Source: Rhodospirillales bacterium
GTDB taxonomy: Bacteria > Pseudomonadota > Alphaproteobacteria > Acetobacterales > Acetobacteraceae
NCBI GenBank assembly: GCA_947460455.1
Contig: CANHKG010000009.1
Span: 1 to 47,121, forward strand
DNA length: 47,121 bases
Direction: 5' to 3'
Below are positions 1 to 47,121 of this stretch, in pieces; within the stretch, counting starts at the first letter, position 1, and every line of letters starts with the position of its first letter. The notes beneath the pieces were generated by a model. That model searched no databases and had not been told where the DNA came from. It was given only the letters and a program-made list of their open reading frames with translations. Both the position numbers and the translations under genes were made by a program.

Positions 1-308
1 ATCACCGCCCAGGCGATCATGGCCAGGGCGAAGGTGAGCATCGGCGCCATCAGGAACAGGGCGCGGTTGGCGCCCGTGGGGATGATCGTTTCCTTCATGA
101 TCATCTTGATGGCGTCGGCGAAGGGCTGCAGCAGGCCGAAGGGGCCCACCACGTTGGGGCCGCGGCGCAGCTGGATGGCGGCCATGATCTTGCGTTCGGC
201 CAGCGTCATCATCGCCACGGCCACCAGCAGCGGGCCCAGGATCAGCAGCGCCTTGAGCACCGTCAGGATCAGGATGCCGAACGGGTTCGTCGTGAAGAAC
301 TCAACCAT
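1..308 (-). CDS. nuoH: NADH-quinone oxidoreductase subunit H (partial, N-terminal part)
   Basis: Membrane subunit of respiratory complex I that joins the quinone-binding site to the proton-pumping arm. Only the first 102 residues lie in the window; the gene continues past position 1. The ATG at 308 follows the nuoG stop by 6 nt. A hydrophobic first membrane segment covers about residues 10-36. It is followed by the family-typical [15 protein letters not shown] stretch (from residue 38) and by [11 protein letters not shown], part of the conserved cytoplasmic loop near the quinone chamber. It is the last visible gene of the nuo operon; nuoI and the remaining genes would be expected just outside the window. 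Confidence 0.96.
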
Positions 309-314
309 CGGGGC

Positions 315-2378
315 CTACTCCGCCGCCGCGGCGCGGGCGGGGGTGGCGAAGGTCTCGGTGCATTCGGCCATGGTGGGGCTCGCACGGCTGATCGGGTCGG
401 TCTGGTAGTAGTTGGGCACGGGAGACACGAACGGCGCCGCCGCCACGGCCGAGGCATCGCCGGCGGGGCCGGTGAGGTCGGTGCAGCCGAAGCGCGGCAG
501 GATGTCCACACGGGCAAACACGGGGTTGGTCTGCTCCAGCCGCGCGCGCAGCGCCTCAATGCTGTCGTAGGGCAGGGTCTTGCCGGCGACGGCCGAGAAA
601 GCGCGGATGATCGCCCAGTCCGGCCTGGCCTCGCCAGGCGGATACACGGCGAGCTGGCCGCGCTGCACCCGGCCTTCGGTGTTCACGTAGGTGCCGTTCT
701 TCTCGGTATAGGCAGCCCCCGGCAGGATCACGTCTGCTCGGGCCGCACCGCGGTCGCCATGGTGGCCCTGATAGACCACGAAGGTGTTGGCGCCGATCTT
801 CGCGGTGTCGAGCTCATCCGCGCCCAGCAGCCACAGCACGTCCACGCCGCCGCCCAGCATGGCGGAAAGGCCCTTACCGCCCTTGCCCGGCAGGAAGCCA
901 AGATCAAGGCCGCCAACGCGCGAGGCCGCATGATGCAGCACGTTGAAGCCGTGCCACTCCGGCGTCAGCATGTGGCTGCCCGCGGCCAGCGCCCAGCAAG
1001 CGGCCAGGATCGCCGCGCCATCCGGCCGCGCCAGCGCACCGGCACCCAGGATCAGCATCGGCTTCTTGGCATTCTTCAGCACCCCAGCGAAGGGGTGGCT
1101 GCCGTCGCGCAGCCCGGCCAGCAGCGCGGGCGCATTGCCCAGCATCTGCGCGGGATAGGTCAGGTCCAGCTCGGGCCCGATCGCCGCCACGGTGAGGCCA
1201 CCGGCCAGCCAGCGCTTGCGGATGCGCGCGTTCACCAGCGGCGCCTCGGTGCGCGGGTTGGTGCCCACCAGCAGGATGGCGTCCGCCTCCTCGATGCCCG
1301 CGATCGAGGTGTTGAAGGTATAGAAGTCGCGGCGGGACACATCGGTGTCCGCCCCGTCCTGCCGGCAATCGAGGTTCTGCGAGCCCAGCGCGCTCATCAG
1401 ATCCTTCAGCGCCAGCATGCTCTCGGCATCGGCCAGGTTGCCGGCAATGGCACCGATCTTGTCGCCCGCCACGCCCTGCACCCGCGCGGCGATGGCGGCG
1501 AAGGCCTCGGTCCAGCTGGCCTTCGCCATGCGGCCGTCGCGCTTCACCCAGCAGCTATCGAGGCGGCGGCGCTTCAGCCCATCGACGGCGAAGCGGGACT
1601 TGTCGGCCAGCCACTCCTCGTTCACGTCCTCATTGAGGCGCGGCAGCACGCGCAGCACCTCGGGCCCGCGCGCATCCACGCGGATGGAGGCACCGACGGC
1701 ATCCAGCACGTCCACGCTGTCGGTCTTGTTCAGCTCCCACGGCCTCGCAACGAACGCATACGGCTTGGAGGTGAGCGCACCCACCGGACAGATATCGATC
1801 AGGTTGCCGGAGAGCTCGGAGGACAGGGCCTTTTCCACATAGGTGCCCACTTCCATCGTCTCGCCGCGCGCCGTGGCGCCGAGTTCGGGCACGCCGGCGA
1901 TCTCGGCGGAGAAGCGGATGCAACGCGTGCAGTGGATGCAGCGCGTCATCACCGTCTTCACCAGCGGGCCGAGGTTCTTGTCCTTCACGGCGCGCTTGTG
2001 CTCGTCGTAGCGCGAGGTGTCGCGGCCGTAGCCGACGGCCTGGTCCTGCAGGTCGCACTCGCCGCCCTGGTCGCAGATCGGGCAATCCAGCGGGTGGTTG
2101 ATGAGCAGGAACTCCATCACCCCCTGGCGCGCCTTCACCACCATCGGCGTGTCGGTGTGCACCACCATGCCCTCGGCGACCGGATAGGCGCAGGAGGCGA
2201 AGGGCTTGGGCGGCGCCTTCTCGATCTCCACCAGGCACATGCGGCAATTGCCGGCAACCGACAGGCGCTCGTGGTAGCAGAAGCGCGGCACTTCCTTGCC
2301 GGCGGCCTCGCAGGCCTGCAGCACGTTGGAGCCGGGCGGGACATCGACATCGATGCCGTCGACGGTGACTTTCACCAT
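315..2378 (-). CDS. nuoG: NADH-quinone oxidoreductase subunit G, iron-sulfur protein
   Basis: Peripheral-arm subunit of complex I that carries electrons from NuoF/NuoE towards the quinone. 687 residues, the usual alphaproteobacterial length. The N-terminal ferredoxin-like domain has C34, C45, C48 and C63 for the [2Fe-2S] cluster. H95, C99, C102 and C108 (HPLDCPICDQGGEC) fit the His-ligated [4Fe-4S] cluster. C147, C150, C153 and C197 fit the next [4Fe-4S] cluster. The rest is a molybdopterin-oxidoreductase-like fold, which in this family has no catalytic role. The start lies 6 nt after the nuoF stop, so the two are probably translated from one message. Confidence 0.98.
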   Translation of the reverse strand: MVKVTVDGIDVDVPPGSNVLQACEAAGKEVPRFCYHERLSVAGNCRMCLVEIEKAPPKPFASCAYPVAEGMVVHTDTPMVVKARQGVMEFLLINHPLDCPICDQGGECDLQDQAVGYGRDTSRYDEHKRAVKDKNLGPLVKTVMTRCIHCTRCIRFSAEIAGVPELGATARGETMEVGTYVEKALSSELSGNLIDICPVGALTSKPYAFVARPWELNKTDSVDVLDAVGASIRVDARGPEVLRVLPRLNEDVNEEWLADKSRFAVDGLKRRRLDSCWVKRDGRMAKASWTEAFAAIAARVQGVAGDKIGAIAGNLADAESMLALKDLMSALGSQNLDCRQDGADTDVSRRDFYTFNTSIAGIEEADAILLVGTNPRTEAPLVNARIRKRWLAGGLTVAAIGPELDLTYPAQMLGNAPALLAGLRDGSHPFAGVLKNAKKPMLILGAGALARPDGAAILAACWALAAGSHMLTPEWHGFNVLHHAASRVGGLDLGFLPGKGGKGLSAMLGGGVDVLWLLGADELDTAKIGANTFVVYQGHHGDRGAARADVILPGAAYTEKNGTYVNTEGRVQRGQLAVYPPGEARPDWAIIRAFSAVAGKTLPYDSIEALRARLEQTNPVFARVDILPRFGCTDLTGPAGDASAVAAAPFVSPVPNYYQTDPISRASPTMAECTETFATPARAAAAE

Positions 2379-2384
2379 GATGGC

Positions 2385-3680
<1,296 letters not shown>

Positions 3681-3683
3681 CGG

Positions 3684-4322
3684 CTACTGCGCCTTCGCGA
3701 AAGAGAGAGTGGTCAGCGTGATCGGCCCGCCGTCCGGCGCCGAGGTCTGCCGCCCGGACATGGAGCCCGGCTTCGGGATCTCGCCGCGCCGCAATGCCTC
3801 GATCAGCGCCTTTGTCTTCTCGGCGTCCATGTCTTCGTAGAAATCGTCGTTCACCTGCAGGATCGGGGCGTTCACGCAGGCACCGAGGCATTCCACCTCG
3901 GTCATGGAGAACAGGCCATCGGCGCTGACCTCCTTCCAGCCCTTGAGCCCGGTCGCCGAGCGGGAGGCGGCCACCACGTCATCGGATCCGCGCAGCCAGC
4001 ACGGGGTGGTGGTGCACAGCTGCAGGTGGAACTTGCCCACCGGGGCCGTGTTGAACATCAGGTAGAAGGTGCACACCTCGTACACGCGGATCGGCGCGAT
4101 TTCGAGGATGCGGGCGATCTCGTCCATCGCCTTCACCGGCACCCAAGCACTGTTGGTCTGGCGCCCCATCTGCCGTTGGGCGATCCACAGCAGCGGCAGC
4201 ACGCCACTGGCCTGTTTCCCGGCCGGGTATTTCGCGATGGTGGTCGCGATCTCGGCCTCGCTCTCCGCGTCGAAGGCGAAGCTCTCGGGCTGTTCGAAGG
4301 CGGCGGTCGCTGTTTCGGCCAT
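3684..4322 (-). CDS. nuoE: NADH-quinone oxidoreductase subunit E, [2Fe-2S] protein
   Basis: The 24-kDa thioredoxin-like subunit that pairs with NuoF in the NADH dehydrogenase module. 212 residues from the ATG at 4322 (MAETATAAFEQ). The open frame extends further upstream, but that stretch lies inside nuoD in another frame and is not NuoE-like. The [2Fe-2S] ligands are visible as CTTTPC and ECLGAC. The core shows the family pattern VYEVCTFYLMFN followed by GKFHLQLCTTTPC. The start is 5 nt beyond the nuoD stop. The C-terminal tail after the second cysteine pair is somewhat extended, as in other alphaproteobacteria. Confidence 0.97.
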   Translation of the reverse strand: MAETATAAFEQPESFAFDAESEAEIATTIAKYPAGKQASGVLPLLWIAQRQMGRQTNSAWVPVKAMDEIARILEIAPIRVYEVCTFYLMFNTAPVGKFHLQLCTTTPCWLRGSDDVVAASRSATGLKGWKEVSADGLFSMTEVECLGACVNAPILQVNDDFYEDMDAEKTKALIEALRRGEIPKPGSMSGRQTSAPDGGPITLTTLSFAKAQ

Positions 4323-4327
4323 CTGGA

Positions 4328-5548
4328 TTACCTGTCGATCTCGCCGAACACGATGTCGAGCGACCCGATGATCGCGACCGCGTCGGCCAGCATGTGCCGC
4401 TTGGAAAGGAATTCCGTCGCCTGCAGGTGCGCGAATCCGGTCGGGCGGATCTTGCAGCGATACGGGCGGTTGGTGCCGTCGGCCACCAGATACACGCCAA
4501 ACTCGCCCTTGGGCGACTCCACGGCGGTGTAGGTGGCGCCGGCGGGCACGTGGAACCCCTCGGTGAACAGCTTGAAGTGGTGGATCAGCGCTTCCATCGA
4601 ACGCTTCATCTCGGCGCGCGACGGCGGCGTGATCTTGTTGTCCGCCACCTTCACCGGGCCGGGCTTCATCCGGTCCAGGCACTGGCGCACGATCTTGGCG
4701 CTCTCGCGCATCTCGGCCACGCGGACCAGATAGCGGTCGTAGCAATCGCCGTTGCGGCCCACCGGCACCATGAAGTCCAGCTGGTCGTACATCTCATAGG
4801 GCTGCGACCGGCGCAGATCCCATGGCACGCCACTGGCGCGCAGGCAGGGGCCGGAGAAGCCCCAGGCCAGCGCATTCTCCGGGCTCATCACACCGATATC
4901 CACGGTGCGCTGCTTCCAGATGCGATTGCCGGTCAGCAGGCCTTCCAGGTCGTCGATGAACTTCGGGAAGCCTTCCAGCCACTCGCCGATACGCTCTTCC
5001 AGCCCCGCCGGCAGGTCCTTGGCCACGCCGCCGGTGCGGAAGTAGTTGGCGTGCAGCCGCGCGCCGGAGGCCGCCTCGTAGAACTCCATCAGCTTCTCGC
5101 GCTCTTCGAAGCCCCAGAGCGCCGGCGTGATGGCGCCGACATCAAGCGCGTAGGTGGTGAGGTTCAGCAGGTGGTTCAGGATGCGGGTGATCTCGCTGAA
5201 CAGCGTGCGAATCCACTTCGCCCGCTCCGGCGCCTCGATGCCCAGCAGCTTCTCGGTGGCCAGGGCGAAGGCGTGCTCCTGGCTCATCGGGCTCACGTAG
5301 TCCAGGCGGTCGAAATACGGCATCGCCTGGATGTAGCTCTTGTATTCGATGAGCTTTTCCGTGCCGCGGTGCAGCAGGCCGATATGCGGGTCGGCGCGTT
5401 CGACGACCTCGCCGTCCATCTCCAGGATCAGGCGCAGCACGCCATGGGCCGCGGGATGCTGCGGGCCGAAATTGATCGCGTGGCTGTCGATCTCAACCGT
5501 GCGCTTGCCGCCCTCGGCGGGTTCCTCGGTGGTCGTGCTGAGGCTCAT
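4328..5548 (-). CDS. nuoD: NADH-quinone oxidoreductase subunit D (49-kDa type)
   Basis: Hydrogenase-derived subunit that with NuoB forms the quinone reduction site. 406 residues. Near the N-terminus is the conserved [21 protein letters not shown] (about residues 27-47; first 20: [20 protein letters not shown]), followed by [11 protein letters not shown] with the histidine and arginine typical of the family. Separate nuoC and nuoD genes, rather than a fused nuoCD, fit an alphaproteobacterium. The ATG overlaps the nuoC stop (ATGA), which suggests translational coupling. Confidence 0.98.
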
Positions 5549-6201
5549 GGCGCGCCTCCCTGCTTGCGCGGCGGCACCTTCTCGTCACCGGGCAGCGTGG
5601 TCATGGCTTCCCAGGGCGAGAGGAAGTCGAAGTTGCGGAAATCCTGCGTCAGCCGCACCGGCTCGTACACCACCTGGCCGCGCTCGGGGTCGTAGCGGAC
5701 CTCCACGTAGCCGGTCAGCGGGAAGTCCTTGCGCAGCGGATGCCCCTCGAAGCCGTAGTCGGTCAGGATGCGGCGCAAATCGGGCTGGCCCGAGAACACG
5801 ATGCCATAAAGGTCCCAGGCCTCGCGTTCCCACCAGGTCGCCACCGGCCAGATCGTATGCACGGAGGGCACCGGCGCAGATTCGTCGGTGGTGACGATCA
5901 CCCGGATGCGCTGGTTCAGCGAGACGGAGAGCAAGTTGTAGACCACGTCGAATCGCTCAACGCGCTGCGGCCAGTCCACGCCGCAAATATCCATCAACTG
6001 CTCGAAGGCGCAGTCCTCGTGGTCGCGCAGCGCGGTCATCAGCGCGGGCACCGAGTCGCGATGGGCGCGCACCACCACTTCGCCATTCTCGATGGCGGTC
6101 GAAATCACGCCCGGCAGGCCGGCCACGCTGGCGGCCAGAACCTCGTGCGGTGTGGGCGGGGCGACAGGCGCCACCTCGCCAGCCTGATTCTCGTCAGCCA
6201 C
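5545..6201 (-). CDS. nuoC: NADH-quinone oxidoreductase subunit C (30-kDa type)
   Basis: Peripheral-arm subunit of complex I that packs against NuoD. The chosen start is the GTG at 6201, giving 218 residues. The upstream part of the frame lies within nuoB and is low-complexity Arg/Cys, not NuoC-like. The GTG sits inside the last codons of nuoB, an 8-nt overlap. The family signature is visible as [19 protein letters not shown], then [20 protein letters not shown]. The C-terminus ends four bases into nuoD. The N-terminal 25 residues (Ala/Pro/Val-rich) are variable in the family. Confidence 0.95.
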
Positions 6202-6742
6202 GAAGGATGGTCCCCGTGCGGTTGATCTTCTTCTGCAACTGCATGATCCCGTACACCAGCGCCTCCGCCGTCGGCGGGCAGCCAGGCACGTACACGTCCA
6301 CCGGCACCACGCGGTCGCAGCCGCGCACCACCGAGTAGGAATAGTGGTAATAGCCGCCGCCATTGGCGCAGCTGCCCATGCTGATCACCCAGCGCGGCTC
6401 CGGCATCTGGTCGTAGACCTTGCGCAGGGCCGGGGCCATCTTGTTGGTCAGCGTGCCGGCCACGATCATCACGTCGCTCTGGCGCGGCGAGGCGCGCGGA
6501 ATCACGCCCATGCGGTCCAGGTCGTAGCGCGGCATGTAGGCGTGGATCATCTCCACCGCGCAGCAGGCCAGGCCGAAGGTCATCGGCCACAGGCTGCCGG
6601 TGCGCGCCCAGTTCACGAGCTTGTCGAGGTTGGCCACCACGAAGCCCTTGTCCTCGATTTCGCCGGTGATGCCCTTGATCACCGCGTCCTGCCCGGGCCC
6701 AGGCGGCAGCACGCCGCCGGCTCCGATTTGCGTGACACTCAT
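6194..6742 (-). CDS. nuoB: NADH-quinone oxidoreductase subunit B
   Basis: Carries the last [4Fe-4S] cluster (N2), which hands electrons to quinone. 182 residues from the ATG at 6742 ([10 protein letters not shown]). A longer start at 6793 would overlap nuoA by 47 bases and lacks a reason; the chosen ATG lies 4 nt after the nuoA stop with GGGAG upstream. Cluster ligands are in GLACCAVEM (adjacent cysteines), [12 protein letters not shown] and [11 protein letters not shown]. Full length for the family. Confidence 0.97.
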
Positions 6743-6746
6743 GTCG

Positions 6747-7112
6747 TCACTCCCAATCGAGCGCACCCTTGCGCCACTCGTAGATGAAGCCAACGGTCAG
6801 CACGCCCAGGAAGGCCAGCATCGACCAGAAGCCGAATACCCCGATGCTCCCGAGCGAGACCGCCCACGGGAACAGGAAGGCCACTTCAAGGTCGAAGATG
6901 ATGAACAGGATGGCCACCAGGTAGAACCGCACGTCGAAGCGCCGGCGCGCATCGTCGAACGCCTCGAACCCGCATTCATAGGCCGACAGCTTTTCGGCAT
7001 AGGGCTTCTGCCGTGCGGCCAGCAGGGAGCCACCCACCATGGCCAGGGCGATCACCGCGGCGATGCCCATGAACACCAGGATAGGGAAGTATTCGAACAG
7101 CACCGGAGACAT
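6747..7112 (-). CDS. nuoA: NADH-quinone oxidoreductase subunit A
   Basis: Small membrane subunit of complex I. 121 residues with three predicted membrane segments (about residues 8-32, 62-85 and 90-112). Between the first two is the conserved loop [20 protein letters not shown], which contains the cysteine that becomes exposed in the deactive form of the enzyme in other species. It is the first gene of the operon. A purine-rich GGGAAAGGG lies upstream of the ATG at 7112, with a loose sigma-70-like promoter about 100 bases upstream of the start codon. Confidence 0.97.
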
Positions 7113-7211
7113 CGCACCCTACCCTTTCCCGCCGGCACGCCACCACGCAGCACCCGGCGGGAAATACCGCGGCGCAGCGCGGCCGGACATTAGCCGCAAC
7201 CGATGCCCACT

Positions 7212-7239
7212 GCCATAGGGCACGCAACGCCAATTTCAA
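7212..7239 (-). promoter_or_regulatory. Putative promoter of the nuo operon
   Basis: On the minus strand TTGAAA (7239-7234) and TATGGC (7217-7212) are 16 bases apart in the otherwise empty 205-base gap between nuoA and tRNA-Asp. The spacing fits a housekeeping promoter and the position fits the first nuo gene. Found by eye only. Confidence 0.35.
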
Positions 7240-7317
7240 TATTCGACCGATGGCGGATATGCCTGCCCGCGCCCCTTTTCAGGACGAAAAATTCACCAAT
7301 GGCAGGGAGGGAATCGC

Positions 7318-7394
<77 letters not shown>

Positions 7395-7519
7395 ATCCAG
7401 CGAGGCCCGGGATTTAGGGGGTGGCCGCGCGCCCGTCAAGCGACTAGGCCAGCCTTTCCGACAAATCTTTCCTGCCATGCAAATGCGTGCGGGATGAGGC
7501 AGGTGGGATGGCCGGGGAA

Positions 7520-7591
7520 TGGGCGGTGACGGGATCGAACCGCCGACCCTCTCGGTGTAAACGAGACGCTCTACCGCTGAGCTAACCGCCC
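7520..7591 (-). tRNA. tRNA-Val (TAC)
   Basis: Minus strand from 7591: acceptor GGGCGGT pairs with ACCGCCC, the D arm is GCTCAGCGGTAGAGC, and the anticodon loop TTTACAC gives anticodon TAC (valine). The T arm contains GGTTCGATCC. The discriminator is A and CCA is not encoded, unlike the neighbouring tRNA-Asp. A 47-nt hairpin ends 3 bases before its 5' end. Confidence 0.96.
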
Positions 7592-7594
7592 CTA

Positions 7595-7641
7595 GAGCAA
7601 CAGCCGATGGAATGGGTCCATTCGATCGGCTTAGGTTGCTC
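7595..7641. repeat. Near-perfect 47-nt hairpin abutting tRNA-Val
   Basis: GAGCAAC (7595-7601) pairs with GTTGCTC (7635-7641), AGCCGAT (7602-7608) with ATCGGCT (7625-7631), and GAATG (7610-7614) with CATTC (7619-7623). Only a 3-base bulge and one G/G mismatch interrupt the stem. It lies between the lon terminator and tRNA-Val. It looks like a dispersed palindromic element or a structured leader; no protein is encoded here. Confidence 0.7.
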
Positions 7642-7653
7642 GCCCAGACAAAG

Positions 7654-7699
7654 GGCTAGAGTGGTGCCAGCCGTCCATCAGGCCGGCACCACGCTAGCC
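7654..7699. repeat. 19-bp inverted repeat forming a second hairpin
   Basis: The arms at 7654-7672 and 7681-7699 are complementary at 17 of 19 positions around the 8-base loop GTCCATCA. It sits 12 bases from the previous hairpin in the space between lon and tRNA-Val. It has no T-run on either side, so it is not a textbook terminator. Confidence 0.65.
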
Positions 7700-7759
7700 G
7701 CAGCAAACTAGGCGCGTGGCGCGCGCTCGGCAACGCCCAACCACCTTCTTTCGCATGCC

Positions 7760-7800
7760 AAAAACGCAACGGCCCGCCCGAGTCGCCCCGGGCGAGCCGT
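7760..7800 (-). terminator. Rho-independent terminator of lon
   Basis: On the minus strand a 12-bp stem (ACGGCTCGCCCG paired with CGGGCGGGCCGT, one mismatch) is followed after a few bases by TTTTT (7764-7760). It starts about 20 bases after the lon stop. Confidence 0.75.
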
Positions 7801-7820
7801 GCCATTCAAACGTGCAGGTC

Positions 7821-10259
<2,439 letters not shown>

Positions 10260-10390
10260 CAAATGACCTCCAAAGGGACAGTCGGTACGCAGACCGCCCC
10301 ATCCATGGGCACGGGCCGCATCCCCCAGCGCGACATCCAAGCGATCCCGCCGAAGCGGTCGGTCAGAGGCTGAACCGGTAGATGGGCAAA

Positions 10391-10419
10391 GATATCGTCA
10401 TGCCCCGCGCATGTCGCAA
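10391..10419 (-). promoter_or_regulatory. Putative lon promoter
   Basis: On the minus strand TTGCGA (10419-10414) and GATATC (10396-10391) are 17 bases apart, about 130 bases before the lon ATG. A heat-shock promoter would be expected for lon, but I do not see a clear CTTGAA/CCCCAT pair, so this is only a candidate. Confidence 0.35.
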
Positions 10420-10511
10420 GAGACCGTGATGCCGACAGTGCTGCCCGGGTTGCCGCACCGCTTGCGCGCCAGTCCCGCCCGTCAAGCGGGCCTTGCCCCC
10501 TTGAAGGTGTA

Positions 10512-11762
10512 TCAGGCGCTTGTTTCGGCTTTCTTACCATACAAATACAAGGGGTTAGCGCGGCTTTCGGCCACTTCCCGGTTGATCACCACCTCTTCCA
10601 CCCCATCCAGGCTGGGCAGGTCGAACATGGTGGACAGCAGGATCTGCTCCATAATGGAGCGCAGGCCGCGCGCACCTGTCTTGCGCTGGATCGCCCGGCG
10701 AGAGACGGAGGAGAGCGCATCGTCGGTGAAGCTCAGCTTCACCCCTTCCATCTCGAACAGCCGGCCGTACTGCTTCACCAGCGCGTTCTTCGGCTTGGTC
10801 AGGATCTCGATCAGCGCCGCCTCGTCGAGGTCTTCCAGCGTTGCCACCACCGGCAGGCGGCCGATGAACTCCGGGATCAACCCGAACTTCAGCAGGTCTT
10901 CCGGCTCCACATCGCGCAGCACCGCGCCCATGCGGCGCTCCTCGGGGGCACGCACCTCGGCGCCATAGCCGATCCCCGCGCCCTTGCCGCGCCCGGAGAT
11001 GATCTTGTCGAGCCCCGAAAAGGCGCCGCCGCAGATGAACAGGATGTTCGTGGTATCCACCTGCAGGAATTCCTGCTGCGGATGCTTGCGCCCGCCCTGC
11101 GGCGGCACGGAGGCCACGGTGCCCTCCATGATCTTCAGCAGCGCCTGCTGCACGCCCTCGCCCGACACGTCGCGCGTGATGGAGGGGTTGTCAGACTTGC
11201 GGCTGATCTTGTCGACCTCGTCGATATAGACGATGCCGCGCTGCGCCCGCTCCACGTTGTAATCGGCAGCCTGCAGCAGCTTGAGGATGATGTTCTCCAC
11301 ATCCTCGCCCACATAGCCGGCCTCGGTCAGCGTGGTCGCGTCCGCCATGGTGAACGGCACGTCGAGAATACGGGCCAGCGTCTGCGCCAGCAGCGTCTTG
11401 CCAGAGCCGGTGGGGCCCAGCAGCAGGATGTTGGACTTCGCGATCTCAACGTCGTTGTTCTTCGCGCCATGCGCCAGGCGCTTGTAATGGTTGTGCACCG
11501 CCACGCTCAGCACGCGCTTGGCGTGGAGCTGCCCGATCACATAATCGTCAAGAACCTTGCAGATTTCCTTGGGCGTCGGCACGCCATCGCGGGATTTCAC
11601 AAGAGTCGTCTTGTGTTCCTCGCGGATGATGTCCATGCACAGCTCAACGCATTCATCACAGATGAATACGGTGGGGCCCGCGATCAGCTTGCGAACCTCG
11701 TGCTGGGACTTGCCGCAGAACGAGCAGTAGAGGGTGTTCTTCGAGTCGCCGGACTTGCTCAT
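10512..11762 (-). CDS. clpX: ATP-dependent Clp protease ATP-binding subunit ClpX
   Basis: Unfoldase that recognises tagged proteins and feeds them to ClpP. 416 residues. The N-terminal zinc domain has C13, C16, C35 and C38. Walker A GPTGSGKT is at 116-123 and Walker B VYIDEVDK around D181/E182. The ClpP-docking loop reads IGY (264-266) where IGF is usual, a conservative change. The C-terminal small domain contains the RGLRSIMEQ segment typical of the family. The gene is 154 bases downstream of clpP, with a hairpin in between. Full length. Confidence 0.98.
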
Positions 11763-11883
11763 ACGCCCTCCTGTCCCGCAGCGGCGGGAACGATCGGCCT
11801 CAAGTCTAGACCCCGGCCGGAAGCGGGGGCAAGAACCCGCCCGCCGGAACCAAAGGGACCACGTTCAACGTAATGCACACAGC

Positions 11884-11904
11884 GTGCCGGGAAAGCCCCG
11901 GCAC
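11884..11904 (-). terminator. Hairpin between clpP and clpX
   Basis: A perfect 8-bp stem (GTGCCGGG/CCCGGCAC) with a 5-base loop lies 12 bases after the clpP stop. There is no T-run, so it may be a weak terminator, an attenuator or an mRNA-stabilising stem. Confidence 0.4.
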
Positions 11905-11916
11905 CGATGCCCGCGA

Positions 11917-12561
11917 TCAGGACCGCGCATCCGGATCAACCGGCGGCGGGCGGTTCTCAACCACCTCGTCCACCAGCCCGAACTCACGCGCCTCAACGGC
12001 CGACATGTACGTGTCACGCTCCAGCTTGCGCTCGATTGCCTCGATCGGCTGGCCGGTGTGGCGCACATAGATGCCGTTCAGCAGCGCGCGGGTCTTGAGG
12101 ATCTCGCGCGCCTGGATCTCGATATCCGTCGCCTGGCCCTGCGCACCGCCGGAAGGCTGATGCACCATGATGCGCGAATACGGCAGCGCGAAACGCTTGC
12201 CCTTCGCACCCGCCGTCAGCAGCAGGCTGCCCATGGAGGCGGCCTGGCCGATGCACACGGTGGAAACCGGGCTGCGGATGTATTGCATCGTGTCGTAGAT
12301 CGCGAGCCCGGCCGAAACCACGCCGCCCGGCGAGTTGATGTAGAACGAGATCTCCTTCGCCGGATTCTCGCTCTCCAGGAACAGCAACTGGGCGCAGATC
12401 AGCGACGCCACGCCGTCGTAAACCGGCCCGGTCAGAAAGATGATCCGCTCCTTCAGCAGGCGCGAATAAATGTCGAAGGCCCGCTCGCCACGCGCCGTCT
12501 GCTCGACGACCATGGGAACCAAGGCGTTGTTGTAGACGTCTACGGGATCACGATCCCACAT
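11917..12561 (-). CDS. clpP: ATP-dependent Clp protease proteolytic subunit ClpP
   Basis: Serine protease that forms the barrel capped by ClpX or ClpA. 214 residues from the ATG at 12561 (MWDRDPVDV), which has GGAAGG upstream; a GTG 30 bases earlier is possible but lacks a better ribosome site. The catalytic triad is S109 (GQAASMGS), H134 (MVHQPSGG) and D183 (ERDTYMSA). The short N-terminal propeptide region ends in the conserved [20 protein letters not shown]. It lies between tig and clpX. Confidence 0.97.
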
Positions 12562-12662
12562 GTTCTCGAACCTTCCGATGCTGCCGACCACCCATCAACG
12601 GTGAACGCGCCGGCTGACACAACCACGATAACGGCCGCACGTTAAGTAGGCACGAACGCCCC

Positions 12663-12686
12663 GCCCCGAAAGGGCGAAGCCGGGGC
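12663..12686 (-). terminator. GC-rich hairpin downstream of tig
   Basis: GCCCCG and CGGGGC pair around a 12-base loop, about 70 bases after the tig stop and about 100 bases before the clpP start. There is no T-run; it is a possible factor-assisted terminator. Confidence 0.3.
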
Positions 12687-12755
12687 CGATGCATGTCGGG
12701 GCAGGGCGGCGCTGCGTGCGCGGCTGCCGCCCTTGCGCGCCCCCTGCCCGGCTGA

Positions 12756-14090
12756 TCAGGCCGCGGCGGCGGCCTCGGGCTCGCGCATCAGCTCCTCGGC
12801 GGTCACGTCCTGGTTGGTCACCTTGGCCAGCTCCAGGATGAAATCGACCACCTTCTCCTCGAAGATCGGCCCGCGCAGCGTCTCGGCCACGTTCGGGTTC
12901 TTGCGGAACAGGTCCATGATCTGCTGCTCCTGGCCCGGATAGCGGCCGGCCTCGGCGCGCATCGCCCGCATCATCTCGTCCGGCGTCACCTCGATGGACT
13001 TGGAACGGCCGATCTCGGCCAGCAGCAGGCCCAGGCGCACGCGGCGGTCGGCGATCGCCTTGTATTCGGCCTTCAGCGTGTCCTCGTCCTTCGCCTTGTC
13101 TTCCTCGTCCAGCTGGCCGCGCTCGCGGTCCTGCTGCAGGCGCTGCCAGATCGCGTCGAACTCGCCGGTCGCCATCGTCTCGGGAATCGGGAAGCTCGCC
13201 TGCGCCGCCAGGGCATCCAGCAGCTGGCGCTTCACGCGCATGCGGCTCACCTGGTCGTATTCGCGCTGGATCTGGCCGCGGATCAGCTCCTTCATCTCGT
13301 CCAGCGTCTCGAAGCCGAACTTCTTGGCCATCTCGTCGTCCACCGCCGGCAGCACGGGCTGCTTCAGCTTCTTGGTCGTGATGTCGAAGGTCGCTTCCTT
13401 GCCCGCCAGCTCCGCCGCGCCGTACTCGGCCGGGAAGGTCACGGTGATGGTCTTGCTCTCGCCGGCGGTCATGCCCTCCAGCTGCTCGGTGAAGCCGGGG
13501 ATGAACCCGTCGCCGCCGACTTCGATATCCATGTCGTTGGCGGCACCGCCGGGGAACGGCTCGCCGGCCAGCTTGCCCACGAAATCGCACACCAGCACTT
13601 CGCCCTTGGCGGCCGGGCGCGCTTCTTCCACGTCCACCATCTCACGGGCACGCGTGGCCATCTGGGTCAGCGCCTCGTCCACCTTGTCGTCGCCCGGGGT
13701 GGCCTTCAGGCGGGTCAGCTCGATCGTGCCGAAATCCGGCAGCGCGATATCGGGCAGCAGTTCCAGCTCCACCTTGAACTCAAGGTCCTTGGCCTCTTCC
13801 AGCGAGACCACTTCCACCTTCGGCTGGGTGGCGGCGCGCAGGCCGCGATCGGTCAGCACCTGGCGCGTGGCATCGTTCACGCTCTCTTCCAGCACCTCGG
13901 CCATCACAGCACTGCCGAAGCGGGTCTTCACCACGCCCATCGGCACCTTGCCCGGCCGGAAGCCCGGCAGCTTCACCGTTTTGCTGAGCTCCGTCAGCCG
14001 GTTGGCGCGCTTGCCTTCGATATCGGCGGCAGGCACCACGATCGTGAAGCCGCGCTTCAGCCCCTCGGAAAGCGTCTCGGTGACCTGCAT
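12756..14090 (-). CDS. tig: Trigger factor (ribosome-associated chaperone)
   Basis: Folding helper that binds at the ribosomal exit tunnel. 444 residues from the ATG at 14090 (MQVTETLSEG), with GAGGA about 10 bases upstream; two earlier in-frame ATGs would add an Arg/Asp-rich start that is not typical. The ribosome-binding signature GFRPGKVP is at 43-50. A FKBP-type peptidyl-prolyl isomerase domain follows (about 150-245, including GFIPGFTEQLEGM). The helical C-terminal arms end in a Glu/Ala-rich tail. It is the first gene of the tig-clpP-clpX-lon block. Confidence 0.96.
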   Translation of the reverse strand: MQVTETLSEGLKRGFTIVVPAADIEGKRANRLTELSKTVKLPGFRPGKVPMGVVKTRFGSAVMAEVLEESVNDATRQVLTDRGLRAATQPKVEVVSLEEAKDLEFKVELELLPDIALPDFGTIELTRLKATPGDDKVDEALTQMATRAREMVDVEEARPAAKGEVLVCDFVGKLAGEPFPGGAANDMDIEVGGDGFIPGFTEQLEGMTAGESKTITVTFPAEYGAAELAGKEATFDITTKKLKQPVLPAVDDEMAKKFGFETLDEMKELIRGQIQREYDQVSRMRVKRQLLDALAAQASFPIPETMATGEFDAIWQRLQQDRERGQLDEEDKAKDEDTLKAEYKAIADRRVRLGLLLAEIGRSKSIEVTPDEMMRAMRAEAGRYPGQEQQIMDLFRKNPNVAETLRGPIFEEKVVDFILELAKVTNQDVTAEELMREPEAAAAA

Positions 14091-14169
14091 TTGTCGGAAA
14101 TCCTCGTCCATCCGGCCGCGCAAGCGGCGTTCGCAATTCGAAGCCAGGAGTGGCCCCGCGGGAAAAGCG

Positions 14170-14254
14170 TGGTGCGGGCGAAGGGACTTGAACCCCCACG
14201 GCTTGCGCCACCAGAACCTAAATCTGGCGTGTCTACCAGTTTCACCACGCCCGC
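14170..14254 (-). tRNA. tRNA-Leu (TAG)
   Basis: Minus strand from 14254: acceptor GCGGGCG pairs perfectly with CGCCCGC, and the D arm region starts GTGAAACTGGTAGAC. The anticodon stem-loop CCAGA-TTTAGGT-TCTGG gives anticodon TAG. A long variable arm is typical of a class II tRNA, and the T arm contains GGTTCAAGTCC. The discriminator is A and CCA is encoded (14172-14170). About 80 bases upstream of tig on the same strand. Confidence 0.97.
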
Positions 14255-14285
14255 AGCCCCGCTTGGGCTCACTGCAACCGTGAGC

Positions 14286-14310
14286 GGGCGCGTTTAGCGC
14301 AACCGCGCCC
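14286..14310 (-). terminator. Hairpin downstream of the YcjF-like gene
   Basis: GGGCGCG (14286-14292) and CGCGCCC (14304-14310) form a 7-bp stem about 20 bases beyond the stop of the YcjF-like gene and before tRNA-Leu. There is no T-run; a tentative terminator. Confidence 0.4.
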
Positions 14311-14328
14311 CTCTCACAAGTCGCCCCC

Positions 14329-15255
14329 TCACATACGCCCGCCCGACAGCGGTGAACATGCCACCGCCGTCACCCGTGCCAGGCGATACAGCCGCACCGC
14401 CGCCAGGGTCGCGCCGGGCACCGCGCCCGCCACATGGCGTAAGACCGGCATGTGCTGCAACAGCTGGTCGGACAGGCCCTGCGTCAGCAATTCCACCCCC
14501 GCCGTGCCGGCCGCGGTCGCCACCACGCGCCGCGCCAGCGCCCAGGTCGCCACCGCGCCGGGCCGCAACCCATGGATCGCCGCCACCTCCCGCACCAGCC
14601 GCACCCCGCGCCAGCCGGCCAGCAGCGCATCCAGCGCCGGGTGCGGCGCCAGCGCCACCAGTGCCCCTGCCTGCAGCGCCGCACGCTGCCCCGCCTGCCC
14701 CGCCGCCTCGGTCAACGGGCCGGTCACGTGCAGTTGCAGGGCCGCGCGCAGTTCCACCACGCTTCCGGCCCGGCCCACCGCCGCCCGCGCCGCGGCGGGG
14801 TCGCGCAGCCGCGCCGAAACCTGCCCCACCCAGCCCAGCGCCGCCGCCCGCGCCGGCTCCAGCCCGCCGCCCTCCAGCAACGCCCGCAGCCGATCCACCC
14901 GCGCCAGCGCCCGCCAGGCCCGCCATTCCACCGACAGCGCCCAGAAGATCATCGCCGCCGCGGCCCCGAGCACCGCCGAGGCAGCCCAGCCATAGGCCGC
15001 CGCCCGGTCGAACGCCGCCAGCACCAGCTCCACCGCCGAAAGCCCGATCCAGCCCAGCAGCAGCAGCGCCACGCCACCCACCAGCCAGGCCAGGCTCGAC
15101 GTGCCAACACGCTGCCGCACCGCCCCCGGCGCCCACTCCGGCTCGATCGCCGAAGGCGCCCCCGGCAGCGGCTCCAGCAGCACCGGCCGCCGCGGCGCCT
15201 CCGCCACCGGGGCAGCTTGGGCCTCGTCCACGAATCCTGGCTTCCGGCCGCTCAC
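14329..15255 (-). CDS. YcjF-like membrane protein (UPF0283 / DUF697-type)
   Basis: 308 residues. Two close membrane segments lie at about 53-75 and 86-108 (LAWLVGGVALLLLGWIGLSA, then ASAVLGAAAAMIFWAL). A long Ala/Arg-rich helical domain follows, ending with the hydrophobic, Gly/Ala-rich region typical of DUF697. The GTG start overlaps the stop of the YcjX-like gene by four bases (GTGA), so the pair is coupled as in Escherichia coli ycjX-ycjF. That pair is linked to envelope stress there, but its molecular function is not known. No phage-shock gene is visible nearby. Assigned from architecture and neighbour, not from a catalytic motif. Confidence 0.8.
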   Translation of the reverse strand: MSGRKPGFVDEAQAAPVAEAPRRPVLLEPLPGAPSAIEPEWAPGAVRQRVGTSSLAWLVGGVALLLLGWIGLSAVELVLAAFDRAAAYGWAASAVLGAAAAMIFWALSVEWRAWRALARVDRLRALLEGGGLEPARAAALGWVGQVSARLRDPAAARAAVGRAGSVVELRAALQLHVTGPLTEAAGQAGQRAALQAGALVALAPHPALDALLAGWRGVRLVREVAAIHGLRPGAVATWALARRVVATAAGTAGVELLTQGLSDQLLQHMPVLRHVAGAVPGATLAAVRLYRLARVTAVACSPLSGGRM

Positions 15256-16679
15256 AGCAGGTCTCCCAGCAGCGCCACGAGAATTCCGTCCAGACCGATA
15301 TGGGGAACCCCAACCCCGCGTTCAGCCTCGATCCGCGGCGGACGGAACACCGGCAGCTCGAAGTAATCCCCGCTCCAGAACCCTTCCGGCGGCCAGCCCG
15401 GCGGCACATCGCCCACGAAATACGGCCGCGCCCGGTCCTCACCCACCGGCACGCCCAGCACCACCTCCACATCCCGCCCGCCCAGGGGCACCTTGCCGTC
15501 GCGCGTGGCATGGATCGAGGCGGCCACATGCAGGCTCACCCCATCCGAATTTCCCCCTGGGCGCCCCTCCAGCCCGCGTTCGGTCAGCGCCCGCAGCAGA
15601 TGCAGCAACGCCTCGCGCCGCAGCGCCGGCACGTGGTCCGCCTTGGTCGCCACCACCGCCACCCGCGCGATCGGCGACCGCCCCCAGCCCAGCCACCCCG
15701 GCGCCCCGCGCAGCCCGCGGCACAGATCGGCGATCGCATCCGCCGTGTCCTCGAACGCCGCCCGCCCGGCATGCAGCGCGCCCAGCACGTCCACCAGCAA
15801 TATCTGCCGGTCGAAATCCCGGAACGGCCCCTCGAAGAACCCCGCCCGCATCTCCTCGCGATACGCCTCGAACCGCGCCGCCAGCAGCGCCCCGGCGGAG
15901 CCAGGCCGCGGCGACCCGCGCAACGCCACGGGAAAGAACCACAGCAGCGGCACCTCGCCGCGCGGCCCCGGGTTCAGGAACCGCCCGGGCTGCAGGTAGC
16001 GCAGCCCCATCCGCCCGCGCAGCGCCTCCAGCGCCTCCCGATACAGCGCATGCCCACGCCGGATCAGCGCCTCATCCGCCAGCGCCTCGGGGTCGAACAG
16101 GTCGAGAAACCGCAGGAACCCCTCGGCCGCCCCGGCCCGCGCCGGCGTGCGCAGCCGCGCCAGCATCGCCTCGGCCCAGCCGGCAAAGCTCATGCCGATC
16201 AGCGGCAGATCCAGCAGCCATTCCCCGGGATAATCCAGGATATCCAGCCGGATGCGCCTTGGCCCCAGCACCCGCCCCACCGCGGAGCCACGCTCCAGCA
16301 CGATCTCCAGCGACAGCGCCGCCAGATCCTCGGTCCGTCCGGGCCAGCTCGCCTCCCGCCCGGCCAGCGCCGCCACATGGCCCTCATGGTCGAAGCGCGG
16401 CAGCGCCAGGCTCCCCGAAGGCAGCAGCCGCACCGAAACCAGCCGGTTCGCGCCGCCCTGCTCCAGCCGCGCCCGCAATTCCGGCAACGTGTCCCGCCCG
16501 CCGGCCAGCGCCAGCAGGTTCTCCACCAGGGATGTGATGAACACCGTCTTGCCCGCCCGGCTCAGCCCGGTCACGGCGAGATGGATGCGCTCCTCATTGA
16601 CCGCCCGCTCCACCGCCTCCCACGCCACCCCACCCACACGCCGCAGCGGGGCCGAGAGCGTGTCGAGCAGCCCGGCCAC
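15252..16679 (-). CDS. YcjX-like P-loop protein (DUF463)
   Basis: 475 residues from the GTG at 16679; the start is uncertain because no strong ribosome site is visible. Walker A GLSRAGKT is at 38-45, matching the DUF463 family of GTPase-like proteins. Further down are FDHEGHVA and LDYPGEWLLDLPLIGMSF, as expected for YcjX. It probably binds nucleotide; the cellular task is unknown beyond a stress association in enterobacteria. It lies 8 bases after the polyprenyl synthase stop and overlaps the YcjF-like gene, so the three may share a transcript. Confidence 0.85.
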   Translation of the reverse strand: MAGLLDTLSAPLRRVGGVAWEAVERAVNEERIHLAVTGLSRAGKTVFITSLVENLLALAGGRDTLPELRARLEQGGANRLVSVRLLPSGSLALPRFDHEGHVAALAGREASWPGRTEDLAALSLEIVLERGSAVGRVLGPRRIRLDILDYPGEWLLDLPLIGMSFAGWAEAMLARLRTPARAGAAEGFLRFLDLFDPEALADEALIRRGHALYREALEALRGRMGLRYLQPGRFLNPGPRGEVPLLWFFPVALRGSPRPGSAGALLAARFEAYREEMRAGFFEGPFRDFDRQILLVDVLGALHAGRAAFEDTADAIADLCRGLRGAPGWLGWGRSPIARVAVVATKADHVPALRREALLHLLRALTERGLEGRPGGNSDGVSLHVAASIHATRDGKVPLGGRDVEVVLGVPVGEDRARPYFVGDVPPGWPPEGFWSGDYFELPVFRPPRIEAERGVGVPHIGLDGILVALLGDLL

Positions 16680-16687
16680 GGACCGGG

Positions 16688-17740
16688 TCAGCTGGCCCGG
16701 CTGACCGTGTAGTCGGCCACGTCCATCAGCCGTGCGCGCATGGGGGAGGCAGGGAACACCAGCAGCGCCCGCTTCGCCTCGGCCGCGAACTCGCGTGCCC
16801 GCGCCAGCGTGGCCGCAATCGCGCCATGCCGTTCCATCAGCCGCATCGCCTCGGCCAGGTCGGCGTCGGTCTGTTCCAGCTCGCCCACCGTGCGCTGCCA
16901 GAACACCCGCTCCGCCGCATCGCCCGCCGCCCAGGCACGCAGCACCGGCAGGGTGATCTTGCCCTCGCGGAAATCGTCACCCACGGTCTTGCCCAGCGTT
17001 TCCTGGTCCGCCGCATAATCCAGCGCGTCGTCCACCAGCTGGAAGGCGATGCCCAGGTTCAGCCCGTACTCGGCCAGCCCGCGCTCCTCCGCCTCCGGCC
17101 GCGCCGCCACCACCGCGCCCACATGGCACGCCGCCTGGAACAACGCCGCCGTCTTGCCGCGGATCACCTCCAGGTATTTCGCCTCGCCCGCATCCAGGTC
17201 GTTCTGGATTACCAGTTGCAGCACCTCGCCCTCGGCGATGGTGGCGGAAGCCCGGCACAGAATGTCCAGCACCCGCAGGGAGCCGTCCTCCACCATCAAC
17301 TGGAAAGCGCGCGCGAACAGGAAATCGCCCACGAGAACGCTGGCCTTGTTGCCGAACACCGCGTTGGCACTCGCCAGCCCGCGGCGCAGCAGGCTCTCAT
17401 CCACCACGTCGTCGTGCAGCAGCGTCGCGGTGTGGATGAACTCCACGCAGGCCGCCAGTTTCACATGCCGTGCTTCAGGCGCCTCGTAACCGCACAGCCG
17501 CGCTGCCGCCAACGTCAGCAACGGCCGCAACCGCTTGCCGCCGGCGGCCACGATATGCGCCGCCAGCTGCGGAATCAGCGCCACCGGGCTGTCCATCCGC
17601 GCCACGATCGCCCGGTTGGTTGCCTCCAGGTCCGCCTGCAGCAGTTCCACCAGCGCGCTCAGCGCATCCGGCGCAGCCTCGCCCCCGGGCGTCGTCGCGG
17701 GCGTCGTCTTGGTCACGGGCAGGGTGGCGGCGACGCCCAA
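16688..17740 (-). CDS. Long-chain polyprenyl diphosphate synthase
   Basis: Makes the long isoprenoid tail of ubiquinone by chain elongation from farnesyl diphosphate and isopentenyl diphosphate. 350 residues. The first Asp-rich motif is HDDVVD (D110, D111, D114) and the second DDALD (D237, D238, D241). Residue 105, five before the first motif, is the small Ala common in long-chain enzymes, so an octa- to decaprenyl product is likely. A GGKRLRP segment at 68-74 binds the substrate diphosphate. The TTG at 17740 is chosen because GGGAG lies about 7 bases upstream; an internal GTG at codon 9 is the alternative. Divergent from the DUF2007 gene. Confidence 0.93.
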   Translation of the reverse strand: MGVAATLPVTKTTPATTPGGEAAPDALSALVELLQADLEATNRAIVARMDSPVALIPQLAAHIVAAGGKRLRPLLTLAAARLCGYEAPEARHVKLAACVEFIHTATLLHDDVVDESLLRRGLASANAVFGNKASVLVGDFLFARAFQLMVEDGSLRVLDILCRASATIAEGEVLQLVIQNDLDAGEAKYLEVIRGKTAALFQAACHVGAVVAARPEAEERGLAEYGLNLGIAFQLVDDALDYAADQETLGKTVGDDFREGKITLPVLRAWAAGDAAERVFWQRTVGELEQTDADLAEAMRLMERHGAIAATLARAREFAAEAKRALLVFPASPMRARLMDVADYTVSRAS

Positions 17741-17873
17741 GGCGTTCTCCCGAAGATGCTGGAAACAGGGGGTTGCGGCAGGAACGGCGGTCAGCGAGGC
17801 TCAGGCACCATATCGGCGGCCCGGAAGAAGGGTCAAGGCAAGCCCTCCCCCGGCCCGACGGGACTCCCTTGCG

Positions 17874-18080
17874 ATGCAAACAGTTACCCTGACCAACGAC
17901 CCCGTGCGCATCAGTTTCCTGCGCGCCCTGCTGCACGATGCCGGCATCGAGTGCTGGGTGTTCGACGAATTCGCCAGCAGCATGGATGGCAGCATCGGCG
18001 CCATCCCCCGCCGCCTCGTCGTCGCCGATGAGGACGCCACGCGCGCCCGCCGCATCCTGGCCGAGTCGGGCCTGGCGTGA
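17874..18080 (+). CDS. DUF2007 small protein
   Basis: 68 residues, beginning MQTVTLTNDPVRISFLRALL. Proteins of this size and pattern, with a helix after NDPVRISFLRALLHDAGIE and a strand such as PRRLVVADED, belong to DUF2007, sometimes called putative signal-transducing or PII-uridylyltransferase-like domains. No enzymatic residues are known. The stop overlaps the start of the methyltransferase gene (GTGA), so the two are co-translated. This small gene opposite a polyprenyl synthase is an arrangement I recall from other alphaproteobacteria. Confidence 0.85.
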   Translation: MQTVTLTNDPVRISFLRALLHDAGIECWVFDEFASSMDGSIGAIPRRLVVADEDATRARRILAESGLA

Positions 18081-18808
18081 CCGAACCGGAGCTGACGGAA
18101 GGCACGCTGCTCGGCGGCCGCCTGCGCCATGCCCAGCCGCGCCACGGCCACCGCACCGGGCTCGAACCCGTCCTGCTGGCCGCCGCCATTGCCGCCCGCC
18201 CGGGCCAGCGCGTGCTGGAAGGCGGCACCGGCTCCGGCGCGGCCCTGCTCTGCCTCGCCGCCCGCATCCCCGGGGTCACCGGCCTCGGCCTGGAACGCGA
18301 TCCCGCCATGGCCGACCTGGCCCGCGCCAACATCGCCGCCAACGCCCTGCCGGGCCTCGCCATTGCAACCACAGACCTCACCAGCTGGGCCGCCAACGCG
18401 CCCTACGACCACGCCTTCGCCAACCCGCCCTGGCACGCCGCCGCCGCCACCCCCTCGCCGAATTCCCAAAAAGACATCGCCCGCCGCGCCACGCCCGAAC
18501 TGATCGCCGCCTGGGCCCGCAGCCTGGCCCGCGCCCTGCGCCCGCGCGGCACGCTCACGCTGATCCTGGGGGCGGACCACCTGGCCACCGGCCTCGCCGC
18601 CCTGGCCGAAGCCGGCTGCGGCAGCCCCGCACTGTTCCCGTTCTGGCCGAAACCCGGCCGCCCCGCCCGCCTGGTGCTGTTGCGCGCCATCCGGGGCGGC
18701 CGCGGCCCCACCCGCCTGCTCCCGGGCCTGACGCTCCATCAGCCAGAGGGGCGCTTCACGCCGGAAGCCGACGAAATCCTGCGCGCCGGCGCGGGCCTGC
18801 AGCTGTAG
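18077..18808 (+). CDS. TrmN6-like class I SAM-dependent methyltransferase
   Basis: 243 residues from a GTG that overlaps the DUF2007 stop. The SAM-binding motif is VLEGGTGSGAALLCLA (46-61), followed by an acidic residue in GLERDPAM. NPPW at 116-119 is the catalytic (N/D)PP(Y/F/W) motif of enzymes that methylate amino groups of adenine or similar bases. Closest by architecture to the tRNA1(Val) N6-adenine methyltransferase TrmN6/YfiC. The exact tRNA target is inferred, not shown. Confidence 0.82.
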   Translation: MTEPELTEGTLLGGRLRHAQPRHGHRTGLEPVLLAAAIAARPGQRVLEGGTGSGAALLCLAARIPGVTGLGLERDPAMADLARANIAANALPGLAIATTDLTSWAANAPYDHAFANPPWHAAAATPSPNSQKDIARRATPELIAAWARSLARALRPRGTLTLILGADHLATGLAALAEAGCGSPALFPFWPKPGRPARLVLLRAIRGGRGPTRLLPGLTLHQPEGRFTPEADEILRAGAGLQL

Positions 18809-18810
18809 CG

Positions 18811-19122
18811 CTACCTTTGGGCGTCCTGCGGATGCCGCAGAAGCCAAAGCCGCTCATGCGCGGCCACCAGGCTGTCCATGCTGCGCCGCCGGTTCAGGTC
18901 GGGGCTCAGCACCCGCCGCCGCAGCATCATCTCCAGCACGTGCAGCAACTGTTCCGCCACCTCGTAGTCGCCCTGGTCGCAGGCATGGTGGAAGGCGATC
19001 AGGATCTTGTCCGACAAACGGCGGCTGTAGCGGGGGGCACCCGCGCCGGCGGGGTCGCGCACATCCTCCGTGCGGCGGCCCTGCAGCTCGTCCCCTTCCA
19101 TGTCGCTCGCCGTACCGTCCAT
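18811..19122 (-). CDS. Hypothetical helical protein
   Basis: 103 residues with a good GGAGGAA ribosome site before the ATG at 19122. The first 30 residues are polar and look disordered. Residues about 35-100 are helical (SDKILIAFHHACDQGDYEVA, then LLHVLEMMLRRR) and resemble a TPR-like helical hairpin. No signal peptide, membrane segment or catalytic motif. The stop is only 2 bases from the convergent methyltransferase stop. I recall similar short proteins in alphaproteobacteria but cannot name a function. Confidence 0.75.
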   Translation of the reverse strand: MDGTASDMEGDELQGRRTEDVRDPAGAGAPRYSRRLSDKILIAFHHACDQGDYEVAEQLLHVLEMMLRRRVLSPDLNRRRSMDSLVAAHERLWLLRHPQDAQR

Positions 19123-19191
19123 GCCGTTCCTCCTGGCCCTAATCCCCGGGCCGGATAGGTCACCCTAGGGCGAAACGCTTACACATCCGTC

Positions 19192-19812
19192 TCAACTGCC
19201 GCTCTCCAGCCGCGTCTTCAGCGCATCGGCCAGTTCCTGCACTGCCATCCCGTGCCGGAACAAGGCCCGGAACCCGCCATCCGGTCCCACCAGGTAGATG
19301 AACGAGGAGTGGTCCATCAGATAATCGCTGGCGTCCTTGGATTTCGTCCGCGCATAGTAAACGCGGTAGGATTTCGCGGCAGCGGCAATCTGCTCCTTGC
19401 TGCCGGAAAGACCCACCAGCCGCTCGTCGAACAGTTTCGTGTATTCAGCCAGCGCGGCCGGGGTGTCGCGCTCCGGATCGACCGTGATGAACACCGGCAC
19501 CAACCGCTGCGCCAGCGGCCCCAGCCGGTCCAGCGCCGCGGAAATCGTCTGCAGGTCGGTGGGGCAGACATCCGGGCAGAAGGTATAGCCGAAATATACC
19601 AGCATCCACCGGCCGCGGAAGCTCGCGTCGGTCACGGTTTCGCCAGCCGCATTCACCAGCGTGAACGGCCCGCCCACGGAAACCCCGCCAGGCATCGCGA
19701 TCCCGATATCACTCAGCCGCGGGGCCTCCCCGCGCCACCACAACGCGCCGCCCACGCCTGCCACCAGCAGGGCGATCAGGCCATAGGCGGCAAGGCGTAT
19801 GAACTTCAGCAT
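19192..19812 (-). CDS. SCO/SenC family copper chaperone
   Basis: Periplasm-facing thioredoxin-fold protein that helps insert copper into the CuA site of cytochrome c oxidase. 206 residues. One N-terminal membrane anchor is at about 8-26. The copper-binding motif C79PDVC83P and the third ligand H168 (LMDHSS) are all present. The strand pattern VPVFITVDPERDTP is the family signature. The ATG at 19812 has GGGGAAG upstream. It follows nrdB on the same strand after a possible terminator. No cytochrome oxidase gene is in the window. Confidence 0.93.
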   Translation of the reverse strand: MLKFIRLAAYGLIALLVAGVGGALWWRGEAPRLSDIGIAMPGGVSVGGPFTLVNAAGETVTDASFRGRWMLVYFGYTFCPDVCPTDLQTISAALDRLGPLAQRLVPVFITVDPERDTPAALAEYTKLFDERLVGLSGSKEQIAAAAKSYRVYYARTKSKDASDYLMDHSSFIYLVGPDGGFRALFRHGMAVQELADALKTRLESGS

Positions 19813-19868
19813 CGGCTTCCCCTGGTGGCACTGGCACAGGCCATAAACCGCCAGGGGAGTATCTGAAA

Positions 19869-19901
19869 GATGCCACCGCAGAGAAACGGGAGGGTGGCGT
19901 C
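19869..19901 (-). terminator. Putative terminator of nrdB
   Basis: A 9-bp stem with one G-T-type mismatch (GATGCCACC at 19869-19877, GGTGGCGTC at 19893-19901) and a 15-base loop. On the minus strand it is followed directly by TTTC. It lies about 20 bases after the nrdB stop. Confidence 0.45.
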
Positions 19902-19919
19902 AATCAGCCGTGATCCCGC

Positions 19920-20969
19920 CTATTCCGCCGGCAGGATCGCCCCGTCCGGCTGCGGCGTCTCGAAGACGTGATCAGCGAACGCTTCCTCCCACGACCCGGT
20001 GGTGGAGGCCTTGCTGTACTCGGTGGAGCGGTTCTCGAAGAAATTCGCATGCTCCGGCGCGTTCAGCATGTCGTCCAGCCACGGCAGCGGGTTCTTGTCC
20101 ACGTGGTACAGCGGCTCCAGCCCCAGCTGCGTCAGCCGCCGGTCGGCGATGAAGCGGATATACTGCTTCACCTCCACCGCGGTCAGACCCTCCACGTTGC
20201 CCAGCTCGAAGGCCAGGTCGATGAACGCGTCCTCATGGTCCACGATCGTGGCGCAGGTGAGGTACAGCTCGCGCCGCAGCTCCTCGGTCCAGATCTCCGG
20301 GTTCTCCTGCACGAAGGTGCGGAACAGCCGGATCACGGAAAGGCAATGCAGCGTCTCGTCACGCACGCTCCACGAGACGATCTGCCCCATCCCCTTCATC
20401 TTCCCGAAGCGCGGGAAGTTCAGCAGGATCGCAAAGCTGGCGAACAGCTGCAGCCCCTCGGTGAACGCCCCGAACGCCGCCAGCGTCTTGGCGATCTCGT
20501 GCTTGTTGTCCACCGTGAAGGACTGCATGTAGTCGTACTTGTCCTTCATCTCCTTGTACTTCAGGAACGCCGAGTATTCCAGCTCCGGCATGCCCACGGT
20601 ATCCAGCAGATGCGAATACGCCGCCACATGAATCGTCTCGATGTTCGAGAACGCCGAGAGCATCATCAGCACTTCCGTCGGCTTGAACACCTGCGAATAG
20701 TGCTTCATGTAGCAGTTGTTCACCTCAACGTCGGCCTGGGTGAAGAAGCGGAAGATCTGCGTCAGCAGGTTGCGCTCAGCCGCCGAAAGATTGCGGTGCC
20801 AATCCTTCACGTCGTCGGCCAGCGGCACCTCTTCCGGCAGCCAATGCACGCGCTGCTGCGTCAGCCACGCCTCATAGGCCCAGGGATAACGGAACGGCTT
20901 GTAAACCGGGTTGCTGGTCAGCAGGTCAAAGCGCACCGGGGTCTCATCGGGGGTATGCGTCGCACTCAT
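19920..20969 (-). CDS. nrdB: Class I ribonucleotide reductase, beta subunit
   Basis: Holds the di-iron centre and tyrosyl radical that start reduction of ribonucleotides by NrdA. 349 residues from the ATG at 20969, which has AGGAGAG upstream; an upstream extension of the frame is not NrdB-like. Metal ligands are visible: D80, E111, H114, E171, E205 and H208. The radical tyrosine Y118 lies four residues after H114, as in the standard class Ia enzyme. No ATP-cone domain precedes the core. A pair of NrdR-like boxes lies 83-129 bases upstream. nrdA is 2.3 kb away, behind an opposing chemoreceptor gene. Confidence 0.97.
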   Translation of the reverse strand: MSATHTPDETPVRFDLLTSNPVYKPFRYPWAYEAWLTQQRVHWLPEEVPLADDVKDWHRNLSAAERNLLTQIFRFFTQADVEVNNCYMKHYSQVFKPTEVLMMLSAFSNIETIHVAAYSHLLDTVGMPELEYSAFLKYKEMKDKYDYMQSFTVDNKHEIAKTLAAFGAFTEGLQLFASFAILLNFPRFGKMKGMGQIVSWSVRDETLHCLSVIRLFRTFVQENPEIWTEELRRELYLTCATIVDHEDAFIDLAFELGNVEGLTAVEVKQYIRFIADRRLTQLGLEPLYHVDKNPLPWLDDMLNAPEHANFFENRSTEYSKASTTGSWEEAFADHVFETPQPDGAILPAE

Positions 20970-21051
20970 CGTCCGGGCTCTCCTGTCTCTGCGAGTCTGC
21001 GCCGCACAGTACCATCTCCTGGTCCCCGCACCAACCCGCAGCCCGAATTTT

Positions 21052-21098
21052 CCACCATATGTTGCGTTTCCGCCGCACACCACCACCAGATGTGGGCA
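21052..21098. promoter_or_regulatory. Pair of NrdR-like boxes upstream of nrdB
   Basis: CCACCATATGTTGCGT (21052-21067) and CCACCAGATGTGGGCA (21083-21098) start exactly 31 bases apart, three helical turns. The first matches the published NrdR consensus acaCwAtATaTwGtgt at most conserved positions. The first box begins 83 bases upstream of the nrdB ATG, the same distance as in the nrdA promoter. NrdR represses ribonucleotide reductase genes in most bacteria. The same DNA is also upstream of the divergent PilZ chemoreceptor gene. Confidence 0.75.
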
Positions 21099-21189
21099 GC
21101 CCCTTCAGGGCCGCAACCCCCGGGACTCAGGCTTGATTAACGTTTCTGCGCTAAAGCGAAACAAGACATAAAACGCCGAGGCACGCTTC

Positions 21190-23226
21190 GTGACGACGTC
21201 GACCGCCGCCCCTACGCCCCCCCCCGCACGCCGTCGCCTGCTCTCCTTCTCCATCGGCCGCATAGCCACCATCGCCGTGCTGGTCATGGCCATGGTCACC
21301 GCCCTCAGCGACCTCCTGCTCCTGCGCGCCCTGTCGGAGCTGAAGGTCAACGGCCCCGTCTACGCCGAGATCCGCCGCGGCACCGACCTCACCGCCGATA
21401 TCCTCCCGCCGCCACTCTACGTCATCGAGGGCCTGCTCACCCTGCACGAGCTGCGAGCCGCCGAACCCACCGCCCGTGCCCCCTTGCTGGACCGCCTCGC
21501 CCGCCTCTCGCGCGAATTCGCCGAACGCGAAGCCTACTGGACGGCCCAGCCAGAGCTGCGCGCCGACCTGCGCCAGACGCTGGATGGCACCGTCATCCCC
21601 ACCGGGCGCCGTTTCTTCGAGGTGGTGCAGGCCCGCTTCCTGCCCGCGCTGGCCCAGCCCGCCGGCCTCGCCGCCGCCATGGCCGAAGCGCAGGCCGCCT
21701 ACGATGCCCATCGCGCCGCCGTCGATGAGCTGGTGGCCCGCTCCGCCCGCGCCGTGGAAGCCGCCGAAGCCCACGCCATCAGCCAGGACCGAACCGCCCG
21801 CACCATGATCTGGGGCCTCCTCGCCCTCGCCCTGCTCGTCACGCTGGGAACCTACTGGGTGATGCGCCGCACCGTCGCCCGCCCCGTCGTCTCGCTCGCC
21901 GATGCCATGCGCCGCCTCGCCGCCGGCGACGTCAACACCGAGATTCCCGGCGCCACCCGCCGCGACGAGCTCGGCCAGGCCGCCACGGCACTCGCCATCC
22001 TGCGCGACACCATGCGCCACGCCCGCCAACTGGAAGCCGACCGCGAAACCGCCCGCACCGAGGCCGATGCCGCCCGCAACGCCGCCCTGCTCGGCATGGC
22101 CGGCACCATCGAACGCGAGGCCAGCGGCACGATCGAGCGCGTGCGCGGCCTCACCCACTCCACCGCCGAGGCGGCACGCCTCATGACCACCGTCTCCGAC
22201 CACGCCCACACCTATGCCCGTCGCGCCAGCGATTCCTGCACCCGCGCCCTCACCACCGCCGAAACCGTGGCCGGCGCCGCGGAGGAGCTGGGCAGCGCCA
22301 TCGGCGAGATCACCCGCCAGGTCACCGGCGCCTCGGCCATCACCAGCAGCGCCGTCGCCGCCGGCGAGGATGCCCGCCGCAGCATCGAGGAGCTCACCGG
22401 CCGCGCCCAGGCCATCGGCGCCATCACCCGCATGATCGCCGACATCGCCGAGCGCACCAACCTGCTGGCGCTGAACGCCACCATCGAGGCCGCCCGCGCG
22501 GGCGAGGCCGGGCGCGGCTTCTCCGTCGTCGCCAGCGAGGTGAAGGCCCTCGCCGTGCAGACCGCCCGCTCCACCGAGGAAATCGTCACCCAGCTCGATC
22601 AGCTGCGCGGCGCGGCCAACGGCGCCGCGGAATCCGGCATGCGCATCGTCTCCACCATCAGCGAGATCGAGGCGATGTCCCAATCCATCGCCGCCGCGGT
22701 GGAACAGCAGGGCGCCGCCACCGCCTCCATCGTCAGCAACGTGGTGGAAACCACCCGCGCCGTGCGCGAAGCGGCCGAACACAGCGCCGCCGTCTCCTCC
22801 GATGCCGGCGATGTCGGCATCCAGGCCAGCGCCGTGCTCACCGCGGCGCGGGGGCTGGACGAAGCCGTGGGCGAATGGCGCACCATCGTCGTCCACACCA
22901 TCCGCACCGCCACCCCGGAAGCGGATCGCCGCACCGCGCCGCGCATCCCGCTGGGCATCCCGGCCCGGCTCCAGCCCCAGGGCCGCCCTCACGTCACCGC
23001 CCGGCTGGAAAACATCTCCACCGGCGGCGCCCTCCTCGCCGACGCCCCCGCCCTGCCACTCGGCCAGAAGTTACGCCTGAACGTAGCCAACCAGTCGATC
23101 GAGGCCACAGTGCTGGATGCCGGCCCCAATGGCACGGTGCAGCTTCAGTTCGCCGAAGGCGCTCTCAGCCAGGACGCAATCGACCAGCTCGCGAGCACAG
23201 CGGCACCGGCCCGGGTCGCGGCCTGA
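21190..23226 (+). CDS. Methyl-accepting chemotaxis protein with C-terminal PilZ domain
   Basis: 678 residues from a GTG with GAGG upstream. Membrane segments at about 22-44 and 206-225 enclose a helical periplasmic sensor of about 160 residues, likely a four-helix bundle. A HAMP linker (about 226-280) follows. The signalling domain's hairpin tip is around 418-460 ([20 protein letters not shown]). After it, residues 579-657 form a PilZ domain with R581xxxR585 and N608xSxxG613, the cyclic-di-GMP binding motifs. So it may join chemotaxis output with c-di-GMP level. No CheA, CheW or CheR gene is in the window. It lies between nrdB and nrdA on the opposite strand. Confidence 0.92.
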
Positions 23227-23239
23227 CGCAACCCTACCG

Positions 23240-23259
23240 GCCTGCCATCACTGGCAGGC
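23240..23259. terminator. Perfect hairpin overlapping the nrdA stop codon, between convergent genes
   Basis: GCCTGCCA (23240-23247), loop TCAC, TGGCAGGC (23252-23259): a perfect 8-bp stem that includes the nrdA stop and its last sense codons. The PilZ chemoreceptor ends 14 bases to the left, so it could act in both directions. No T-run is seen. Confidence 0.5.
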
Positions 23260-25122
23260 GAGGCATTCCTCGTAATCGGTGGGGTTCGCTTTCGGGGCGC
23301 CCGCGACCAGCGGCAGAATCCCCTGATCGTTCGCCGGCAGGTTCGCCGCCGAAACACCGGTGAATTCCAGCGGCCGCACCGCCTTCTCGCTCACCGCGTC
23401 GGCCCGCTGGATCGACATGGAGCGGCAGTAGTACAGGCTCTTCACGCCCTTCTTCCACGCTAGGTAGTGGATCTGGTGCAGGTCGCGCTTGTGCACGTCC
23501 GCCGGCACGAAGATGTTCACGCTCTGGCTCTGGCAGATGAACGGCGTCCGGTCCGCCGCATGCTCGATCACCCAGCGCTGGTCCAGCTCCATCGCGGTCT
23601 TGTACACCGCCTTCTCCTGCTCGGTCAGGAACTCCAGGTGCTGCACGCTGCCCTTGTTGGTGGTGATCGAAGACCACACCTCGTCGGTGTCCTGCCCCTT
23701 CGCCTTCAGCAACAGATGCAGGTGCCGGTTGCGCACCGTAAAGCTGCCCGAAAGCGTCTTCTGCAGGAACACGTTCGCCGCGATCGGCTCCACGCCCGGC
23801 GACGCATTGCCGGCGATGATCGAGATCGAAGCCGTGGGCGCAATCGCCATCTTGTGGCTGAACCGCTCATGCACGCCGTATTCGGCCGCATCCGGGCAGG
23901 CGCCGCGCTCATCGGCCAGCATCCGGCTGGCGTTATCGGCCTGCTCGCGGATGTGCTTGAACATCTTCTTGTTCCACACCTTCGCGATCACGCTCTCGAA
24001 GGGCACGTTCTGGCTCTGCAGGAACGAATGGAACCCCATCACCCCCAGCCCGACGGACCGCTCGCGCATCGCGGCATACTTCGCCCGCTCCATGTCCACC
24101 GGGGCGCGGTCGATGAAATCCTGCAGCACGTTGTCGAGGAAACGCATCACGTCCTCGATGAACAGCGGGTCGTCCTTCCACTCGAACCAGGATTCCAGGT
24201 TCAGGGAGGACAGGCAGCACACCGCCGTCCGTTGCTTGCCATGCTGGTCGATCCCGGTCGGCAGCGTGATCTCGCTGCACAGGTTCGATGTCTTGCACTC
24301 CAGCCCGGCCAGCTTGTGGTGCTCCGGCCGCGCATTGTTCACATGGTCGCTGAAGATCAGGTACGGCTCGCCGGTCTCGATCCGCGCCGTCAGGATGCGA
24401 ATCCACAGGCTGCGCGCGCTGATCTTGCGCACCACGCTGCCATCCTTGGGCGAGGTCAGGCCCCAGTCCTCGCCGGCTTCCACCGCACGCATGAACGCAT
24501 CCGGGATCAGGATGCCATGGTGCAGGTTCAGCGCCTTGCGATTCGGGTCACCGCCGGTCGGCCGGCGCATCTCCACGAATTCCTCGATCTCCGGGTGCGT
24601 CACCGGCAGGTACACCGCCGCCGAGCCGCGCCGCAGCGATCCCTGGCTGATCGCCAGCGTCAGGCTGTCCATCACCCGGATGAACGGGATCACGCCAGAG
24701 GTCTTGCCGTTCTGCCCCACCTTCTCGCCGATGGACCGCAGATTGCCCCAGTAGGAGCCGATGCCGCCGCCCTTGCTGGCCAGCCACACATTCTCGTTCC
24801 ACAGCCCCACGATCCCTTCGAGCGAGTCGCTCGCCTCGTTCAGGAAGCAGGAGATCGGCAGGCCGCGCGTGGTGCCGCCATTGGAAAGCACCGGCGTCGC
24901 CGGCATGAACCACATCCGGCTCATGTAGTCGTACAGCCGCTGCGCATGCCCGGCATCGTCGCCGTAGAAGCTGGAAACCCGCGCGAACAGGTCCTGGTAG
25001 CTCTCGCCCGGCAACAGGTACCGGTCATCCAGCGTGGCGCGCCCGAAATCGGTAATCAGCGCATCGCGGGAGCGATCAACGCGAACCTGGTGGTGACCCT
25101 GGAACTGAACGACATCAAGCAC
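23248..25122 (-). CDS. nrdA: Class I ribonucleotide reductase, alpha subunit
   Basis: Catalytic subunit that reduces ribonucleoside diphosphates to the deoxy forms. The GTG at 25122 is chosen because GAGGGG lies about 8 bases upstream; this gives 624 residues. Active-site residues: C92 (LPISCF) and C302/C303 (CCLSSLNL) for the redox pair; N280, C282 and E284 (NLCSE) for the radical site; the swinging C-terminal pair C620/C623 (ECLAC). The YY pair of the radical path is visible as LYYCRS. At 624 residues it is well short of the 761 of E. coli, mainly because the N-terminal ATP-cone is absent, so the dATP off-switch is probably missing. Confidence 0.97.
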   Translation of the reverse strand: MLDVVQFQGHHQVRVDRSRDALITDFGRATLDDRYLLPGESYQDLFARVSSFYGDDAGHAQRLYDYMSRMWFMPATPVLSNGGTTRGLPISCFLNEASDSLEGIVGLWNENVWLASKGGGIGSYWGNLRSIGEKVGQNGKTSGVIPFIRVMDSLTLAISQGSLRRGSAAVYLPVTHPEIEEFVEMRRPTGGDPNRKALNLHHGILIPDAFMRAVEAGEDWGLTSPKDGSVVRKISARSLWIRILTARIETGEPYLIFSDHVNNARPEHHKLAGLECKTSNLCSEITLPTGIDQHGKQRTAVCCLSSLNLESWFEWKDDPLFIEDVMRFLDNVLQDFIDRAPVDMERAKYAAMRERSVGLGVMGFHSFLQSQNVPFESVIAKVWNKKMFKHIREQADNASRMLADERGACPDAAEYGVHERFSHKMAIAPTASISIIAGNASPGVEPIAANVFLQKTLSGSFTVRNRHLHLLLKAKGQDTDEVWSSITTNKGSVQHLEFLTEQEKAVYKTAMELDQRWVIEHAADRTPFICQSQSVNIFVPADVHKRDLHQIHYLAWKKGVKSLYYCRSMSIQRADAVSEKAVRPLEFTGVSAANLPANDQGILPLVAGAPKANPTDYEECLACQ

Positions 25123-25516
25123 GAGAAGCCCCCTCACCGCGACGTGGGGATCACATCCCCGCAACCCCATCCTGCCCAACGGCTTGCCGGCGTCAATTCA
25201 AATCATACTAGATGTAGGGCATTGCTGCCCCTCCCCGCATAAATGTGGATATCTGATGCGCCGCGGCAACACCGCAGCCGCGAACGAAACAGGAACATAG
25301 GCCACGCCCATCGCGGCGCCAAGCGCAATCCGATTCGCGCCCCATGTACCCCCGCTATCCACAGGGCTCTGCCATGCCAGCGCACCGCGCCGCGTCGCCG
25401 CAAGCCCATTTTGGAGCGACTCCTGTCAGCCCCCACCCGCGCCGGCAGAACTTCGCACATTGGCAATCCCGCGCACCTACCCCTCGCCGCTTCGCCCCAT
25501 TTCAGCCCGAGGCCCC
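25123..25516. other. 394-base intergenic region between nrdA and a chemoreceptor gene
   Basis: Divergent promoter region. The left half is A/T-richer and carries the NrdR-like boxes of nrdA. The right half is GC-rich and contains GAGG just before the chemoreceptor ATG at 25517. No convincing small gene or RNA was seen. Confidence 0.6.
25205..25251. promoter_or_regulatory. Pair of NrdR-like boxes upstream of nrdA
   Basis: ATACTAGATGTAGGGC (25205-25220) and CGCATAAATGTGGATA (25236-25251) start exactly 31 bases apart and share the core A-N-ATGT-N-G with the nrdB pair. The first begins 83 bases upstream of the nrdA GTG, as in nrdB. The second box is the weakest of the four. The repeated geometry is stronger evidence than either match alone. 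Confidence 0.7.
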
Positions 25517-27499
25517 ATGCGACGCTCCATCACCCTTGCCACGAAGCTCTCCCTCGCTTTCGTCGCAATCGTCGCCGTCGCCTGCGCCACCATGGCCGGC
25601 TGGTCCCTCTGGCAAGCCCACCAGCGCGCCGACCACGAAGCCACCGCCAGCCTCGCCGCCGGTGCCGCAGCCCTCGAACGCGCCCTGGCCGACGAAACCA
25701 GCCGCCAGACCGCCATCGCCCGCACCCTGGCCGCCCTGCCCCAGTTCCAGGCCCTCACCGCCGCCGCCGATCGGGAAGCCACGCTCGCCGCCTTCGCGCC
25801 ACCCTTCGCCGCCCTCACCGCCTCGGGCGACATCACCAACCTGTCCATCATCCTGCGCTCCGGCCTCGCCCTGGCCCGCGCCCACAACCCCAAATCCTTC
25901 GGCGACGACGTCTCCGCCCGCCGGCAGGACATGGTCGTGGCCATGCGCGACAACCGCGTCTTCGCCGGGATCGAACAACTGCCCGATGGCGCCGGCGTCG
26001 CCGCCGTCGTCCCCGTGCTCCACAACGGCACCGTCGTCGGCGTGCTGAACGCCAGCACCACCTTCAACGCCACCCAGCTCAACCGCCTGCGCGCCCTCAC
26101 CGGCCTCGGCCTGGCCATCCAGGGCCTCCGCCAAGACAAGCTCGTCCCGCTCGGCACCTCGCAAGGCTTCGCCGCCGCCGCCACGGAGCCGGAACTGCGC
26201 GCCGCCTTCACCCGCGCCCCCTCCGCCACCGCGCCCGCCGCCCGCACCATGGCGGCCGAAGGTCGCACCACCTCCATCCTCCTCACCCCGCTGCGCAACT
26301 CCACCGGCGCCATCGTCGCCGTCGCCGAAATCCAGCTGGACCGCACCGCCCAGGTTGCCGAGGCCCGCGCCGAGCGCCTCGCCATCGCAGCCATCGCCGC
26401 CGCCATCCTCCTGGCCGCCGCCCTGCTCGGCTGGCGCGTCGCCCGCGGCATCGCCGGCCCCGTCGCCGCCATGACCCGCGCCATGGAAGCCCTCGCCGCC
26501 GGCCGCCTCGATACCGAAATCCCCGCCCGCACCAGCCAGGACGAGCTCGGCGCCATGGCCCGCTCCGTCCAGGTCTTCAAGGAAAACGCCATCGCCGTCG
26601 CCCACCTGGCCCAGGAGAAGCTCGCCGCCGAACAACACGCTGCCGCCAGCCGCCGCGCCGAACGCCACCGCCTCGCCGCCGATTTCCAATCCGCCGTCGG
26701 CACCCTGCTCACCGGCGTCACCGCCGCCGCCACGGAAATGGAAGGCTCCGCCCGCGCGCTCGCCACCACCGCCGAACACGCCAACCACCGCGCCCACGCC
26801 GTCGCCGCCGCCACCGGCGAAACCTCCTCCAACGTGCAAACCGTCGCCGCCGCCACGGAGCAACTCTCGGCCAGCGTCGGCGAAATCTCCCGCCAGGTCG
26901 TCGCCAGCAGCCAGATCGCCAACCGCGCCGTGGAACAATCCGAAGCCACCGACCAGCGCGTCCAGGGCCTCGCCGCCGCCGCAGCCCAGATCGGAGACGT
27001 CGTCCGCCTCATCGGCGACATCGCCGGCCGCACCAACCTGCTGGCCCTCAACGCCACCATCGAGGCCGCCCGCGCCGGGGAAGCCGGCAAGGGCTTCGCC
27101 GTCGTCGCCACCGAAGTGAAGAACCTCGCCACCCAAACCGCCCGCGCCACCCAGGAAATCAGCGCCAAGGTCGCGGAAATGCAGGCCGCCACCACCGACA
27201 GCGTCGCCGCCGTCCGCTCCATCGCCAGCACCATCGGCGAAATCGCCGCCATCGCCGGCAGCATCGCCGCGGCCGTGGAGCAGCAAGGCGCGGCTACCCA
27301 GGAAATCGCCCGCAGCGTCCATCACGCCGCCGCCGGCACACGCAACGTCGCCAGCAACATCGCCGCCGTCACCGAAGCCGCCGGCGAAACCGGCACCGCC
27401 GCCAGCTCCATGCTCGATGCTGCCACGGAACTTTCGGGTCAGTCGGAAACCCTGCGCATGGAAATCAACAAGTTCCTCGAAGGGGTCAAGGCAGCTTAA
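25517..27499 (+). CDS. Methyl-accepting chemotaxis protein, Cache-type sensor
   Basis: 660 residues from the ATG at 25517 with GAGG upstream. Membrane segments at about 8-30 and 288-306 enclose a large periplasmic sensor of about 255 residues. In it, [16 protein letters not shown] (121-136) and later [16 protein letters not shown] resemble the double-Cache type 3 domain. HAMP follows (about 307-360), then the signalling domain with the conserved tip [20 protein letters not shown] and a short C-terminal tail without a CheR-tethering pentapeptide. The ligand is unknown; Cache sensors commonly bind small metabolites. It ends 7 bases before the 35-nt repeat. Confidence 0.93.
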
Positions 27500-27506
27500 G
27501 GAAGCG

Positions 27507-27541
27507 GTTCTTTTTTGAAAAAAAGAACCAAAAAACTTTTC
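27507..27541. repeat. 35-nt A/T-rich repeat, copy 1, within a nested inverted repeat
   Basis: Identical over 35 bases to 31803-31837. Its left part is a palindrome (GGTTCTTTTTT/AAAAAAGAACC). A degenerate copy in inverse orientation follows at about 27588-27612, with the GC hairpin 27548-27579 in between, so the whole 27507-27612 stretch can fold back on itself. No coding capacity; no transposase nearby. Confidence 0.85.
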
Positions 27542-27547
27542 ACACTA

Positions 27548-27613
27548 GCGCCCGGCCTTCATCGTGGAGGACCGGGCGCAAACGGATAAAGTCTTTTGGG
27601 TCCTTTTTCTTAA
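27548..27613 (+). terminator. Likely terminator after the Cache chemoreceptor gene
   Basis: A perfect 8-bp stem GCGCCCGG (27548-27555)/CCGGGCGC (27572-27579) has an additional inner pairing CCTTC/GGAGG. About 10 bases later come T-rich runs (TCTTTTGGGTCCTTTTTCTT). It is located about 50 bases after the chemoreceptor stop. Confidence 0.55.
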
Positions 27614-27649
27614 GGCAAAGACGAATCCTCTCTTATCCCGCCCATACCT

Positions 27650-28180
27650 TCAGTGGCGCCAGCGAATCCCCAGCACCAGTTCTCCGGCCACCTTCGCGCA
27701 TTCAGGCATCTCATCCGCACCGCACTGCACGAAAATGGTCAGCACCACCCACTCCCCGAACCAAACCCCCGGCACGGAACGCAGGGCGATGAACAAACGT
27801 GTCGCCAAGCCGCCAACGGGGGAGCGCTCACACTCCATCATACGAACACCACCCGCAGCTACCGGCGCCCACTTCGCCCGCGCCCCTTTGCACCAGTCGC
27901 GCGCCACCTGCTGCGTCGAGCGATGCTCCAATGAGGCGTTGTAACTCAGCGCCAAGGAAAGCCGGGGCGCGCGTTCGTCATCGCATGTCCCAGGTCCGAG
28001 CATCACCACAAAACCCCGGTCCGGCACGGGCGGCAGGCTCCTGCACATCCCGAGCCGCTGCGGGATCTCCACGGAGATCCCGAAAGCATCGTTGCCGTAC
28101 GTATGCGCACTGGCGGAACCAGCGACAGCCACCATCGCCATACCAGCAACGGTGGCCGCTGCTCGCCGAAACCGGCACAT
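27650..28180 (-). CDS. Secreted six-cysteine protein, possible immunity protein
   Basis: 176 residues from the ATG at 28180, which overlaps the upstream gene's stop by one base (TGATG). A signal peptide is clear: MCRFRR, a hydrophobic stretch and a SASA-H cleavage site near residue 25. The mature part starts HTYGNDAFGISVEIP and has six cysteines (in GMCRS, GTCDD, DWCKG, MECER, VQCGA, PECAK), an even number that suits disulfides in the periplasm. No enzymatic motif is visible. Coupling to a gene for a peptidoglycan-hydrolase-like protein suggests it could neutralise that protein in the periplasm. Function is inferred from context only. Confidence 0.7.
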   Translation of the reverse strand: MCRFRRAAATVAGMAMVAVAGSASAHTYGNDAFGISVEIPQRLGMCRSLPPVPDRGFVVMLGPGTCDDERAPRLSLALSYNASLEHRSTQQVARDWCKGARAKWAPVAAGGVRMMECERSPVGGLATRLFIALRSVPGVWFGEWVVLTIFVQCGADEMPECAKVAGELVLGIRWRH

Positions 28181-28827
28181 CACGGCACACGCCGTCGGGG
28201 GATGCGACGCTCTACGGTCCCTATCTGCTCTATAACCTTGCGTTCCCATTCCGGGTTGACGCTATTGTATTTGAACCACCCCGGGACTTGCCGTCCGTCC
28301 GAACGCCCCTGAAGGCGTGCCACAAAATCCTCAGGGCTTGAAGCACCCCGAACTTGTGGTCCAAAGCGACGCACCCAGTAGTCAATAGCCTCGGCATTCG
28401 AGCGAAATGACAAATTGGCTCCACCTCCTGCCGTCAGGCCAAACGGGTTGTTGAGTGCTGCATTATGTGAATTTAGCCAACCGCTCTCATATGCACTCAA
28501 GCCAGCCAGCCATTCTGTCGGAATGCCAAGCATTGCAGCCGCTTCCGCCAGCGGGTCCAACAGCGTGCTGAAGAAGCGGTCCACATGTAGGGGGTTTCTC
28601 GCGCCTACTTGAGGGGTGGCGCCGCTGCTCCGAGTGCCAGCAACCGTATCCCGAACCACCAGGACATCGGCATCGTGCCGGCGCGATGGTGCCGGCAGGA
28701 TCAGCCTCGCGGGTATGCTGGTCCATCCCGGATGTCGCGCCCGCCAGTTCACCGGATCGGGCGCACCATTCGGCACGAACACGAAAGGCAATCTCAGATC
28801 GGACTCAGGCTTGTCAAAACCGGCCAT
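28180..28827 (-). CDS. Glucosaminidase/lysozyme-like protein, possible antibacterial effector
   Basis: 215 residues from the ATG at 28827, which has GGAGGGG 6 bases upstream. The first 85 residues are unrecognised and have no signal peptide. Residues about 90-205 look like a muramidase/glucosaminidase fold: LAGLSAYESGW (candidate catalytic Glu), then NNPFGLT and a YWVRRFG helix, and a closing NSVNPEWERKV. A cell-wall enzyme without its own export signal is expected for phage lysins or for effectors delivered by a secretion machine. The DNA is visibly less GC-rich than its surroundings (26 of 60 G+C in 28441-28500), suggesting acquisition. No phage or secretion genes are in the window. Confidence 0.65.
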   Translation of the reverse strand: MAGFDKPESDLRLPFVFVPNGAPDPVNWRARHPGWTSIPARLILPAPSRRHDADVLVVRDTVAGTRSSGATPQVGARNPLHVDRFFSTLLDPLAEAAAMLGIPTEWLAGLSAYESGWLNSHNAALNNPFGLTAGGGANLSFRSNAEAIDYWVRRFGPQVRGASSPEDFVARLQGRSDGRQVPGWFKYNSVNPEWERKVIEQIGTVERRIPRRRVP

Positions 28828-28888
28828 AGGTACCCCTCCGTTTTGGAGGTTAATTATCCTACATCCACATGGCCGCTGCAATACAGAC

Positions 28889-30187
28889 TCACGCAGCCCG
28901 AACCCCGCACCACTCCGCGATAAATGCCGCCACCGAAAGCGTGTTCTTCTTCAGCGAAGGCAGATGCGCCCGCTCATCGAACGCATGCGCCCCCTCGCCC
29001 TTCGGCCCGTAGCACAGCGCGGGAATCCCGTAGTAGTTCAGGTAGGCCCGAACGTCGGCCACGCCGGTGGAGACGTGGCTCTTCAGCTTCTCGCCGTACA
29101 CCGCCTCATGCGTCGCGGCCAAAACGCGCTCGGCTTCGCTGCCCTCGGGCAGGTGGAAGGCATCGGCCTGGAACCCGTTCCAGATCACCTCCGGCGGATT
29201 GTTGGCCAGGAACGAATCCCCCTTCGCCGCCGCCGCCACGGTGTCCAGCACCTCCTGCCGCGCCTGCGCCAGCGTGGTCCCTTCCAGCAACCCGATCCGG
29301 CAGTCCACCTCGCACCACGCCGGCGTGGAACTGCCCCAGTCGCCGCCACGGATCACGCCGGGGTTGAACTTCACCGGGTTGTTCATGCCCTTGAAGATCG
29401 GATGCTCCTTCGCCCGCGCATTGATCCGCCCGGTCAGACCGTAGAGCTCTTCCAGCAACTTGTAGGCGCTCATGATCGCGTTGGTGCCGGTATCCGCCAC
29501 CGCCACGTGCACCGGCACGCCACGAATGCGCAGCCGGAACCACATCACCCCCACATGCGCCCGCGTCAGCGTGCCCGCCGTCGGCTCAGTCACCAGCGCC
29601 GCATCGGCCCGATACCCGCGCGCCAGCGTCGAAAGCGCCCCGTTCCCGGTGCACTCCTCCTCCGTCACGGTCTGCACATACACATCCGAAGCCGGCGCCA
29701 GCCCCGCTGTCTTCAGCGCATCCATCGCCCAGAAGAACGCCGAAACGCCCTGCTTCATGTCGTGGCAGCCGCGCCCGTTCATCCACTCGCCAGAGATCAC
29801 GGGGTCGAACGGCGGAAACTGCCACATCTCCTCCGGCCCCGGCGGCACCACGTCCACATGCCCCTGCACGATCAGGGACTTCCCCTTCTGCCCCCCTTCA
29901 CTCAAAGACGGGCTGCGAACCGTCCCCACCACCTGCACCGCCTGCGAATAGTCGGTGTCCATCACCGGCGAGTAGCCCGGCAGATGGCTCATCTGCACCT
30001 CGGCCAGCGTGTAGCGATCGACACTCCACCCCCGGCTCGCCATCTCGCGCGCCAGCCAATCCTGGCAAGGCCCTTCCTTCCCGCGCACAGAGGGAAACCG
30101 CACCAGCGTCTGCAGCCAGGCGACCTGCTTCTCCCAGTTCGCCTCGACGGCAGCTTCCAGCTTCTTGATCAACGCGGCATCAGCCAT
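28889..30187 (-). CDS. M20 family metallopeptidase (ArgE/DapE/ACY1 type)
   Basis: Zinc-dependent hydrolase that removes acyl or peptidyl groups from amino acids. 432 residues, cytoplasmic (no signal peptide). Metal and catalytic residues fit the family: H110xD112 (QGHVDVVP), D143 (CHDMKQG), E176/E177 (TEEECTGNG) and a C-terminal His in EGAHAFDE. Dimerisation domain in the middle. The start has GAGGA 9 bases upstream and follows the binding-protein stop by 11 bases, so it is likely co-transcribed with it. Substrate not predictable; the neighbours suggest a small peptide or N-acyl compound. Confidence 0.92.
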   Translation of the reverse strand: MADAALIKKLEAAVEANWEKQVAWLQTLVRFPSVRGKEGPCQDWLAREMASRGWSVDRYTLAEVQMSHLPGYSPVMDTDYSQAVQVVGTVRSPSLSEGGQKGKSLIVQGHVDVVPPGPEEMWQFPPFDPVISGEWMNGRGCHDMKQGVSAFFWAMDALKTAGLAPASDVYVQTVTEEECTGNGALSTLARGYRADAALVTEPTAGTLTRAHVGVMWFRLRIRGVPVHVAVADTGTNAIMSAYKLLEELYGLTGRINARAKEHPIFKGMNNPVKFNPGVIRGGDWGSSTPAWCEVDCRIGLLEGTTLAQARQEVLDTVAAAAKGDSFLANNPPEVIWNGFQADAFHLPEGSEAERVLAATHEAVYGEKLKSHVSTGVADVRAYLNYYGIPALCYGPKGEGAHAFDERAHLPSLKKNTLSVAAFIAEWCGVRAA

Positions 30188-30198
30188 GGGGCACGTCC

Positions 30199-31767
30199 TC
30201 AGTTCTTCGAGAGATTCCAGTACACGATCACGGGCGAGTTCAGCAGCCCCGAAAGGCTCGTCCGCGTCGCCGCAAACGTGTCGTACTGGCCCAGCACCCG
30301 ATACGGCGCGGCCTGCACCAACGCCCGGTGATACTTGTCCAGCGCCGCCATGCGCCCGGCCTCATCGGCATCCAGGAACGCGCTGCGCAGCTTCTCCACC
30401 TCGGGGTCGCACGGCCAACCCACGAAGTTGCGCCCCTCGCAGGTCATGTCCGTCCCCACATTGGTCAGCGGATGGAACGTGATCGCCCCGGGCGCCCCGG
30501 TCAGGAACAGATGCCAGCTCTCCTTGTTGCGCAGCCGCTGCCCCACCGTGCCCCAGTCGTTCCACACCACTTCCACGTTCAACCCGGCCTTCTGCAGCGC
30601 ATCCGCCGCCACCTCGGCCATCTGCCCCAGCGTGGCGATCTCCTTGGTGGAGATGAACAGCAGCTTCTCACCCTTGTAGCCGGCATCGATGAACATCTGC
30701 CGCGCCTTCGCCAGGTCCATCTTCAGATCCTCAGCGCCCGCCTCGGTCCCGAACGGCGTGCCGCAGATGAAGAAGGCATTGCAGGTCCGCCAGTTCTCCG
30801 GCTCCCCCCAGGCCGCCGCCATGTAGTCGGACTGGTTCACCACCCAGTTCAGCGCGCGCCGCATCTCCACCCGGTTGAACGGCGGAATGGTCGAATTCGG
30901 CCGCAGCATGTTCTGCCCGGCCAGATGCGTCGTCTTCATCAGCTTCACGTTGGCATTGCGCCGCAGCAGCGGCACCAAATCGGGCGCCGCCCGCTCCAGC
31001 ATGTCCACCTCGCCCGCCTGCAACGCCGCCGTCTGTGTCGCCGGATCCGGGATCACCCGCCACTCCACCCGATCCACCTTCACCACGCGCCCACCGGCCA
31101 GCCCATCCGGCGCCTCGGCCCGCGGCTTGTAGGCCGGGTTGCGGTCATAGATCGCCTTGTGCCCCACCACCCGCTCGGCATGGTTGAACACGAACGGCCC
31201 AGACCCGATCGCGTTGCTTACCTGCCCCAGCACAGGCTTGCCCTCGGCATCCAGCGCATCCTTCGCCCGCATCACCGCCTGGAACCTGGCCGGGATCGAC
31301 CCCATCGCCAGCAGGAACCCCGGATACGGCTTGCTCAGCTTGAACTCGATCGTGCGCGCATCCACCTCGCCCACGCTCGCAACACTCGGCGACAGATGCC
31401 GCCCCACCGTGTCGATCACCATCCACCGCTTGATCGAGGCCACCACGTCATTCGCCGTCACCGGCGCCCCGTCATGGAACGCCAGCCCCTCACGCAGCGT
31501 GATCTTCCAGCTCAACCCATCCGCGGAAGCGCTCCACCCCTCCGCCATCTGCGGCTTCGGGTTCAACTGGCTGTCCAGCGTGATCAGCGACTCATAAACC
31601 ATCACCCCATGCACCAGGCTGATCCACGCCGTGGAGAACATCGGGTCCAGCACCGTCACATCCGCCGAAGGCACGGTCCGGATCAGCTTCTGCTGCGCCT
31701 CGGCACCCCCCGCGCCCAAGCCCAGAGCCGCCGCCCCCGCCAGAACCGCCCGCCGAAGCATGCCCAT
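30199..31767 (-). CDS. ABC transporter solute-binding protein, family 5
   Basis: Periplasmic binding protein of the dipeptide/oligopeptide class. 522 residues from the ATG at 31767, with GGAGAGAG upstream; an ATG at 31779 is also possible. A signal peptide (LRRAVLAGAAALGLGAGGAEA) ends around residue 24. The family pattern is seen in TVLDPMFSTAW, LNPKPQMAEGW and LREGLAFHDGAPVTANDVV. No permease or ATPase genes accompany it on this strand; the full importer lies 7.3 kb away on the other strand with a different binding protein. It is upstream of the M20 gene. Confidence 0.92.
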   Translation of the reverse strand: MGMLRRAVLAGAAALGLGAGGAEAQQKLIRTVPSADVTVLDPMFSTAWISLVHGVMVYESLITLDSQLNPKPQMAEGWSASADGLSWKITLREGLAFHDGAPVTANDVVASIKRWMVIDTVGRHLSPSVASVGEVDARTIEFKLSKPYPGFLLAMGSIPARFQAVMRAKDALDAEGKPVLGQVSNAIGSGPFVFNHAERVVGHKAIYDRNPAYKPRAEAPDGLAGGRVVKVDRVEWRVIPDPATQTAALQAGEVDMLERAAPDLVPLLRRNANVKLMKTTHLAGQNMLRPNSTIPPFNRVEMRRALNWVVNQSDYMAAAWGEPENWRTCNAFFICGTPFGTEAGAEDLKMDLAKARQMFIDAGYKGEKLLFISTKEIATLGQMAEVAADALQKAGLNVEVVWNDWGTVGQRLRNKESWHLFLTGAPGAITFHPLTNVGTDMTCEGRNFVGWPCDPEVEKLRSAFLDADEAGRMAALDKYHRALVQAAPYRVLGQYDTFAATRTSLSGLLNSPVIVYWNLSKN

Positions 31768-31802
31768 GACTCTCTCCATCGGTTGAGGAAGCAAGCAAGC
31801 AC

Positions 31803-31837
31803 GTTCTTTTTTGAAAAAAAGAACCAAAAAACTTTTC
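31803..31837. repeat. 35-nt A/T-rich repeat, copy 2
   Basis: Exact copy of 27507-27541 in the same orientation, in the gap between the dioxygenase stop and the binding-protein start. The flanks differ from copy 1, so only the 35 bases are shared. It would be transcribed with the minus-strand genes and may form an A/U-rich stem. Confidence 0.85.
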
Positions 31838-31869
31838 TATTTTCTACTCGCGCCGAACAGGCAAGCTTT

Positions 31870-32841
31870 TCATTTCTTCCGATAGGCGTAGTTCTTGTCC
31901 AACCGCTCCATCAGGTAGTCGCCATACCGCACCGGAGACCACCGCGCCGGCTCCCCCGCAGAGCAACACGTCGGCACGCACTCCACCACGCTATCCATGT
32001 CCATGTCGAAGAAATACGGGTTGGAATACCGGTCCCCGCCCGACAGGTTCTTCACCCGATGCGGCGTGCTCTGCCACCGCCGGTTCGTCCAGCGCGACAG
32101 CATGTCGGCAACGTTCACCACCCAGGTCCCGGGCACCGGCGGCGCCTTCAGCCACGTCCCATCCGCCCGCCGAACCTCCAGCCCGCCGGCAGTGTCCTGG
32201 CAAAGGATCGTGAGAAATCCATAGTCGGTATGCGGCGCCGACCCGAACGCATCATCGGGCGCATCCGCCGGCTGCGGCGGATAATGCAGCATCCGCAAAA
32301 ACGTCGTCGGCTTCTGGAAATGCGGAGCGAACCAGTCCGGCGGCAAATCCAACGCCAACGCCATCGGCCGCAGCAGCTTCATGCAGAACCCCCGCATCGC
32401 CGCCTCATACGCCGAAACCGCCTCCCGAAACCCCGGCAAATCCGGCCAAACATTCGGCCCGTGCACCTCGGTCCCATACCGAGGATCGTCCTCCGCCACC
32501 TCATGCATGAGCATCAAAGACTCGGAGTAGTTCGGCCGCTTCACGTTCGCCACGCTCGAAGTCACGATCACCGACGAATTCGGCGCCATATACCCCCGAT
32601 GCGTCGCATTCATCGCCAGCGCCCGCTTCTCGCCCTCGGGCAATCCGTGAAACCGCGCAGACTCCCGGAACAACCCCTCCACCAGCCCCTGCGGCACCCC
32701 GATATTCCGGAAATAGCAGAACCCGATCGACCGAAAGATCCCATCCAACTCCCGCGCCAACGCAAGATCCGCCGCCTCGCTCGTCCCAAGCGCAGCAAAA
32801 TCCACAATCGGCAGCGCATCCAGTTCAGCGGTGGCACTCAT
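31870..32841 (-). CDS. 2-oxoglutarate/Fe(II) dioxygenase, isopenicillin N synthase family
   Basis: 323 residues. Iron ligands H204, D206 (APHTDYG) and H261 (STPHRV), with R271 of RYSNPYF for the 2-oxoglutarate carboxylate, are all present. The N-terminal LPIVDFAAL is typical. Members hydroxylate, desaturate or cyclise small molecules; no substrate is predictable. GAGGAG precedes the ATG. It lies upstream of the binding protein and M20 genes on the same strand, so it may act on the imported compound. Confidence 0.9.
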   Translation of the reverse strand: MSATAELDALPIVDFAALGTSEAADLALARELDGIFRSIGFCYFRNIGVPQGLVEGLFRESARFHGLPEGEKRALAMNATHRGYMAPNSSVIVTSSVANVKRPNYSESLMLMHEVAEDDPRYGTEVHGPNVWPDLPGFREAVSAYEAAMRGFCMKLLRPMALALDLPPDWFAPHFQKPTTFLRMLHYPPQPADAPDDAFGSAPHTDYGFLTILCQDTAGGLEVRRADGTWLKAPPVPGTWVVNVADMLSRWTNRRWQSTPHRVKNLSGGDRYSNPYFFDMDMDSVVECVPTCCSAGEPARWSPVRYGDYLMERLDKNYAYRKK

Positions 32842-32911
32842 GGCCCGGGCTCCTCGTAACGCAGTCCCGAAATCCTAGCGCAAAACATCCACCAGGCCGC
32901 TATCCCCCCGC

Positions 32912-33994
32912 TCACCGCGGTGCTTCGGTCACCAGCAGGATCCGCAGGTCACGCGTCGGCACATAGTTCTGCGCTGTTGCCTCCAACCGCGTCGGCCCCA
33001 CCCGCCGCAATGGCAGGTCCGCGCACCCCACCGCAAACCGCACCTTCGTCCAGTCATGCCGCCCGACCGACCCATCGATCACCAGGTTGAACGTCTCGAT
33101 CGGCCCAGCCCAATTGGCCCCAGTCGTCAGCACATAGGCCAGCGTCCGTGCCCCCATCCACCCTTCAAACGCCGCAGGCGTCCCGGGCGGCGTCTGCAAC
33201 CCCTCAAGGTCGCGCCGCGCGGCATCGTCGATGCAATGGCGCTCGGCCACTGCCTCGTCCACCGGACCATCCTTCCAGCTTCGCAGGTCCGGGCGAAACA
33301 TGGAAAACCCCGCCATCGGCTGGTACCGGTGCTCCACCACCGTCACCCCAGGCCGGAAGGTCTGCTCCCAGTGATACGTAATCCGCGTCTTCCAACGCGC
33401 CCAGCCGTACCCATCGCTTGTCTCGCCCGGGGGGCCAAGCGCCCCAATCTCCTCCAATTGGCGAAACACCCGGGGGCCGATGTCCAAGGCATCAATCTCG
33501 TCGCGCCCCCGGTTCACGAACATCCGTGGGTTCAGCACCAGCGACCAGCCGCCGATCTCCCGCAACTCGTCCAGCACGCTGCGCCCGTCCGGCAATTCCG
33601 CGCGCACCTCGATCTCAGGCTCAATCGCCTTCCCGCCCGCCCATGCCAGAAAAGCAACGAAATTCGGTGGATTGAATGGAAAGACGTCAACCTTCGTCTC
33701 CCCAATCATCTGCCCGCCGGGCAGGAATACCGGCACCTCCGGCAACGGAAACGCCACCCGCAGCGTCACCGGCGCCAGCCCGTCGTTCCGAAACTCGTAT
33801 CGCACCGTCACCCAGTTCGGCGTGATCGTCAGGTCCTCGCGCTGCATCGTGATGGCATCCGTCTTGACCATCACCAGCCCGCCAAGGCCGAACTCCGACG
33901 CCGAGTCATTGGCCCGCGCCGTCTTACCGACCGCCGCAAAGCAGAAGAGAGCCAACACAGCCCTGGCAGCCCAGCCCCGCCACATCTCATTCAT
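32912..33994 (-). CDS. DUF4424-like secreted protein
   Basis: 360 residues with an N-terminal signal peptide (RAVLALFCFAAVGKTARA). The mature start NDSASEFGLGGLVMVKTDAI and the following VTVRYEFRNDG-VTLRVAFPLPE fit the DUF4424 pattern of beta-rich periplasmic proteins. No catalytic residues are known for the family. It is separated from the dioxygenase by 70 bases on the same strand. Role unknown. Confidence 0.75.
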   Translation of the reverse strand: MNEMWRGWAARAVLALFCFAAVGKTARANDSASEFGLGGLVMVKTDAITMQREDLTITPNWVTVRYEFRNDGLAPVTLRVAFPLPEVPVFLPGGQMIGETKVDVFPFNPPNFVAFLAWAGGKAIEPEIEVRAELPDGRSVLDELREIGGWSLVLNPRMFVNRGRDEIDALDIGPRVFRQLEEIGALGPPGETSDGYGWARWKTRITYHWEQTFRPGVTVVEHRYQPMAGFSMFRPDLRSWKDGPVDEAVAERHCIDDAARRDLEGLQTPPGTPAAFEGWMGARTLAYVLTTGANWAGPIETFNLVIDGSVGRHDWTKVRFAVGCADLPLRRVGPTRLEATAQNYVPTRDLRILLVTEAPR

Positions 33995-34194
33995 CGTGCC
34001 GCCCCAGCGACTGTCCGGCCCGAACCCTACGCCCCACCCCGCGGCCGTAACAAACTCAACACCCCTGCCACCAAAAACCGGGCATCATTCACTCCGCCGA
34101 ACAGGCACCCGCAGCCATCCAGCCACACATCCGCCAGCCGGTCGGCGTGGGGTGCACGCCGAACCAAAGAGCTTCTCAGTCAGCAGCCCCCAGC

Positions 34195-36262
34195 TCAGGC
34201 CGCCTTCATCTCCTCCACGAAGCGCCGCACTTCGGCGGTCAACGTCACCACGGTCCCGTCCACCCTGCCGGCAGATTCCAGCACCTGCGCGGCCTGCGCC
34301 TCGGTCTGCTGCGTGTCGCCGCTCACTCCGGCGATGTTCACCGTCACCTCCTGCGTGCCCGCCGCCGCCTGGTGCACGTTGCGTGCAATCTCCTGCGTCG
34401 CCGCGCCCTGCTCCTCCACCGCCGCCGCGATCGCCGCCGCGATGTTCCCCACCTCCTCCACGCGCCCGCCAATGGCCCGGATCGCCGCCACCGCTTCCCC
34501 CGTCGTCGCCTGGATCTCCCCGATCTGCCGCCCGATCGCCTCGGTTGCCCGCGCCGTCTGGCTCGCAAGGTTCTTCACCTCCGTCGCAACAACCGCGAAG
34601 CCCTTTCCGGCCTCGCCCGCCCGCGCCGCCTCGATGGTGGCGTTCAGCGCCAGCAGGTTGGTCTGCGCCGCGATGGAACTGATCAGCCCCACCACCTCCC
34701 CGATCGTCTCCGCCCCCTGCGCCAGCGCCTGCACCACGCCATCGGTCTGCCGCGCATCCGCCACTGCCCGCCCCGCCACCTCGGCCGACCGGTTCACCTG
34801 CATCATGATCTCCGCCACAGAGGCTGAAAGCTCCTCCGCCGCGCTGGCCACCATCTGCACGTTGGCGCTGGCCTGCTCCGCACCCGCGGCCACGGCGGTC
34901 GCCTTGCGCATGGAACCGCTGGCCGTCTCCCGCATCTGCCCGGCCACGCCCTGCATCGCAACCGCCCCCGCCGCCACCTCGCCCACCAGGGCGCCCGCCG
35001 AAGCCTCGAACTCACGCATCAGCCGCTCCAACGCCTCGGCTCGGCGCAGCTTCATCGTCTGCTCCGCCGCCTGCAGCGCCGCCAGCCGGTCGCCTTCGAT
35101 CCCACTGGCCTTGAACACGTCCACCGCCCGCGCCATCGCGCCAAGCTCATCCCGGCGCTGCGTGCCCGGCACGTCCGTGCCCCAATCCCGCGCCGCCAGC
35201 CGCCCCATCGCCACCGTCAGCGCCCGCACCGGCCGAACCACGCTCCGCCCGAATCCCAGCCCGAACGCCGCCGACCCCAGAACCAGCGCCAACGCTGCCG
35301 CCCCACCGCCCCACAGCATCCGCCGGCTCGCGGCCCTCATCTCCGCCGCCTCCGCCAGCAGCTGCGCCGCGATCTCGTCCTCGGCCTGCTTCAACAGATC
35401 CACCCGCGCGGTTGCGGCCTTGAACCACCGCCCGCCCGCTCCGGCCGCCTCCCCCAACGCGGCTCCAACCGGCGTCTCAAGCGCCACCCGCCGCATGCGC
35501 ATCGCCTCGTCCACATCAGCCCCGCGCACCAGCGCCTGCAGTCGCTCCCGCTCCACCGGCGTCGCCAACCCTCGGAAAGCCTGCTCGAACGCCCCATGCT
35601 CCGCGATCACGCCCAGGAACCGGCGATACGCCTCGGCCTCGAACCGCCCGGCCCCAAATCCCACGCCCCCGCTGCCGCGCTCCAGCGCCGCGCGCTCCTT
35701 CATCTGCACCAGGTTGAAGTAGAGCATCATCGGCCGCGCCAGCTCGTCCACCGTGGTGGCCCCCACCAGCTGCCCCACGCCGTCCGCCAGCGCCGACACC
35801 AGCGCGGTATAGGCACCGATCGCCGCCCCTCCCGTCACCTGCCGCGCCGAAACACGCTCACGCAGCGCCGCCACTCCCGCCAGCGCCGCCGCCCTCCCGC
35901 GCATCGCCCCGCGCCGCCAACTGCTCCAGCCCTGTCGCGAACACCGCCTGCGCCGCATCCGTCCGCGTCCGCTGCGCCCGAAGCTCGGTCTCCAACGCCT
36001 CTCCGTTTGCGGCCAGCGAAAGCGCAGAGATCCCGCGCTCGCGCTGCAGCTCATGCATCAGCGCACTCGCCCGCGTCGCCAGCTCCACCCCCGCGCCCAC
36101 CCGCGCCATGTCCCGCGCCGCATCCCATTGCTGCCACACCAGCACCCCGGCCAGCGCCGAAAGTCCCAGGATCGGCAGCAGCAACGCCACCCCCAGTCGC
36201 GCCGCCAACCGGTCGACAAACCGCGGCACCACGCCGCCGGACAAGCTCAGGGAAACTGCCAT
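34195..36262 (-). pseudogene. NIT-domain methyl-accepting chemotaxis protein, frameshifted
   Basis: Two overlapping frames make up one receptor. The first frame (36262-35858) encodes the N-terminus: a membrane segment at about 23-44, then [20 protein letters not shown], the start of a NIT (nitrate/nitrite-sensing) domain. The second frame (ending at 34195) encodes the rest of NIT, a second membrane segment ([16 protein letters not shown]), HAMP, and the signalling domain with [20 protein letters not shown]. The second frame lies one base further on, so one base has been gained (or two lost), most likely in the G-rich run 35895-35930. It may be a true inactivation or a sequencing error. Confidence 0.85.
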
Positions 36263-36377
36263 GACCCGCGTCTACATACTGTTACAAACGCGCAGCACGC
36301 TGCCAGAGGGCGATTAAGGAACTATTGCCGCAGAGGCGATCCAACACCCCCTGGAAATGACCCGGCAGCCGCCGCCC

Positions 36378-37742
36378 CTACCCCCCACCCCGCGGCCGGA
36401 ACAGGCTCAACACCGCCGCCGCCACCGAAAACCCCGCCGCCACCATCAGCACCAGCGAACTCCCCCCCGCCGGAAACAGGTTGAACAGCATCGCCACCAG
36501 CGCCGTCCCGATCGTCTGCCCCAGCAACCGAGACGTCGCCTGCATCCCGCTCGCCCCACCGGAACGGGACCGCGGCGCCGCCGCCATGATCGTCCGGTTG
36601 TTCGGCGAGTTGAACAGCCCGAACCCCACCCCGCACACCACCATCGGCACGACAAAGAACACCCACCCCGGCGCCCCAGCCTCCATCCCCACCACCGCCA
36701 GCAGCACCAGCCCCAGGCATAGCCCCGCCTGCCCCAGCCCGCCCATCAGCGCCGGCGAGAACCGGTCCGAAAGCCCGCCCGCGAACATCGCCGTGAACGC
36801 CATCGCCGCCGACCACGGCGTCATCAGAATCCCCGTCTCGGTCTGCGATTTCCCCATCTCATGCATCAGCAGGAACGGCAGGCTCGTGAACGCCATGCTT
36901 TGCGCCGCGAACGAACACACGCTCGCCGCAATCGAAAGCGCGAACACCGGCCGCATCAGCAAATCCACCGGCAGCAGCGGCTTGCTCTGCGGCAACTGCC
37001 GCCACACCAGCGCCACCCCCACCACCACCGCGCCCACCAGCTCCAGCCCCACCGCGAACGGCGCCTGGCCATGCCCCAGCCCGTCGATCCCCAAAATCAT
37101 CAGCCCGAAGAACGCCGCATTCAGCACCGCACTCGCCGGGTCGAATTTCTGTCCCCCCAGCGGCGTCTCCGGCAGCGCCTTCCACCCAACGGCCAGCGCC
37201 AGCACCCCCAGCGGCAGGTTCAGCACGAACAGCATGTGCCAGTCCGCCACCGCCAGGATCACCGAAGCGATCGTCGGCCCCATGGCAGAGCACGTGCCCC
37301 CGATCATCGCGTTGTAGCCAACCCCACGGCCCAGCTGCGCAGAGGGATAGATGAACCGGATCAGCGCCGTATTCACGCTCATCACGCCCGCTGCCCCGAA
37401 CCCCTGCAGCACCCGGGCCCCCACCAGCTGCGGCATCGTCTGCGCCAGCGCACATGCGCCAGAGGCCAAGGTGAACAGCACCAGCCCCCACAGGTACACA
37501 CGCCGATACCCGAACCGCTCCCCCAGGGAAGCGAACGGCAGCAGCGTCATCGTCACCGAAAGCTGATAGGCATTCGCCACCCAGATCGCCTCAGAGGCGC
37601 TCACCTGGAATTCCCGGCTGATCGTCGGCAGCGCCAGGTTCGCCAACGTCCCCGTCAGCACCGCCATCGCCAGCCCCAGCCCCAGCGCAAGGATCGCCCA
37701 CCCCCGCTGCGGAAACGGCAACCCGTCGGATACCCCGCTCAT
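36378..37742 (-). CDS. MFS transporter, drug:H+ antiporter type (14 segments)
   Basis: 454 residues from the ATG at 37742 (MSGVSDGLPFP); the frame is open further upstream, but that stretch is not hydrophobic and runs across the divergent promoter region. About 14 membrane segments. The motif A loop ASLGERFGYRRVYLWG lies after the second segment, and motif C-like glycine/proline helix NAMIGGTCSAMGPTIAS is typical of efflux antiporters of the DHA2/EmrB group. No adjacent TetR-type regulator. Substrate unknown. Confidence 0.9.
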   Translation of the reverse strand: MSGVSDGLPFPQRGWAILALGLGLAMAVLTGTLANLALPTISREFQVSASEAIWVANAYQLSVTMTLLPFASLGERFGYRRVYLWGLVLFTLASGACALAQTMPQLVGARVLQGFGAAGVMSVNTALIRFIYPSAQLGRGVGYNAMIGGTCSAMGPTIASVILAVADWHMLFVLNLPLGVLALAVGWKALPETPLGGQKFDPASAVLNAAFFGLMILGIDGLGHGQAPFAVGLELVGAVVVGVALVWRQLPQSKPLLPVDLLMRPVFALSIAASVCSFAAQSMAFTSLPFLLMHEMGKSQTETGILMTPWSAAMAFTAMFAGGLSDRFSPALMGGLGQAGLCLGLVLLAVVGMEAGAPGWVFFVVPMVVCGVGFGLFNSPNNRTIMAAAPRSRSGGASGMQATSRLLGQTIGTALVAMLFNLFPAGGSSLVLMVAAGFSVAAAVLSLFRPRGGG

Positions 37743-37817
37743 CGACACCACACCATGCTGCACCGCACTATCATCCGCGGTACGGTAGCAGGCAAGAAAG
37801 CCTGTCATTTTGTCGGC

Positions 37818-37834
37818 AAAAAGAACCAAAAAAC
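37818..37834. repeat. 17-nt partial copy of the A/T-rich repeat
   Basis: AAAAAGAACCAAAAAAC is identical to an internal part of the 35-nt repeats at 27507 and 31803. It lies in the divergent gap between the MFS and DapA-family genes. Confidence 0.6.
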
Positions 37835-37938
37835 CCAACCCGGCGCAGCGCGCCCCCACGCCATCGCCTCGCCCAGGATTCCCACGCGCACCGCTTCCCC
37901 CTACCATCCGCCCCACCAACGCCGGGAAGGATACGACC

Positions 37939-38868
37939 ATGCCGAAGAACCTCAGCGCCCTCCGCGGCGTCATCCCCCCCGTCGTCACGCCCCTGAACGC
38001 CGATTACACGGTGGACTACCCCTCCTTCACCCGCGTCATCGAGCATCTGATCGCAGGCGGCGTCCACGGCCTGTTCTTTCTCGGCTCCACCAGCGAAGTC
38101 GTCTTCCACGACGAAGCCACCCGCGACAAAATCCTCGCCCACGCCATCGAGGTCACCGCCGGCCGCCTCCCCGTCCTCGCCGGCGTGGTGGATCCCACAA
38201 CCGACCGCGTCATCGGCCACGCCAGGCGCGCGGCCTCCCTGGGTGTGGACGGCGTCGTCGTCACCGCCCCGTTCTACACCCGCACCAGCCAGCCAGAGAC
38301 GGTGGACCACTTCCGCACCATCGCCGAAGCCTCCCCCACCCCCGTCATCGCCTATGATCTCCCGGTCAGCGTCCACACCAAGCTGGCGCGAGACACCATC
38401 AGCACCCTGGCCCGCGAAGGCGCCATCATCGGCCTGAAGGACTCCTCGGGCGATACCGGCGGCCTGCGCTACGTCCTCTCCGACCTCGCCGACCTGCCCA
38501 ACTTCTTCGCCATGACCGGCGGCGAACTCGATGTCGATGGCGCCCTCCTCATGGGCGCCCACGGCGTCGTCCCCGGCCTCGGCAACGTGGACCCGCACGC
38601 CTATGTCCGGCTCTACAACGCCGCCCTCCAGTCCAACTGGGCCGTCGCCCGCACCGAACAGGAACGCCTCTGCCGCCTGTTCGAGATCGTCTGGATCGGC
38701 ACCCCGCGCACCAGCGCCGGCGCCTCCGGTGTCGGCGGCTTCAAAACCGCCATGCGCGCCATGGGCCTGATTTCCACCAACACCATGGCCCGCCCGCAGC
38801 GCTCGCTGAACGCCGAGGAATCCGCCCGCGTCGAGGCGATCATCCGCGGCGTCGGCCTGCTCGCCTAG
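37939..38868 (+). CDS. DapA-family pyruvate-dependent aldolase/lyase
   Basis: 309 residues from the ATG at 37939, preceded by GGAAGG. TIM-barrel family that forms a Schiff base with pyruvate or a related keto acid: K167 (IIGLKDSSG) is the catalytic lysine and Y139 (VIAYDLP) the catalytic tyrosine. The substrate loop reads GSTSE where true dihydrodipicolinate synthases have GTTGE. That, and its location away from lysine genes, argues for a catabolic relative. It is the first gene of the plus-strand run that includes an ABC importer and a pyruvate-dependent transaminase. Confidence 0.9.
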   Translation: MPKNLSALRGVIPPVVTPLNADYTVDYPSFTRVIEHLIAGGVHGLFFLGSTSEVVFHDEATRDKILAHAIEVTAGRLPVLAGVVDPTTDRVIGHARRAASLGVDGVVVTAPFYTRTSQPETVDHFRTIAEASPTPVIAYDLPVSVHTKLARDTISTLAREGAIIGLKDSSGDTGGLRYVLSDLADLPNFFAMTGGELDVDGALLMGAHGVVPGLGNVDPHAYVRLYNAALQSNWAVARTEQERLCRLFEIVWIGTPRTSAGASGVGGFKTAMRAMGLISTNTMARPQRSLNAEESARVEAIIRGVGLLA

Positions 38869-39034
38869 CCACCGCAGGGCCCACCCCTTCCGGCTTGCTG
38901 CCGGCTACAATCCAGGGCTACGCTGGCAACTTCCATTCGGATGGAATGGCCGACCAGGGCGCGCCCCCCCCAACAGGGGCAGCGCCGCCTCATCGCCTGT
39001 TCCGCCTCCACCAGAACAAAAAAAGGGCCTCGCA

Positions 39035-40528
39035 ATGTTGCGCAGCTGGACCATTGGCTTGCTAACCGCCTGCGCCTTGGCCGGCCCGGCCCTCGCCCAG
39101 GCCACCAAGGACACGCTGATCGTCGACCTCCCCGGGGACGTCGCCACCATGGACCCGCACGTGCAGTGGGATACCGAGAGCTACTCGGTCTACCGCAACA
39201 TCTTCGACAACCTCGTCACCCGCGACACCGCCGGCAAGATCGTGCCCCAGGTCGCCACCGCCTGGCGCTACACTGATCCCACCACCATCGTCTTCGACCT
39301 GCGCACCGACATCACCTTCAGCGACGGCTCCAAGCTCACGCCGGCCGACGTGGTGTTCAGCATCAAGCGCATCACCAACCCCGCCTTCCGCAGCCCCCAG
39401 CTCTCCCAGTTCGACCAGATCATCGCGGCCGACGTCACCGGCCCCGCCCAGGTCACCCTGCGCACCAAGTCGCCCTACCCCGTCCTGCTCGCCCAGCTGG
39501 TCAAGCTCTCCATCGTGCCGCAGGCGGTGGTGGAAAAGCTCGGCGACCAGGCCTTCAACCAGCAGGTCCTCGGCTCCGGCCCCTACGTGCTGAAATCCTG
39601 GCAGCGCGGCGTCGCCAGCACGCTGGAGGCCAACCCCGGCTACTGGCGCGGCGCCACCCCGTTCAAGACCGTCACCTTCCGCGCCGTGCCCGATATCGCC
39701 ACCCGCATCGCCGATGTCCGCACCGGCCGCGCCGACATCACCCGCGGCCTCTCGCCGGATGACACCGCCCCGCTCAAGAACGAACGCAACCTCCAGGTCC
39801 TCAGCGTCGCCACGGAGCGCGTCACCCACCTGTTCCTCAACCCCGCCATCGGCCCCACGCGGGATAAGCGCGTCCGCCAGGCCATCGCCCACGCCATCGA
39901 CCGCGATGCGATCATCGCCGCCCTCATGCTGGGCTTCCCCAAGCGCGCCGACGTGATGCTCACCGAAGCCGCCTTCGGCTGGGTCGGCGACGTCCCCTTC
40001 TGGCCCTACGATCCCGCCCGCGCCAAGGCGCTGGTCAAGGAAGCCGGCGCCGAAGGGGCCGAAATCCCGTTCCTCACCTCCCCGGCCTACGACCGCCGCG
40101 TGAACGAGGCGGTGCAGCAGATGCTGGGCGAGGTCGGCCTCAAGGTCAGCTTCGTGATGGTCGATCAGCCCACCTTCCTGCGCCGCCGCCAGGGCACGCC
40201 GGAGGAAGCGCTGAACATGGCCCAGGGCCGCTGGTCCTGCGCCTGCCAGGATGCCGACGGCGTCATCTTCCCGCTGTTCCGCACCGGCAGCCAGTGGGCC
40301 AAGTTCAGCAACGCCGAGTTCGACACCGCCGTGGATGCCGCCCGCGTCACGCTGGATGAGAAGGAGCGCCTCACCCACTACCGCCGCGCCTTCACCATCC
40401 TGCGCGATGAGGTCGCAGCCGTGCCGCTGTTCCAGGATGCCGCCATCTACCTCGCCCGCCGCGAGCTGAAATGGACCCCCACCCCCAACGAAGCCTTCTT
40501 CGTCTTCGACATGAAATGGGTGCCCTGA
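39035..40528 (+). CDS. ABC transporter solute-binding protein, family 5
   Basis: 497 residues. Signal peptide MLRSWTIGLLTACALAGPALA with cleavage near residue 21-22. Family pattern: DPHVQWDTESYSVYRNIFDN, LRTDITFSDGSKLTPADVVF and SGPYVLKSW. Binds the substrate in the periplasm for the two permeases that follow; 13 bases separate it from the first permease gene. The substrate class is usually peptides, but also opines, nickel complexes or sugars. Confidence 0.94.
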   Translation: MLRSWTIGLLTACALAGPALAQATKDTLIVDLPGDVATMDPHVQWDTESYSVYRNIFDNLVTRDTAGKIVPQVATAWRYTDPTTIVFDLRTDITFSDGSKLTPADVVFSIKRITNPAFRSPQLSQFDQIIAADVTGPAQVTLRTKSPYPVLLAQLVKLSIVPQAVVEKLGDQAFNQQVLGSGPYVLKSWQRGVASTLEANPGYWRGATPFKTVTFRAVPDIATRIADVRTGRADITRGLSPDDTAPLKNERNLQVLSVATERVTHLFLNPAIGPTRDKRVRQAIAHAIDRDAIIAALMLGFPKRADVMLTEAAFGWVGDVPFWPYDPARAKALVKEAGAEGAEIPFLTSPAYDRRVNEAVQQMLGEVGLKVSFVMVDQPTFLRRRQGTPEEALNMAQGRWSCACQDADGVIFPLFRTGSQWAKFSNAEFDTAVDAARVTLDEKERLTHYRRAFTILRDEVAAVPLFQDAAIYLARRELKWTPTPNEAFFVFDMKWVP

Positions 40529-40541
40529 TCCCGGCGGCTAG

Positions 40542-41462
40542 ATGATCCGCCTTCTCGCCGGCCGCCTGCTGCAGGCGGCCGTCGCCAGCTTCGGCGTACT
40601 GACGATCGTCTTCTTCGTTATGCGCCTCTCGGGCGACCCCACCCTCCTCCTGGTGCCGGAAGGCGCCAGCGCGGAGCAGGTCGCCCAGCTGCGCGCCGCC
40701 CTCGGCTTCGATCGCCCCCTGGTCGTGCAATACGCCGCCTATCTCGGCGACCTGCTGCGTCTCGATCTCGGCGAATCCCTCGTCCAGCGCGCCCCCGTGG
40801 CCGGGATCGTGGGGGAACGCATCCCCTACACCCTGGCCCTGGCCGGCGGCGCGCTGCTGGTGGCGCTGGGCATCGGCATCCCCGCCGGCATCCTCATGGC
40901 CGTCCACCGCGGCGGCCTGCTGGAACGGGCGCTGGCCGCCCTGGTCCTGGCCGGCCAGAGCCTGCCCACCTTCTGGTCCGGCATCCTGCTGATCCTGTTC
41001 TTCGGCGTCTATCTCGGCTGGCTGCCCACCTCCGGGGCGGACAGCCCCGCCTCCCTCATCATGCCCGCCATCGCGCTCGGCGCCCTCACCATGTCCACCT
41101 TCGCCCGCATGGCCCGCATCTCGGTGCTGGACGAACTCTCGCGGGATTACGTCACCGCCGCCCGCGCCCGCGGCCTCTCCGTCTGGGCCGCCGTCTCGCG
41201 CCACGTCCTGCGCAACGCCGCCATCCCCGTCGTCACCATCGCCGCACTCGAAATCGGCAACCTCCTGGCCGGCGCCGTCATCGTGGAAACCGTCTTCGCC
41301 TGGCCCGGCATCGGCCAGCTCGCCATCCAGTCCATCCAGGCGCGCGACTTCCTCGTGGTGCAAACCGTCGTGCTCTTCGTCTCCTCGGTCTACATCGCCA
41401 TGAACCTCCTGGCAGACCTCGCCTACGCCGCCATCGACCCGCGCATCCGGGGGCGCAGCTGA
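40542..41462 (+). CDS. ABC transporter permease, DppB/OppB type
   Basis: 306 residues with six membrane segments. The coupling-loop motif EAA reads DELSRDYVTAARARGLS (about 200-216). The N-terminal LLQAAVASFGVLTIVFFVMRLS is typical of DppB. The stop overlaps the next start by one base (TGATG). Confidence 0.95.
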   Translation: MIRLLAGRLLQAAVASFGVLTIVFFVMRLSGDPTLLLVPEGASAEQVAQLRAALGFDRPLVVQYAAYLGDLLRLDLGESLVQRAPVAGIVGERIPYTLALAGGALLVALGIGIPAGILMAVHRGGLLERALAALVLAGQSLPTFWSGILLILFFGVYLGWLPTSGADSPASLIMPAIALGALTMSTFARMARISVLDELSRDYVTAARARGLSVWAAVSRHVLRNAAIPVVTIAALEIGNLLAGAVIVETVFAWPGIGQLAIQSIQARDFLVVQTVVLFVSSVYIAMNLLADLAYAAIDPRIRGRS

Positions 41463-42292
41463 TGCGCGGCGTCTCGCCCGGCATGGCCCTGATCCTGCTG
41501 CTGCTGGTGGCCTTCATCGTCGCCGCCCTGGCCGCCCCCTGGATCGCCCCCTTCGACCCCCTGCGCCAGTCCCTCCTGATGCGCCTGCGCCCGCCCGGCA
41601 CCACGGTCGCCGCCGGCATGTACCTGCTGGGCACCGACGACCTCGGCCGAGACCTTCTGTCCCGCGTGCTGCACGGCGCCCGCGCCAGCATCGCGGTCGC
41701 CGCCCTGTCGGTGTCGATCTCGCTCGCCTTCGGCACCCTGCTCGGCCTGCTCGCCGGCTGGTTCCGCGGCTGGGTGGCCATCGCCATCATGCGGTCGGTG
41801 GACACGATGCTGTCCATCCCCGCCATCCTGCTGGCGGTCCTCACCGTGGCCGTGCTCGGCCCCAGCTTCCTGAACCTCATCCTGGTGCTCGGCCTCACCC
41901 GCTGGCCGCGCTACACCCGCGTCGCCTATGCCCAAACCCTGCAGGTCGCCACGCTGCCCTATATCCGCGCCGCCGAAATGGCCGGCGCCGGCTCCGCCCG
42001 CATCCTCTGGCGCCACATCCTACCCAACATCGCCGGCCCCCTGATGGTCGTCGCCACCAGCGAGTTCGGCCTGATGATCCTGTTCGAGGCCGGCCTCTCC
42101 TTCCTCGGCCTCGGCATCCAGCCGCCCTACCCCTCCTGGGGCTCCATCATGTCCGTCGGCCGGCAATACGTGGAACGCGCCTGGTGGCTCACCGTCTTCC
42201 CCGGTGCCTGCCTGTTCGTGCTGGTGCTCTGCGTGAACCTCTTCGGCGACTGGCTGCGCGACCGCGTCGACCCGAGGTCCCAAGGCCGATGA
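41462..42292 (+). CDS. ABC transporter permease, DppC/OppC type
   Basis: 276 residues. Membrane protein with the family signature LLGTDDLGRDLLSRVLHGAR (first part, about 57-76) and the EAA loop PYIRAAEMAGAGSARILWRH. It pairs with the preceding permease. Its stop overlaps the following ATPase start (ATGA). Confidence 0.95.
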   Translation: MRGVSPGMALILLLLVAFIVAALAAPWIAPFDPLRQSLLMRLRPPGTTVAAGMYLLGTDDLGRDLLSRVLHGARASIAVAALSVSISLAFGTLLGLLAGWFRGWVAIAIMRSVDTMLSIPAILLAVLTVAVLGPSFLNLILVLGLTRWPRYTRVAYAQTLQVATLPYIRAAEMAGAGSARILWRHILPNIAGPLMVVATSEFGLMILFEAGLSFLGLGIQPPYPSWGSIMSVGRQYVERAWWLTVFPGACLFVLVLCVNLFGDWLRDRVDPRSQGR

Positions 42293-43245
42293 CCACCGAA
42301 CCCGCCCTCATCGTCGAAAACCTCTCCCTCGCCCTCGGCCGCGCCAACCTCGTCGATGGCGTCGGCTTCTCCGTCGCCCCCGGCGAGGTCCTCGCCCTGG
42401 TAGGCGAATCCGGCTGCGGCAAGTCCGTCACCGCCCAGGCCATCATGCGCCTGCTCGCCCCCGTCATCCGCCAGACCGGCGGCCGCGTCCTGCTCGCGGG
42501 CCAAGACATCACCGCCCTGCCCGAACGCGCCATGCGCGCACTCCGCGGCCAGGCCATGTCGATGATCTTCCAGGAACCCCAGGCGGCCCTCGACCCACTC
42601 GCCACCGTCGGCACCCACATCGCCGAAGCCCTGCGCCGCCCCCTGCGCGACGTGCGCGACCAGGTGCTCCAGATGCTCGCCGAAGTCGGCATCTCCGACC
42701 CCGCCCGCCGCATCGACCAATACCCCTTCGAACTCTCCGGCGGCATGTGCCAGCGCGTCATGATCGCCTGCGCCCTCATCTCCCGCCCCGCCGTACTTTT
42801 GGCGGACGAGCCCACCACCGCGCTCGATGTCACCATCCAGGCCCAGATCCTGGATCTCCTGCGCCGCCTCGCCGCCGAACGCCGCACCGCCGTCGTGCTC
42901 ATCACCCACGACATGGGCGTGGTCGCCGATATCGCCGACCGCGTCGCGGTGATGTACGCCGGCCGCATTGCGGAGACCGGCCCCACCGCCCAGATCTTCG
43001 CCCGCCCGCGCCACCCCTACACGTCGCTCCTCCTCGCCTCGATCCCGCGCCTCACCGACGCCCCGAAATCCGCCCTCGCCGTCATCGAGGGCCGCGTCCC
43101 CACCCCCGCCGAATTCGGCCCCGGCTGCCGCTTCGCCTCGCGCTGCCCCCTGGCCGACGACACCTGCCGCGCCGCCACCCCACCCCTGCGCGACATGGGC
43201 GACGGCCGCCTCTCCGCCTGCTTCCACGCGGAGCAACTGCCATGA
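42289..43245 (+). CDS. ABC transporter ATP-binding protein, DppD/OppD type
   Basis: 318 residues from the ATG at 42289, overlapping the permease stop. Walker A GESGCGKS, the signature helix LSGGMCQR (the C-motif, with MC in place of the common MR/QR), Walker B VLLADEP and the switch histidine in ITHDMG. The C-terminal oligopeptide-type extension has CRFASRCPLADDTC. Forms a heterodimer with the next gene's product. Confidence 0.95.
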   Translation: MTTEPALIVENLSLALGRANLVDGVGFSVAPGEVLALVGESGCGKSVTAQAIMRLLAPVIRQTGGRVLLAGQDITALPERAMRALRGQAMSMIFQEPQAALDPLATVGTHIAEALRRPLRDVRDQVLQMLAEVGISDPARRIDQYPFELSGGMCQRVMIACALISRPAVLLADEPTTALDVTIQAQILDLLRRLAAERRTAVVLITHDMGVVADIADRVAVMYAGRIAETGPTAQIFARPRHPYTSLLLASIPRLTDAPKSALAVIEGRVPTPAEFGPGCRFASRCPLADDTCRAATPPLRDMGDGRLSACFHAEQLP

Positions 43246-44204
43246 CCGCCCCCGTGCTGGAGGTCACCGACCTCGCCGTCCACTTCCCCGGCCGCACCGG
43301 CGCCCCGGTCCGCGCGGTCGACGGCGTCTCCTTCGCCGTCGCCCCCGGCGAAACCCTCGGCCTCGTCGGCGAATCCGGCTGCGGCAAATCCACCGTCTCC
43401 AACGCCGTCGTCGGCCTCGTCCCCCCCACGCGCGGCAGCCTGCGCGTCATGGGCACGGAGATGGCCGGCGCCACCCGCGCCACCAAGCACGAGATCCGCG
43501 CCCGCGTGCAGATGGTCTTCCAGGACCCCGTCACCTCCCTCAACCCGCGCATGAGCGTGGGCGCCGCCGTCGGCGAACCCCTGCTGGTCCGCGGCCTCGC
43601 AAGCGGCGCCGCCCTTCGCGCCCGCGTCGACGAATTGCTGGAAGAAGTCGGGCTAAGGCCGGAACACGCCCAGCGCTACCCGCACCAGTTCAGCGGCGGC
43701 CAGCGCCAGCGCATCGTCATCGCCCGGGCGCTGGCCCTGCGCCCGGATCTCCTGGTCTGCGACGAACCCGTCTCGGCGCTGGATGTCTCCGTCCGCGCCC
43801 AGATCCTCAACCTGCTGGTGGAACTCCAGCAGCGCCGCGGCATGGCCAGCCTCTTCGTCAGCCACGACCTCGCCGTCGTCCGCCATGTCTGCGACCGCGT
43901 CGCCGTGATGTATCTCGGCCGCCTGGTCGAACTCGCCCCGCGCGACGCCCTCTTCGCCGCCCCGCGCCACCCCTACACGCGCGCCCTGCTCGCCGCCGTG
44001 CCGGAACCGGATCCCGTCGCCCAGCGCGCCAAGCCCCGCGTGCCCCTGGCCGGCGAAATCCCCAGCCCCTCCAACCCACCCCCGGGCTGCACCTTCCACA
44101 CGCGCTGCCCCTTCGCCACCGAACGCTGCCGCCAGGAAGTCCCCTCTTTGCGCCCCCTCGGCGAAAGCATGGTCGCCTGCCACCACGCGGAAACCCTCGC
44201 CTAG
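43242..44204 (+). CDS. ABC transporter ATP-binding protein, DppF/OppF type
   Basis: 320 residues from the ATG at 43242, overlapping the previous stop (ATGA). Walker A GESGCGKS, signature FSGGQRQR, Walker B LLVCDEP, and the switch histidine in VSHDLA. The C-terminal extension has CTFHTRCPFATERC. Completes the importer (binding protein, two permeases, two ATPases). The 148 bases after it contain no gene before the transaminase. Confidence 0.95.
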   Translation: MTAPVLEVTDLAVHFPGRTGAPVRAVDGVSFAVAPGETLGLVGESGCGKSTVSNAVVGLVPPTRGSLRVMGTEMAGATRATKHEIRARVQMVFQDPVTSLNPRMSVGAAVGEPLLVRGLASGAALRARVDELLEEVGLRPEHAQRYPHQFSGGQRQRIVIARALALRPDLLVCDEPVSALDVSVRAQILNLLVELQQRRGMASLFVSHDLAVVRHVCDRVAVMYLGRLVELAPRDALFAAPRHPYTRALLAAVPEPDPVAQRAKPRVPLAGEIPSPSNPPPGCTFHTRCPFATERCRQEVPSLRPLGESMVACHHAETLA

Positions 44205-44352
44205 CCCTAAGCCTGCCCATTTTCCGCGCACATCAACGCCGAAGCACCCACCCCCACCCCACCATCCGCCAAATTGCCCCGATTTCAGGCATTCCGCCCT
44301 TTACACCGCCCCAGGGCCCGCTAGCGTCACCGCATCGCCCCAGGAGTGAGCC

Positions 44353-45495
44353 ATGCCCCGCGACGCCAGCGATCCGCTCCTGCTCACCCCAGGCCCCGTC
44401 AGCGTCTCCCGCTCCACCAAGGAGGTCATGCTGAAAGACCGCGCCTCCGGCGGCACCGAATTCGTCCGCGACCTCACTTTGGCGCGCAGCTACATGGTCG
44501 CCCTCGTCAACGGCCAGGGCGCCTACACCGCCATCCCCCTGCCCGGCAGCGCCACCTACGCCAACGAAGCCGTCATCGCCGGCCTCGTCCCCCCCGGCGG
44601 CAAGCTCCTCGTCCACACCAACGGCGTCTATGGCGACCGGCTCATCGAGATCTGCGCCCATACCGGCGTCCCCCACGCCGTCATCCGCACCGCCCCCTTC
44701 ACACCCCCCACCGCCGCGCAGTTCGAAGCCGCGATCCTGGCCGACCCCGCCATCACCCATGTCATGGTCGTGCACTGCGAAACCAGCACTGGCGTGCTGA
44801 ACCCGCTGGAGGAGATCGCCGCCTTCTGCCGCGCCCACACCAAGGGCCTGTTCGTCGATGCCGTCGCCTCCTTCGGCGCCATCCCCATCGACGCCCCCGC
44901 CCTCGGCCTGCAGGCCATCACCGTCTCATCCAACAAATGCATGCAGGGCGTGCCGGGCATCGGCTGGTCCGTGGTGCAGAAAACCGCACTCGAAAACAAT
45001 CGCGGCAACTCCAAGGCCCTCACCCTGGACCTCTGGGACCAGAACCAGCACATGGACCGCACCAACAGCTTCCGCTTCACCCCGCCCACCCAGGTGCTGG
45101 CCGCCTTCGCCCAGGCCTGCCGCGAGCATGAGGCGGAAGGCGGCACCCCGGCCCGCCTCGCCCGCTACACCGCCAACTGGAAACGCCTGGTCGATGGCAT
45201 GCGCCAGATGGGCTTCGCCACCGTGGTGCCCGATGCCAACGCCTCCCCCATCGTCGCCACCTTCCACAACCCCAAGCACCCGGCCTTCAGCTTCCAGAAG
45301 CTGTTCGAAGGCATGCAGAACCGCGGCTTCGTCATCTTCCCCGGCCGCCTGGCATTGGCGGACACCTTCCGCATCGGCTGCATGGGCGACGTGCACGAGA
45401 CAGACATGGCCGAAGCCATCACCGCGGTGGCCGAAACCATGCACGAAATGGGCATCCCCGGCCTCGGCCACACCGACTTGGCCGCCCAGAACTAA
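44353..45495 (+). CDS. phnW: 2-aminoethylphosphonate:pyruvate transaminase-like (PhnW) aminotransferase
   Basis: Class V PLP enzyme, 380 residues, with AGGAG 6 bases before the ATG. PhnW converts 2-aminoethylphosphonate and pyruvate to phosphonoacetaldehyde and alanine. The family pattern is seen in LLTPGPVSVSRSTKEVMLKD, VVHCETSTGVLNPLEEIA, D169 (FVDAVASFGA), K195 (SSNKCMQGVPG), RFTPPTQVLAAFAQA and the C-terminal GFVIFPGRLALADTFRIGC. The remaining genes of phosphonate breakdown (phnX, phnA, phnY) are not in the window. The alternative is another serine/alanine:glyoxylate-type enzyme. Likely part of the same catabolic unit as the importer. Confidence 0.8.
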   Translation: MPRDASDPLLLTPGPVSVSRSTKEVMLKDRASGGTEFVRDLTLARSYMVALVNGQGAYTAIPLPGSATYANEAVIAGLVPPGGKLLVHTNGVYGDRLIEICAHTGVPHAVIRTAPFTPPTAAQFEAAILADPAITHVMVVHCETSTGVLNPLEEIAAFCRAHTKGLFVDAVASFGAIPIDAPALGLQAITVSSNKCMQGVPGIGWSVVQKTALENNRGNSKALTLDLWDQNQHMDRTNSFRFTPPTQVLAAFAQACREHEAEGGTPARLARYTANWKRLVDGMRQMGFATVVPDANASPIVATFHNPKHPAFSFQKLFEGMQNRGFVIFPGRLALADTFRIGCMGDVHETDMAEAITAVAETMHEMGIPGLGHTDLAAQN

Positions 45496-45518
45496 CCCGC
45501 GCGCCGCCGCTTTAGTAG

Positions 45519-45542
45519 GGCGGGTCGCGCAGCGGACCCGCC
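45519..45542. terminator. Perfect hairpin between convergent genes, repeat-like
   Basis: GGCGGGTC (45519-45526), loop GCGCAGCG, GACCCGCC (45535-45542). It stands 23 bases after the phnW stop and 30 bases before the end of the PEP-CTERM gene, so it may stop both. There is no T-run; the sequence has the look of a repetitive extragenic palindrome. Confidence 0.5.
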
Positions 45543-45571
45543 ACCACCCCACCCACCGGCAAACGCCCGAC

Positions 45572-46615
45572 CTACAAAGCGAACCGCCGCCGCCGCAACA
45601 TCCCCAGCATCGGCAACCCCGCCGCCAGCAGCGCCAACCCCGAAGGCTCCGGCGTCGGGTTGCTCCCGATGCTGCACCCCGCCGGCGCCGTGATCCGCAT
45701 CAGGCTGTCATTCTGCGAGAGAAATAACGTCCCACCGGCCGTATCCAGCCCCGCATAATCGCCACGGTTACCGCCACTGGCGATCGTCGTCTCGGTGGCC
45801 GCCAAGGGATCGATCAACCCCACCGTGCCGTCATTGTTGTTCACCACGATCTGCCCGGCCAGCGCGCAGGTGCCCGCCAGCACGCCCATCCCGTCGGAGC
45901 CATGGCCCAGCGCCGCGGTGGCGAACACCTGTTGGCCATAGGTCATCGGCCCGTACAGCGCGCTCACCCCGTTCACCAGGCTGAAGCCCAGCACCTTGTC
46001 GTTGGGAAAGTCGGCCACATAGGCCACCTGCCCATCCGGCGTCACCGTCACCCCGTCGGCAAAAGTGCCGGAAAGCGGGTCCACCACGGTGAAGCTCTGC
46101 GCCATCGGGTCGATATCCACCAACCCCTGGAAGGAGGAGGAAATCAGGTGCCCGTTGGCAGGGTTCGTCCACAACCCATAGCGTGCCATCAGCCCCGGCA
46201 GCACCAGCGTGGACTGCACCGTGCCGTCCTGGTTCAGCTTGTAGTAGCCACCGCTATAGGCGGACCCATAGAGCTGCCCGCCCACGGCAGTGATCGCCAT
46301 GCCCCCCGGCACCGCGGTCCCGGCGTTGGAGAGATAGCCATACAGCGTCTGGTTGTCGGCATTGGCGTAGGTATAGCTGTCGAACCCGTTGGTCAGCGGC
46401 GCCACGATGTTGCCGCTGGCATTCAGCGCCACGCTCACCAGAGTGTAGTCGTAGTACCCGCCCGCCGGCATCCCGCCCACCACCGTGGCCAGCGTGAACC
46501 CCATCCCGGTCCCGGTGCCATTGAGGGCCAGCGCAGAGGCGCTCGCCTGCCGCGTCCCGCAAACCGCCAGCGCCGCCACCAGGGCCAGCGCGCCGTTTCG
46601 CCACCATCCAGCCAT
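45572..46615 (-). CDS. PEP-CTERM sorted surface protein
   Basis: 347 residues from the ATG at 46615, preceded by GGGAGG. N-terminal signal peptide (GALALVAALAVCGTRQASA). The body is Gly/Thr/Asn-rich, with beta-propeller-like repeats such as YVADFPNDKVLGFSLVNG and GTVGLIDPLAATETT. The C-terminus carries a PEP-CTERM signal: PTPEPSGLALLAAGL, a hydrophobic helix and the basic end RRRRFAL. Such proteins are processed by an exosortase and usually go to the surface or extracellular matrix. No exosortase gene is in the window. Confidence 0.85.
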   Translation of the reverse strand: MAGWWRNGALALVAALAVCGTRQASASALALNGTGTGMGFTLATVVGGMPAGGYYDYTLVSVALNASGNIVAPLTNGFDSYTYANADNQTLYGYLSNAGTAVPGGMAITAVGGQLYGSAYSGGYYKLNQDGTVQSTLVLPGLMARYGLWTNPANGHLISSSFQGLVDIDPMAQSFTVVDPLSGTFADGVTVTPDGQVAYVADFPNDKVLGFSLVNGVSALYGPMTYGQQVFATAALGHGSDGMGVLAGTCALAGQIVVNNNDGTVGLIDPLAATETTIASGGNRGDYAGLDTAGGTLFLSQNDSLMRITAPAGCSIGSNPTPEPSGLALLAAGLPMLGMLRRRRFAL

Positions 46616-46725
46616 GGCCACCTCCCGCGGCGCCGTTTCCACGAGCCTAGGCCCAAACGAAGCGCCCAGGCAATGTTCTGTTCCCGCACCTCTCCGCAGA
46701 AAAATTTCCAACACCCCTTGCATCT

Positions 46726-46742
46726 CTAACTTATGTTAGTTA
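46726..46742. promoter_or_regulatory. A/T-rich inverted repeat upstream of the last gene
   Basis: CTAAC (46726-46730), TTAT, GTTAG (46735-46739) form a perfect palindrome, continuing into TTATATA. It is 12 bases upstream of an ATG and strikingly A/T-rich for this genome. May be a promoter/operator; also upstream of the divergent PEP-CTERM gene. Confidence 0.45.
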
Positions 46743-46753
46743 TATACACCTCC

Positions 46754-47121
46754 ATGAGCACCGCAGCCCCCACAACCCCGGCCGAGCCGACCGCCCGCGA
46801 GGACTCCGTCCTCACGGTGGAGGAGCTCGCCCACACGCTGGATGCCATCCTCGCCTCCCTCCTCGCCCTGCTGCGAACCTTCGCCCGCTACACCCAGGTC
46901 CTCGGCCCGCTGGCCACCCCCATCTGGAACCGCATCTCCCGCACCCGGGTCCGCCTCGCCCGCGCCATGGCCCATCTCGCCACCGGCCACACCCCGCGCC
47001 CCACCCGCCCGCGCACCCCGCGCCCGCGCCAGGCCCCGCGCGAAAAGGATCCCCGCAGCCACGTGCCCGTCCGCCGCCACGCCTGGCTCGGCGCCCTGCT
47101 GGACCATCACGTCCGCGCCTA
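46754..47121 (+). CDS. Unknown protein, N-terminal part (runs off the window)
   Basis: An open frame from the ATG at 46754 to the window end (122 codons, no stop). It begins MSTAAPTTPAEPTAREDS, then a predicted helical, hydrophobic stretch (LDAILASLLALLRTFARY), followed by an Arg/Pro-rich basic segment (HTPRPTRPRTPRPRQ) and HVPVRRHAWLGALLDHH. No signal peptide. The opposite strand also has an open frame, so the call rests on the start position after the A/T-rich promoter-like region and on the helical N-terminus. No Shine-Dalgarno sequence is visible. Not recognised. Confidence 0.5.
   Translation, partial: MSTAAPTTPAEPTAREDSVLTVEELAHTLDAILASLLALLRTFARYTQVLGPLATPIWNRISRTRVRLARAMAHLATGHTPRPTRPRTPRPRQAPREKDPRSHVPVRRHAWLGALLDHHVRA

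Follow-up and report, generated by a model that had tools for sequence, protein, structure and literature searches.

Chemoreceptors (MCPs) that end in a PilZ domain are known yet little studied, as was rightly remarked in the initial annotation of the gene described here, and a 2013 count cited in PMC6454048 gives such a tail for 52 of 20,681 chemoreceptors. For Tlp1 of Azospirillum brasilense, Arg563 of the RxxxR motif is reported to be needed for c-di-GMP binding, with a KD of 6.9 uM (Russell 2013, as cited in PMC6454048). Cbp1 of Azorhizobium caulinodans (AZC_3349) is described as binding c-di-GMP through its RxxxR motif with a KD of 14.9 uM, and this binding as being required for normal chemotaxis (PMC6454048). 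For Aer of A. brasilense (AZOBR_p280026), PMC6406031 describes the PilZ domain as needed for function, with its removal altering aerotaxis. In addition, MapZ together with c-di-GMP is reported to inhibit the methylation of MCPs by CheR1 in Pseudomonas aeruginosa (PMC6370697). How one receptor integrates c-di-GMP with chemotaxis is still an unsettled question.

A transmembrane chemoreceptor with a C-terminal PilZ domain

We have analysed a stretch of 47,121 nucleotides (hereafter the window) that makes up contig C9 in a genome assembly of 5.19 Mb (356 contigs, 95.8% complete). The gene at 21190-23226 encodes a transmembrane chemoreceptor with a C-terminal PilZ domain, i.e., a protein of a known kind (Table 1). 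The signalling domain contains the hairpin tip, two membrane segments enclose a sensor, and HAMP follows the second of them. The methylation-site consensus is matched on both MCP helices (at aa 361 and 501-502), and methylation itself is predicted.

Table 1 Features of the MCP-PilZ gene and the two genes flanking it (window positions unless given as aa).
Feature	Position	Strand	Remarks
nrdB	19920-21086	-	
MCP-PilZ chemoreceptor gene	21190-23226	+	678 aa; GTG start, stop ends at 23226, frame open
First hydrophobic (transmembrane) segment	21259-21336	+	about aa 24-49, peaks 16-49 (Kyte-Doolittle)
Extracytoplasmic sensor	21337-21801	+	~155 residues; four-helix bundle predicted; conserved motif inside
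Second hydrophobic segment	21802-21864	+	about aa 205-225, peaks 202-225 (Kyte-Doolittle)
HAMP	21862-22017	+	aa 225-276; Pfam 2.8e-10
Methylation-site consensus	22270-22299	+	aa 361-370; pattern match
MCP signalling domain (MCPsignal)	22369-22803	+	aa 394-538; Pfam 5e-25
Conserved hairpin tip of MCP domain	aa 421-439	+	
Methylation-site consensus	22690-22722	+	aa 501-511; pattern match
PilZ domain (PF07238)	22924-23157	+	aa 579-656; Pfam and predicted fold
RxxxR (RTAPR)	22930-22944	+	aa 581-585
NxSxxG (NISTGG)	23011-23028	+	aa 608-613
nrdA	23248-25179	-	

The order of an MCP domain followed by PilZ had been proposed from the letters alone, and the profile search confirms it: PilZ scores 32.5 bits (1.1e-7) in the full protein against the Pfam gathering cut-off of 22.5, and 36.9 bits (4.7e-9) when the last 119 residues are searched alone. 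Both motifs are intact and lie exactly where they had been placed, and when the tail is shuffled 20,000 times, RxxxR followed by NxSxxG turns up in 0.2% of the results. The tail model (AlphaFold2) shows six strands and a C-terminal helix, that is, a PilZ beta-barrel. Its best Foldseek rows are PilZ chains, with the Alg44 PilZ in complex with c-di-GMP (4rt0) at E 1e-4, and BcsA, PA0012, and other PilZ chains head the VIA-align list at Z 9-11. The TM-scores to PilZ chains, by query length, are ~0.4-0.5 for this model, which was built on 4 sequences and has a pLDDT below 50 over its residues 1-27, where RxxxR lies. The sequence-only search of the PDB with the tail returned no PilZ match. A PilZ assignment arising from chance motifs is ruled out by the agreement of profile, fold, and orthologues.

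In an alignment of 14 PilZ domains (A3), both arginines of RxxxR and the last glycine of the second motif are among the four invariant positions, and the serine of the second motif is replaced by alanine in 2 of the 5 fusions of the genome. The PilZ tail quite probably binds c-di-GMP.

For the sensor, Pfam gave no family above the cut-off, and the Pfam search of the whole protein gave no PAS match. The sensor model is a four-helix bundle with a mean pLDDT of 58, which matches MCP2201, PcaY_PP, and other four-helix ligand-binding domains at Z ~12; as helical bundles are concerned, these matches may reflect a common arrangement only. Sensor-like sequences are found in 4 other genomes among the 190 of the class that were searched, at 36-43% identity and in frames of 677-843 aa.

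PilZ tails at a nearly fixed register

The initial annotation missed that the genome encodes five such fusions, that its Pfam-level PilZ domains are all on chemoreceptors, and that the gene lies between nrdA and nrdB. All 4 Pfam PilZ matches in the genome are C-terminal to an MCP domain. The fifth fusion, on contig C90 (L118:1422-3416), has a PilZ domain that Pfam misses at E 0.1 and that a profile built from the other fusions detects, which suggests that PilZ tails are undercounted in the family. Thus 5 of the 17 MCPsignal matches of the genome, some of which are fragments, carry a PilZ tail. Their sensors include PAS plus a TarH/4HB-type domain on C23 and sCache_2 on C90, and no sensor family was found by Pfam in the fusions on C2 and C6. 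A 60-aa open-ended fragment at a contig edge (L129, G000:C99:4-117) gives a weak match to the PilZ profile (6.3e-4). Both halves of c-di-GMP turnover are encoded as well, with 5 GGDEF matches and 7 EAL matches (6 above cut-off).

We have compared the C-terminal ends in 72 distinct MCP ORFs, comprising 58 with a tail, 10 comparable ones without it, and 4 of an E. coli-like type. The register was counted with the first tip-motif residue as zero, and where several RxxxR lay in range, the one nearest to +160 was taken. Counted this way, the receptors without a tail end exactly at +156 in all 10 cases, and the first arginine of RxxxR is at +160 in 43 of the 58 fusions, +161 in 11, +164 in 3, and +159 in 1. 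The product of 21190-23226 has its RxxxR at tip+160, and so do all three plasmid fusions (A. brasilense Sp7, Skermanella rosea, and Niveispirillum); a plasmid receptor of Skermanella mucosa has no tail and ends at 156. In the window itself, two further receptors, at 25460-27499 (+, dCache_3) and 34195-36054 (-, NIT), end at tip+156 without PilZ. The two complete C-termini of E. coli-type receptors in the genome (L112:2032-4401 and L113:3-587) are unlike the PilZ class and end in DWKEF, a CheR-tether-like pentapeptide.

Two styles of junction can be distinguished. In the first, IRTAT or VRTST precedes DRR, as in the product of 21190-23226 and the Azospirillaceae plasmid proteins; in the second, the normal receptor ending is kept as EVxxFL. 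In a tree of the 58 PilZ and 10 non-PilZ rows, with the four E. coli-type receptors omitted, the second style falls mostly in a 16-row group that is separate from the 41-row group of the others. Since the rows were largely chosen by likeness to a PilZ-bearing query, gain and loss counts from this tree are weak. We read the two junction styles in mostly separate groups as a sign that PilZ was attached at least twice at the same end point, but a single origin of the attachment is possible too.

Distribution in relatives and the nrdA/nrdB locus

A PF07238 search was carried out in 30 relatives, where the genus amounts to 8 genomes with the source genome counted. In the genus, 28 of the 30 PilZ matches are in MCP ORFs, and the 2 exceptions lie at contig edges, as open-ended fragments no longer than 101 aa. 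This proportion is 5/13 for the family's other genera, where one genome (G004) accounts for all 5, and 1/23 in other families of the class. With the profile built from fusions, which is more sensitive and biased to fusions, 37 of 40 matches in the same eight genomes are in MCP ORFs, and the remainder are contig-edge fragments. PilZ-bearing frames of 1500-1777 aa in other genera are likely fused cellulose synthases. This lineage pattern, with Pfam-level PilZ almost wholly on chemoreceptors, is what is new here. Among the papers listed by our literature search, none dealt with MCP-PilZ fusions of Acetobacteraceae or of a freshwater lineage.

As to the spread of this particular fusion, which the initial annotation had suggested checking, four other genomes of the genus have PilZ-tailed orthologues, with identities of 92% (G033), 91% (G212), 61% (G171), and 77% and 73% on two contigs (G244). 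Among the best 30 matching loci, chosen by likeness to the PilZ-bearing query and with the gene itself counted, 29 have the tail, and they extend to 15 further genera. Of the plasmid fusions, PilZ is above the cut-off in A. brasilense Sp7 and S. rosea, and below it (17.4 bits) in Niveispirillum.

The MCP-PilZ gene lies antisense between nrdB and nrdA and splits the pair. This arrangement recurs in G033, G212, and G171, and the two broken contigs of G244 are consistent with it; in G171, the gap between nrdA and nrdB is ~2 kb longer and holds further ORFs. For the other three genomes of the genus (G119, G274, and G297), the search gave no nrdA at its threshold. Neither this MCP nor nrdA was found upstream of nrdB in G119 and G274, over ~2.1 and ~1.5 kb up to the contig end, and the contig of G297 ends at nrdB. 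Outside the genus, several genomes (e.g. G003, G006, G306, and G309) have nrdA and nrdB close together on one strand, while the two are far apart in G308 and on different contigs in G010. A pattern search for an NrdR-like box found none in the window; the promoter scan gave none, and the terminator scan gave one hit that is not above chance.

We have further calculated dS values for this locus, excluding the MCP2 rows of G212, G171, and G244, in which a paralogue and not the orthologue had been matched. Between the source genome (G000) and G033, dS is 0.65 for the PilZ part and 1.06 for the last 21 codons, against 0.07-0.13 for the rest of the gene and 0.09-0.18 for seven neighbouring genes. 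Against G212, the values are 0.32 for the PilZ part, 0.24 for the N-terminal part, and 0.11-0.13 for the rest. The dip in identity extends over ~22,880-23,240 and stops at the 3' end of nrdA. A PilZ excess general to MCP-PilZ genes is ruled out: in the four other fusion groups of the genome, dS is 0.05-0.34 for PilZ and 0.08-0.25 for the MCP part. As these groups have no comparable excess, the value of 0.65 is peculiar to the nrdA/nrdB locus. Our own reading of the dS pattern is that the PilZ segment may have been replaced through recombination, and a metagenome chimera is another possible source of the divergence. The PilZ segment has a dN/dS ratio of 0.27 in the comparison with G033 and likewise with G212, so the segment is constrained; against more distant relatives the ratios are higher, at 0.65 and 0.68. 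The G033 orthologue reads NISTGD and thus has lost the last glycine of the motif, and its PilZ domain is under the Pfam search threshold.

Possible action of c-di-GMP on the tail, and comparison with known receptors

Overall, the best explanation is a receptor of the Tlp1/Aer/Cbp1 type, in which c-di-GMP on the PilZ tail shifts kinase output or adaptation, and we give this reading a probability of roughly 0.72. The outer four-helix sensor and HAMP would act on the CheA-controlling MCP hairpin, and PilZ is attached where comparable receptors without it end, at the end of the returning helix that is close to the membrane. With a rise in c-di-GMP, the two motifs RxxxR and NxSxxG would close on it, the helix end would be stiffened or repositioned next to the coiled coil of the HAMP linker, and the altered helix end would shift the kinase output or adaptation. 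The end of HAMP (276) is 163 residues from the tip Glu439, and Glu439 is ~138 residues from the tail; a simple count along the helices would thus put the tail next to the linker that joins HAMP to the four-helix bundle. Since RxxxR is only a few residues beyond the helix end, c-di-GMP could act directly on it; we consider such an allosteric route quite conceivable, at slightly under even odds. The present evidence fits direct allostery as well as the recruitment of CheR or of some other partner. That a direct fusion lets c-di-GMP tune chemotaxis, as the initial annotation supposed, can fairly be expected by analogy, because an effect on chemotaxis has been demonstrated with Cbp1 and is also reported for Tlp1 and Aer, and an effect through the present tail is accordingly termed probable here.

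A different possibility is that the tail works on methylation, as a built-in, c-di-GMP-dependent site that docks or blocks CheR in a MapZ-like manner. The CheR1-MapZ complex (5xly) is indeed among the fold matches of the tail, though it ranks under other PilZ chains, the tail occupies the place of the DWKEF end seen in the two E. coli-like C-termini, the genome has two CheR genes, and the same idea is raised by the authors of Cbp1 in the text of PMC6454048. However, the genome has 7 further receptors of this class that stop at 156 and lack both PilZ and the pentapeptide, which implies that a C-terminal CheR site is dispensable, and we regard a docking role as rather unlikely. It is much less probable that the PilZ fold has been retained for structure or array packing with its c-di-GMP binding lost: the altered glycine of the G033 orthologue and the Ser-to-Ala change in some paralogues would fit such a loss, but both motifs are intact in the product of 21190-23226, the invariant positions in A3 include the arginines and the last glycine, and the motif serine is not critical in YcgR according to the work cited in PMC6454048. 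Equally improbable is a receptor serving a non-flagellar chemosensory pathway tuned by c-di-GMP, e.g. for surface or biofilm control, as the reports on all three characterised MCP-PilZ receptors place them in chemotaxis or aerotaxis, even if the genome likely has two chemosensory pathways, given that its 2 CheR matches are on two contigs and the adjoining ORFs on both resemble Che proteins by eye.

More tentatively, the chemoreceptor array might be the only PilZ-type outlet of c-di-GMP in the genus, with standalone PilZ proteins and PilZ-bearing cellulose synthase absent and with fixed-register tails on quite different sensors, and hence the chief site at which c-di-GMP is weighed against outside signals. 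The fixed distance from tip to RxxxR, apparently reached from two junctions, might then be a mechanical constraint on how PilZ acts. A lineage with detected PilZ only on chemoreceptors, at a nearly fixed register and on sensors that differ, would serve as a clean natural system in which binding mutants would act on chemotaxis alone, and the receptors of the same class with and without PilZ in one genome are internal controls.

Taken alone, the single protein is an ordinary further example; what gives the case its value is the pattern across the lineage, together with the nearly fixed register. A PilZ domain that follows the MCP domain directly within a single chain is the architecture of the Tlp1/Aer/Cbp1 kind. 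Tlp1, which was studied early, is likewise a chemoreceptor with a C-terminal PilZ domain, a likeness drawn from its description. Cbp1 shares the MCP domain followed by PilZ with RxxxR and D/NxSxxG; unlike the present protein, it is described as soluble, without membrane segments, and as the sole PilZ chemoreceptor among 43, whereas the source genome has five. Aer, as described, shares the order HAMP-MCP-PilZ, but its sensor is a cytoplasmic PAS domain of the FAD type in place of an outer four-helix sensor. MapZ is described as having the PilZ fold and linking c-di-GMP to chemoreceptors, yet it is a free-standing adaptor that acts on CheR1 unfused. Finally, WP_059399800.1 (L130), encoded on plasmid ABSP7_p4 of A. 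brasilense Sp7, shows HAMP, MCPsignal, and PilZ by Pfam with RxxxR at tip+160; its N-terminal region has no Pfam match, and it is ~40% identical to the product of 21190-23226 from HAMP to early PilZ.
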